NCBI GenBank assembly: GCA_945910005.1
Contig: OX246746.1
Coordinates: 43,911,690 to 43,975,689, forward strand
Origin: Isoperla grammatica
Lineage: Eukaryota > Arthropoda > Insecta > Plecoptera > Perlodidae
DNA length: 64,000 nucleotides
Reading direction: 5' to 3'
Position 1 is the stretch's first letter. Every line of letters begins with the position of its first letter. Below the pieces are notes generated by a model, which ran no database searches, had not been told where the DNA came from, and saw only the letters and a program-made list of their open reading frames with translations. Positions 1-64,000 of the stretch are shown piece by piece. The position numbers and the translations under genes are program-made.

Positions 1-216
1 ACCATTGCATCAAGTACGGACTGTAGTGTTTGGGGCCCTATCAAAGATAACCTTTACCATTGCATCAAGTACGGACTGTAGTGTTTGGGGCCCTATCAAA
101 GATAACCTTTACCATTGCATCAAGTACGGACTGTAGTGTTTGGGGCCCTATCAAAGATAACCTTTACCATTGCATCAAGTACGGACTGTAGTGTTTGGGG
201 CCCTATCAAAGATAAC
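1..216. repeat. 55-bp minisatellite, about 3.9 copies, cut by window start
   Basis: A 55-bp unit repeats with starts at 1, 56, 111 and 166, and the copies are essentially identical. The array runs off the left edge, so its full length is unknown. It probably lies in an intron of the AGAP-like gene whose last exons follow. No open frame or host-exon similarity is visible. The near-perfect identity suggests recent expansion. Confidence 0.93.
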
Positions 217-985
217 CCAGGTCCGGCCCACGCTTTCCAGGAGCAATAATTATACCCTTAAAAGAACAGATTTGTTCACATAAAAATTGCATCAATCCAA
301 CATTAATCATTGACTGTGAGTACTGTAATTGTTAGCCCTAGTGAGCAAATAAGTTTTCACATTTGGAATGAGACTAGGTCTATCACTGAATCAAAACTGG
401 ATTTTGGTTCCAAGTATGTAAAAATCTGAACAGTCTGATTCAACTGATTTGAATAGATCACAATGATGCTAGTGCTACTTTACTGCTGTCATTTTATTGT
501 CCTTAATCTTCAGCTGTTAATAGTTCCTCATTGGTTTCCAATAGCAGCAGTTGCCAGCTACATATAAGCTGTGTTCCAAAATTCGTCCCACAAGTTACAT
601 CATATTACTTGCCGTTACGTCAGAATGGATTGGATGACACAACATAAAAGGGACACTTGTGGGATTTGTTTTGCACGATAAATGGAGGGAAATTTGCATT
701 TGGAGGTTACATTCATAGGAAAGCGTATATATTTGTCAGAAACACGATTTAGTTATTCCGTGTGTGGGCGTTGCATAAATCTCTTCTGTTATAATACTAG
801 TTTGCCATACAAGCAATGTAGCATATAATGTCGTCCATTCAAACTGGCGCCACAACGAATCCAAGTAATTCGAAAAATCTCGGTTAAAAAAAGGTTGAGT
901 TGGATGAGAGTGGGATTAATTCTGGAACACGTATAAAGCATCCAGAATGAATACAGGAACACTTGGATTACTGTTGGCTGAGAGT
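217..985. other. Probable AGAP intron, nothing recognised
   Basis: This stretch lies between two tandem arrays. I see no exon with good splice signals and no repeat family. The upstream AGAP exons (GTPase, PH, Arf-GAP) would lie left of the window. Confidence 0.5.
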
Positions 986-2440
986 AATCCCTCAACTACT
1001 TACATTGGCTTGGTTCCAGGGCCGATATGATGGTCCAGGTTCTAGCCCACTGTTCCTCCGAGCACGTCAATGCCTGCATTAGTGCCCGAGAGCTATACAT
1101 GAAACATTGTCCCCCAACTACTTACATTGGCTTGGTTCCAGGGCCGATATGATGGTCCAGGTTCTAGCCCACTGTTCCTCCGAGCACGTCAATGCCTGCA
1201 TTAGTGCCCGAGAGCTATACATGAAACATTGTCCCCCAACTTCTTACATTGGCTTGGTTCCAGGGCCGATATGATGGTCCAGGTTCTAGCCTACTGTTCC
1301 TCCGAGCACGTCAATGCCTGCATTAGTGCCCGAGAGCTATACATGAAACATTGTCCCCCAACTACTTACATTGGCTTGGTTCCAGGGCCGATATGAAGAT
1401 GATGGTCCAGGTTCTAGCCCACTGTTCCTCTGAGCACGTCAATGCCTGCATTAGTGCCCGAGAGCTATTCATGAAACATTGTCCCCCAACTACTTACATT
1501 GGCTTGGTTCCAGGGCCGATATGATGGTCCAGGTTCTAGCCTACTGTTCCTCCGAGCACGTCAATGCCTGCATTAGTGCCCGAGAGCTATACATGAAACA
1601 TTGTCCCCCAACTACTTACATTGGCTTGGTTCCAGGGCCGATATGATGGTCCAGGTTCTAGCCCACTGTTCCTCCGAGCACGTCAATGCCTGCATTAGTG
1701 CCCGAGAGCTATTCATGAAACATTGTCCCCCAACTACTTACATTGGCTTGGTTCCAGGGCCGATATGATGGTCCAGGTTCTAGCCTACTGTTCCTCCGAG
1801 CACGTCAATGCCTGCATTAGTGCCCGAGAGCTATACATGAAACATTGTCCCCCAACTACTTACATTGGCTTGGTTCCAGGGCCGATATGATGGTCCAGGT
1901 TCTAGCCCACTGTTCCTCCGAGCACGTCAATGCCTGCATTAGTGCCCGAGAGCTATACATGAAACATTGTCCCCCAACTACTTACATTGGCTTGGTTCCA
2001 GGGCCGATATGATGGTCCAGGTTCTAGCCTACTGTTCCTCCGAGCACGTCAATGCCTGCATTAGTGCCCGAGAGCTATACATGAAACATTGTCCCCCAAC
2101 TACTTACATTGGCTTGGTTCCAGGGCCGATATGATGGTCCAGGTTCTAGCCCACTGTTCCTCCGAGCACGTCAATGCCTGCATTAGTGCCCGAGAGCTAT
2201 ACATGAAACATTGTCCCCCAACTACTTACATTGGCTTGGTTCCAGGGCCGATATGATGGTCCAGGTTCTAGCCCACTGTTCCTCCGAGCACGTCAATGCC
2301 TGCATTAGTGCCCGAGAGCTATACATGAAACATTGTCCCCAACTACTTACATTGGCTTGGTTCCAGGGCCGATATGAAGATGATGATCCAGGTTCTAGCC
2401 CACTGTTCCTCCGAGCACGTCAATGCCTGCATTAGTGCCC
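986..2440 (+). repeat. 12-copy, 122-bp tandem array carrying a splice acceptor and partial AGAP exon
   Basis: The splice-acceptor block TTGGTTCCAG recurs 12 times, first with its AG at 1018-1019 and last at 2365-2366. The spacing is 122 bp, except for one copy 6 bp longer (copy 4) and one 1 bp shorter (before copy 12). Each copy holds an acceptor followed by the codons for the start of the AGAP ankyrin exon, then about 40 bp of other sequence. Copies alternate CCCACTG and CCTACTG over copies 2 to 10, which suggests expansion by two-unit (244-bp) steps. Only copy 12 runs on into the intact rest of the exon. Copies 4 and 12 share an extra 6 bp (GAAGAT type) that fits the AGAP family length better. 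Confidence 0.93.
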
Positions 2441-2511
2441 GAGATCTGCGGACGCCACTTCACCTGGCTTGCGCGATGGGGAACTTGGCCATCGCACAAC
2501 TGCTCATATGG
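2367..2511 (+). CDS. AGAP: AGAP/centaurin-gamma Arf-GAP, penultimate exon (ankyrin repeat)
   Basis: The exon lies between acceptor TTGGTTCCAG and donor GTAAGT. Its frame gives [12 protein letters not shown], then [20 protein letters not shown], an ankyrin repeat with the TPLHLA hallmark. From memory this aligns with the C-terminal ankyrin region of vertebrate AGAP proteins (pattern LLAHGS..EVN, LHL, QLLIW). AGAPs are multidomain GTPase-activating proteins for Arf, with GTPase-like, PH, Arf-GAP and ankyrin domains, acting at endosomes and membranes. The donor is in phase 0 and matches the next exon. The 5' half of this exon is the template of the upstream 12-copy array. An AGAP assignment fits better than ACAP/ASAP because of the QLLIW segment and the following tail. 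Confidence 0.82.
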
Positions 2512-3301
2512 GTAAGTTTGCTCAACATTATGTAATTGCATTAGTCAAACTACGTAATTGCATGAAAGAGATATGATGCCACCACTTACCCGAGTAGAGA
2601 GATATTAATTGCCGCGGTAAAAGAACATTGAATACATAACATAATAAACAACTGAAAATAATGTTTTCTATTTTTCTATCAACGCGACCTTCCTCAGTTA
2701 GTAGAGCTGGTTGTATTACTCTTCCTTATGTATTTCTATCCAAATAGGCGTAGGTACCCTACGTCTATTTGGATGATGTTTAGTGGTTCTTTTCTTATCC
2801 AATATTAATGAGAAGGGTAATAAGAAAGTCTTAGATCTCTTAATGTGTATTAAGAGCGAAGGGTAGTCTCTACGAAAAAACCGCACAAAACTTTCATTAT
2901 TTAATTATATCTCAAGATTGCAACAACAAATCGGAAATCTAAATCAACAACGCACTGTGTTTTTGTAAGCCCTACAGACTGAATGAAATATAACCATTAG
3001 CGTTGTTATTTGGATTATTAATTTGATAATTAGTAATAAAACTAATGATACATAAAAAAACATACTGATTACAATGTAAGACAATTTAAAGCATTCAGTA
3101 TGTAGAGCTTACTAAACCGCAGTGCGCTGTTGATTCAGATGTTTGAGTACAAAGCCCATTCTTGTGATATAATTTATAAATTAAAATGTTGTGCGGTTTT
3201 TGACGTAGAGGTATCCTTCCCTGTTAAATGCCAAGGAATTAGTTTTAAGGACACTGTAATATCGTTACCTGCAGAGGGATCTTAATGTTTCCTGATTGCA
3301 G
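2512..3301 (+). other. AGAP last intron, 790 bp
   Basis: It is bounded by donor GTAAGT and acceptor TTTCCTGATTGCAG. It is AT-rich, and I recognise no repeat or RNA gene in it. Confidence 0.6.
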
Positions 3302-3535
3302 CACAATGGCAATGTGAAGGCTGTAGACCACGAGGGAAGAACATGCCTTGCATATGCTCGGGCAGCCCAATCTCTGGCGCTCTCAAAGACAAACAACAGC
3401 GTTTACCCCGAAACATCACTAGTCGACCTCCTCGTTGCAAACGGCTGCCCCGAAATGGCCAGCGGGACTCTACCGCGCAGGAGAACTGATTCCACCCTTC
3501 CATCGATGGACAAACTCCCATCCAGTGTCATATAA
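3302..3535 (+). CDS. AGAP: AGAP/centaurin-gamma, last coding exon with stop
   Basis: The exon encodes 77 residues starting [20 protein letters not shown], the next ankyrin repeat, and continues to [12 protein letters not shown] and a Ser/Thr/Arg-rich tail ending before TAA at 3533-3535. The order D.GRT..AYAR...DLL..GCP matches the AGAP C terminus. An insertion of about 13 residues (around [13 protein letters not shown]) lies inside the repeat where vertebrate AGAPs are shorter. Intron phase 0 joins it to the exon ending at 2511. The 3' end of the transcript is not determined. Confidence 0.82.
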
Positions 3536-4154
3536 TGCTCACAACCACTGCAGGTATGCCCAGCAACTTGTCTAATGTGCGGTTTATTTCATTCCTTCAA
3601 TGCAACGGACAATATTTCCCCACAAATATTCCTGTTCCTTAAGGCTGTGTTGCCTATACCCAGTGCAGAGCTTGATTTATAAATATGCAGTATTTATTTT
3701 GAAAGCAGAGATCTGTTCGATTTTTTAAATAATTTAATGAATAACTGAATGAACTATCCACGGATGTTTTGTTATCAAACGGGGTAAATCACGTAGAGTG
3801 GATTTGAATCTACTTCACACACCAGCAAATAGAAATCTTCTTCTTTTCTTATACCCACAATTGACATCTCATGTCATGGTGTATAACGTTCGGACTTGAA
3901 AATGCCCAAGCAAATAGAAATGTAATCAACAACAACCTTAACCTTAACCTTGATCAATCACCAGAAATACAGAAAAATAGAATTAATTATTTGATTTTAT
4001 CACATTAATTATTTCAAAATTAATTTGATTGTAGGTTACCTATGTGACAAATGTAAAAATAATCGCAGCTCAAACCGATAATGTACTTGAAATACGGGAA
4101 AATGTAGTAAATTCCAATATACGATGGATTGCCAACCCAGGCAACAAAAGTCAG
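3536..4154. other. AGAP 3' UTR and following DNA
   Basis: No polyadenylation signal could be chosen with confidence. A short run of ACCTTA units (near 3933-3952) is present. Nothing else is recognised before the hAT-type element at 4155. Confidence 0.4.
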
Positions 4155-4769
4155 TAGGGGTGTGCGAGTAGCAATTTTCCAAATCGAGCTGAGTTCGAGT
4201 TCGAGTTTCAATTAGTGCCTGAATATAATAAAAAGATACAGGAAAGGAATAACTACCGGTAGAGGACTAAGCAGACTAGACCTAGGACCCCATCTAAGCT
4301 ACCGCCGAGTTCACCTAGGCTAGGCGACTCTAGTCAAGATGGTGGCAGTGTAACGTTGTGAGCGCGTACGCACCGTGGTTTTGACTCTATTTTGGTGGTT
4401 TTTATTGTGATTTGGAAGTTTTAGTTGGTGGTTTTGTGTGTAGTTAAGGGGGTAGTTAAGTATAATTGTTAGGAGAGGTGTGTGTGAAGTGATTGTGAAG
4501 TGAAGGTGTTCCGCGTGTGTTGTGTGGCAGCTTAGGCCTACGCCCAGGCTAGGCCTAGTTGGTTGTTAATGTGAACGCGTGAGTGTCTGTCTGTGAGTAT
4601 ATCTGTGGAGTTGGGGATAACTGGTGAGTGAGTTTCCTTCTGTTTTATATTCTCTGATACTGTGGTTGGTCACCGTCAGGGCCACCTCAGTTATTTTGAT
4701 TAGTTGGGAAGTAGCAGTGTTCTTTTTCTTCTTGAGTGAGTCTGCGTGAGCTTGTAGGCCAGTGTTGCG

Positions 4770-4913
4770 ATGGCTGGAATGAAAGAGCTGAGTGTGTCCG
4801 TGTCTGTGGAGGTGTGCTGTAAGGTGTGTGGTGTGGTGTTGAATGATGGTGTGAATGCGGTGGGGTGTGAAGGTTTGTGCCAGATGTGGTTTCATGTTGA
4901 TGTGCAGGAGTGA
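4770..4913 (+). pseudogene. LINE ORF1 start: PHD-like zinc finger fragment
   Basis: Translation from ATG 4770 gives CCKVCGVVLNDGVNAVGCEG followed by C..WFH, a C-x2-C ... C ... C-x2-WFH pattern typical of the PHD finger of CR1 ORF1. A TGA at 4911-4913 breaks the frame. Confidence 0.65.
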
Positions 4914-5679
4914 CCAAAAGGGTGTAAAAGTTGCTAAATGATGAGAAGCTGGGTATGGTGTGGAAGTGAGGTGACTGTAGGATGGGTAGGCCTACTGGTG
5001 TGGCTGGGGTGAGGATGTTGGCAGTGAATGAGCAGGAGTGGGTGAAAATGGTGAAGGATATGCGGGAGGTGAAGAGTGATGTGCAGGGCATGAAGGAATG
5101 GAGCAGAAGTTGGAGGAGAATGTGGTTGATGAAAGACGAGTGCAGGGGAGTGATGTATAAGGAGTGTAAGTGAGGGAATAGGAGGAGTGTGTATGGAAGA
5201 GGGTAGTGGAAGAGGGGTTAAAGAGGGTTGTTGTGTGACTGAATGGAGGGGTGATATGTTTGAACTGCAGGGAGTGCAGGCATTAGCGCATTGCGAGGGT
5301 GCAGATCTGCAGATGAGTGAGGGTATTGCAAGGGAGTTTCGAGAGGTATGGTAAGGTGGAGAATCTGAGGAAGCAGGGTAAGTGTGTTGGTGATGTGGCT
5401 GAACTGAATGTGGAGGGACGTAAGTTGTTCTACATGGTGAGTAAGGAAAGGTCGAGTGGGAAGCCGAGAGTGGAGGAATGTTTGAAGAAGTTGAGGCATG
5501 GGTGTGTGGAGGAAGGAGTGGAGAGGATAGGAATGCCTAGAGTTGGTTTGAGTTGGGAGATTGTGAGGAGCCTGATTGAGAGTGTGTTTGAAGGGGCAGG
5601 GGTTGAGGTTGTGTTGTGTGTTAGGAATTAGCATAAGGTTGGGGGAGGGGGGAAGGGGGGTGGGAGGCAGAACAGTAGG

Positions 5680-6170
5680 TTGCTCATTGGGGATTCAATG
5701 ATTCGGAATGCGGCGCGTGTGTGGCAGAGGAATGGAGGTGAGGCTGAGGTGTATGGAGGTGCCAGAGTGAGTGACCTGGTTGAGATTGTAGGCAGTAGGA
5801 AGGGTACTGAAGATGTGAATGTGGTGGTGTTGAATGTGGGGACGAATGATCTGGGGAGTAAGGTGGATGTGAAAGTGGTGGTGGAGAGAGTGAAAGGGTT
5901 GGTGCGAGTGGTGAAGGAGAGGTATAGTAAGGCAAGGGTGGTGGTTGGGGGATATTGGATAGAGTAGATGGGAGGGGGATAAGCAAAGGGATGATTGAGG
6001 AGGTGAATGAGAGAGTGGCTGAGGTGTGTGTGGTAGAGGAAGCAACTTTTGTTAATAGCAGGTTGTGGGTGGGAAGGGGCTTACTGTCAGGGAATGGGTT
6101 GCATCTGAATAGGAGTGGGGCAAGAGAGCTAGGAAACCTTTTTGTTAGGATAGCAGGTAGTCTCGCATGA
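5680..6170 (+). pseudogene. LINE ORF1 esterase (SGNH/GDSL) domain, one frameshift
   Basis: 5680-5967 encodes the esterase with the catalytic-serine block LIGDSMIRN and the later block VVLNVGTNDL. 5955-6170, in another frame, continues it and carries the last block NGLHLNRSGAREL. The usual Asp before GLH is Asn here, so the catalytic triad is probably damaged as well as frameshifted. CR1 ORF1 esterases are thought to act on lipids or help RNP association. Confidence 0.72.
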
Positions 6171-6233
6171 CAGGAGGATGGTCAAAGCAAAGGGAGGGAT
6201 ATTCAGGGGAGGGATTAGGGGAGGGTTAAGATA

Positions 6234-6400
6234 ATGTCAATTAATTGCAGGAGTATAAGGAGTGGGGAAAGATTGGAGCAAATGTGGACGTTGATTGAAA
6301 TGTACGAGCCGGATGTAGTGGTATGTGTGGAAACCTGGTTGGATGACGAGATTTTGAATGGGGAGCTAGGATGTAAGGGATATAAACACAGGAAAAGGAC
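6234..6400 (+). pseudogene. LINE ORF2 endonuclease, N-terminal fragment
   Basis: The frame opens MSINCRSIRS and continues to YEPDVVVCVETWLDDEI. This is the N-ter / D..CLTETWL pattern of APE-type LINE endonucleases with the catalytic Glu present. The similarity ends near 6400, where the LINE is truncated. Confidence 0.75.
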
Positions 6401-7128
6401 TTTAAGAGAAACAATAGAACTACAGTGTAATCTGTTTTGCAGATGGGTTGTCAGATGGCCACTTTGGTTTTTGTGCGACCATGTTGGCGAGTGTTTCCCC
6501 ATTTTGAGGTTAATAATGGAAAGATTACATTTTGAGCTTAAGTTGTATGGAACGTTTTTAAAATGATTCCAAATACATGATGATCCGGAGGGAATATAAT
6601 AATATAATATCTTTGATGATTAGGTACCCTTAGGTCTAGGCCTAGCCTAGAACCAGGGTCTAGGCCTAGGCGTAGGCTATGCTAGGCTCTTTGAACATAG
6701 TAGGCCTAGGCCTATGTGTCAGCGATCTCGTAGGCCTAGGTTCTCGAAGATTCCCTTCCATTTGTTAGGCTGCCACTTCTACATCATCCACACTTTTATC
6801 GATTAGTTCACAAAAACCGCAGACACTTTTTGCGAATTTGCGGAAGTATAGACCTAATAAGCGTCGTCTGCGCGGTCCGCGTGTATCGATCTGCTCGATA
6901 ATGATCGATAGGTCACTTTTTCTTCAAAGTTGATTGTAAAGTCGATACTAAAGCTATTTTCAGATACTGGTGCTACCTATTGGCGGTATTTTTAACCAGT
7001 TGAATACGGCGGCTCAGTCGATCAAAACTACTCGAACTCGACTCGTTTTTCGTGAAAAACTCGATCACCTCGAGTCAAATGGTAACTACTCGATCAAACT
7101 CGACTTTTTGAGTACTCGCACACCCCTA

Positions 7129-8788
<1,660 letters not shown>

Positions 8789-9533
8789 CTTTTTCTTGGA
8801 ACTTGTATCAAAATGCTTTTCACTCAAATCCGGCAAATGTTGATGTGTCCATAGTCTGATATTAGTCATTTTTACCAAAGTCATTTGTCTAGAGTCACTG
8901 GACCTTTAAGTTTGTTGTTACAAAAAAAATTGTCAGGCATGGGGACACATACGGGAAACGATATGAATCTATTTCCCCAAAAAATTGCAACGTTACCAAT
9001 TTTTATATTTGTATTTATTGTACACCATTTTGTTATGATGTTACAGGCGAGCCCACTTTTGAAGAACTCTCTTTTAACAAAATTCTGGGTATAACAAAGT
9101 AATTTTGATTCAGCTTAAACAAAAATACATGCAAATTGGTTCTGTTTTAACAAAGTTCTTTTTTTTTCAATTAAAAATCGGCTCCCTTCAAGTTTCTTCT
9201 AAGTGAGCTCGACTGTATTGTGAATTGAGTATTTGATATTAAAGCATTACTGCTATCCATTTATTTACACCTAGAGGTCCATGGAGTGCTTTTATTTATA
9301 TATTTCAGTTTTGTTGAGTAAGCTATGTTATGTCAATAGTTTTATTGGTAGATATATCTATTGGTCTTGTAGTTTTTACAAGCATTAATATTTGTCATGA
9401 CTCAAGACTCAAATGTGAGGCGTTACCTGTGGAATGGTAAGTGCTGGCCACTCATACTCCATCTTGAGCAATTTCAAACTTTTCACTGTTCCACCCTCCG
9501 GTCTCAAATGGATATAGTGTATATTAGAGATGA

Positions 9534-10238
9534 CATCGGCTAACCAAGAACCGGTCTTTTTTCGGTTTTTCAATTCAGTTTCACTTGTTTTGGTCTGCTG
9601 TGTTCACTTGTTTTCACTGCCGGCCGTCTGCTAGTTTGAATTGCAGCCTCCCCATCCCCACTTCCAACACATATGCTTGTTTGTCTGGCCGTGAATATTT
9701 CTTGGCCCAAATTGTTATCTAAAAGCAAGTTTCAACGTGAATATTCATTCTGTAACATCGATGTTTACACTCCCCTATTTCTCCTTCAGATGTTCTTTTA
9801 TTATTGATTGATTATTTGTTGTTTAATGACGTACTCGACAGCTGGGTCATATGAATCGGGGGGATCGTCATAAGGGGAGTCCTGCAAGGGAGGGCAGGGC
9901 CAAGTGGGAGGAGGAATCTTAAGTAAGAGAGTGGAGGGGGGGGGGGGGGGGGGGGGGAAGGGGGCCCCTTTTGTCACCTCAATACTGGCAGACCCTGGGC
10001 CAAGATGGGGTGTTGTGTACTTCTCATCCCTTACAGACAGTAACGTAATATGTTGCTTCCTCCCATCGTATGTAGTTGGATGTGAGCCAATGATCCAAGG
10101 TCACCCTTGTTATCTCTTCCCCCTACAGCTTTGTATGCAGTTGTTTATTTCCAATTAACACAGGGTTTGTAATTTTCAGAAACTGGTTTTGACTTCGGTT
10201 TTTCTGTTAACAATTTTACTATCCGATGTCATCACTAA
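9534..10238. mobile_element. hAT-like non-autonomous element, about 705 bp
   Basis: The left end TTAGAGATGACATCGG and right end CCGATGTCATCACTAA are imperfect inverted repeats. Both subterminal regions contain GGTTTT-rich motifs (GACTTCGGTTTTTC type) in opposite orientation. No transposase is visible. The 8-bp flanks (AGTGTATA and TAGTAATA) agree only partly, so the superfamily is tentative. A run of about 24 G lies near 9937. Confidence 0.6.
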
Positions 10239-13200
10239 TAGTAATAATACATATATGATAGTTGAAAAAACATCTGATATTAAGACCAACCATAATTCAA
10301 AATCTTTGTTTTATTAAAAAGTTACAATTTTTCGTTCTATTCATCAATACAGTATAAGAATATGAACAACTTCAATTCATTGTTGTCTATTCTAGGTAGC
10401 CTACCAAGTTCGGTGGCAGGCAATGATTAATTAATAAACAGTATTAGTATTATGGTTGAAAATTAATCAATAATGAATAAAAATCAGTTGTACTATCATC
10501 GTTCACAAATTTAGTGGGTCTCAGGACTCTCGGCATATTGGAACTTTAAAAATTTACGTCATAATTTTTCATAAATAGGTATAGTAGGTATAGGTATTGT
10601 TAGGTAAGCCCCTTTTAATTCAATGTTATGTTTATAATTCATGTTTTACTCAAAGTACAGTGGAACTCTGAGACTGACATTTCCTTGATAACCTTCTCCC
10701 CTGTACAGTATTACACTACATATACAGGTCGCATTTCCCAAACCAATAAAAAGTCCCAAAAGCAGAGTTTCAATGTTTCCAGAGTAATAATTGCTTTCCT
10801 TTAACATTTTCCTTTGTATTACATACATTCCATAAATTGCAAACCCATAATAGAAAAAAGTAACCCAACAAACATACGTCAGACAACTTTTGTCACTAAC
10901 TGTCATCAAATGTGATTTTTTAAATTGCCTGCTGTCTAATCTATGACAGTTTTGATTTCCTTGACTTTCTTTACCTCAAATATCACTTTTATGCTTTGTG
11001 TGACATTCTAGGAACATAAACTACATAAAGTTTTCATTGTGTAAGGTTCAAATATTAGCACTTAGTAATTGGCACTTCGTAACACTTCGTAGGTTTACTG
11101 CAGTATTGACTTTCCTACAGAATGCTTAGGTATTTAAAGTTACTACTTACTAGTTTATTTTCTGTTTAATCAATATTTTGTTTTTCTACTATAGTGTTTG
11201 GCGTTGCTTGCAACTTGGATTAAAAGGGGTTTACTTACGATATTTAAGAAGAGAGTATGCTTATCATTTGAATAATATGTTCAAAAAATGTAACTTCTAA
11301 TGTTATTTTATTTAAATTGTTATTCTTTATTTAAAAGTCATACAACAAGTCCTATGCCAAGAAGATGTGAGCCTATTTTTATTCCCATGTTTTATGTCTC
11401 CAACTCAGTTCTGGGGATTCTCTTTATACTCATTCTGCACTTATAAACATTTTGTGAAATATATATCGGCATTTAATGAATCTTATTCAAGACGCGGTTG
11501 GTGTCCATATCTTGTTAACATTCTTACAACTCTGTGGTCAGTATCATCTAAAGGCGGAAGATGAAGCATCACAGTTTCAACTCAACTCACTAGTAAAACT
11601 CAACCAATTGAAAGTTTTCAAAATTAACCAGGCATACAAATTATTTTTGGAATACATTTTTGTTTGATTGGTGTAGTAATGTTGTGTATGATAGCCATTT
11701 GAAAAACATAATCTTGAGTGAACTCTTGGTGTTAGTTTGAATCTGCCTCCAAATTGGAGAAGTTTTAATGTTGATTACAGATTGTTTATTTCAAACAAGT
11801 TGAGAATCTGTTTCATCTCAAGAGCTCAATGTTTGCTTTAAACTTAATGTGCTTAAAAGTTTGTAGCTTTGTGATTGCTACAGTGTTGTGTAGGTACAGT
11901 GAGCATAGGGTAATGATCAAGAAACATGTTTGTAATATTTCTATGCCTATACACTGGTAACGTATTACTATATAAGGTCTTTTTGTACTGTCGTCTCCTA
12001 CCATATATACTTCTGTACACTGCCTATCTTCTCAAGATCTACCTCATCATACAAATCTGATTCATCTTTCTATGTGAAAAGGTACTCTTAAAGACTTTGT
12101 TGTGGCTATATTATGTTTACTTGCTATTGAAGGTAAACTTTAGTAGAGTTAAATGGTTATTTTTGATAAAATTAATTTCTTTTGGCATTATGGCATTGTT
12201 TCGCTAGCATTTTTATTTTAATTTCTGGCATGCCAACAAATAAATTATGTAAGCAAGCAGATTACAAACAGAGGTGTTCTTAATTATTACTTAATGTTTT
12301 GGTAAGGATACAAGGATATTTATAAAAAATATAATTTCCTCCACACATTTTTTGAAAAACTAAATACATCCTAATGAGTATTCACATTCAAACCTTCGAG
12401 TGAAAAGCATTCACGGACATGGCCTTGCTACATGACAACCAGAACTGTTAAGCATAAGATTCTAGTGGCATATAACTGAGCACTCATTGGCATTACTTGT
12501 AATTACTATTAGTGTATGCAACATAAATCCATCATAATGTCTTGGTTATAGAAGAAATAGAAGGAAATATGCAGGGAGTGTTGGATCTGTGGCTGCCTAT
12601 GACTATGAATCACCACGGGAGTTGCAGTATTGTTACTTTGCATTTCTCTGTGCAGTATTAACCTTTGAGTCAATATTGTCAAAAGTATCTTGAGAGAAGA
12701 ACAAATACTTGAGAAATATATTATTGTAAGGTACTGCATACATTTTCTTAAAACAATATTGAATATGTATCATAACATTGTTTTTTAAGCTACAAACAAC
12801 AACAGCATTCATTCATTTATAAGTAATGAATAGTAATAATACATAATAATAATAATAGCGATTAGCAAATAATATTCAAGCACAAGGGACCATTAAACCA
12901 TTTTAAGAAATACCCAAACACAAGCCCATGTTTTGAAAATACGTCCTACTCAATTCAAAGGTGAACCCCGTAAGGCCTCTTGATTTAATTGCTTTTCATA
13001 TCTCATTTCTGGTGTTATGCTTAAAGGAAATCAAATATTTTGGTTGTAAACTTATTTCTGGCCTCAAAATGTACATTTAGTTGAACGTCCACATTTCAAT
13101 ACATTCAATACATATTCTTGACAGAGGAGGAAACTGGGCAATCACATATGCATTTATTGGGTAAGAAATGATTGTATTATCTCTCCCTTTAGTTTGTATT

Positions 13201-14346
13201 TTCTAAATTTGTGTTTGTCATAAATGCTTGCTAGCAAGGAAGGACACATACAAGCTATGTTAGCTGCAAGTGGCTATGCAATGTAATAGGCACGCATACT
13301 AAGTGAAGCACTCATGGCACATTTATACCTCTGCTGTTTGCCAAAAAAAAACTCATGTCTCACAAATCTCATCTGTACACATTTCAATTTGATTCTCATA
13401 ACACTTCTTATTTATTTTCTTAATCAACTACATGTACATATTATATATTTATATATAAATATATGTTTCACTTTCACTTTCAATATTATAAATATGTTCC
13501 AAGCTTATGCCTGATGTAAATAACTATCTTTTACAAATAAACCAAATAAATATAGGGTACGAGTTATCAATTTAAAATAATATGTAAATAACAGTTTCCA
13601 ATGTATAAGATAAAAATGCTATTAGTAATAAAATATTATTGCAATTATAATAAAGGCAAATGTCATTTATTTGATAAACTGGAACTTATTAATTAACTCT
13701 TTGAATCCTGGAATATTCCTAGTAGATACCATTTATCCTGTTCAGGTATAAAACACAAATATTGTTGTGAACTGTTTCGCTATATTAAATATGTGATGTT
13801 ATGAGGGGATAAAATATATGAACTCTATGTTATCTTTGCAAAGAGAAATAGTAAATAAAATAACATTTTGTTTCATATTTCTAATAAATCCTAAAATTGT
13901 GTTACTGGTAATAATGTGCAATTTTGATATCGAAAGTCTCACCATATTGGAATTGTAGCGATATTGATCTAAATTGAAAATCGTGCATGAACTTTTACTC
14001 GCTTGCTGCAATCTTACAAGAAGGAATTTCAAATGCCAAGGGTTGATGAACTTTCATATAATATGGCTTTCAGACTGAATGTTCCAACTATTCAAAATAC
14101 CACAATACCCAGTTGGTCACCTGGACTCTCATTCCAGTTCATTGGTTGCAACTTGCACCCGGGTTATGGAATAAGTTGCTCAGCGTGCATAAGTGTAAGC
14201 AGTAGATAAGGATCCGAGGATCGGCATACGACTACTTACGTTGGGGCTAGTACAGTAAGTTAGCAAATACTGCTACCCAATGCTGCAATGCACAATTGCA
14301 GATGCACATAAAACTATTTACTGTAATGATGTGAACTAGACCGTCA
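10239..14346. other. AT-rich intergenic DNA
   Basis: This is about 4.1 kb without a supportable gene. Short open frames here lack splice signals and family resemblance. It separates AGAP (+) from RSU1 (-). Confidence 0.5.
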
Positions 14347-14970
14347 ACTAAAGCGTTCAGCATTTACTCGAATTATGCGGAATGTCTCCCCCTCTTACCC
14401 CCACCAGAGTTCGTGCACTGGCGAAGAGAGGCAGTGAACGATCCAATCTCTATAATAGACCGTCGAGCTGTCAACAGTCACCCAGCTAAATAAACCATCT
14501 TTCAATACAAATAAACTCTGTTATTTTAATTACAGTAAATGTTATTCTATCATTAATTATTTTACTTGAGTTGATATTTTCAGGAAAAAACAATGTAAAT
14601 AAGAATTTGAAAGAAAAAATAGGCTGATTTACAATAAACAAAGTTAGAGTGGAGATGTTAGCAACATAAATGCTCGTAGAACTTTGCTTATTTTAAATCA
14701 ACCTATTTTTTTCGTTCAAATTCGTATTTATACCGTTTTCCCTGAAAATATCAACTCAAGTAAAATAATTAATGATATAATAATATATAATGTAATAAGA
14801 ACAATGGAATTTATTTGTATTGAAAGATGGTTTATTTAACTGGATGATTGTTGACAGCTCAACAGTCAATTATAGAGGTTAGATTTTTCACTGCCTCTCT
14901 TCGCCTGTGCACGGACGCGGTGGGGGTAAGAGGGGGAGACACTCCGGATAACTCGGGTGAACGCTTTAGT
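14347..14970. mobile_element. Foldback element with arms of about 290 bp
   Basis: The ends ACTAAAGCGTTC and GAACGCTTTAGT are inverted copies. The arms (about 14347-14640 and 14685-14970) match along their length, including the GTCTCCCCCTCTTACCCCCA segment and its inverse near 14920-14945. The spacer is about 45 bp. No coding content and no clear target-site duplication are seen. Confidence 0.85.
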
Positions 14971-16403
14971 AGTCCTCATGACTGAGGAAAACATCTGGGA
15001 ACCCTTCAGTCAGGATTGTCAGTAAAGGAATCAGACTGGTGGCCTTGTGTGCAGCAATGAGCCATCTTTGTATCAGCTGTTAGATAAACTGGTCCAAAAG
15101 TAGTAGTACTAACTTCTACGTATGCTTGATACATAGGCCTGAAATGCCTTGATGTGATGAGCTTTTCCTACCAGAATATTTTTTTTTTTTTCCCTACCAG
15201 AATAATCTGATTGTTACCATTAAAGACCAGATTCAAGAAAAATAAAATTGGCTTCAGCTAGGGATAGCCAATTGCCAATTGGTAGTTATGCAGAGGCCCG
15301 ACCAAGTTTTCTAAGCCTTGCGGTGAACACTGGGAATTAGCTCTACCAATACTCTTTGATCTTTCCTTCCCAAATGTATTGTAGCTTTTTTAAATGTACA
15401 TCCTATTAAGCTATAAAAGTGATCGTTAGCCACAAACTCAATCATCAAGTGAAATGAAATACAATTAAGTTTTAACTGTAATGATACATTCTATCCTACA
15501 CCAGAGTACCGGTAATAAGTTTCCCTTGAAAAGGGCAGCATAGCAGCCAATTGCAAGTATACTTGATGATGAGCTCAATTTACTAAAACTTTTAACTAAA
15601 AATATGTGTAAATGGGAATTGGTAGATGTATTTAAATTGAGTTCGACCAGTTTGATGTAATAGTAGTAAGTAATGGTAGCAGTAGTAGTGGTAGTAGTAG
15701 TGCAATGCAAATAGATAAATAACAATGCTACCAAAATACATAATATGTACTTAAAATGTTTTTATTATTATATAAAAGTAAAATTACATGTTTTTTTTTT
15801 AGACACATGTACTTCGAGGTGAAAAAACAATATTTTGATTTTCTTATCGAGCATTTAGTGGACTACCATTATGTTTTTTCCTGTATAGTATACTAATATA
15901 GTAACTGGCTACAGGTCCTAGTTAGCACTGTTTCTGCTATACATAGGCCTACATCTATATGAATTGAATGGATTGGATATCACTAGTTCAGACATTTTTT
16001 CAAAGAAAAATAAGAAATACTTAACAGATTCTCAATTGCCATTGGCAAAAACAAACCATGGGTTGAGTGGATTAGGACCAAACTCAAACTTCATAATAAA
16101 AAGCATTAAATGACTGTTAGTGGGTGTTAATATTATTACTAGTAGGCCTATTATTATTTGTTAGGCCCTTAAGACTGAACTTTATTATTGGATAACGCAA
16201 ATATTTGTTTCGATAACTCAACATTGTGGATGGAGCACCTAAGTGTTCATTCCCAAAAATAGTTATTTGAAGAACTATAAAACTATTTTTTTAGTGGGCA
16301 AAATGTCAAGAACTGCACTATACGTATACTATGTGAAATCAACTAGGTGTACTACTAGCATGTAATGCTACTTTTACACACCTTTATCTTTAGAAATCAA
16401 AAT
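14971..16403. other. Intergenic, short TAG-rich tract only
   Basis: A degenerate (TAG)n tract lies near 15659-15702. I see nothing else. Confidence 0.4.
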
Positions 16404-16806
16404 ACTTAGTTAGGGTGTGCGAGGCTTCGAAACTATCGAATCCTTTAATATTCGAATTTGATTTGTCACTCGAATCCAAAAATCTTAACCTTTCGAAGTA
16501 TTCGAATCCGGCGCCAAACAAGACTGCAACCGAGAAACTCACAATTATATCGACCTATCACGCAACCAAAACTCGCAGTTATATCGATTGGTTGGTTACC
16601 GAACAACGTATCATGTGACTAACGTGGCCGCCATCTACATGACGAGAACTAAGTACGTATTGTTCTTCATTTTGTTGATGTATAAGTCTATTATAATTAA
16701 TTGGGTTTGGTGGGTTAAAACATATGTGGATTTCGATTCACGGATATTCTTCCTCAGGATTCGAGATTCGGATTCAAAATCAAAAAGTTGGATTTGCACA
16801 CCCCTA
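16404..16806. mobile_element. hAT-type MITE, about 400 bp
   Basis: Near the left end is TAGGGTGTGCGAGGCTTCGA (16411). The right end is TTTGCACACCCCTA (16793-16806). The flanks CAAAATAC and AAAAATAC agree at 7 of 8 bases if the element starts at 16406. The interior is rich in ATTCGAAT-type motifs on both sides. It is related to the element at 4155-7128. Confidence 0.7.
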
Positions 16807-17718
16807 AAAAATACAGTTAAATGCCATTTACAATATAGGCCAAGGCCTACCTACATTCATTTAAACAGAAATAGCATAATTGATGAACAAGATGTGGCTT
16901 TTTTTACAAAAATATGTATCTGATAAAAATTTACAAGGGATATAGTACTGAGATTCCAGTATAACAGTATTGTTAGGTACATTGTGAGTCCAGGTCATCC
17001 CTGTTTTGACAAGAACTACACGAGCATACTTACATATCTACATAAATATTACACAATCAAGTTAAATGTACGAGATATTAGCAAAACAGATTCTGATAGG
17101 CATAAAGTTACAAAAATAGACTTAGTAGAGTAGTAGTAGTAGACTTAACTGTTACAACTAAAGGCTAGTTATTAAGTCAAGCGGTTGTAAGTCACAAAAC
17201 AGAAGTGTAGCTAGGTACATTTCTTCTGCTCTTAGTCATGTTTATGTTAGTACTAACTACTAATAATACAAACTTGTTTAGTAAAATACAATATTACACA
17301 TTCCTGGTTTCAAGTTTGAAACCTGAAACATAGTAATGACACATGGCCTCGAGTGGCTCCAGCCTAGCACAATAATGGCTGAGCAAGAGATCCAATCAAA
17401 ACAAATCCTCCTAAAATTAAGCACTAAATAATAGTCTATGAAAAAAGCTTGTGATTTTGGCAGGTACTGATCAACAGAAAATGGGATCAAGTAAATTTAA
17501 AACTGTTTCATGCCAAATGAAAAGAATATTTTTTTATAGTATCAGACGCGTATGCACACCTGTTGAATAAGACTATGAGGTAGGCCTATACATTACATAC
17601 AGAAGAGAAGAGAGTTCAGTTTTACGGTGGTCAAACTAACCCAACCAGAGGCAGAAAACTCATATGTATACAAGCGGAGGAAAGATTTGCAATGAAAGGA
17701 TCTTTCTTGATTGGTAAT
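16807..17718 (-). other. Probable RSU1 3' UTR and downstream DNA
   Basis: This region lies immediately downstream of the RSU1 stop codon on the - strand. I could not choose a poly(A) signal with confidence. Confidence 0.4.
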
Positions 17719-17812
17719 CTAGCTCTGCTGACGAGCACGGGATATCTTCTTGCTCTTGTCGTTAGTCTTTGGAGGAGGGGGACCCTTAGCAGCAACATGA
17801 CGCCCATACAAG
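17719..17812 (-). CDS. RSU1: RSU1 coding exon 8 (C terminus and stop)
   Basis: The acceptor TGTTTCAG is followed by 1 nt completing Phe, then LYGRHVAAKGPPPPKTNDKS, a lysine-rich end and TAG at 17719-17721. The LYGRH and DKSKKISR blocks are characteristic of RSU1 C termini. It is separated from exon 7 by about 19.4 kb of intron. Confidence 0.95.
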
Positions 17813-20800
17813 CTGAAACATGATGATTAAATGTCAGCAGGGTCGCTACAATAATGAATTAATAATGAATTTAGGAGGCTCGTTGGTCCAGTGGTTAGCA
17901 TCCCTGCTACCAATGCAGAAGGTCCCGGGTTCAAATCCCGCTTCAGGCACAAGTTTTTAAACTTCTAATGTGGATTCAATTCCATTACTTCTTGGCTTAG
18001 GAATAAGTAAACGGTGACTTTGGAGCCGTCCTAGCAACGAAGCACTCAATTAATTCAAAGTTGTTCTGAATCAGCCTTGTTGATTCTGGCATTTGTCCGC
18101 AGGTGTTCGCACTGTCCAATCACTGATTCATATGTTTCGTATTTGAAATATCGATCTTTGATTGGTTATCGCTCACTCGTCGATGGTGTTCGAAGCTTAC
18201 AGGGTTGGTTTAGTCAATTTAAATTAAAGTCCCCCACTGCAAATCAGTTTTAAAAGTTACTGGGTGGGTATACTCTAAATGTGAATTTATTTATTTAATG
18301 AGTTTGTTACCAGTACTTATTCACCATAAAAACAGATTAACAATTTTTTCAAGTCCTTTTCATTTTACATGTCACTGAAATTGTAAATGTATTAAATCTA
18401 GGTGTACATGATTACATGATTTGTAGTGGTGTAGAACGATATCAATTATTCGATATGATATAGATATCGTTAGTGAATTGAGCCTACTTTACATATCAAA
18501 AATATCGCGCGATATCGAAAAACAACAAATTCAATATTTCATCAATGTCTGCAGTACGCAATCCTGCAGTATGTTTATGGACTCGCTTGAAAATTCGCCG
18601 CTCATTGCGCATAATATGAGCTCGTGCATTTCCAGTACATGTTTTGACGTTACCGATGTTGGCAGGACGGGACTCTGCAGTACGTTCATAGGGTCGTTTA
18701 CGATCGGACTGTCCCAAGTTTGCCAAGGTAGTAGTACTACTAAAGTACTACTACTTTACTGACCTTGGCTCGTGCGTATGCAGAGAGGGTAGGCCATACC
18801 ACCGACCGCCCCGCCTTGCTTGGCTCATGCGACGTTGTTCAAACCATCGTTTTCCCACAAATATAGTTTATAGGCCTAGCTTATTTCAAGTAGTTCTGAC
18901 GAAAGTGCGATGTAAACAATAATGTGTTTATTTTTATTCCATACTTCGTTCCTCGTCGCATCGTATTTCCGCATCAGTCACTTTATTTTTTCAGTCAAAC
19001 ATGTTTCAGCATCCGCTATGTAAGTGTTTTTTGGAAGCGACTGTACGTGAGCCCTCTGCGCCTCTGTCACCGGGAGGCTGGAGCAGGCTGTCAGCTCATC
19101 GCCCACGACTGAGTCAGCCTCAGAGCCCGTGCCAATCATTTGACCGTTAGTCACGGTGACGTAGTCATTGCTGATAATGGCGGCTCGGACCATAAAAACG
19201 TTTCCAAAAAGGCTCGCTCCATGGATACCCACGGGAGAAAAAATTTCGATATCGCGATATCGATATAGCTACTAAGATTTGTATTCTTGGGAAATCTGTG
19301 TTCAGCCATGATTTACATGATTTTGTAATAGTTTGCACAAAATGCTCAATGTAGGCTATTCAAAATATACTTTTAAACATGTTTTTTTTTTCTAGACTAA
19401 AACTAAACATGTATTGGCCTATATATTTGGGTGGCTCGTTGGTCCAGTGGTTAGCATCTCTGCTTTCAATGCAGAAGGTCTCGGGTTCAAATCCCGGTTC
19501 AGGCAGAAGTTTTTTTAACTTCTAATATGGATTCAGTTCCATTACTTCTTGTCTTAGGAATAAGTAAACGGTGACTTTGGAGCCGTCCTAGCAACAAGGC
19601 ACTCAATAAATTCAGTTGTTCTGAATTGGCCTTGTTGATTCTGACATTTGTTTGCAGGTGTTCGCACTGTCCAATCACTGATTCATATGTTTCGTATTTG
19701 AAATATCGATCTTTGATTGGTTATCGCTCACTCGTCAATGGTGTTTGGAGCCTACAGGGTTGGTTTAGTCGCTTTAAAATTAAAGTCCCCCACTGCAAAT
19801 CAGTTTCGTTACTGAGTGGGTAGACCCTAAATGTGAATTTATTTATTTTATTCAATTAATACTAAATAGTAAATACGTATTAAAAATTAAGTAAAGCTTA
19901 TCACCATGATGATCCACAAATTGACAAAAAAGAAAACAGCCACTAAAAACAAAATATGGAATAATTTTCAGCACCAGTTGACTGATTTTGGGCAATACAA
20001 GAAAAAAAATGCAAGTTTTACTTAATACAAACTCCTGCCTGTTTATAGCTATTTCTTAGATTACCAAAAGAAAATATATCAGCAGTTGAGAATGTTAAAA
20101 AATTAAGCGCCGAGTGTTATGAGATGATCAAACAGCTTAGGCCTACCTTAGTGAGATAACAAACTTGAGAGATGTAAGTAAGATTGAGAAGATAAAACAC
20201 AAACTAGATGTTGCTGCAAAGTATTGATCACTCACAAGAAGGGGGCCACTTTCCTCCGACTGATCAAACGACAAACGTTTTGTCCAAATTAGGGTTGTCG
20301 TTCCCTATAAAAATCGTGATCGATAATCATATCGACAAATATAGATATTTACAAGGGACAATCGATATTAAACATATTAAGTCCATGGTTTGTTTCTCGG
20401 TTCAGGTTTTTGTGTGGCTCCTTGGTTTACAATATTTTCCATATCAACTACCACAGTGGCAAATTTTGGGTTCAATCGCGGCTGGTTTATTGCTATCTTT
20501 GTTCGAGGTTGTAAACTTCACTTACGTTGACAGGTTCTCTTCTCCAAACAACAAGAAGGGTGGATCCTTAGCATCCAAAAACAAAAGACCTTCGTTTATT
20601 TTGTCCTCAAATGAATAACCTAAAATCTAAATTAGCATCAAGTACCAAATTTGCGAAATTGCTAAAGTTAATAAGTATAACTAATAATTGTGTTTAATTG
20701 TTGATAGGCCTACAGTGGGGATAGTAAGGTATGTTTTGCGCTTTTGTTGGAGGCTAATATGGTTTGGAGCTGCCTGTACTACAAGGGATGGCGAGTACTT

Positions 20801-21243
20801 TGCGAAAGAAAGGTATTGATTGACATTTATGGTATCTAATAACACCAACAACTACTTTTGAGGTTTGATTTTACAACTGTATAGGTTGAGATGGAAAATC
20901 CTGTAGTGGGTTTATTCCTGCTTCCAATGCAGAAGGTCCAGGGTTTGATTCCTTGTTCCGAGATGGGGTTTGTCAACTTTAGAACTTGACTAAATAATCT
21001 ACCTAGGCCGTTGATACTGGTGTACATGTAAATACTCGACTATGGAGCTGTCATAGCAACGAAACATATAATAAATGTCCGCCCACTGAAAATCAGTTCT
21101 TGCAACTGAGTGCAAATGACTGTAAATACAAATTTATTTATTTAATTAAAATGCACTTGGTAGAAGTGACTTGGAGAAAGTGAGAATTTTGAAAGGTTTG
21201 TTTTGAAGTAAAAATAATTCTCCTAACTGGTTCTCAAACCAGT

Positions 21244-21287
<44 letters not shown>

Positions 21288-21509
21288 AATGAAATAAAAT
21301 TATAACTTGAACGGGATGTTTCGCCGCGTCGTGGGTGATAAGGTGGCTTACCTCGACGTTTCGTCCCTTCTGTGAGGGACATCTTCAGGAGTGCCTAGCG
21401 CGTTCCCTAAGTCGACCACTCCGCCTTATCACCCACGACGCGGCGAAACATCCCGTTCAAGTTATAATTTTATTTCATTATTACCGGGCCGCGAAAGTTT
21501 AAAATGTGA

Positions 21510-21575
<66 letters not shown>

Positions 21576-24500
21576 CTTTATTCAATAGAACGTATGGCAT
21601 TTATTTACACATCCCTATTAAGTGGCTGACCATAATATATCTTATTCGTAATTACGACTTGACATGGCAGATTAGTACCGTAGGCCTACTTGAGTTTGAT
21701 AATAAAATGCTTTAGATGAATTTGTAGCAATTACTAGGCCTAAATTACGTGTTTCAGCCTGATTTCACACTTTTTATCATTCATTCGAGTCGATATTTGC
21801 AAATAGTTGATAGCTATATCATTGGGTTTAAAATATAGGCAGAGTCCCAGCCGCTACCAGTTTGAATCTGCGCGCCCATCGGGATACCACCGCTAGATGT
21901 CGTTGATCGGCGCACTGATTGTTTCTCCCTCTGCAGTTGGTATAGGTTACTAGCTCGCGAGGCCGGCCTCTTCTGCTCCGTCAATAAGTTGACACTAGCG
22001 CTCAGCGCGGGGGTATAGTGAACTACTTCAATACGCTACTACGCGCACAATTTGAAAACTGTTGGTTTTACGACGGGATTTATCATAATACTATTTGATG
22101 TATGAAGGATGCGCAGCGCGGAGAATAATTTAAAATACATCGAAAGTGAGCAGTGAACACAAATTGAATTAATATAGACACTGGGTTGATTTCGTATTGA
22201 TGTTTTTATACCGTTATTGCTTTAAAACTGAGGTAAAATAGTACTGGGTGATATGTACAAAAAATGAAATCTTCGTGATGTTAGATAAACATAATATTTA
22301 GTTTAAGAGTTCAGCTTTTGAGTAGCAAGGTAATTTCCAATCCCCATCATGTTTTTCCAACCTTGTTTTAACGTAGTTTTGTTTTGTGTTTGTGACACAA
22401 CACGGATTTTTTAAATTATTTCTTTAAATTTTAAACCGCACGCATTAGATAAGGGCGTGCTGTAATATACGAGTACTGAGTGACGGAAGTCATGCACGAG
22501 TATTTTGTTGTTGTGCCCACAAAATAAGCGATTTATATCACCCACTTACTTCCTACAATTTCTCCCTTCAATCACCAACATTAAAAACAATTAACAACAC
22601 TGTAACACTAAAATTACATACTTTTACATATTTCGTATTTCTCGGCATATATTTGTTTGACACACTTTTCCTCACTTATGAAGAAAATTGTGTATACTGT
22701 TTCCATCCACTTGACAAAGAGTTCCAATGTGCCTGTTCAATCCCCAATACGTTTGGTGTTTTCAGTACTACACTAATAATACAAATAAATATATCTACAA
22801 GAAGATAGCCTACAAGTAATGCCGATAAGCTTGGATCGGGATGTTGTACGTACACGTTATGGACCTACTTAATTGTATGCGTTCTGATACTACTATATTA
22901 CATTTTATTCTTGTAAAGACTTTAAGTTAATCAATAAAACAAGACGAAATTAAAAATAATTGAGATCATATCTTTGGATAAGGCCAGTGTTTCCCAAACT
23001 GTGACCCACGAGCTTATTTCTAATGGTTCGCAAAAATATTTTGAACAGCGAGCATTTTGAAATTGTTTTTATTTAAACGTAGATCGAAAAAAGAGATACA
23101 GGATAAGACGAATACATGTAATAAGTGTATACAAATTCAGGAATCGAGAATTGCGCCTTTCACAGCAGGGACATTATGGCAGGGATGCCGACTAACTTGA
23201 GAGCATTCAGACTAGTTCTCTATCAAGCGTTTTCAAAGCCACGCACTCGAAGGGTTATTACCCTGCTTTTCAACAAGTCAACTACCTAAGCAAAGGAAGT
23301 TGAATTTTATTGTATAGGTATCTGTTTGCTTTGGTTGTTTTGCTGATCAGGAAAGAACTAAATCGCGTGGCTAAAAATTAAGATTTTGGTTTGGTTTACG
23401 TGCTATACATGTGGAGTTTTGTGCATTCAATTTCGACGTAAATTATAAATTTAAAAACATATCAGAAGTAATATCTACAAAAAATAAGACCCCCCCCCCC
23501 ATGCTATAAACTATTATTTTGTAACGTTGGCATTGGAGTATGTAAAAGAAAAAACATGCGTGATGAAATAAGCTAGATGCGTAAAATATGGGTCTCCTGT
23601 CATGTTTTAAAGATGGGAATATATGGTAAAAACTATGTTTAATACAAATTTAAGAATATTAAACAAGGCTTGAAAGTAACGACATATGCGACGAATGGCC
23701 AATATGTTGCAATGAACGTCTGCCAAGTGACGGGCACAACAACCCGCCCCTGCCCCTTGCTTGCTATTCGAGCTATTCCAGGAACCATTCAGCATTCTTC
23801 CTAGAAATATTCACGGTTGATTGCCCAGAAAGATTACAGCGCAGAAGACGTGGGCCAAAATAAAACACATCACGCACTGGATGTGGCATTATTATGACGA
23901 ACTAACAACAGCAACAATATTATTTATTTTATAACTACAATTATATACCTACTGTTAGCGTTGAGTGAATATCTGTTATATCTGTTATATCTGGGTATAG
24001 TGTGCAGGAAGTTATTGGATAACAAGTGTGCTCATGATGATAAGTATTCCCCCCACCCCCCGCACAACACACACACACACACTGGCAACAGCATCCGTGC
24101 TTGTGCAATCCACCTCACATCGCTATATTCAAGCTATATTTCATAGTTATTGTGATCGGCTTTGTATTCATAAAATATATATATATATCTTGACCCCGTT
24201 TCCAACATTAATTTATCGGGTAGGGGGGAGTAGCAGAGTACTCCATGTCTTGGGCTAATGTCTTCGTTGCCGGCTAGCCAGGCCTGACACAACCACCTCC
24301 TCAACCTCTTCCTCGATCACTTCTTCCGTTACCAGAGGGCTGTTTAGTAGTTCCCTCCATCTCTCACGGTTTTCCCATAGTCTTTCTGCTTCAACTTCGT
24401 TTTAATACATTAATTAATTAATAGTACATTTATTAATGATTCATTATTATGTCATTTAAATATTCAGAAAATCTAAAAGATCTACGGACTTCGTTGCGAA

Positions 24501-25379
24501 ACATAGTTTGAGGACTTCGATGTCAACTAAGTACGTGGAAGGCTAAGTTTTCGTCTGATCGCTAAAATTCAAGTTATCCCGTCCCATTGTTCACTAGTTA
24601 CCAGGAATAATAGTATGTAGGCTAATCAAAAAATATATTCGATTGGTTAAAACCAACATGTTTATATATTTGTGTTTCGTCTTCCGCGTTGGTCAAGATT
24701 ACAGGTGTGATAACAAAGGTGCCCATCGCGCCCGCGAGGCGGGGGATGGCGTGAGGTAGCGGAAAGAGCGCGGGACCACACATTTATTTATTTATTAACG
24801 TAAGTTCTTACACTTTATATGAGTAAGAACGACTCGTATAGAGTGCCCCAATAGGCGGGAACTCTCTTCAGCCCGCATTACAGAGAACATAAGAACATAA
24901 CAACAATAGATACATAATATAGAGCTGCACTCAATGCTAATTTGACAAATAAGATGAAAAACAATTTCCGTTTGCAAACAGCTTTTGGTGACAAGCTGTT
25001 AGCCGTAAACACATTGCAGAACAATAAGTAAGTAAGTAAGTAAGTATGTATCTTCACAGATAACACTTTTTCCGTGGTGTTGTTATAACCGAAATAAAAT
25101 TCTGCCCCTCATTGTCATTGTCACTCAATAATATACTTGTAACTTTGTTGAAAATGGATACAGGATTTTATAGTGAACTGTTATTTCCCATATCAAATAT
25201 GTATACAATACTCAAAGTATTCCCTAATTGTCAGGGACGCTTGATGGAATGCAGACTCTGCAGCCACTCTCTAGTTGTAAAGCGTAACCTTGGCTTGACC
25301 TATGAACTCATCACTCACTGACGAAGTCGGAATATATTGGGTTCACAGGCTCAAGCCCAAATATAAATATCATACAGAA

Positions 25380-25422
<43 letters not shown>

Positions 25423-28400
25423 AGATAAATGTTCACTATAAAATACTGTATCCACTTTCAACAAAGTTATATACAAGTATATTATTGAGGTACAATGAGG
25501 AGCAGAATTTCATTACGGTTAACCACAGAAAAAGTATTATCTGTGAAGGTACATACTTACATATTTACTTACTTACTTACATGTTGTTATGCAATGTGTT
25601 GACTAACAGCTTGTCACCAAAACCGTTTGCAAACAAAAACTGGATTGCAACGAATGTGTGGTCCCGTTCTTTTTACCTCACCCCATCCCCCGCCTTGCGG
25701 GCGCGAGGGACACTTTTATTATCACACCTGTAATCTTGACCAACGCGGAAGACGAAACACAAAGATAAAAAAAATCTGGGTTTTAACCAATCGAATATAT
25801 TTTTTGATTAGCCTACATACCATTCCTGGCAACTAGTGAACAATGGGATAACTTGAATTTTAGACTTAATTGACATCGAAGTCCTCAATCTATGTTTCGC
25901 AACGAGGTCCGTAGAACGTTTAGATTTTCTGAATATTTAAATGACATAATAATGAATCATTAATAAATGTACTATTAATTAATTACAATATACAATTTAT
26001 GAATACTTAGTTGATCACAATAACTATGCATTATAGCTTGAATATGGCGACGTGAGGTGGATGTCACAAGCACGGATGCTGTTGCCAGTGTGAGTGTGTT
26101 TGTGGGGCGGGGGGGGGGGGAGGGGGGGGATACTTGAGCATACTTGTTATCCAATAACTTCCTGCACACTATACCCCACACATTTATTTATTTAGATAAC
26201 TAGGACCAGGTTATCACAAACAGATATTCACTCAACTCTACCAGTCTATAATGGTAGTTATAAAATAATTAATATTCATATAGATTAATAACATGAACAT
26301 GAACACGTTACTTTAAAAATGAAGTTTACACCTATTCATCATAATGCCACATCCAGTGCGTGATGTGTTTTTGTTTGGCTCACGTCTTCTGCGCTGTAAT
26401 CTCTCTGGGCAATCAAATTCAACTGCGAACATTTCTAGGAAGAATGCTGAATGGTTCCTTGAATAGCTCGAATCGCGAGCAAGGGGCAGGGGCGGGTTGT
26501 TGTGCCCGTCACTCGGCAGACGTTCATTGCAACATATTGGCAATTCGTCGCATATGTCGTTACTTTCAAGCCTTGTTTAATATTCTTAAATTTGTATTAA
26601 ACATAGTTTTTACCATATATTCCCATCTTTAAAACATGACAGGAGACCCATATTTTACGCGTCTAGCTTATTTCATCACGCATGTTTTTTCTTTTACATA
26701 CTCCAATGCCAACGTTACAAAATAATAGTTTATAGCCAAGACCAGTGCTCCCCAACTTGCCAGAACCGCGACGCAATATAAGATCAACAAAAATTCGCGA
26801 CCCACCTAGCTAAATTGGAGGGGGGGGGGGGGGTCTCTTTTGTTTATTATATTTATTACTCCTGACATTTTGTAAATTTATTATTTACATCGGAACTGAA
26901 TGCTCAAAACGCTTATCTCTTTTTTCGATCTTCGTTTCAATAAAAGTAATTTCAAAATGTTCGCTGTTCCAAATATTTTCGCGAACCATTAGAACTCAGC
27001 TCGCGACCCACACTTTGGGAAGCACTGGCTAGACCCAAAGATATGATCTCGAATTTTTTAATTTCGCCTTGTTTTATTGAAATACGTAAAATGTTTACAA
27101 GATGTAATATAGCTGTATCAGAACGCATCCCGATCCGAGCTTATCGGCATTTTGACGATAATGGTGGGTCGTTGTCGGCTTGTCCATCCCAGTGAAACGG
27201 TAAGACCACAAGGTAAAGTGCAAGCTGGCTGGCTACGGAACAGGTGGTGGAATGCAGATAACGCCAAAATTCCCGGAACGCGAGATCATTGACGAGACCG
27301 TCCGCTGTCGTGGTATTTGGATTCGCAATTTATTTATTCATCCTCCACAATTTCATGTAAAAAACCGTTTACGGAATAAATGATGGTTTCAGCAGCCAAA
27401 GCTGTTGCCAATAGACACAGAAACAGAATACGAAATGTATTACAAAACGAGAATAATCAAATATCACTGCTTCCAGTGTACACTCTGTATCCATATCCTC
27501 TTTCCTAACCTCTTCCTCTTTCTTCTAATTGAAACATAACATGAGAAAATTATTGAACTAAAGTTCTTGTCTTTTTAACCGGAGCCCGGCGTTTTGTGGG
27601 TTTAAAGAAACTAGGATGTCGCCTGCTCTATTGTAAACCTTCCTAATTTGACAGGTAGGATGGGCCTCCCCGGAACACCGAAGTACAATTACATCCAATA
27701 CATATTGGTCCGCTGCTAGTGAACCATCAGTAGTATCGGTACTTGTATGATTTGTCATGTCCACCTGCAAATGCTAAGCTAATAGCTAGCTGCTTGAAAT
27801 ATTTGAGAAATGCTTTGTTTTGCCTGACCAGCTTATTGTACCGGATGTGTCGGGGTAACTTATCGACGCAGAACACACGTTTCGTTACAAGCTCTTGTGC
27901 CCTTCCTAAAGACTGAAATGTTTTATTTGGACTTCGTTTATATTTTCGCAACAATATTGCGATATGCTTGGGTGCGTAACAGTCGCCTTCTAATGCCGAA
28001 GCTATGATAATCGACCACGGCCAATTACTCTAAGATGTGTGGTCTAATAGCCGAGCCAGCCGTAAGGGGCACCTTTGTTATCACACCTGTAATATTGACC
28101 AACGCCGAAAACGAAACACAAAGATAAAAAGAATGTGGGTTTTAATCAATCAAATATATTTTTTGAGTAGCTCACATAGTATTCCTAGCAACTAGTGAAC
28201 AATGTGATAACTTGATAATAGCGATCAGTCGAAAACTAAGCCTTCCGCGTACTTAGTTGACTTCGAAGTCCTCAATCTGTGTTTCGAAACGAAGTCCGTA
28301 GAACGCTCACATTTTCTGAATATAAAAAGTAATCATTACATTATTATTTATGTAATATTATTAGTTATACAAAATATAATTTATGAATACAAAGCGATCA

Positions 28401-31400
28401 CAATAACTATGAAATATAGCTTGAATATAGCGATGTGAGGTGGATTGCACAAGCACGGATGCTGTTGCCAGTGTGTGTTTGTGTGTTGTGCGGGGGGGGG
28501 GGGGATACTTATCATCATGAGCACACTTGTTATCCAATAACTTCCTGCACACTATACCCAGATATAACAGATATAACAGATATTCACTCAACGCTAACAG
28601 TATATAATTGTAGTTATAAAATAAATAATATTGTTGCTGTTGTTAGTTCGTCATAATAATGCCACATCCAGTGCGTGATGTGTTTTATTTTGGCCCACGT
28701 CTCCTGCGCTGTAATCTTTCTGGGCAATCAACCGTGAATATTTCTAGGAAGAATGCTGAATGGTTCCTGGAATAGCTCGAATAGCAAGCAAGGGGCAGGG
28801 GCGGGTTGTTGTGCCCGTCACTTGGCAGACGTTCATTGCAACATATTGGCCTTTGTTTCGTCGCATGTGTCGTTAGTTTCAAGCATTGTTTAATATTCTT
28901 AAATTAGAATTAAACATATATATTACCATATATATTCCCATCTTCAAAACGTGACATGAGAGCCATATTTTACACGTCTAGCTTATTTCATCATGCCTAT
29001 TTTTTATTTTACATACTCCAATGCCAACGTTACAAAATAATAGTTTATTGCATGGGAGGGGGGCTTATTTGTTGTAGTTATTACTTCTGATATTTTTTTA
29101 GATTTATTATTTACGTCGAAATTGAATGCACAAAACTCCACATGTATAGCACGTAAACCAAACCAAAATCTTAATTTTTAGCCACGCGATGTAGTTCTTT
29201 CCTGATCAGCAAAACAACCAAAGCAAACAGAGACCTATACAATAAAATTCAACTTCCTTTGCTTCGGTAGTTGACTTGTTGAAAACCAGGGTAATAAGTA
29301 ATAACCCTTCGAGTGCGTGGCTTTGAAAACGCTTGATAGAGAACTAGTCTGAATGCTCTCAAGTTAGTCGGCATGAACAGGCACGTTGGAACTCTTTGTC
29401 AAGTGGATGGAAACAGTACACAATTTTCTTCATAAGTGAGGAAAAGTGTGTCAAACAGCTATACGCCGAGAAATACGAAATATGTAAAAGTATGTAATTT
29501 TAGTGTTACAGTGTTGTTAAGAGGATTCGAGTCGACAAGATGCGGGACGCGCGGAGCTGAATGCAAGCGCTCGGTTTTGTGGCTATTGCAGGTTAATGGG
29601 TAATAGGATCATAACCATATTTTGCAGTATCGCTCACAAAGATGTGTTCGTTGCTTTCGCGTAGTCACATTTTCCAAATAATAAAGCACTTTTGACTTAT
29701 AATGATATAAACATTGTCGATAATGTTAAAATAGTCTCATGACCGTGCAACTTTATCGCATAATAAGAGACGTTTGAAATATTTTCTAGAAGAAGTAAGT
29801 AACACAAATCAGAGTTTGAATCAATGTGAGCATCGAAAAAAAAAAGTGTAACTGTAAGTTCAACGGTTTAATCAGAAATTGCACTAACAAAGTGCATGTT
29901 TTGCGTTCCAATATTATTTCTAAACACCGTCTGGTAACTCGCTCTGTCGCGACACAGATACATTCCTCCGAGCCGAGCGAAGACGGGCGGGCCAGCCTCC
30001 TATTGGCTGCCGAAGTCCAGCAGTCTTCATCCCCCCGCGCCTACCACCATCACACACAAACCAGTCGACCTTGACAACGTTAGCTCGAGCTGTGAATGTG
30101 ATTGAAGACGAGACGAGGAAATGTATTTGGGCTAAGCAGGGCAAGAGAATATTCGCCGACTTGACTATCCAACCAACCGATAGTTAGATTAGTCTTGCGC
30201 AGACATGGTTATATATCAGTCTTTGAAGGTCTTGCGTAACGAGTTGATGCCCCCTCTCATATACCTAGGACCACATGCAGGAATTTTTTTTAAATATCGT
30301 GTGTTTACTTGTAATTGTTTATAAACGGACGGTCAATATGGGTAAATTATCTTGCGGTAAGCCTGTATGCACACACGGCTTACGCGCCAAGCCCCCCCCC
30401 CCTCCCCCCCCCCTTCCGGAGACACCTACACAGTGAACTAATAGTAATACTGTTTCGCAGTAACCTGCTCAGACCCAACATTTACCTCTTCAGCTACGTA
30501 GATAATTATACTAGTGTTTGTCGGTGTGAGGATGGATTGGAGCAAATGTACAATTTTTGGGGGCTCAATCCCAGCGATCGTATTTTGACTTAAAAAATCC
30601 TGGCCAAAATTTTCAATCAAGATTACCAAAGTGATAACGGAATCGAATATCTAACCGGCAACGTCCCGAATAGTATCTCGTGTTACCGCTCAACTATCGG
30701 TTGCAGTCGTTGTAATACTTGGCTTGGTAACAACATTATACAGCCCTACAGTCTGCATACATTATTACTTTTCTAATGCCATTTGCCAGGTGGCTGTGAA
30801 TAAAAGTTTTCACTTCCCAGCCCCCTTCATTTGAATTATTAGCCTGGGCCCTGTCAAACTGCTTTGGAGTCATCTAAAATCTAAATAACTGCAAAAAAAA
30901 GCATAGATCAGCAATGAGATTGACGTCTAAAGAAGGTGGCAGTGATTGGCTGACGTGATTTAGAAAATTAATATTTAGTCCATATATTTGGAGTCCACCT
31001 TGCACAGCTCTTCCGAGGCACTAAACTAACCCTAAAACATAAATTATATTTTTGCTGGGAGAAACCTCGCCATATTTGCTCCTCTAATAATATCAATATT
31101 GTATACGTTTCGAGGTCTTGCGTGATTACTGTGTGGGATGGGAGTGCATTTGAGTGCGTGAAGATGAACTTTGAGTGCGTGAAGATGAACGTGCGTGAGT
31201 TGGCATAGTTTCTTGCTAAATGAAACGTAATCGTGTATCGATGCAAACAAAGAGAAGCCTATGTCAAAGTATGTCAAATAGGCCGATACCGGTACCATAT
31301 TATGTTTTAATTGCAAAATGCACACATATACACACACATAAAACGAAATGTAGGCCTACATAAATCTGAAAGATTAATATAATGCTTATTGGTGATTTTA

Positions 31401-33496
31401 CGACAATCAATTGAATATTTAAAGAACTTGTCAATGAAGTATTATAAACAAGTCGATCAAATAAACAATTGTGGACCTGAAAGGGCATTTTGTTGTTACA
31501 ATATAACAATAAACAAAAAACAAGTCGATCAAATAAACAATTGTGGACCTGAAAAGGGCATTTTGTTGTTACAATATAACAATAAACAAAAAACACAGCT
31601 AGGACTCGAGCGTAAATTGTCATTTTTTGTCGTAGACACGAAATCAAAAAAAATTTAGAAAGATGTGCAAATTTGAATTAAAGCGAATTTAACTCAAACT
31701 ATTGAGTATATTATCCTAAAGTAAAAAAAAAAACAATACACAAGTATATACTGGGGGCTATTCCTGAAAGTTGTCAAATTTGAAATTTGTCACAATTTTA
31801 TTTGAGGTGATAACTGCACCCGTTCCGAGGCTAGAAGCAAATACCGTAGCAATAATTAAGGTATTTGCTAGAAGGTACCAGCAAATAGTATTTCTCCATT
31901 GTAGTTAGATTTACGGTCACAGCCGACTATCACAATGCAGAACGAAATCAAGCGCCAAATCGTATGTCACTGATTTTAGCACAGAGCACCGTAGTCGGTA
32001 GTCACCGTGGAGCTACCGATACCTCCTATCTTTCAAATCATGGCCGACAGAGTTCTGCCACCAACTTTATGCTTAGGTGTATTTTTATCTCTATTTGACA
32101 ACATTTAGACATATATCTTTACTTACCACCTTGTACTTTACTATTGAACAAATTATTGTAATTGTATTATTCTAATTGTAATGAATTTGTAATTTGGCTT
32201 GGGGTAATATATTATTAATATTACGTACTATAAAGCAATAATGGTTAAAACTGAGAATGCAAATTCATCGGCCAAGCTTTTAATTATAAATACAATTACA
32301 GTGTGTTCATTTTGTTTTCCCCACCTCGAAATGTTTCAATAAGTTAATTTAATTTTGTATTAATGTAATTTATTTATTTATCAATTATTAAGTGATGTAA
32401 ACATTTATATATTTGTTTATTTAATTAATTATAATAACTATATTTATATATTGGAAATAAATAATTGGCTTGGCCACAATTTTAGATATTACCCCTTTAA
32501 ATGTTGAGCCTCTTTTGAAATTGGCATTTTTGTACGTGTGCCCTCTTTGGTTTGTAACGGTTTGTCTTCTCCGTTTTGGGCTTGGCCTCTTTTTTGCAAA
32601 TTTTTTGCATTTTTGTTTATTGCCTACCGTAGTTTACACGTAGGCCTACGACGTATTTCATTGCTCACGTGAAAATAACCGTCTAAAAGTAGGAAATTGC
32701 AGTTTGTTTTATTATTATGTTTAATTACATACCACATGGACGACTAAAAAGTATTTATGGAAATAACTATGAGTAGGTCCCTGTCGTCCACATATTCAAG
32801 CCAATATAGTCAATCTACAAAGGTCGATGGCCCTAGCTGTTAGTGACACCTGGGCGGGGGGGGGGGGGAGTCACCGCAAATAGCTTACGATTCTGAGAAA
32901 CTTGAAAGGATGAATGAAACCAACCCCTAATACCGGAGGCCAGACGTTCCACCAACAAAACCAGTACCAGGTCAACGCGGAAGTGAGCGACCGGCTGATT
33001 GTCAGTGATTCACCTTGCATTTCTATACTTACCCCTTTTTTAACCTTCATAAAACATTCAAGTAAACAAAGTAATTGCAAGGGGATATACCATTTACTAT
33101 GTGCCTCGTTGGGCCGTTGCTATGACGTAAAGGAAATATCAGATGTGAAACCCCTTTGCGAATTTAAAAGCACATCACCCCCTCGTAGTTTAGAGGTAGG
33201 TACACCCCCCCTCCATCAATACCTCAAGAACTCAAAGTTATAAGAATGTAAATGGTCTTTTATTAGTTAATTTTCTAGCATTTTTTTTTCAAGGTTTAAT
33301 AATAGTATGCATAGTTAGTGCATTATATATAGTGCATTAAAACTAACCAATGCTTCATCAATCATCATGAATAGAATACAGTCGACTCCCGTTTATACGC
33401 CCTCCAAAAGTTCGGTGTAAAAAGGCGTATAACTGAGAGAGGCGTATAAGTGAAAACAAAATTAAAATGGCTCTATTTTATCAGGTTTTCATTTTC

Positions 33497-33527
<31 letters not shown>

Positions 33528-36500
33528 AGGTTACAGTCTTTTTTGTAGCAGCAAGATGTACAATTAGTACTTAATTGTAGCTATATAATTGTTGTCCTTA
33601 TGTTAAATATGATAAATACGAGCGATGAAGTTTGTGAAATGTTTTTGTGCTGGTTAGTACATTACCGCGTGTTGGTAATAGCCAGCTGGAATGTGGCTTG
33701 GTGTCAGGTTTATAAAGGGTATGGAAGCGGGGAGAGGGGAGAGAGAGAGAGGGGAAGCCGGCACTGAGAGAGATATTTACGAGAGAACAAAACACAGCTG
33801 CTATCAACACCGGCATAGCCCCGCTGGGAAAAAGTGCAAGCACGACTGCACATAAATACGAAGGCGCGCGCACGTCCATTGTGTCAATGCAACATTTGGG
33901 AAACACATGTGCTGTGCAAAGGGTATAAAGGCCGGGCGGTTAGCAAGTGGGCGCCCCCCCCGCAGAGAAACATGGACATCCAATTAGCGCTTCAAGTTTC
34001 ACTAGATGGGGCCATTAGGCCTACCCTGGGAGGGGGGGGGGTCTGGTGAAGGTCATCTTACCCATCTCTGTTGTGTCTGGTAGCTTCCGGAGTAGGGGGG
34101 AGGGAGGCAGGGGTATTGTATGGGTTTATTTATGGTTTAAAAGCTCAAACTGCGCGGCTGGTATATCACAAAAGGCGTATAAATGGGTGGGCATATTTAT
34201 TTAGGCTTGATTTACAGGGCGTATAAACGAGAAAGTCGTATATCTGAGAGTTGTATAAGTGAATTATTTTAGCATTGCTTCTTATGGAGGACAGAAAAAT
34301 ACCATATAAAAAGGGCGTATAAGCGGGATAGTCGTATAAACGGGAGTTGTATAAACGGGAGTCGACTGTATGTATTTATTTGACTTGCGCACGTAATATC
34401 GATAGAAACCCATGATAACGATAACGATAACACCTAAATGTCGATGAGTCGTTTAATTTCACATAATGATCATCGATAATTCATCCATTTTAAACCGGGA
34501 AAATTTGAATCGCCGCCAAACACCGACATTTGTGTACTTAGTGTAAATTGGTGAATAACACTGAAATTCAAGTTGAAAAACATTAAATTTCCAGATATTT
34601 TTTATTACAACGCGATTTTTTTTATTTTGGCTGGCGTTGACATAAAAATAGTGTCTCAATCCATCTCGCATAGGAGTATCTCGCCACTTTTACATGCATA
34701 TTGCATACTGTCTTTCTTTCGACGTAATTGTGTAGAAGGCTAATATTTACAAAGTAAGATTTTTGAAAATTTTAAGAACCACTTTATGCACAATTTTTGA
34801 AACATTAACCTCGCTTTATATACCTGCCAATAAACCGATAATGAAACTGTTACTGTACCGAAATCGAGTAATTGTATTCACCATAAACCAGTGCCCCTAG
34901 GTAATACGGGTCTAGGTATGTAAATGGAACGTTTTGAGTTTTGTAGCAGGTGGAACGAAAAATAAGTTTTAATAGAATATAATAAGAAAATATATGATTT
35001 GGCTTTGCACATTTTAGCCTAGGTGCACCCTGCATGTGACCACAAACTTCAAGTCTGGCATCTGATTTGGTAGTTTTGCCGCCCCCGCCTACCCTGGCAC
35101 GAATGTAATCTCTGATAATATTATGTAACTATGTTTGAAAAAGGGAATCAATTATTTAATAATTGCATTCTTTAAAGCTTGGACGTTGAAACAGTCGGTG
35201 GTAACAACTCTCCACCCGCCCAAGAAACGCCACATTTGAAATTGGTTCGTCTACACCCCTGAAACACGTTGGAAAAGGGGAACCCAGGCCAGGATGCAGC
35301 TTGTGGCCTGACAAGAGTGAATGGGGCGAGTCAGACGTGGAAGTTATGAATGAAAGTGAAACTGAACATAACAACTCTCCATCCGTACTAGAAACGCCAC
35401 ATTTGAAATTAGTGACGATTTCATTGACGATTTCATTGTAACGATTCAATCATTGACGATTTAGAAAGGGTCCTACATACATCAGTTTTGAAAATCATCT
35501 ATTCGCACTGTCAGTAAACGTGTCCGTCACTTTGTTTTGTTTATAATATTTGACACAGCGCCATCAAGTTGACGTAATGATAGCTGTTTCATTTATCATT
35601 CCATTTGTGTTTATAGTCACTAGTAACAGCTGTCAAAGCCATTTACGAGATTATTATTTTGGGGTTTTTACGACGTACCCCACAGCTACGACTACGATAT
35701 AGACTATATGCTCACACACACACATTTTTTTAGACGTCTGTGTCTATGGGTGTGCGTTACTGTTATTTTCGTGGTCGTTGTTGTTTTTGTTGTTGTTGTG
35801 GAAGTGGTTCCTATGCTCCTCTCTTACAACCCGTTACGTCAATGGCGAGCATTGTAGGCTTTAGATGTAGTCTAACGGAGCATCGTACTTTGTATGTATG
35901 TATGTTTTATCGTGACCCCGTCGTAAGTTACGATATATTTACGCTACGCGCATACAACATTCGTACCTAAAACGTACGGCTACCGCGTGCGGAAGCGGTT
36001 TGTTCTTGTACAGCGGCCCGATACGAACTCCTCCGCTGCGTGAGACCTACTGGTGGGTCACGTGACCAGCGCCAGTCAACGAAACGGGGGTAGTTACGAT
36101 CTCACCCGAGAATGAACGAACAGAGTAACAATCTCCGCCCACTGTGCGCTCACCGAAACATCTTTTTCCGTACGATCTCTCAGCTTGGAGTTGGCCCCGT
36201 CGACTAGAATCCTCTTAATTGTTTTTAATGTTGGTGATTGAAGGGAGAAATTGTTGGAAGTAAGTGGGTGATATAAATCGCAAATTTTGTGGGCACAATA
36301 ACAAAATACTCGTGCATGGCTTCCGTCACTCAGTACTCGTATATTACAGCACGCCCTTATCTAATGCGTGCGGTTTAAAATTTAAAGAAATAATTTAAAA
36401 AATCCGTGTTGTGTCACAAACACAAAACAAAACTACGTTAAAACAAGGTTGGAAAAACATGATGGGGATTGGAAATTACCTTGCTACTCAAAAGCTGAAC

Positions 36501-39500
36501 TCTTAAACTAAATATTATGTTTATCTAACATGTTCACGAAGATTTCATTTTTTGTACATATCACCCAGTACTATTTTACCTCAGTTTTAAAGCAATAACG
36601 GTATAAAAACATCAATACGAAATCAGCCCAGTGTCTATATTAATTCAATTTGTGTTCACTGTTCACTTTCGATGTATTTTAAACTATTCTCCGCGCTGCG
36701 CATCCTTCATACATCAAATAGTATTATGATAAATCCCGTCGTAAAACCAACAGTTTTCAAATTGTGCGCGTAGTAGCGTATTGAAGTAGTTCACTATACC
36801 CCCGCGCTGAGCGCTAGTGTCAACTTATTGACGGAGCAGAAGAGGCCGGCCTCGCGAGCTAGTAACCTATACCAACTGCAGAGGGAGAAACAATCAGTGC
36901 GCCGATCAACGACATCTAGCGGTGGTATCCCGATGGGCGCGCAGATTCAAACTGGTAGCGGCTGGGACTCTGCCTATATTTTAGACCCAATGGCTATATA
37001 GTATATTTGATACTCAACTCAAACTAGAAAGTATTACGGAACTCACACACCCTAGATCGTAACCAGCTTGGGATTTTTGATGGGAGCTAAACATGATCAC
37101 CCAGGACCACCTGAAAAGTTTGGTCCCGTCTGCTACACTTTCAGGTTGGTTAGAAACATTGTACTTACAATTTGTATGTGTCCGTGCGTATGTAGTCCAT
37201 TACGTGCGATACACCAACTTGAAGTTGGTCGGCAATAGGCGTAACCCACGGGTTATTCTCCATCTTAATAACGGACTTGTTGCTGGCCAGGTCCAGATTG
37301 CCTTCAACAAGATAGTATTACGGGCAAGTTATTTACATGATTCTGCTGATGGCTCTCATTTACAATACCTACACCCATAGTAAGGTTCAAAGTTCAGACT
37401 TCTCATTCTCTTCTCTTCATTCATTAATACAATTTATAACTGCTTTATAGGGCCTAAGAATACCCTTCCCTATAGTAGGCCTACTGTAGGACCATCATAT
37501 TTTAAACATTACTCTGCAGTCTGCACCCCCACCACGCCCATGTATTCGGCTGCCACACGAGAGTTATTCATTTTAGAACATGGATATCGGTACAGGTATT
37601 GATAAGCTTAGAAATGTGTCAACAACAAACGTTGTACTCGCACAACTACTTGCAACAAAGACAGCTACCAGTGCAGTGCAGCTACCAAGACAACTCCACT
37701 CACCTTACAGTCATTGGGCAGCTATCAGTACAAAGCAGGCCTCCAGTCATGGCAAGCCATGCTCTTAGCAACTCCACTCACCTTACAGTCATTGGGCAGC
37801 TATCAGTACAAAGCAGGCCTCCAGTCATGGCAAGCCATGCTCTTAGCAACTCCACTCACCTTACAGTCATTGGGCAGCTATCAGTACAAAGCAGGCCTCC
37901 AGTCATGGCAAGCCATGCTCTTAGCAACTCCACTCACCTTACAGTCATTGGGCAGCTACCAGTACAAAGCAGGCCTCCAGTCATGGCAAGCCATGCTCTT
38001 AGCAACTCCACTCACCTTACAGTCATTGGGCAGCTACCAGTACAAAGCAGGCCTCCAGTCATGGCAAGCCATGCTCTTAGCAACTCCACTCACCTTACAG
38101 TCATTGGGCAGCTATCAGTACAAAGCAGGCCTCCAGTCATGGCAAGCCATGCTCTTAGCAACTCCACTCACCTTACAGTCATTGGGCAGCTACCAGTACA
38201 AAGCAGGCCTCCAGTCATGGCAAGCCATGCTCTTAGCAACTCCACTCACCTTACAGTCATTGGGCAGCTACCAGTACAAAGCAGGCCTCCAGTCATGGCA
38301 AGCCATGCTCTTAGCAACTCCACTCACCTTACAGTCATTGGGCAGCTATCAGTACAAAGCAGGCCTCCAGTCATGGCAAGCCATGCTCTTAGCAACTCCA
38401 CTCACCTTACAGTCATTGGGCAGCTATCAGTACAAAGCAGGCCTCCAGTCATGGCAAGCCATGCTCTTAGCAACTCCACTCACCTTACAGTCATTGGGCA
38501 GCTATCAGTACAAAGCAGGCCTCCAGTCATGGCAAGCCATGCTCTTAGCAACTCCACTCACCTTACAGTCATTGGGCAGCTACCAGTACAAAGCAGGCCT
38601 CCAGTCATGGCAAGCCATGCTCTTAGCAACTCCACTCACCTTACAGTCATTGGGCAGCTATCAGTACAAAGCAGGCCTCCAGTCATGGCAAGCCATGCTC
38701 GAAACTAATCTACTTCACCTTTAGGCTTACAGTGAAACTTTGATTTTACGAACGTAACGGGATATACAAAAATTCATTCATTCAAGGAATTTGTAAAATC
38801 AAAACCCATTGTTCTTGTGGGAAATTATTTGGGACCAGGAAAAAATACTTACCATCAAGGAATTGATTGCTTCAAGGAACGTAAACTCAAAGTTTCACTG
38901 TATATGTTATGAGGGGGATAGAAACCCAGAACATACCTATTTCCGGTGGCAGGACAGAGAGACGGTTGCCCTGGACATGTAGCTCACGCAGTCGAGTTAG
39001 CTCTCCAATTTCCTTTGGCAACTCCACAATGTCGTTGTCGCGCAGCACCAACTGACAAAATAGATTAAACAAATAGAGATGGGCTGATTCAAATATGCCA
39101 GTAGCAAGTTAAAATTCATGATATTTGAGTTGTTACCATCTTTTATAACATGCCAAAAATTCGATAGGTAGGCCTAAATCAGTCCCTTGGTTGTCACTGC
39201 CATATTTATGCCAACGATTTAATTTTCGCGCTAAAACAAATTCTCTTCTTATTTGCTGCAGACCAAGTCTGAGCATGCTCTCGTGGTATTTAACTGCAGG
39301 AAAGCAACTAAACTGAATATAACAGAACCAAATTCCCCGAGGTCTGCAGTCAACTGATGTAGGCCTACATGGCTTTCGACCAAAGATTGTAATGCTTTTG
39401 GACCACTGCGCTCGACCGCATTACTAAGCTATTAGTTTTTCATATGTTGTCTAACTCACAAGGAGAAATTTCTCTTTACACAGCATTTTTTTTTAATTTT

Positions 39501-42500
39501 AGGTTCGAAATTGCATTCGTTCGTCTATGAAGGTAGGCCTAGGCTATGGGAAGACATGTGGATTAGTATATGCTCAAATCTGAGCTGTCAAACCTAAATG
39601 TAGGCCTCAAGTCCTAAACGGAAGTGTTTATTTTCGCATGAGAAATAGGCCTCCTAGTCAAACTTTTAATTTTTTCCCAGATTTTTTGTATGGATCTGCT
39701 GAGAATTCAGATGTCAATTGGACACTACACATGCGCTGGGTCTAAAGTAATCTCGAGTTTTGGATATGAATCCAAATAATGTGCTCTAAAACTGTAGGTT
39801 GTGCAAGTTATATGTGGGAGAGCCCCCCCCCCCCCCCCCCCCATAGCTTGCATGCTATTCATAAGTCCCTATGGCAAGGAATGACTTACTGCAGCAGAGT
39901 GTACGGCTTGAGATTTATTTATGGGTTTAAACATTTAGGAAAATAGCTGTTTTTCCCCCATCCCTAATGTTGATGCTCAAAGTAGATTCACGTCAAAATT
40001 ACCATCATTTTGTAAAACAAATTTCTGGGGGGCTTGGGGAGATGCCCCCCCTCCCCCCATAGCTTACTATTCATAAGTACCTGTGGCAAAGAGTGACATA
40101 CTGCACAAAGCCTACTGCAGGCAACGGTGGAAATATTTTAAGAGGACTCGCTGAGGTTAGCGCAGAGGCAAATACAAGCACTGAGACGACTGATTTTTTC
40201 AGTTAAACGATTACTACGATAATTTTCATATTTGGTCATATCCTTAATTAAGAAACGATCTACTCGCTCCAGTTAACACATTTTAAAAACAGTCACCCAA
40301 TTTTTAGTGAAAAATTGAGAAACTTCTTGATTGCACTCAACTTTCCCGAAATTCGTTTGCTTATTTTAAATGACTGGAATTTTTTTAAACATATTTTCGT
40401 ACAACAACAAGCAGCTTAAATCAACCTGAGTGCAAATGTTAACTTTCAAAACTCTCGGTTAAATGGTTCAAAGGGAATTTTCATTTACAAAACGCATGTT
40501 TTGTGTTCCAATTTATTTTATTCTCTCGGCCGCTACCTCGCCCTAACGGTTGAAAGGCGCAGCGCTTGCAGCCGAGGTTTGAACGCTCGAGACGTCTCCT
40601 ATTGGCTGGCGGGTTTCACCTCCCCGCGCACCGCGCACCGAAACTATCCGTGCAACAGATATTCATTATCAGCTCGAGTCGAGCGTGGTTTCTGGCGATG
40701 GGATGGGAGAGAGCCAAGCTGCCTAACGTTAGATATGGAGTATGTACCAGTACCAGAGATGGGCAACCAATCAAGTCTATTGGTACTGGTACGCCAGCGA
40801 ATTTCAAAGTCTCATTGTTGAGTGACTAATTACTAATTAGACTCTCAAAGGTCTCATTCCACACTTTGCAGACTTGGTAATAGCCAGGCCCGTAGGAACT
40901 CTAAATCAAGTGGGGGGGGAGAATTGTGAGCGCGAAGCGCGGATAACTCGCGGGGTCTGGGGCGGAGCCCCAGCCTCCGGAGGCCTTTTCGCCGACGGCG
41001 AAAATTTGTATTGCTATATTAGTTATTTCTCGATTTTTAGGCTTAAATAAATACGTTTTGAGGGCCCTAACCCGCCTCTTCCCTAAGTACGTCACTGACC
41101 TCAAGCACCCATTCGCTTTTATTTTGTTATGCTACAAAGTACAAACAAAGGCAGAGGAAATGTATCTTGTGTCGAAGATCTTGGCTTTCTCCGGGGCGTG
41201 GGGCCCTCTGTGTTTCTGCAAATATTATTTCCTCTTGTGAAATATGAAATTTAGTTGGTGAATGTTTACCCGGGTATCCGTGTGGTATTGTATGTCGGAA
41301 TGTGCCTAACACGCTAAACTGGGTGGGTCACAGGAAAAAGTGGGGGGGGAATCTCCCCCCATTCCCCCCCCCCCCTTCCTATGCGCCTGGTAATAGCATC
41401 CAAAGACAATGAGTGGTGACACAAACTGTTGATGAAGGAAATTACAAAAAACTGTCCCACGTAGGACCAGAACCTACGTTCCTCGGTGTTTTATGCTTGG
41501 GAACTGCCTGCACTTGCAGTCCCCTGCACTCTTATCATATGCGTTTCCGCGGACGGCTGTGTATACTTTAAATAATTAATGGTATTGTTTGATGATAATT
41601 ATTGGAGAATAAAAGAATTACTTTCATTCTAATACAAAAATGTGTTTACATGTAAATGGAAGTACACTGTGTTGTCCATTGCATTACTTTATAGGCTCAT
41701 TTTAAAAGCTCCTGTTGATAGGCCTACGTATAGTAGTCCTAAGCTTACATTAATTGGCTTTTGCATAAGAGCACGAAGTGTTTATAATAATTAGTCATCT
41801 GTGATAACTGTATGGTGGGGGGGGGGGGGAGGTTGAAAGTGGACCCGGACGCAAAAGTATTATATTTGATGATAAATAATTTATGAGCAAAAGTGAAACA
41901 GCTGGGCTGTCTGATACTTTTCAATTTTGAAATTGGCCGAGGGTTGTTTGTAAACATCCCGGATTATCCATTGAGAAACACTTCGGAAAAGTACTAGTAT
42001 GATTCACAGTGCAGGGAATCAAACCAGTGACCTTTCAAACTAGTGGTGCATGCTAGCAAAACACTATTTCTATAAGAAAAGCTAATACTAGTTTTGTTTC
42101 CCTTATCAAGGCGCATAGACTAATTTAAGTTTATTGAGTGACCCACAAAGCGTACCTCACAAACCTCAACCCAAAGTTCGCAAGGAAAGGTTGGTGCATA
42201 ATGTATGTGTTCGTAAGTATAAGATATAAAGTTAAAAAAAACTTGCAACCCGTATCCGTTGTGAATCGGATCGAGGTATATATTAGGCTTGTCGGGCCGG
42301 GCGGACACACGAAGAACTGTGTTATGTATGCAATCTACCATATTGTTGGTTTGGTATACGCACACACATTGCTTTGTTTATAACGTGTGTGTGTGTGCGG
42401 GGGGGGGGGGGAGCAGACTGCCAATACACATCACAAATAATGTACAAACATCAACACAAACTAAATTCAAAGTTTCACAAATCTAGTAGTTTGCATTACG

Positions 42501-45500
42501 TTGCACAGGAATTGATAATAGGCAACTATTATGTGGGGGGGGGGGGGGCTCTATTACGATAAAATATGTAATACCGATCGAGATCCGGCTAATGGTTAGC
42601 AAACAAGTCGCTAATTCGGGAGATCGCAGGTTCGATACCCGCTTTACCGGCTATCTTGACTGAAGTTTAGCCTCAAGGTTTTCGCAATCATAGAGGCGAA
42701 TGCTGAAATTGAGTCATACCACGGTCACGAATAGCTCTCGGGCAATCTTCCACAACTAACCAAATACCACAGTAAATGTCACCTGAAGAGGGCCAAGTTG
42801 TGCAGGTCCTACCAACAATTACGATTATTACTGATACGCCTGTTATAAGAGCCTCATCACAGATAACAAATTAAAACAAATTAAATTTGTATCTGCATGG
42901 CCTCATGCATAATCATATCCCAACTGTAAATGGTTTGTGAAGTTCTGTGTTATTTCGTGTGTGGTTTAAGTGGGCAGTGCAATCTGCCATCTTCACATAT
43001 CACAATAAATAATGCACCTACAAATCTAAAACAACAATAAGACAGATTCTATGTCGACGCATCCACGGCTCAGACACAACCAACGATCGTAATAGTCATA
43101 AGCTTCGCAGCTGACTACCTTTATGACATTATGGCAATGAGCGTATAATTATTTGATTGTATATGAGAAGTGACATCTTACATAAGCGTTGAGGCAATTC
43201 AAATATATTATTGTATTTGTGTAATTCAAATATTGCGTGGCCTCGTTACCGTAGGTCCAAGCTAGTGAATTTAAATTTCTTATGACCTTACTACGTAATG
43301 TAGGCTATAAACATATTAAAAATCACTAGCATGTGTTTATAAACACGTTTTCATATTACATCTATCTATTAGTCTATTAGATTGCAATGAGTGGGAATAA
43401 ACATTATCAATATTTTGATACCTGTTTCACGTTACCTATCGGGACCACAGAAAAAAATGCTATGAAATGGCTACTGCATTTGTAATTGGTATTCAGCATA
43501 GGCACACTCATCATAAGTCATACAGAATCGAAATGTCTTGGGCCGGAGTTAACGTCTGCAGACTCATAATGTGTTTACTTTGGGTTAGTCTGTTGGAAGG
43601 TCAACCCAGCTGTGGACAAAATGTGTAATGTAAGGGCCAGTTTTTATCAGTCAGTGATTAGGCTAACTAGGGATTTTGAAAATGCTATCATACTGTTATT
43701 AACCAAATATCAAATACATCCTAATTACTCTTATCAAAGTGATAAAATTCATATTCCAGCGACTTTAAATTCGTATGTAGACTACATTGTATTTGGTATA
43801 GACAGATCATTGTTCTCTAAACGTTGCATAATTTAAAATCTTTGTAAGCTTGACAAATGATTAAATAATAGCCAGCCAGAATAAACATACATATACTATT
43901 TTATTTCCTATTTATCAAACATTTGGGCTTATGAATAATCAATAAATTAGAACTAAGTTGTGGGTTTTTTAAAATTGGTATCATATACAAAATTAGTTTG
44001 AACTAAAAAATATCATTTTGAATATATGTTTAGGTTGTAAATACATTTTACATTGACAATATTGGTAATAGCCCCGGTTACACTAAACACTGATTAAAAA
44101 GTGATTGAAAAACCGGCCCTAATAATTGTAATCGACCTTTTAATGTAAATACTAGAATTTGTTACGCAAACGTTCAGAAGCCACGTAAGTTTAAATTGGT
44201 TTATAGTGCTGATTTGGGTTGCTTTGCCACTGTCACCGTGACATTCAAGCCAAAGTAACGTAATGTAGCAGTATAGGTACTACAATTGCAACACAATGGT
44301 ATTATTTTAATTGTTTGTGCAAAAGATGCACATTTCTCACTATGACAAATAATGATTATTACTACATGTTGTGACCCGCACGTCTCTTCTAGGTTTATTT
44401 TATTTCGTATAGTTTTGTTTCTAGTAATGGACACGTGATATTATTATTATAAATATTCGACACGCAATGACTTGGATAAATTCTATATGTGATTTAGAAC
44501 GGACGAACGTCCTATAGCAAGGAAGAATTCAATAAATTCTATTTTGACGCTAGTCGACTAGACATCGCGTCGGCTAATACAACAATTGGCCATTGTTGTT
44601 AATTATTGTCACTGATTGTTGGTTTAGTCTGCTCGCTAGTCGAGTAGATTTATACTGTATAGACTTGTTTTTTACATGAAGAGCAACAATAATCGTTCGT
44701 TTCCGTGTCCGGAACACCGTTCTAGACAACTAATTTCCAAAAATCCGCCACTTTTATGGCATGAATTCACCATTGATTTAGAGCTTCCAATTTCTAACTT
44801 ACCGGATATCGAACGAATTGATTAGGTGATCGTAATATATACTTTTCTTCTGAGCTATTTTTGATCGAAAGTGTTCTATTGCAATGCATTATTCAAAATT
44901 GTGAAAAAAGCGTTCTGAACTTGCAACAGTAACTGGTAGTGTTAGGAAATTACCATCAATGCCGTTCACAGAACAAACATCAGGAAAGTGGAATATGCAG
45001 TATTTTGAAACTACACTTTTATAGAAGCAAGATTTACAATGTCACTTACAATGTCAATTGAACACGACCGAAATGAGATGATCCGCACTGGCAATTATTA
45101 ATTTAATAGTTGTTGGCAAGAGTTTCGAATTTTATTGAAGCTTATAAACAATGATAGGTTTCCAACTCAAGCCAGTCTAGAAACCGGGCCCCTCTAGAGG
45201 CTAGACCACGGGCCCCCGGGCTTCGCCCGGGCTATTCCTATACGCCACTGGAGAAAGACTGTCATGAATATTATTTTGGAAGCTACATCAAGTTACAAAC
45301 CGCATGGTAACGGGGGAGCGCGAGTGTTTCCGAGCAGTTGCTATCATAATTGAGTTTATTATTGTACACAATTTTTTTTTTTTAAATTACTACACTAATA
45401 AACTCAATGCTATTATGCTGGTGCATTTGTGTTGACGTGATAAGAACGAAGGTGCGTAGACGCGCTATCTAATTTATTGCTGTCTGTTGGATAAACATAA

Positions 45501-48500
45501 TATTTAGTATATTATAAGTACAGTAGTATTATGAACTTATCATAAGTATTGGTTTGCACAAACACTGTTAAAATTCTGTGAAGTTGAAAAACCACGCAAC
45601 TTAACAATAGCTTTTGGGTTTATTTGCCCTTATGATTGTACTGTTACATTGGTATAGGTATTTATTTAATGTAAATCTTGCTACACAAAGGCCTTATTTT
45701 ACGCCTATATTCTTGAGTTTAATTTTAATTTTTGCAAAAGAAACGCAATCTCACCATAAGTAGGCCACTCATGATTGATTAATATTATTGTAACCCGTAT
45801 TTGTCTTAGTTCATCTTACTTCGAATAGTATTATTTATATTTATTTCTCGTAGTGGGCACTTGATGCTGGAGGCTATCTATTACCACTCATGATTGATTA
45901 ATATTATTGTAACCCGTATTTGTCTTAGTTCATCTTACTTCGAATAGTATTATTTATATTTATTTCTCGTAGTGGGCACTTGATGCTGGAGGCTATCTAT
46001 TACCACTCATGATTGATTAATATTATTGTAACCCGTATTTGTCTTAGTTCATCTTACTTCGAATAGTATTATTTATATTTATTTCTCGTAGTGGGCACTT
46101 GATGCTGGAGGCTATCTATTATAACTATTCTGTGAACAATATTATTGAGAAATTGAATGTAATGTAGATGCAAGAAGAACGACTGGCATAATCATGGCTT
46201 GATAAAGTGAGGGCTATCTCCGTAAATATTTTTAGTTCCATACAGTTACAAAACGCGGAGTGACGGCCGACGGGGAAGCGAATGTATTTCCGAGCAGTGG
46301 TCGCTGTTGTAAGCGAGACTCATCGACCATCACACCGCCACCGCGTGAGATCAACTGGTGAGGTCACGTGACGCGCGACAGATCTCGCCCGTAAAAGCTA
46401 CGGGTAGAGCCGATCAGAGCCGAACTTGAGCGACCGTTTCGCTAGTCTCCGCCCACCAGGCATCTACAATATTCGTTTTCTTCGCCGTAACTTCCAACGC
46501 GGAGTTGGCCTCGTCTCAGCGAGCCCTCTTAATATAATTTAGTTGACCACGATATCACGATATTTTCGATATGACCTTACCACATCGATACTGAAATTAA
46601 CCTCCATTTTCTCATATCAATGAACACCACTAACATTTACATTCACCATATATCTAGACATAGTACTTACAATTTGTATATTTTTCAGCTGTCCAACTTC
46701 AGGCGGGACGAATTCAAAGTCGTTGTCGCCAAGGTACAAGGCACGCAACGTTTCTGAGAAGACAAAATGTGTCAAGACAAGCTTACTAAAACTTAAAGTA
46801 GTTTTTACAAGTTCACCAAGGTCAAATGTGTTAGAATGTATCAGAGAAGAGAGTAGCCTGCATGTATTGAAGGTGTCAATTGTTCTTGTGCCAGGAGAGG
46901 AGTGCCCTTATCAAACAGTTGCATTCAATCTGCCGATCTATTTGCTCGCTCCAATAGCAACCTCTTCCCTCCGAACACATCAATATATACAAGAGCCAGC
47001 AGCCACATCCACATACATGGCCATAACCTGTTTCTATTTGCTAGGAGCCCCAAATATCTTACCTCCAGCCTACAAAATAAACTTCCCAACAATATAACAC
47101 CTCTCCTTCCCTGCAAACACAACCTGAAAGCCTTCGTCACAGAGCAAAGCTTATTCTATTAGAGAGTGTTCAGAATATCTCTCTGAGTAGGCATTTCATG
47201 CATTACTACTAAGTTTTTAAGTGCAATCTAGGCTACTTATGAAGTCAAAATAGGCCCTATGTCTCTCAATAGCAACAACTTCATTCTCAATCCCATCCAT
47301 TTCACTACCATTGTCACATCTCACGCAATATTTAGCAATGTATCTTTCTCAATTTTTTCTCTATCATCTCATACATACAATATAAATACAAATCAGTAAT
47401 TCACTAGTTCACAGTACACCTGCAGTAACAACTACCAATGTAAGCATAGCTCTTCAATCATGGGTGGCTCGTTGGTCCAGTGGTTAGCATACCTGCTTCC
47501 AATGCAGATGGTCCCGGGTTCTGATCCCGCTTCAGGCTGAAGTTTTTTAACTTCTAATGTGGATTCTATTCCATTATTTCTTGGCTTAGGAATAAGTAAA
47601 TGGTGACTTTGGAGCCGTCCTAGCAACGAAGCACTCAATAAATTCAAAGTTGTTCTGAATCGGCCTTGTTGATTCTGGCATTTGTCCACAGGTGTTCGCA
47701 CTGTCCAATCAGTTTAGTTACTGAGTGGGTAGACTCTAAATGTGAATTAATTTATTTATTCCTTTATTCTCATCACCATGATCATCATATTCGTTCACCA
47801 AAACATTTCTCATTGTAAATTAAATAGGCATCATAATTTAATTTTTTTTTTTTTTATCTTATGCCAAAAGTTTGATTTTTCAATCATTTTTCTTCCTAGC
47901 TATCCAGTAAATATGTGCTTCCTTCTCTGGCCCGCTCAGGTTATTTGGCAGGGCGTCAATGTAAGATTTAAGTGCAGCACAGCTGAGGAGATGTGCTCTG
48001 TCCTGAAAACCTAATGTACATAATTTGCAAGTTGCTGGTTCCTTTGTTATTTGAAATCGACTCAAGTGGTGCTGCAGGACATCGTGTCCTGTGGCCAGCC
48101 GAAACTGCGCTGTTGCCACTTTTCTTGACCATGATTTGTCCGGCCCTTTGAGCACCTCGTCTCGCCACAGTTTGTGGTTCGTCTTGGACTCTTGAAGTCT
48201 ATCATATGATGTCTTGAGGCCCTCCTTAGCAAGGTTTTTGGCAGAGTTGAAGGAAATACTCGCCGTGTCGGGTGCCGACTTCTTCGAGCCCAGTTTGGCT
48301 AGTGCGTCGGCTTTTTACTTTAATTTGATATTATTAATTCAACACAGTTTACCATATGACCTTGATGTACCTTGTGTAGAATGTACTCCTACATGTAGGC
48401 CTTATGTTAGAACAACCTTTGCCAAATCCTCTTGGCAAGAGACAATTTGGTACTTGCAACTTTCTAGCTGTACCGGTATTCCAAAATGATTGGTTTTGCA

Positions 48501-51500
48501 AGCAATTAAATTAAGCGCGGTGCCGCTATCGATCTTGACATTTGATTTATTTTCTCCGCTACCGGCCGGCCAGTCATTGGAGGGGGGTGGGGAAGCAGGT
48601 CCGCAGTCTACACTCGTGCTTCGCTGCATCGTAACATGTTCCAGCATGTCGAGTACTGCGAGTCTGTGACATCACGTTGTGTTCACCCCTCGCACATTGT
48701 TTGCTAAGTTGGGCAGGGTGGTACTCAGTGTTGGAAGCGAGCCTTGATGATTATTAATAGAGACCCTGGGTGGAATAAGGGCGTTATTCAAATACCGCCC
48801 TTATTGTATAAATTGCCTCCTAGCATTCTAGTTTGTGTTCTGCATGTTGTGGTGCATCGAGTTGGTTAAAATTCCGCTGGGTCGCGCCCGAATCTTAGAT
48901 CGCGCCACAATCTTACCACTAAAGTTCCGCCTCTATTCCATAGAACTGTTTTGTGAGGGGGAAGTCGTAAGCATGGCAGACGGAGATGTTTCGTCCGATA
49001 TTTCGTCTGACTTAGTGTTTACGAAGATTCTGGCAACGAATATCTACCCAAAAAAGACATTAAATCGTCGGACAGTGATAGGGATGAATGAAAACAAAGG
49101 TTAAATAACATTTGGCAGAAGTAGGGCGTTATTCTAAAATTATATCTAATCTGCCAGGAAGACGGATTGATAAAAAAAGTTAAAATTTCATATCAACATG
49201 TAATTAATACAAATGAAGAATGTATACAATTATGACTAGGCCTATTGTGGTTAATTTATTTCGTATATAAAAACGTTCATCTCATCTACTGTATCTCAAA
49301 ACTATGTTTTCAGACTTATGCCCTTATTCCACCCAGTGCCTCAATTCAGGGAGGCCCTGGCTAAATTTATGCTTATTGGATAGGAGACCAGAGCTTCATT
49401 CACTTGACGTAAGTCAGGTGAATGAAGCTCTGGTCCTACACTGGCCAGTATAACACAGCATCTTACATGAGCTAAATTAAAATAACCAATGTAAAAATCT
49501 CCTGCACCGGCTATACTGGTGAAGTTTTAATTACAGACAAATGCCATAAAACATTTACACTGACTTACATGGGTACAAAAGAATGATTCAGCACAAACCC
49601 TAACTTAAACACTAGTGTAAAGTGTAGGACAAGTGAACAAAGCTCATGCTAGACACTATCAATGATAGAAGCTTGGCAAAATAAATAAATGCATATTCTA
49701 ACCCATCATGAAGAAGTTGCCTGGGAGAGTGGTTTCATCCAGATTATTGTAGGTCAGGTCCAATACTTCAAGTACTGGGAAGGCTCCAAACCCTCTAGGC
49801 AAAGCACGGAGGCGATTCATTCTGTAAGCAGCACGGAACTCATCAGCAAACCAATTATATACTATGCCCTTCATAAAGTATAAAAGAATCTCGACTCTAA
49901 AATAAATCTTAACTGACAAAAAGATGTAACACGCTCATTAAAACTATTGTAGTGACATCTTTTCATACAAGGACTCCATCAACAAAGAATTATCTTGGAT
50001 GAACATTAGATCTGGGGAAAGTTGGAAGGAACCAACAGGTTACCAGGCTTAAGTCATCTGAAAATGAGTGAGCGTGCAGCAGGCTAGCATATCGGAATGA
50101 AAAAACAAACTGACAACTGAGGTATTTATTTCAAAATACATTTCTCGGTTAAAATTACGTAGGAAATCTGTTTTACATGACTGACTGGTGGCATATGCCT
50201 GGGCTGCTACTTTTAAAAGAATGTTTATTAGTTAAGTAGCCTAGATATGTATTTTATAAATGAATGATTTAATGCACAAATCATCCAAGTTTACTGTGAT
50301 CTTAAACTTAGCAGGTGGTAGTTATGTAGCCTTCCGACTTGCTCACTTACATTCTTACAGATGCCTACATGATTGTAAGCAAAATTGATCCTCAAGTTTT
50401 GCATTTTTCAAGTCTAAACCACCCCCCACTTATTTCTTTTATCTGGTTGGTCTACATTCGATGTTGAACAAACTGTAGGAAGTCTACAAGGTCGGTGTTT
50501 ATTGTTTTTGTTAACTGGAATGTTTTTACATAGAGTCTACACAACACTTTAATCAATTACCTGAAACTTGTAGACCTGCATGGCGATTCTCTAAGATGCG
50601 CGGTAAATTTAACCTTAACGACACTTGTACTAAACTTACCACACGATAAGCTACCGCGCGATTCCCAACTACCATTTCATAACGTTCGATAACCGTATCG
50701 AAAGGACGTAGCCGTTGCAGCAGAGCAGCGCCTGTTATATATTAGTTTGTGGATGTTTTCGAGATGGCTGTGTACACTATAGAAAGTTAACCAATCACAA
50801 CGCGTGAATAAATGGAACGTTTGCCATTGGGTGCGTTTGATTTCCGGACACCTTCTGCACTTTTTTCACTTATTGCAGCATTAGGGTTCGTTTGATTTAC
50901 CGGCACCTTTTGTACTTTATGCCATGTATCCCATGAAATAACATGGAGTGAGTGCAAAGAGTATAAAAGGTGTAGCAAATCAAACGAACCTAGTGTTTGA
51001 ACTTAGAAGTAGGCCTAGGGTTCTAGGCCTAGGCCCCTATACCCTACGTGCCGTGACGGCACGGCCAAACTAGGAAAGTAGGGTTATGATACAAAATTAC
51101 TTCTAGACTTTTGTTACATAACTACAAATTATATTTCCTTACTCACACACATATTTTTAAATATAAATATCGTATATTTGTACCGATACACACAACAAAT
51201 TTCTATAATCAATTAGTTCAAATGCTGAAGTGAACATGAGACGGCTTGAAAAGTCCGCCATGTTTTCTTATCGCACGTCTAAAGGCAGGGTTTTGGAGCG
51301 CGCTACTTTTAACGTAGGTGGTAACGATCTTTGTCGATAAAACACGGTCGAGAATCGCTAACTCAATGCGGTAAGGCTCGTAACGTCGAAAACGGGCGTT
51401 CAATTTACCATGGACCTTAGAGAATCGCCCTGCAGGGGCCGCATTCGCAAGAGGTCTTATCTTAAGATAGGTCCTAGGTCTTGCTGTACCGTATGTGCTA

Positions 51501-54500
51501 TTACAAATCCATGGTAGGCCTACTACACAGCGAAATTGATAGCTAATTTAGTGGAAATCGCAGTGAACTTGAAATATTGCAAGGCAGTGTTTCAAAGTTT
51601 AGTGTTTTGTTTCCTAATAGGTTCACATTTTTAAAACAGACAAATGTGTATGTAAAGGTAAATAAACGATATCCATTATGTTCACACTTTGAAGTCAGGG
51701 CCTAAATTTTGGTCTCAAGTGTTTGTTATTTACTAGGGTTTCTTAGCGACGTCGAGTCGAGGCTATGTGCAGGTCCGTATCAGCCAATGGCGTACCATAA
51801 TCTCGTGGTCCTAAAGTTAGGCCAGACCTAAGTTAAGACTTTTTGTGAATCCGAGCCCAGGCATACATTGTAATTACATACATGCTCATATAATTAAATA
51901 CCTGGCAGGTCTAGATTGCAGTGCTAACACTAACAGGCCTGGTGAAGATCCTGCTACACACTCCCCATACAATCACTAAAGCATAAATTATTGGCAATTC
52001 CATGTTTTTACTACGTAGGCAGATCCAAATTTAGGCAAGTAGCAAAGGAAACAGTTCAAAACTGTTTTGCCAGGTATCTCTGTTTCAAATAGGAAGATAA
52101 CAGTATGGAACAGGGAGAGGAAATGTGCAGAACACATGGGGGAGGAGACTAGAATGTGGTGTGGTATGGTAAAATTAAGAGTGGAAGGATGAATCCAACA
52201 CACAACAACCCAATGTAGAGTTGGACGGTGATTATAGGCTACATTTCAATCTTCCAACTTCACTTTGAATAGCTAAAATGATTAGGGCTGCCCAACGATA
52301 AAAAAAATCATATCGAGGGAAGAAATATCGATATCGCGTCGCGATATCGAAGTTTTCAAGTGACGTATCGATATCGGCGATATCGCCACATCAAAACTTT
52401 TCTCGTCTGTTTTTAGGATTTACAGGCCAGCTAGAGGTAATTCTTTAAACAATATTACGTAAAGTAATATTTTAGCTTTGAAATGTCTTACTATGTGTGC
52501 GTCAATTTGTTTCTTGTACTATTCAAATTGTAAAATATCCACACAAAACAGCGATGGTGTGATTGACGTGACATGATACGTAATTGGTTTTTTGTACCAA
52601 TTAGCTTATTAGGCACAAGTTTGATATCGCGATATGTACGATGTATTAATTCTATATCGATATCGAATTATTTATCTATTATCGATATTGTATCGAATTA
52701 TCGATATCGTTGGGCAGCCCTAAAAATGATTCTCTTCGTACTTACCCAACATTCAGAATTCTCAGCTTTGGCATTGACGAGAGTGAAGTAGGCAGCTCAT
52801 CAATTTGATTATTGAATAAGGTCAATATTTCCAAATTGACAAGGTTTGCCAGACCAGGTGGTACAACTGAAATGATTTATCATTGATTAAGCGTTGAATA
52901 CTTAGGACTATATATAAGATCCAGTTTCTTGAATGCTAAATGTGATTTTCCTTACTTTGAATTTTGTTGTGGCTGAGGGTAAGCCGAGTAATATTCATCA
53001 TATTGACTAGAAAAGAAAAAAGAATTTAGTAAGTATTAGTGGTGTAACATATATGGGAGTTGTTTGGTGATTGGTGTCTAGGAAGCTCTGGTTAAAAAAG
53101 AAGGGTTTTGAAAGTTAGAGATTGTTGAAGATTGTTGGGAGAGGTTGCTAAGGGAATAGGAAATAACAAGCAGAAGACCTCAGTTGGTTATGGATTGGGA
53201 CTGGAGGTGGAAGTGTCCTGAGGACGAAGACTGCTCGAGTTGCTACGAAGGAGAATTCTCCTTCGAGAACGACAGTCTTCGTGTCTGGGTGCGAGGGAAT
53301 ACATCAAAGGGTAAGTGCTATTCCGATGAGCTAGGTCTATTAAATGAATATTGTATTGTCTAAACAATACCGGGCTAGGGTATTTGACAGTAGTAGGTAA
53401 GCAGTTGGCCTAAACTCAGGTCAATAGGCCTAGTCTCAGTTTTGGGCAAGTACTGTTTATTGATTGCACTTCAGAATGTTTATAGACGGAGTACCGGTAT
53501 ACTTGTAAAACATGTCATGTGAGGGTGGTGGGGTTGCTATGGGAGTTTCTTTCAAAGCCGCATGAAATAGTTGTGTCGTCAATCGCGGTCTACGGTCCTC
53601 GACCCTTCTCACTTCAGTCGGCCGGCCTCACAATCATTTTTTCAGTTCAGTTTTTCATTTCGTGGACGTAGAATATGTAATGACAAAACTTGCATGTATA
53701 CAGTATAATCATTATATTACAAGGGTGACTAAAAATAGTGAAAGTGTTGATTTTTAAGCGCAACAATAGACGGGGTAAATTAGATTCTGAAGGCAACAAA
53801 CTTTCATTTCATTGGTTTCCTGACCGAAATCGACTTCACATCGAATCGGGACTTTACAAAGTGGATCGTGGATCTACATGATCTACATTTACATTGTGTA
53901 TGTTCTAATCACTTTACTGAGGAGGACTAAGAATTATCATTGAATCTCAAAGCAAAGTTATTACCGGGCTATAAACCAAAACTGACACTGACTAAAAATG
54001 CAGTCTCTTAAAAAAACATGAGAAGTAAGACTGTTTCACCCCCAACGAAGCGTGCTAAGTCACAATAGGCTACATATGGTGGACTGACAGTGATGTCACT
54101 GTAGTTAGCCAGCACTGAGCGCAGTGCTTTTTTATATTGTTTATTGTTTTAGTGCCATGTGTTCCAGCAACCTGAAGTTTCTTTTAGTTTTATCTATCTT
54201 CAAATTGAATCAAGCTAGTTTCTGACAAGCCTTTTTACTTTTTAGCAAATCTACTATCTAGACTACCTATTCATTTAAATGTAGAGTATCCTAGATGCAC
54301 CTGGGTTAATTAAGTGTAGAGTAGGTCTATATATACACCTGGGATCCAATTAATGAAGGCTTCGTTTTCTTAACCCCTGCTTGATAACCCCGTGATTATG
54401 ATGACCCTAGCTTAATGGTAACTCTCACCAAGACTGTCTGTGTAATACAGTCAAATTTAACCCTGCCCAATAGTAGGGCTAAGAAGAGTTAGCCTATCTC

Positions 54501-57500
54501 ATTAATACTTTGAAAGGTTGCCATTTTTAGAGCCACCCATGTGTTTAGTCAGCATTAGTGTCATATTTATAGGCTAATACTTTCCAGAGAGGGTAGCTCA
54601 CTATAAAATCATACCAAATAACCATGTTTAGTTATATTTTGAGACTGCTACACAACATTGAAAGTGACATATGAACATGATGTGATTTCATCTAACCAAA
54701 AACTGGATTAATAAAATTTAAATCATTGCTATCATTATGGGCTTCCCTAATGACATCCGCAATGATTGCAACGTTTGGAATTTTGTTAAGCCTAATTGTT
54801 TTTAGTTTTTTAGTTTTTTATACACACAACTCTAACTTAACCAAACCTGAGGTCTTGGAAGAAGATGTCTTGGTAATTGTATAGCACAGCGGTCCACTTA
54901 TGTTGCTCATGGGTTCCGACGATTCCCGAGGTTAAAACATGATGTTTTATTTGTAAATATGTAAATTTCAGAAATGCTTCGTTTTGACAGCTCAATCACA
55001 CATAAAAAATGGAGTAGCCTGTATGACTTAGCCAGGTGTGCAAACGTTATTGATTGAAATGTGCTAGCCATCAGTCTTATATGGCATCAAGGAAAATGTA
55101 TTAAAATGGCTAATGTCCTACCTGGAAAACAGAACACAAGGTGTTGTGTTTAAAAATGTCATGTCTAAAATACTAGTAAATGAAAATGGTGTGCCACAAG
55201 GCTCAGTATTGGGACCGTTATTATTCATAATATATATTAACGATATGTATAAAGATTTGCCAGAAGTGTTCCTCAATCTGTTTGCAGATGATACGCTTCT
55301 CTCAATATCTGGTGATAACTTAAGAGACCTGGTAAAATATTTAAATGATATAGTATTAAAAAGACTGGCCAAATGGTTAGAACGAAACGATCTCAAGCTA
55401 AATGTAAAAAAAACTAAGGTTATGATTATCTCACCCCAAAATGTAAGTAAAGAGGAGGTGCTCAGAGAGTGTGTAATTAGAATAAATGATGAAGAATTAG
55501 AAATAGTTGAAGAAATGAAGTACCTAGGTATAATAATTGATAACAATCTAAATTTTAATAGTCATGTTGATTTTATTTGTAAGAAAATTGCAAAGAAGAT
55601 AGGATATCTACGCAGAATAGGCAAGTTTTTCTCGTCCTGGACAAAATATGTAATATAACAAACGATTATCCAGCCACACTTCAACTATTGTAATACTGTT
55701 TTATTTGAAATAGGAAAAGGAAAAATTGAAAAGTTACAAAAGCTACAAAATAGAGGTATGAGAACTATTTTGAATTGTGATCAATATACCTCAATAAAAT
55801 CAATGCTTGAAACCCTGCAAATGTTACCTGTAGTGAAAAAGGTAAAAAATGATACAATGATATTTATACACAAAATTAAGTTAGGACTATTACCGGAGTA
55901 ATTTGCAGTGTTGTAAAGTAGCGCGCTACTGGTAGCATGCTACTTGTCATCAGTAGCGAGACGGTAGCGAGCTACTTTCAAAAACGTGGTAGTGTAGCGA
56001 GTAGCATGCTACATTTTAACAGTAGCAGTAGCGCAAAAGTAGCGGAAAATCACGCTATTTATTTGTCAATCGATTAAATTACAAAATCGTTAAAATCTCG
56101 TTTTCCAAACTCGTTTAGTTTCCACTGTCAATGGGCAAATCACGACTGATTCTGCGAAGCATCCACTACCCCAAAGCGCCACCTGCATCATGCCTTTCAA
56201 CGGGCAACCACCCGCGGTCAACGACTCCTTCTGAGAGCAAGAGTGTTGAATGAATGAACTCACCCTTTTGACAAGTGCGTGGGTTGGGTTGCCACTTGCC
56301 ACCCTCCTCGTGTGCCTTGTCACTCGTCAGTCAGTCTCTAGGTAGCCACAACGTGACGATAACCTTGCATGGTGCGTGTTGAAGTGAGTTAGTTTTATAG
56401 TGACTAGTGACTAGTGAGTGAGTGATTATTATTTATTAGTGATACAAATGGCTTTCTTTAAAATAAATCAACCTACAAGTTCGAGTGGTCGTGTGAATGT
56501 AGTTCACAGTACTGATGAAGATGCAGATGATGTCGACAGCACCTGCACCACTTCGAATCCTACTCTTCCGTGGCCATCATACGAAACGTTTTTCTCTTAT
56601 AAAAGTGCTGGGAAATCGGGCACCAATACTTTAATGGTGCAATGTAAGGTTTGTGTGCCGAAAGTTAAAAAAATATCTGTTTCGAAGTCCTCATCATTAT
56701 TACACAAAACCATATATTACTTTAATAGAATTTATTAATTTGCTGCCCGTAACAAACCACTTATGACATTATGACAATGTCAAGAACATGATATTAATAT
56801 GTATAAGGACGAATGAATCATCATTCATCAACTTACAAAAATGAAAAAATGAATTCCCCCTTGATTTGGATTTAGACAAGCTGAAACGAGGACATTGTTA
56901 TTGAATTGATTAAAACTTCGTGATCATCTTTGACGCCGTCGATGTTGTAGAATGATGCGTTTCCTTCCTTTGTTCGGGTTATTGACTAATAATAATTGTA
57001 CTAATTTAATTTGCTACCTGTTTATCCAGTTCCCACATGTATGTCGGTAACGTCAGAATAAAGCCTTGTTTACGAACAGCATTCTAGTTGACCTCAGTCA
57101 CAGATAAAATATTATTCTCGAAGTGAAGTGAAATATCTGTGCTTCAGTTTAACGCGTGATCTTATGTTCGTATTCACGTTAGCGTTGACAGAATGACAGC
57201 CAAGTTGACGCGGATATTCGTAAACAATAGGCTATTTGGCATATCGAAGCAATTGACGTACTATTTATTTCTCACACCACAGAACTGACAATCTGGCTCC
57301 ATCATAAAGCGCGTGTTTACGTAACACGATTTACGAAAGTAGCGTGAAACTAGCGCGCTACTAAAAAAAAGTAGCTGAGCGGTTGCGAAGCTACTTTTTT
57401 AAGCAAGTAGCGAAAAAAGTAGCGAGCTACTTTTTTTAAGCAATTAGTGTTAGCGATAGCATGCTACTTTTTTAGAGTAGCGTTTACAACACTGGTAATT

Positions 57501-59718
57501 TGTACAAAGAGGTTAAATTTAAAGATCAAATTCACAATCACAAAACTAGGAATAAGGGAAATTTTTACTTGGAAACAAAAAATAAGTCTAGTAGTTTAAG
57601 ATCAGTGAACTTTCAGGGTTTTATAGAATATGATAAGCTACCATTAGTAATAAAACAATGTAAAATTTTAAGTTTATTTAAAAATCGATGTAGAAAACAT
57701 TATGAATAACTAGTAATTCCTGAAGCAAAATTGTTAATTGCATAGGTAAGTTTAATAATGTAGAAACACAAACACAAAGGATAATATATATTATACAACT
57801 ACAGATAATCAAACATAGCAAAAATATTGTAATCATGTTATGTGTTATTATAATGACAACGACTGTAATAACTGTACTGAGAGTAGCTATAAGAGCTAAA
57901 TAAATATTCTACTACTACCACATATCTGTAGACCAAGCCTCTAGGCCATATTGATATTATGGCATAGTGAGTTGTGTGACCTGCAACCTTCGCGTTCTAG
58001 GTGGGTTGGTTATTATTAACACCAGCTGGAGGTAGACTATGACATATTGGCACAAGTTCCTTGCAGTTGGCATTAACTTTGTGCTGTTGGTGCGACTAAG
58101 CCCTTGCCACCAAGAATAAGAACTGGAACTAGAATTTAACGTGCACACTAAGACTTGTTCTAGGTCTTGACCATGGTGGCTATCTAGCAACCCTGCATTC
58201 GCCCCTCGTCTTTATAACATCTTAAAACTCTCACTAAGTATATCACAGGAGTAAGTTCGGAGTAAATAAGCTCGCACGACGATAGGCCGAACCGTATATC
58301 AATACGTTTAATATCGGGCTAACTACAGCCGCACTAAACACGGGACTCACCGCCTGCTACATGTGACTATTTCCAAGAGCAACCACCTTTGGCAATTACT
58401 AACCGGCCCCCTACTAACGCCCCCTTTTTAGGCCACTGTAAAACATATCAAACTGTCGAAGTGTGTTTTTTTCTCTATTAGTTATAGATCGCATGCCACC
58501 TGAAACCATTATGTTTAATTTCGTGTTGTTGTTAGTTAATCAATATAGGTTCTTTCAAATTAACCCGCAACGAGCACTAGTTTTTTGTTGCTAATGGATT
58601 CGTCGATGAGTGATTATCAAGTTGCAGTGGAAGTGAGCAATGCGTGTATCAAGTACAGCTGGCTCTATTTAACCGTGCTGGCCCGTCAGTCCGGTTCAAT
58701 ATAATATGCATTCAGGTGTATATCAAAGATTTCAAGTTCGCATTGATGCCAGTTAGAGCTAAGTTAGGTCGGACTAGCGCCTGTGGTATACGTAGTGTCT
58801 GACATTGCTGGCAAAACTGGAGCTAGAATAAGACCTAGGCCCTAGGGCCCTACCCTACACCTAAACCAAGAACAAGAATTACTATCTACAATAATATTCC
58901 GACACGTTTCTAGGCTAGCATATTTGCCTTTGCTGGGCCTAAGCATTTGTAAATTATGACACTGCAATGATATTAAAATTGATGCTAAAAACAAAACGGT
59001 TTTTCTTACATGGCTAAGCTGAGGGGGAGAGGGGTGCTTCAACTAGGTCTACCTAGGCCTAGGGCTTCAACTTGGCATAAGCAAAGAGTCCAATGTCTGC
59101 CAATGTAACCTTGTCAATGTAAGAAAAATAAACTAGGCCCTAGGCCTAGGCCTAGGCCTAGGCCTACAAGACTGACATTTGGAAACGAAGATAGCTCTCG
59201 TCTTAAGCCAATTATAGGTCTAGGCCCTAGGGGCCTAGGCCTAGGCCTACGCTACCCAGCCTAGGCCTAGGCCCTAGGCCAGTCAAGCGTCCTGTCTAGC
59301 CTAGGCCTAGATCATAATAACCACTTTGCCTATCACACATTTGGGCAGGCCTTAGGGACCGTTTTACATCACCATTCATAATTTGGGTGGACCATAGGCC
59401 TATTACCCCCAGATTATGTATCTAAACCAAGTCTAGGACTAGGGCCTAGCCTAAGCTTACGCCCAAACCGCACCCACGTGCTTTCCTGGGGGCTACGCCT
59501 ACTTTTAGACAGCACGAAGAGAAAAATGTCAAGGCAACAACCGCTACCGAGTAAAACAAGTTACCTTATTTGGTAACAGATCAAGTTCGCACAAAATCCC
59601 ACAGGTACTTACAAAGCCCAGGCATTTCCTCGAATGTTGCCATGCCTTTATCAGCTAAATCCAGCTCTGGATTCTGGATTTCTTTCGCTTCATCCAGGAC
59701 TTTCTTAGCTTTCGACAT
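17719..59718 (-). CDS. RSU1: RSU1, Ras suppressor protein 1, 8 coding exons, 273 aa
   Basis: Coding exons in transcript order are 59613-59718, 52956-53006, 52746-52866, 49703-49821, 46671-46753, 38937-39051, 37169-37301 and 17719-17812. All have GT donors and AG acceptors. Exon lengths (106, 51, 121, 119, 83, 115, 133, 94) sum to 822 nt with phases that match at every junction, giving 273 residues plus stop; the human protein has 277. The product is a run of leucine-rich repeats followed by the PWVTPIADQ segment and a Lys-rich tail. RSU1 is a cytosolic adhesion protein that binds the LIM protein PINCH in the integrin-linked kinase complex and dampens Ras signalling. The human start MSK- supports ATG 59718 over the in-frame ATG 15 codons upstream. 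The introns hold nearly all the mobile elements of the window. This is a single-gene assignment with no plausible alternative, and no disabling mutation is seen. Confidence 0.96.
17872..18300 (+). repeat. tRNA-derived SINE, copy 1
   Basis: The head resembles a tRNA with A-box TGGTCCAGTGGTTAGCAT and B-box GGTTCAAATCC. The body contains GTGACTTTGGAGCCGTCCTA and CACTGATTCATATGTTTCG, and the tail is (ATTT)n. The same family occurs at 19429-19855 and 47462-47762. It would be transcribed by RNA polymerase III from the internal boxes. It lies in RSU1 intron 7. Confidence 0.9.
18425..19280. mobile_element. Possible hAT-type element with ATATCGATAT-rich ends
   Basis: Both edges are dense in overlapping ATATCG palindromes (18440-18520 and 19245-19270), like the ends of the confirmed element at 52283-52722. 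The inside contains a palindrome around 18735-18760 (GTAGTAGTACTACT type). The exact termini and target duplication are unclear. Confidence 0.4.
19429..19855 (+). repeat. tRNA-derived SINE, copy 2
   Basis: It has the same head (GTGGCTCGTTGGTCCAGTGG), body and (ATTT)n tail as the copy at 17872, with a few substitutions. It lies in RSU1 intron 7. Confidence 0.9.
20208..20618 (+). other. Unrecognised ORF with two possible membrane segments
   Basis: This 136-codon frame contains a compact hydrophobic part, FVWLLGLQYFPYQLPQWQ then ILGSIAAGLLLSLFEVVNF, followed by a charged tail with KNKRPS and a stop. A splice-acceptor-like TTTCTCGGTTCAG stands just before the hydrophobic part (near 20404). The first 60 codons overlap sequence resembling a hAT terminus (AAAATCGTGATCGATAATC). 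It could be a last exon, a gene fragment carried by a transposon, or chance. I do not recognise the protein family. Confidence 0.25.
20885..21145 (+). repeat. Degenerate tRNA-derived SINE
   Basis: TTCCAATGCAGAAGGTCCAG and GGTTTGATTCC resemble the B-box part of the SINE family at 17872. GGAGCTGTCATAGCAACGAA and the (ATTT)n tail also match. The copy is diverged and truncated at its head. Confidence 0.7.
21246..21575. repeat. (TAA)n tracts flanking a hairpin
   Basis: (TAA)n-type tracts occur at 21246-21290 and 21511-21574. Between them is a 61-bp-arm hairpin (21286-21346 paired with 21420-21482). The hairpin loop carries the hammerhead-like motif listed separately. Confidence 0.85.
21350..21418 (-). 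ncRNA. Degenerate hammerhead-ribozyme-like fold
   Basis: On the - strand the order is GTCGAC, TTA, a short stem GGG..CTC, the core CTGAAGA, a stem GTCCC/GGGAC with loop TCACAGAA, then GAAA and GTCGAG. This is the order of hammerhead conserved elements (CUGANGA, stem II, GAAA, stem III). Stem III pairs UCGAC with GUCGA, but one unpaired C intervenes, so activity is doubtful. Hammerheads of this kind are known in Penelope-like elements and retrozymes. Confidence 0.4.
22985..23095. mobile_element. hAT-Charlie-like terminal fragment in arm A
   Basis: CCAGTGTTTCCCAAACTGTG followed by ACCCACGAGC resembles hAT-Charlie ends. The inverse piece in arm B belongs to the complete copy at 26750-27030. Confidence 0.55.
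24781..25660. repeat. Central inverted repeat of the 15-kb element
   Basis: 24960-25200 and 25400-25645 are inverted copies sharing GGTGACAAGCTGTTAG, a (GTAA)n run and CAATAATATACTTGT. The spacer contains (TA)n at 25385-25414. It forms the turn between arms A and B. Confidence 0.8.
26750..27030. mobile_element. hAT-like MITE inside arm B
   Basis: The ends CCAGTGCTCCCCAAC and TTTGGGAAGCACTGG are inverted copies of a Charlie-type TIR. The inside contains GCGACCCAC repeats and a run of 14 G. The flanks GCCAAGAC and GCTAGACC are similar but not identical. Confidence 0.6.
27558..28029 (-). pseudogene. Unrecognised coding-like core of the 15-kb element
   Basis: On the - strand a frame reads WSIIIASALEGDCYAPKHIA, then KRSPNKTFQSLGRAQELVTK and DKLPRHIRYNKLVRQNKAF, up to a TTTGCAG site near 27774. 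A second frame then continues with VDMTNHTSTDTTDGSL, AADQYVLDVIVLRCSGE and AGDILVSLNPQNAGLRL to a stop at 27558. Codon use and composition look protein-like, and the TTTGCAG could be a splice acceptor joining the two. It lies between inverted copies B and C, outside the palindromes. I cannot assign a family; a transposase remnant or a captured host exon are both possible. Confidence 0.4.
31450..31592. repeat. Two-copy 73-bp tandem duplication
   Basis: Two near-identical units begin CAAGTCGATCAAATAAACAA and run through AACAATAAACAAAAAA. Confidence 0.9.
33379..34368. mobile_element. pogo/Tigger-like non-autonomous element, 990 bp
   Basis: The ends CAGTCGACTCCCGTTTATAC and its inverse are flanked by TA on both sides (33377-33378 and 34369-34370). 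Several internal copies of GCGTATAA occur near both ends. A T-run (33499-33528) and a GA-rich tract are inside. There is no transposase. It is nested within the TTAA element. Confidence 0.88.
37169..37301 (-). CDS. RSU1: RSU1 coding exon 7
   Basis: It encodes NLDLASNKSVIKMENNPWVT, PIADQLQVGVSHVMDYIRTD and TYK. The NNPWVTPIADQ block is an RSU1 signature following the last leucine-rich repeat. The donor is GTAAGT. The acceptor, TTGTTGAAG, has a poor pyrimidine tract. It lies only about 180 bp from the end of the 15.2-kb element. Confidence 0.95.
37691..38700. repeat. 78-bp minisatellite, about 13 copies
   Basis: The copies are identical apart from one C/T site (GCTATCAG or GCTACCAG; 8 T, 5 C) and a last copy cut after CATGCTC. 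The unit length is a multiple of three, so frames stay open for over 300 codons, giving 26-residue peptide repeats. It lies antisense in RSU1 intron 6 with no promoter or splice context, so I treat it as a satellite and not a gene. Confidence 0.95.
38937..39051 (-). CDS. RSU1: RSU1 coding exon 6
   Basis: It encodes LVLRDNDIVELPKEIGELTR and LRELHVQGNRLSVLPPEIG, two leucine-rich repeats nearly identical to vertebrate RSU1. The acceptor is TTTTGTCAG and the donor GTATGT. It starts in phase 0 and ends in phase 1. Confidence 0.97.
39052..40137. other. RSU1 intron 5, part, with a diverged duplication
   Basis: Poly-C followed by CATAGCTT..CTATTCATAAGT at 39822-39890 recurs at 40047-40110 in diverged form. 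Nothing else is recognised. Confidence 0.5.
40884..41390. mobile_element. Small DNA element with CCAGGC ends, 507 bp
   Basis: The ends CCAGGCCCGTAGGAA and TTCCTATGCGCCTGG are imperfect inverted repeats flanked by TAATAG on both sides. G-runs and C-runs next to the ends are inverted as well. GCGAAGCGCGG and GGCGGAGCCCCAG motifs are inside. The superfamily is not assigned. Confidence 0.75.
42000..42070 (-). repeat. tRNA-like SINE head, diverged
   Basis: On the - strand GCTAGCATGCACCAC and CACTGGTTTGATTCCC resemble tRNA A- and B-boxes at tRNA spacing. The copy is short and degenerate. Confidence 0.45.
42584..42850 (+). repeat. tRNA-derived SINE, second family
   Basis: A tRNA-like head (CCGGCTAATGGTTAGC, B-box GGTTCGATACC, closing CCGGC) is followed by an unrelated body with GAGGCGAATGCTGAAATTGA. 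The first and last bases of the head pair (CCGG/CCGG), as in an acceptor stem. It differs from the family at 17872. Confidence 0.65.
45765..46121. repeat. 3 x 119-bp tandem repeat
   Basis: Units starting CCACTCATGATTGATTAATA begin at 45765, 45884 and 46003. The copies are identical, which suggests recent duplication or a collapsed longer array. It lies near the right end of the TTAA element. Confidence 0.95.
46671..46753 (-). CDS. RSU1: RSU1 coding exon 5
   Basis: It encodes TLRALYLGDNDFEFVPPEVG and QLKNIQI after a split Glu codon. This leucine-rich repeat matches RSU1. The acceptor is TCTTCTCAG and the donor GTAAGT. The exon lies 138 bp from the terminus of the TTAA element. Confidence 0.96.
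47462..47762 (+). repeat. tRNA-derived SINE, copy 3, internally deleted
   Basis: It has the head and tail of the 17872 family but lacks roughly 100 bp between TGTCCAATCA and CAGTTTAGTTACTGAGTGGG. It lies in RSU1 intron 4. Confidence 0.9.
47880..48314 (-). pseudogene. Non-LTR retrotransposon RNase H / C-terminal fragment
   Basis: The - strand frame opens just after a stop with ADALAKLGSKK, the end of an RNase H domain. It continues to ATAQFRLATGHDVLQHHLSR and then C-x2-C ... H-x3-C (CKLCTLGFQDRAHLLSC), the zinc-like motif that follows RNase H in R1/I/Jockey-type LINEs. It is 5'-truncated and about 145 codons long. Confidence 0.75.
48764..49338. mobile_element. Small DNA transposon with GGGTGGAATAAGGGC ends
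   Basis: CCTGGGTGGAATAAGGGC near 48765 and GCCCTTATTCCACCCAGTG at its other end are inverted repeats. An internal + frame (48835-49104) has an acidic start (MADGDVSSDISSD), as some piggyBac-type transposases do, but ends after about 45 codons. No clear target duplication is seen. Confidence 0.55.
49381..49438. repeat. Near-perfect short palindrome
   Basis: GACCAGAGCTTCATTCAC (49386-49403) is followed after 14 bp by its exact inverse (49418-49435). It would form an 18-bp hairpin, which could be extended with gaps. Confidence 0.9.
49703..49821 (-). CDS. RSU1: RSU1 coding exon 4
   Basis: It encodes MNRLRALPRGFGAFPVLEVL and DLTYNNLDETTLPGNFFMM. The DLTYNNL..LPGNFF block is diagnostic for RSU1. 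The acceptor is GCTTACAG and the donor GTTAGA, which is weaker than the others. Confidence 0.97.
50882..50992. mobile_element. Very small hAT-like MITE, 111 bp
   Basis: TAGGGTTCGTTTGATTTACC and the inverse end AAATCAAACGAACCTA are matched repeats. A second copy of the left end (GGGTGCGTTTGATTTCCGG, about 50828) stands just upstream. Confidence 0.6.
52283..52722. mobile_element. hAT MITE, 440 bp, next to an RSU1 splice donor
   Basis: The ends TAGGGCTGCCCAACGATA and TATCG.TTGGGCAGCCCTA are inverted, and the 8-bp duplication AAAATGAT is perfect (52275-52282 and 52723-52730). The interior holds at least five TATCGATA motifs. It was inserted about 10 bp beyond the donor of RSU1 exon 3. No transposase is present. 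Confidence 0.95.
52746..52866 (-). CDS. RSU1: RSU1 coding exon 3
   Basis: It encodes VPPGLANLVNLEILTLFNNQ and IDELPTSLSSMPKLRILNV, two leucine-rich repeats. The acceptor is TCATTTCAG and the donor GTAAGT. It starts in phase 1 and ends in phase 2. Confidence 0.97.
52956..53006 (-). CDS. RSU1: RSU1 coding exon 2 (51 bp)
   Basis: This short exon encodes NMMNITRLTLSHNKIQ between acceptor TTTTCTAG and donor GTAAGG, in phase 1 on both sides. It fills exactly the gap between exons 1 and 3 and corresponds to the ITQL.LSHNKL repeat of vertebrate RSU1. Confidence 0.94.
53007..55076 (-). other. RSU1 intron 1, part
   Basis: An imperfect palindrome at 53222-53285 is centred on CGAAGGAGAATTCTCCTTCG. I see no other feature. 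Confidence 0.5.
55077..55900 (+). pseudogene. LINE reverse transcriptase (CR1/L2-like), 5'-truncated
   Basis: The + frame starts LYGIKENVLKWLMSYLENRT. It has RT motifs GVPQGSVLGPLLFIIYINDM and LFADDT (catalytic FADD), then LNVKKTKVMI and MKYLGIIIDNN. A stop interrupts at 55656-55658, but the same frame continues (PHFNYCNTVLF ... LQNRGMRTIL) to 55900, where a hAT element is inserted. These are typical RT fingers, palm and thumb of the Jockey/CR1 superfamily. It lies antisense in RSU1 intron 1. Confidence 0.9.
55906..57494. mobile_element. hAT element, 1.6 kb, inserted in the LINE
   Basis: The ends CAGTGTTGTAAAGTAGC and the inverse of CAGTGTTGTAAACG are flanked by the perfect 8-bp duplication GTAATTTG (55898-55905 and 57495-57502). 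Both subterminal parts are full of GTAGCG.GCTAC motifs. It contains only a short transposase fragment. Confidence 0.95.
56448..56738 (+). pseudogene. hAT transposase N-terminal fragment (BED-like finger)
   Basis: From ATG 56448 the frame gives MAFFKINQPTSSSGRVN, an acidic stretch and WPSYETFFSYKSAGKSG, then VQCKVC and SSSLLHKTI. The W..F......C-x2-C ... L..H arrangement resembles the BED zinc finger of hAT transposases. The frame ends right after, so the dimerisation and catalytic domains are missing. The element needs a transposase from elsewhere. Confidence 0.7.
57495..57709 (+). pseudogene. LINE reverse transcriptase, C-terminal end after the hAT insert
   Basis: The frame NLYKEVKFKDQIHNHKTRNK continues to GFIEYDKLPLVIKQCKILSL and FKNRCRKHYE before TAA. 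It resumes the LINE ORF that breaks at 55900. Joined across the hAT the frame is off by one base, so the LINE was already frameshifted or decayed later. Confidence 0.88.
57710..59612 (-). other. RSU1 intron 1, 5' part, with TAGGCCTA clusters
   Basis: Dense overlapping AGGCCTAGGCCT runs occur at about 59137-59300. I recognise no other feature. The LINE tail (TACTACTACC near 57910) ends the upstream element. Confidence 0.5.
59613..59718 (-). CDS. RSU1: RSU1 coding exon 1 (start codon)
   Basis: ATG at 59718 starts MSKAKKVLDEAKEIQNPELD and LADKGMATFEEMPGL, followed by 1 nt of Phe and donor GTAAGT. It resembles the N terminus of vertebrate RSU1 (MSKSLKK, D..D.G). An in-frame ATG 15 codons upstream is less likely because the family begins at MSK. 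Confidence 0.95.
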
Positions 59719-60080
59719 TTTCGACGCGTTTGGAATACAGGATACTGGAGCTTGATTCATTGCGCGCGCAACTTGGAAAACGCAAGGATCAGAATTCACA
59801 CTGCCCACTGCAACGAATAGCAAAGACTGGAGTTAAGTATCTCGCGTTGTCGCTACTAGAGGGAAGCACGAGTCAAGTTTACTTCGATGACGCCTGTCAC
59901 TTGGCGCCGAGTGGGAAAACATCATTTTTCAAGTTGAGTTTTTTCAAGTTTTATTCGTTTCGTTTGCAATTTGAGTTTACAGTATCACAATTGAATATAG
60001 ATCAAGTTGAAGTTATGGCCACATAAGGATGATGATTCAATCTCCTAAGCTGTGACCACAGTTTGATGTATGATCGGTAG
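59719..60080 (-). promoter_or_regulatory. RSU1 upstream region, probable 5' UTR and promoter
   Basis: By position this is the first 360 bp upstream of the RSU1 start. It has several CpGs near the ATG (GCGCGCGCAA). No TATA box or initiator can be fixed from sequence alone. Confidence 0.35.
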
Positions 60081-60525
60081 CAGTGCCTAATTTAAGGAAA
60101 AAGTGGAACTGCGCCAACAATTCTTTAGAGGCAAAGCGCCGGGGGGTTTGGGGGGCGCGGACCCCCAGGTTAGCCCCGCAGGAGATTTTTTGTGTGAACC
60201 TTTTTTCAAGAACGTGTTTAAATGGCTTGAGATGGTCTTCAATACATTTTATTAGATTTACTACCGCGATTCACCAAGCGCTTACCTCCTCAGAAAACAT
60301 ACAAAGTTAAATAGACGTTAAGAAATTGAAGAATATATTTGTAGATTTAGTATTTAAGCCCTATAAGATTAAAAAATAAAATAAAAATGAAGTATAGGCC
60401 TATTTTTTATTCTATCTGTTCTTTTAAATACTAATTCTTAACTGCGCAAATCACAAATTGCAGCTGCGCAAATGACTTTTGCAACTGCGCAAACAGTGTC
60501 CAGCTGCGCACTAAATTAGGCACTG
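60081..60525. mobile_element. hAT MITE, 445 bp
   Basis: The ends CAGTGCCTAATTTA and TAAATTAGGCACTG are inverted with a perfect 8-bp duplication ATCGGTAG (60073-60080 and 60526-60533). Several CTGCGCA repeats and a G-rich block occur inside. There is no coding content. Confidence 0.95.
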
Positions 60526-60599
60526 ATCGGTAGACAGTAGAAATAATACATAGGCCTACAATTAATTGCAAATCATGTATTTGATTAATTAAATGTAAA

Positions 60600-60830
60600 T
60601 GATTTGGCGAAGGGGATGAAGGTGAGGGTCAGGTGTTTTGCTGAAGAATGTAGATTGTGTAATGGGTAGGGAAGTTATGGGAAGCAGAGACGAGAATTTT
60701 GAGGGAGGACATGGAGACACTCTTGGGGAGTGGGTGAAGATAAACATGAAGTGTAAATGGATTCGATTTTTGAATAGGTGGCAGGAGAAGAGGGTATAAG
60801 TGGGATATTTCATTTCATTTGTTGATCTTT
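60600..60830 (+). pseudogene. Possible LINE remnant, G/A-rich
   Basis: The composition resembles the CR1-like LINE at 4300-6420, but no domain can be read. It may belong with the fragment at 61000. Confidence 0.3.
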
Positions 60831-60999
60831 CTGTGTACATACATTGTATTTATATATATGGTATATTATAGACAACGTCAAGTATGCTTCAATCTAAGTA
60901 CATCCTAGAACTAAATCATAAATATACGTAATATCATTCATGATTGGTAAGATTGGCTATGATACGAGCTTCAGAAACAAGAACTAGACAAGGTGGAGT

Positions 61000-61310
61000 G
61001 GAGGAATAAAATACTTGGGGGTATGGTTGCAGAGCTCATTGGAATGGGGTGGGGCGTGGTGGGAACAGGTAGAGGATGGTTGACGAGAAACTCGAACTTT
61101 GTGATGAGAATTTTAAGAGGGGCAGAGAAAGAGTTGAGAGAGCAGATCTATATATATAGCATCGGTGAGACCAGGTTAGAGTATGCGATGGCGATATGAG
61201 ATTCACATAGGAAAAAGGATAACGAGGCAATGGAGGTTGTCGAAAACGAGTAGCAAGAAGGGTACTGAGAAGGGGGAAAAGGTGGACATGGGACGACAGC
61301 CAGTCACTAC
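61000..61310 (+). pseudogene. LINE reverse transcriptase thumb remnant, frameshifted
   Basis: One + frame gives KYLGVWLQSSLEWG (the YLG palm-thumb motif). Another gives VMRILRGAEK, then TRLEYAMAIWDSHRKKDNEA if one frame is changed. These match the end of CR1-type RTs (YLGV.L...L.W, LEYA..VW). Several frame breaks make it a relic. Confidence 0.65.
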
Positions 61311-61664
61311 TACAATTTATTACTCAACTTTCTATCGCAGACGGGGCCCCTGCATTGCGCACATAACAAAACAAACCAAAATTTGTCTTGCTTGATATTC
61401 TAGAATATTCCAAGACGAAATGGGGAGCATTCACAAGACATTATTAATTAGGTCATACAGATGGTCGGTGGCCGTCTCGTGGCAATGTTTTGGTGCTTTA
61501 CCGAGACTGCAGAGCGAGATGTTGAACTTACAGTTTGTTGGTTGACATCATGGCGGTAGGTAAAGACAGCGTGTCACGTCGATGTAATCCCGTATGATAT
61601 GGGAAATAACACTTCAGTGAAGATAGATTGAACCACAGACTAATGATACACTTATTGTATGCAC

Positions 61665-62265
61665 CAGTGTTGGGTAAGTTCTCCAAAAAGAGGAACTTTT
61701 AAAAGTTAAGTTACTCGGTGTTTAAAAGTAACTTTCAAATGTTGAAGTTCCCCAAAAAAATAAGGAGCTTTTGCATTCCTGGAATATTAAAAAAGGTTGC
61801 AGAAAAATAATGGGATACACGATTTGTGGCGATTTTTACTCGCGTCCCGCAAGACACTTTGATCCATCGAGGTAACGTTCCTAAATTAAACAAATATGTC
61901 ACTACTTAATTGATCAACTTGTTTGCTATTTGTATATGCCAATGATTAAATAACCTGCAATGTGACCGCTCAGAATCATGAAGAAACAAAATTAAGTAGC
62001 ACTGGTAGGCGGTTTTGATAAACTTCTCAAAAAATGAAAGTAATTAAAAAAAATTTAATTCCAGTCCTCCGAAATTAGTTACGCTAATTTGTTTTCAAAT
62101 GTAACTCCCTCATGAAATGAAAGGAACTTTTCAATATTTTTAAGAAGTTCCCCGAAATTAGGAACAGTTGTTGTTAAAAGGTCCTTTCTTTACAAAAGGA
62201 AAGAGTTCCTTTAAAGTTCCCAAAAAAGGAACGTGTTCCTTTCAAAAAGTTCCTACCCAATACTG
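61665..62265. mobile_element. hAT-like MITE, 601 bp
   Basis: The ends CAGTGTTGGGTAAGTTC and TTCCTACCCAATACTG are inverted. Many GGAACTTTT and AAAAGTTCC motifs in opposite orientation fill both halves. The flanks GTATGCAC and GTAGGCCT agree at 5 of 8 bases. Confidence 0.8.
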
Positions 62266-62722
62266 GTAGGCCTGTACAGTTGACCCCACTTTAAAAAAAG
62301 GATGCAGTTTCCTTCTGGAAGGAGCATATTATACCCATACATTATTTTATGACACTACTGTCTTCAACTGTTATTTCCATCCTAAACATGGACGAACCTA
62401 AAAATTGGCTTGCCCCCCTTTTCGTAATATTGTTATTAATTCATTTACATCAATTGAATGTTACAATAAATTATTCCATACTGTAAATGCTTCAAAATTA
62501 GTGACTGTTTCAGAACGAGTAGTACAATTGTTGATATCAGCAATTCAGCATGTGTGGCAATCCGTTGACAAATGTCTTGCTATTCTTTAAGATTTATGTA
62601 TTTCATTGCTTACCTTCTCTCCTTTCCTTGCATGTTGAAAGTTATGAGCCAAGAGCAACGTTGTCGTTTTGCGTTTAAAAAAACAGTTCACTAACAACAA
62701 TGAGGTATTGGTCGGGGAAGTG

Positions 62723-63518
62723 GGGGACGCTGAAAAGCGCCGAATGGAAAAACGCCGAATCGATCGTGTGTACTGCACTTTCAAGTATAATCCTAACCCA
62801 AAAAAGTAGACCTTGTAACCTGGAACAACGCCGAAACTTTTTCTGCGTTAATCCACCGGAACAACGCCGAATCTTTTTCGGCTTAAATCCACCGGAACAA
62901 CGCCGAATCTTTTTCTGCGTTAATCCACCGGAACAACGCCGAAAATTTTTCAACGTTAATCCACCGGAACAACGCCGAACCTTTTTCGGCGTAAATCCAC
63001 CGGAACGCCGAATCTTTTTCGACGTAAATCCACTGGAAAAACGCCGAATCATTTTCTGTGTAATACACGGTTTGAACGGTGCAGTGAGTACCGAATGTAT
63101 TGACGAACCTAAAAACATTTTTTTTGAAAAGAATTATAACCAACACTGTGAGATTCGGCGTTGTTCCGGTGGATTTACGCCGAAAAAGATTCGGTGTTGT
63201 TCCGGTGGATTAACGCTGAAAAAGATTCGGCGTTGTTCCGGTGGATTTAAGCCGAAAAAGATTCGGCGTTGTTCCGGTGGATTAACGTCGAAAAATTTTC
63301 GGCGTTGTTCCGGTGGATTAACGCAGAAAAAGATTTGGCGTTGTTCCGGTGGATTTAAGCCGAAAAAGATTCGGCGTTGTTCCGGTGGATTAACGCAGAA
63401 AAAGATTTGGCGTTGTTCCAGGTTACAAGGTCTACTTTTTTGGGTTAGGATTATACTTGAAAGTGCAGTACACACGATCGATTCGGCGTTGTTCCATTCG
63501 GCGCTATTCACGCTCCCC
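62723..63518. mobile_element. MULE-like foldback element, 796 bp
   Basis: The ends GGGGACGCTGAAAAGCGCCG and the inverse of GGGGAGCGTGAATAGCGCCG carry a perfect 9-bp duplication GGGGAAGTG (62714-62722 and 63519-63527). Nine bp is typical of Mutator-like elements. Each arm (about 340 bp) has around seven 36-bp units of the type CCGGAACAACGCCGAATC. The right arm is the inverse, with about 90 bp of spacer. Because 36 is a multiple of three, a 300-codon frame runs through, but it is a by-product. No transposase is present. Confidence 0.92.
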
Positions 63519-63527
63519 GGGGAAGTG

Positions 63528-64000
63528 CCAAGTGAGTCCAAAAAGTGCCGATTTCTTCAGATTCTATCAGTTAAAACTATTGGCCGAGCACTATCGTTGT
63601 GATATAGACAGTTTTGAGGCTACAGCAAAACTATTCCCACCTGTGTCGAAAAGAATTGAATAACAAGACAATGCCAAAATTGATTCAACAGTAAAATAAG
63701 AAAGCGTGTTGAACAAAATTCATAACAATGTCTTTATGTCTTGCCTCCTCAACATATTACGTTGCCCCTGCTCTGCCCCCCACTGATTTCTTTCTGACGC
63801 TGCCACTGCATGCAGATGACTAGGATAGTTTGTGTGGGAATGGTAAAAACAAAGAACACCTAGATTTGTAACAGTTCTGATATGATATAATGATGTAACA
63901 GCCAACATTTACATGGTTTCAATCACATTTGATGAAGAAATGAATATGATATCCTTATTTACATATTTTGATGAAATACTATGTTTATGTACTTATATTA
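63528..64000. other. Nothing recognised
   Basis: No exon or repeat family is supported to the right edge. Confidence 0.4.

Follow-up and report, generated by a model that had tools for sequence, protein, structure and literature searches.

The closest described counterparts of the array analysed here are the lancelet 'mirages', for which Canestro et al. (2002) is an earlier reference. Mirages are minisatellites at the intron/exon boundaries of lancelet globin genes, with Adh3 also cited (PMC3087553), and examples in TnC and PGBD5 were added in a report that describes splicing as undisturbed (PMC3902484). A splice-donor minisatellite has been described in human IFI6/G1P3 (Turri et al. 1995, cited in PMC4526556), tandem repeats occur at the exon-intron boundaries of human genes in segmental duplications (PMC2812944), and novel Drosophila introns derive from tandem duplication of coding sequence (PMC2891723). 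Here we describe a tandem array in an insect AGAP gene whose units span the intron/exon boundary, in which one authentic copy is joined to the full exon and the splice signal is kept in the repeat units (12/12 acceptors).

Results

The array spans the splice acceptor of the penultimate AGAP exon

The window, a 64-kb stretch of DNA (C6:43911690-43975689) from an assembly of 874,298,753 bases in 603 contigs, carries a tandem array over the 5′ edge of the penultimate AGAP exon (Table 1). Each unit consists of 50 bp of intron tail with the acceptor and the first 72 bp of the exon, or 78 bp where a 6-bp block is kept. The acceptor decamer TTGGTTCCAG occurs 12 times on the plus strand of the window and 0 times on its minus strand, starting at positions 1010, 1132, 1254, 1376, 1504, 1626, 1748, 1870, 1992, 2114, 2236 and 2357. 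An initial annotation had reported 12 copies with the last alone joined to the full exon, which is borne out by Tandem Repeats Finder (TRF) and the acceptor positions; the 122-bp spacing that it gave holds for nine of the 11 intervals, but not for one of 128 bp, due to copy 4 with the 6-bp block AAGATG, and one of 121 bp, due to one C fewer before copy 12. Neither GTAAGT nor GTGAGT is present at any of the 7 GT sites of the repeat unit. The copies differ by scattered, partly alternating variants (C/T, A/T, 6 bp and 1 bp), and the alternation of a C/T variant over copies 3 to 9 suggests that part of the array grew in two-unit steps. The 1.5-kb array stretch matches one place only in the 874-Mb assembly, in a search that skips simple repeats and very common words, and a dispersed repeat or transposon-borne array was rejected on the strength of this single location.

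The protein encoded by the array exon belongs to the ankyrin part, with Pfam Ank above the cut-off, and its homologues are of the AGAP/centaurin-gamma-1A family, the named ones among the 120 matches listed being insects and chelicerates. A PDB search returned ankyrin-repeat proteins and designed ankyrins, and no AGAP, among the 60 matches listed.

Upstream acceptors lead to premature stops

The upstream AGAP exon ends in ...GTTTGCAG at C6:43903989, the codon over the junction is AG|G, and the array exon is in phase (...TGC AG|G GCC GAT ATG...). Read-through from copies 1-10 covers 44 codons (46 for copy 4) and then reaches a TGA in the GCCGATATGA block of the following copy, a stop that had been proposed for every upstream copy; copy 11 escapes this TGA because it sits 121 bp from copy 12, and read-through from it meets a TAG at window position 2433, inside copy 12. 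Copy 12 is without a stop and gives the full reading frame. The proposal that a full frame follows from the last acceptor only, and a premature stop from the 11 others, is thus confirmed by frame reading of the sequence, and the distance from the premature stop to the end of the exon ranges from 76 to 1359 nt.

The exon part of the decoys has decayed

In many homologues the exon starts with S-N-M-K-x-I-I-x-V-L-A or a sequence near to it (e.g. SNMKQIIQVLA). Copy 12 aligns to the homologues gap-free, and the copies without AAGATG (ADMMVQVLAH) are two residues short. As both residues are present in the homologues, the block is ancestral and its absence from ten copies reflects a 6-bp deletion, in agreement with the earlier suggestion that the insert shared by copies 4 and 12 is ancestral. 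Conserved residues are kept in the joined copy and lost in the ten others, so that the decoys look free of coding constraint and, on sequence comparison, the joined copy looks like the constrained one. Decay of the exon part beyond the joined copy was also seen elsewhere, as a 9-bp loss in the decoys of one ArfGAP array, substitutions in one myosin array, and, in those C8 myosin units that were inspected, a deletion and a TAG. The acceptor AG was retained in 117/118 decoys, counted in 12 of the 13 acceptor arrays (that at C14:27938204 was left out, and one array was represented by its last visible copy in place of the joined copy). A mean divergence of 1.5% per base in the stretches compared predicts 3.5 AG losses, compared with 1 observed; the count leans toward preserved decoys, but the difference is not significant and allows no conclusion on selection.

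Further AGAP exons carry edge arrays

A further 120 kb upstream of the window was added to the analysis (region coordinates are C6 positions minus 43791689), and 12 AGAP exons were located, 11 by tblastn with an AGAP protein and one with homologues. Three of them carry arrays A, B and C at an edge (Table 1). The exon of array A was matched by 120/120 AGAP homologues (tblastn), and the AGAP GTPase P-loop exon was not found in the region, which holds an N run at 35612-35811. In each of the three arrays, read-through from the one copy examined met a stop, and the copies of arrays B and C are almost identical. Counting AGAP arrays with a period of at least 40 and at least 2.5 copies, 4/17 straddle an exon edge, compared with 0.31 expected by random placement (P 0.0003); when the given array and its exon were removed, three edge arrays were left (P 0.002). 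Another AGAP array (84 bp × 13.8), which lies upstream of the exon located at region 105667, showed no exon tie and was counted as intronic. The array units are mostly GC-richer than the region, as exons are.

RSU1, encoded on the opposite strand of the window, has an edge array at 0/7 exons located. A 78-bp × 12.9 array in an RSU1 intron (window 37691-38700) was left uncounted, as it could not be linked to any RSU1 exon; a donor-like AAGGTGAGT is present in its unit on the minus strand, which is the RSU1 strand. In a quick RSU1 tree built from the query and at most 28 named sequences picked from the 120 matches listed, the query groups with the odonate Hetaerina (support 0.92).

Minisatellites are dense across the 184-kb region around AGAP. 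The AGAP intron that holds the array also contains 41 repeats of a 55-bp unit (C6:43909652-43911906), inside which the window begins (positions 1-217), and a 67-bp unit × 117 (C6:43791690-43799656) is cut by the start of the stretch examined. Elsewhere in the window, a nearly unbroken AC repeat of about 510 bp (8279-8788) lies ~4.7 kb beyond the stop codon of AGAP, and two facing 36-bp arrays with reverse-complementary units (GGAACAACGCCGAATCTTTTTCGGCG...) lie about 90 bp apart, at 62822-63063 and 63151-63419.

Edge arrays in other gene families

Thirteen further edge arrays were found in ArfGAP, myosin, kinesin and ABC-transporter genes of the 874-Mb assembly (Table 1). Searched with Pfam profiles, the whole assembly yielded 85 myosin and 11 ArfGap matches (one of the latter being AGAP itself), 83/96 of which are inside an exon-centred sample of 46 blocks (128,456 bases) with 79 unique exons and a flank of at least 150 bp on each side of each; 3 partial-copy matches and 3 redundant array rows were left out. 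Taking match ends as approximate exon ends, and ignoring matchless exons in both observed and expected counts, 7/15 non-redundant arrays straddle an exon edge, compared with 1.53 expected, and seven or more did so in 0.0002 of 20,000 placements. Chance as the cause of the edge arrays was rejected by this and the AGAP placement test. Edge arrays are present at 7/79 exons of the sample versus 4/12 located AGAP exons; AGAP is unusually rich in them, and a gene-specific factor may be involved. All arrays found (n=17) comprise 13 at acceptors and 4 at donors, a bias that is only suggestive (two-sided binomial P 0.049), as the set was found partly via table hits and is not an even sample. The three C14 ArfGAP arrays look like parts of one ArfGAP gene.

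The kinesin family gave 132 matches, many of them multi-copy on C15, and, among 10 exons without visible partial copies taken from the remainder, an edge array at 1/10; a 59-bp × 2.3 array near a kinesin exon showed no exon tie and was counted as intronic. Partial copies were visible at one exon among 43 ABC matches and at 0/50 CCT matches, the latter in the match table only, which is an insensitive view. The absence of edge arrays from the located RSU1 exons, together with the CCT count, indicates that the array-forming process is uneven.

On C15, which may be an unusual chromosome, one kinesin fragment (profile 1-94, whole or in part) recurs dozens of times, with several of the copies in inverted pairs ~2 kb apart. 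At C1:33475044-33479396, a single myosin stretch (profile starting near 378) is matched six times in tandem at intervals of 0.5-1.4 kb; these may be the classic mutually exclusive Mhc exons.

Table 1 Location of the AGAP array, its host exon and the other edge arrays
Feature	Location	Strand	Unit and copies	Remarks
Tandem array	window 988..2444	+	122 bp × 11.9	TRF, 97% matches
Acceptor decamers TTGGTTCCAG	window 1010..2366	+	12, identical	First 11 are decoys, unjoined to the rest of the exon
6-bp block AAGATG, copy 4	window 1396..1401	+		Common to copy 12 (2377-2382), missing in the other ten
Penultimate AGAP/centaurin-gamma-1A exon, authentic	window 2367..2511	+		145 bp; last copy is its 5′ part
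Donor GTAAGT of penultimate exon	window 2512..2517	+
Last AGAP exon	window 3302..3535	+		Ends ...LPSSVI stop
AGAP array A	region, exon 57782-57993		112 bp apart, 12 donors	Donor CTCAAG, then GTAAG; first copy joined
AGAP array B	region, exon from 71115		53 bp apart, one 69; 15 acceptors	Acceptor TTTTGTCTGCCAG; last copy joined
AGAP array C	region, exon 112088-112300		135 bp apart, 8 acceptors	Acceptor TGTGTGCTAG; last copy joined
Myosin acceptor array	C1:25808171		155 bp × 2.8
Myosin acceptor array	C5:110014983		58 bp × 2.9
Myosin acceptor array	C14:41372274		134 bp × 3.8
Myosin acceptor array	C8:478881-485263		113 bp × 56.5	Acceptor matches: 56 exact, 57 looser
Myosin donor array	C12:8753137		151 bp × 2
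ArfGAP acceptor array	C14:27938204		122 bp × 2
ArfGAP acceptor array	C14:27946496		101-110 bp × 4.7
ArfGAP third array	C14:27948493		54-59 bp × 9	Joined end not seen
Kinesin acceptor array	C15		152 bp × 7
Kinesin acceptor array	C14		161 bp × 1.9
Kinesin donor array	C1		138 bp × 3.1
Kinesin acceptor array	C2		45 bp × at least 5.9	5 nt of exon per unit
ABC transporter donor array	C14		159 bp × 5.9

Discussion

The array is most probably a mutational, near-neutral minisatellite formed over an intron-exon boundary, that is, a mirage. A tandem duplication that reached from the intron into the exon would have produced a second acceptor and half an exon, and slippage or unequal exchange would have expanded these to 12 copies. 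The acceptor adjacent to the donor would be picked by exon definition and the upstream copies mostly removed along with the intron, with occasional use of a decoy giving stop-containing mRNA and little or no protein. Such an array would be tolerated because the copy adjoining the donor is chosen, and arrays crossing an exon edge would survive because one intact exon copy always stays at the end; the array itself would be near-neutral, unstable in copy number and subject to turnover, in a genome that would make such arrays often. The presence of the same structure on three other AGAP exons and in other gene families points to a mutational process.

The initial annotation had instead proposed that the array cuts AGAP output or tunes it, with the 11 upstream acceptors competing for the upstream donor to give degraded, stop-containing mRNA, so that output is lowered or linked to splicing factors. 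The position of the stop behind every decoy, 76-1359 nt upstream of the last junction, would suit junction-dependent decay of the mRNA, and the identity of all 12 acceptors over 10 bp and the retention of AG in 117/118 decoy acceptors (12 arrays) would fit such a role. An intronic minisatellite of C. elegans is described as over-represented near multiple alternative splicing decisions (PMC4039745). However, the same structure is found at other AGAP exons, one of them at its donor, and at both donors and acceptors of other gene families, the exon part of the decoys decays, and the lancelet counterparts are reported to leave regular splicing undisturbed (PMC3087553, PMC3902484), all of which makes a regulatory role of the decoys unlikely.

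Multiplication of one or two real copies by the assembler would account for the almost identical copies of AGAP arrays B and C, and a lancelet globin array was aberrantly assembled in the draft genome, as its authors report (PMC3087553). Such an artefact is nevertheless very unlikely for an array whose copies differ by scattered, partly alternating variants and whose 1.5 kb would fit inside an ordinary long read (which counts only if such reads underlie the assembly), in a genome with contigs tens of Mb long (the longest among those seen being 137 Mb) and comparable arrays at other genes on other contigs. Tandem exon copies can also be alternative or mutually exclusive exons, as the repeated myosin matches on C1 may illustrate, but the AGAP copies can hardly be such exons: a complete exon with acceptor and donor was not found in any of copies 1-11, which hold the 5′ half only, without the 3′ half and donor, the unit has no GTAAGT/GTGAGT-like donor, and every upstream start leads to a stop.

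Under the favoured mutational reading, the enrichment at exon edges needs a cause, which may be GC content, transcription or the conserved exon serving as a conversion template. It is possible, though we propose it tentatively, that in this insect lineage minisatellites arise preferentially at exon edges throughout the genome (7/79 sampled exons), more often at acceptors (13/17 arrays), by a process linked to DNA of the splice sites or to transcription, in which the conserved exon copy serves as a lasting template. If this is true, the splicing machinery has to single out the right acceptor from as many as 56 that are nearly identical, and the arrays provide a constant supply of new introns and of splicing variation that depends on copy number. 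New introns, as described for Drosophila (PMC2891723), are by analogy a possible fate of edge arrays. A natural tandem of identical splice sites is a direct test of spliceosome choice, in which nearness to the partner donor (exon definition), the first acceptor met and context can be separated, and a genome with many such arrays makes both this question and intron gain by tandem duplication countable from RNA-seq and long reads. In genomes of this kind, exons of automatic gene models may begin or end at decoys.

Comparison with known systems

No arthropod report of such arrays was recognised in the part of the open-licence literature searched, which is not proof of absence; as far as this search goes, the insect host, the several gene families and the high copy number are new. 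The human IFI6/G1P3 array is also a minisatellite of repeated splice sites in a transcribed gene, but its donors are used and give several mRNAs, whereas the arrays described here are mainly at acceptors and a premature stop is predicted from every upstream acceptor of the given array, in place of productive alternative transcripts. The repeats in human segmental duplications likewise cross exon edges with a possible effect on splicing; those repeats vary among recent paralogues and can generate introns that are new, whereas the present array lies beside an intact conserved exon (PMC2812944). The lancelet mirages share the structure of the present array: their units consist of an intron end and the 5′ exon part (BflGb6) or cover the 3′ exon edge (BflGb9), an authentic copy is joined to the exon, splice signals are present in many copies, units measure 10-160 bp, and concerted evolution acts within a cluster with the edge copies left out. 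The host here is an insect and several gene families are involved, and the copy number reaches 56-57 (C8 myosin), compared with 3 and 6 in two lancelet BflGb6 haplotypes. Length polymorphism and normal splicing are reported for the lancelet arrays, whereas the insect arrays are known from the sequence of one assembly. The array belongs to a known class, the lancelet mirages, and its scale in this genome is the new part.
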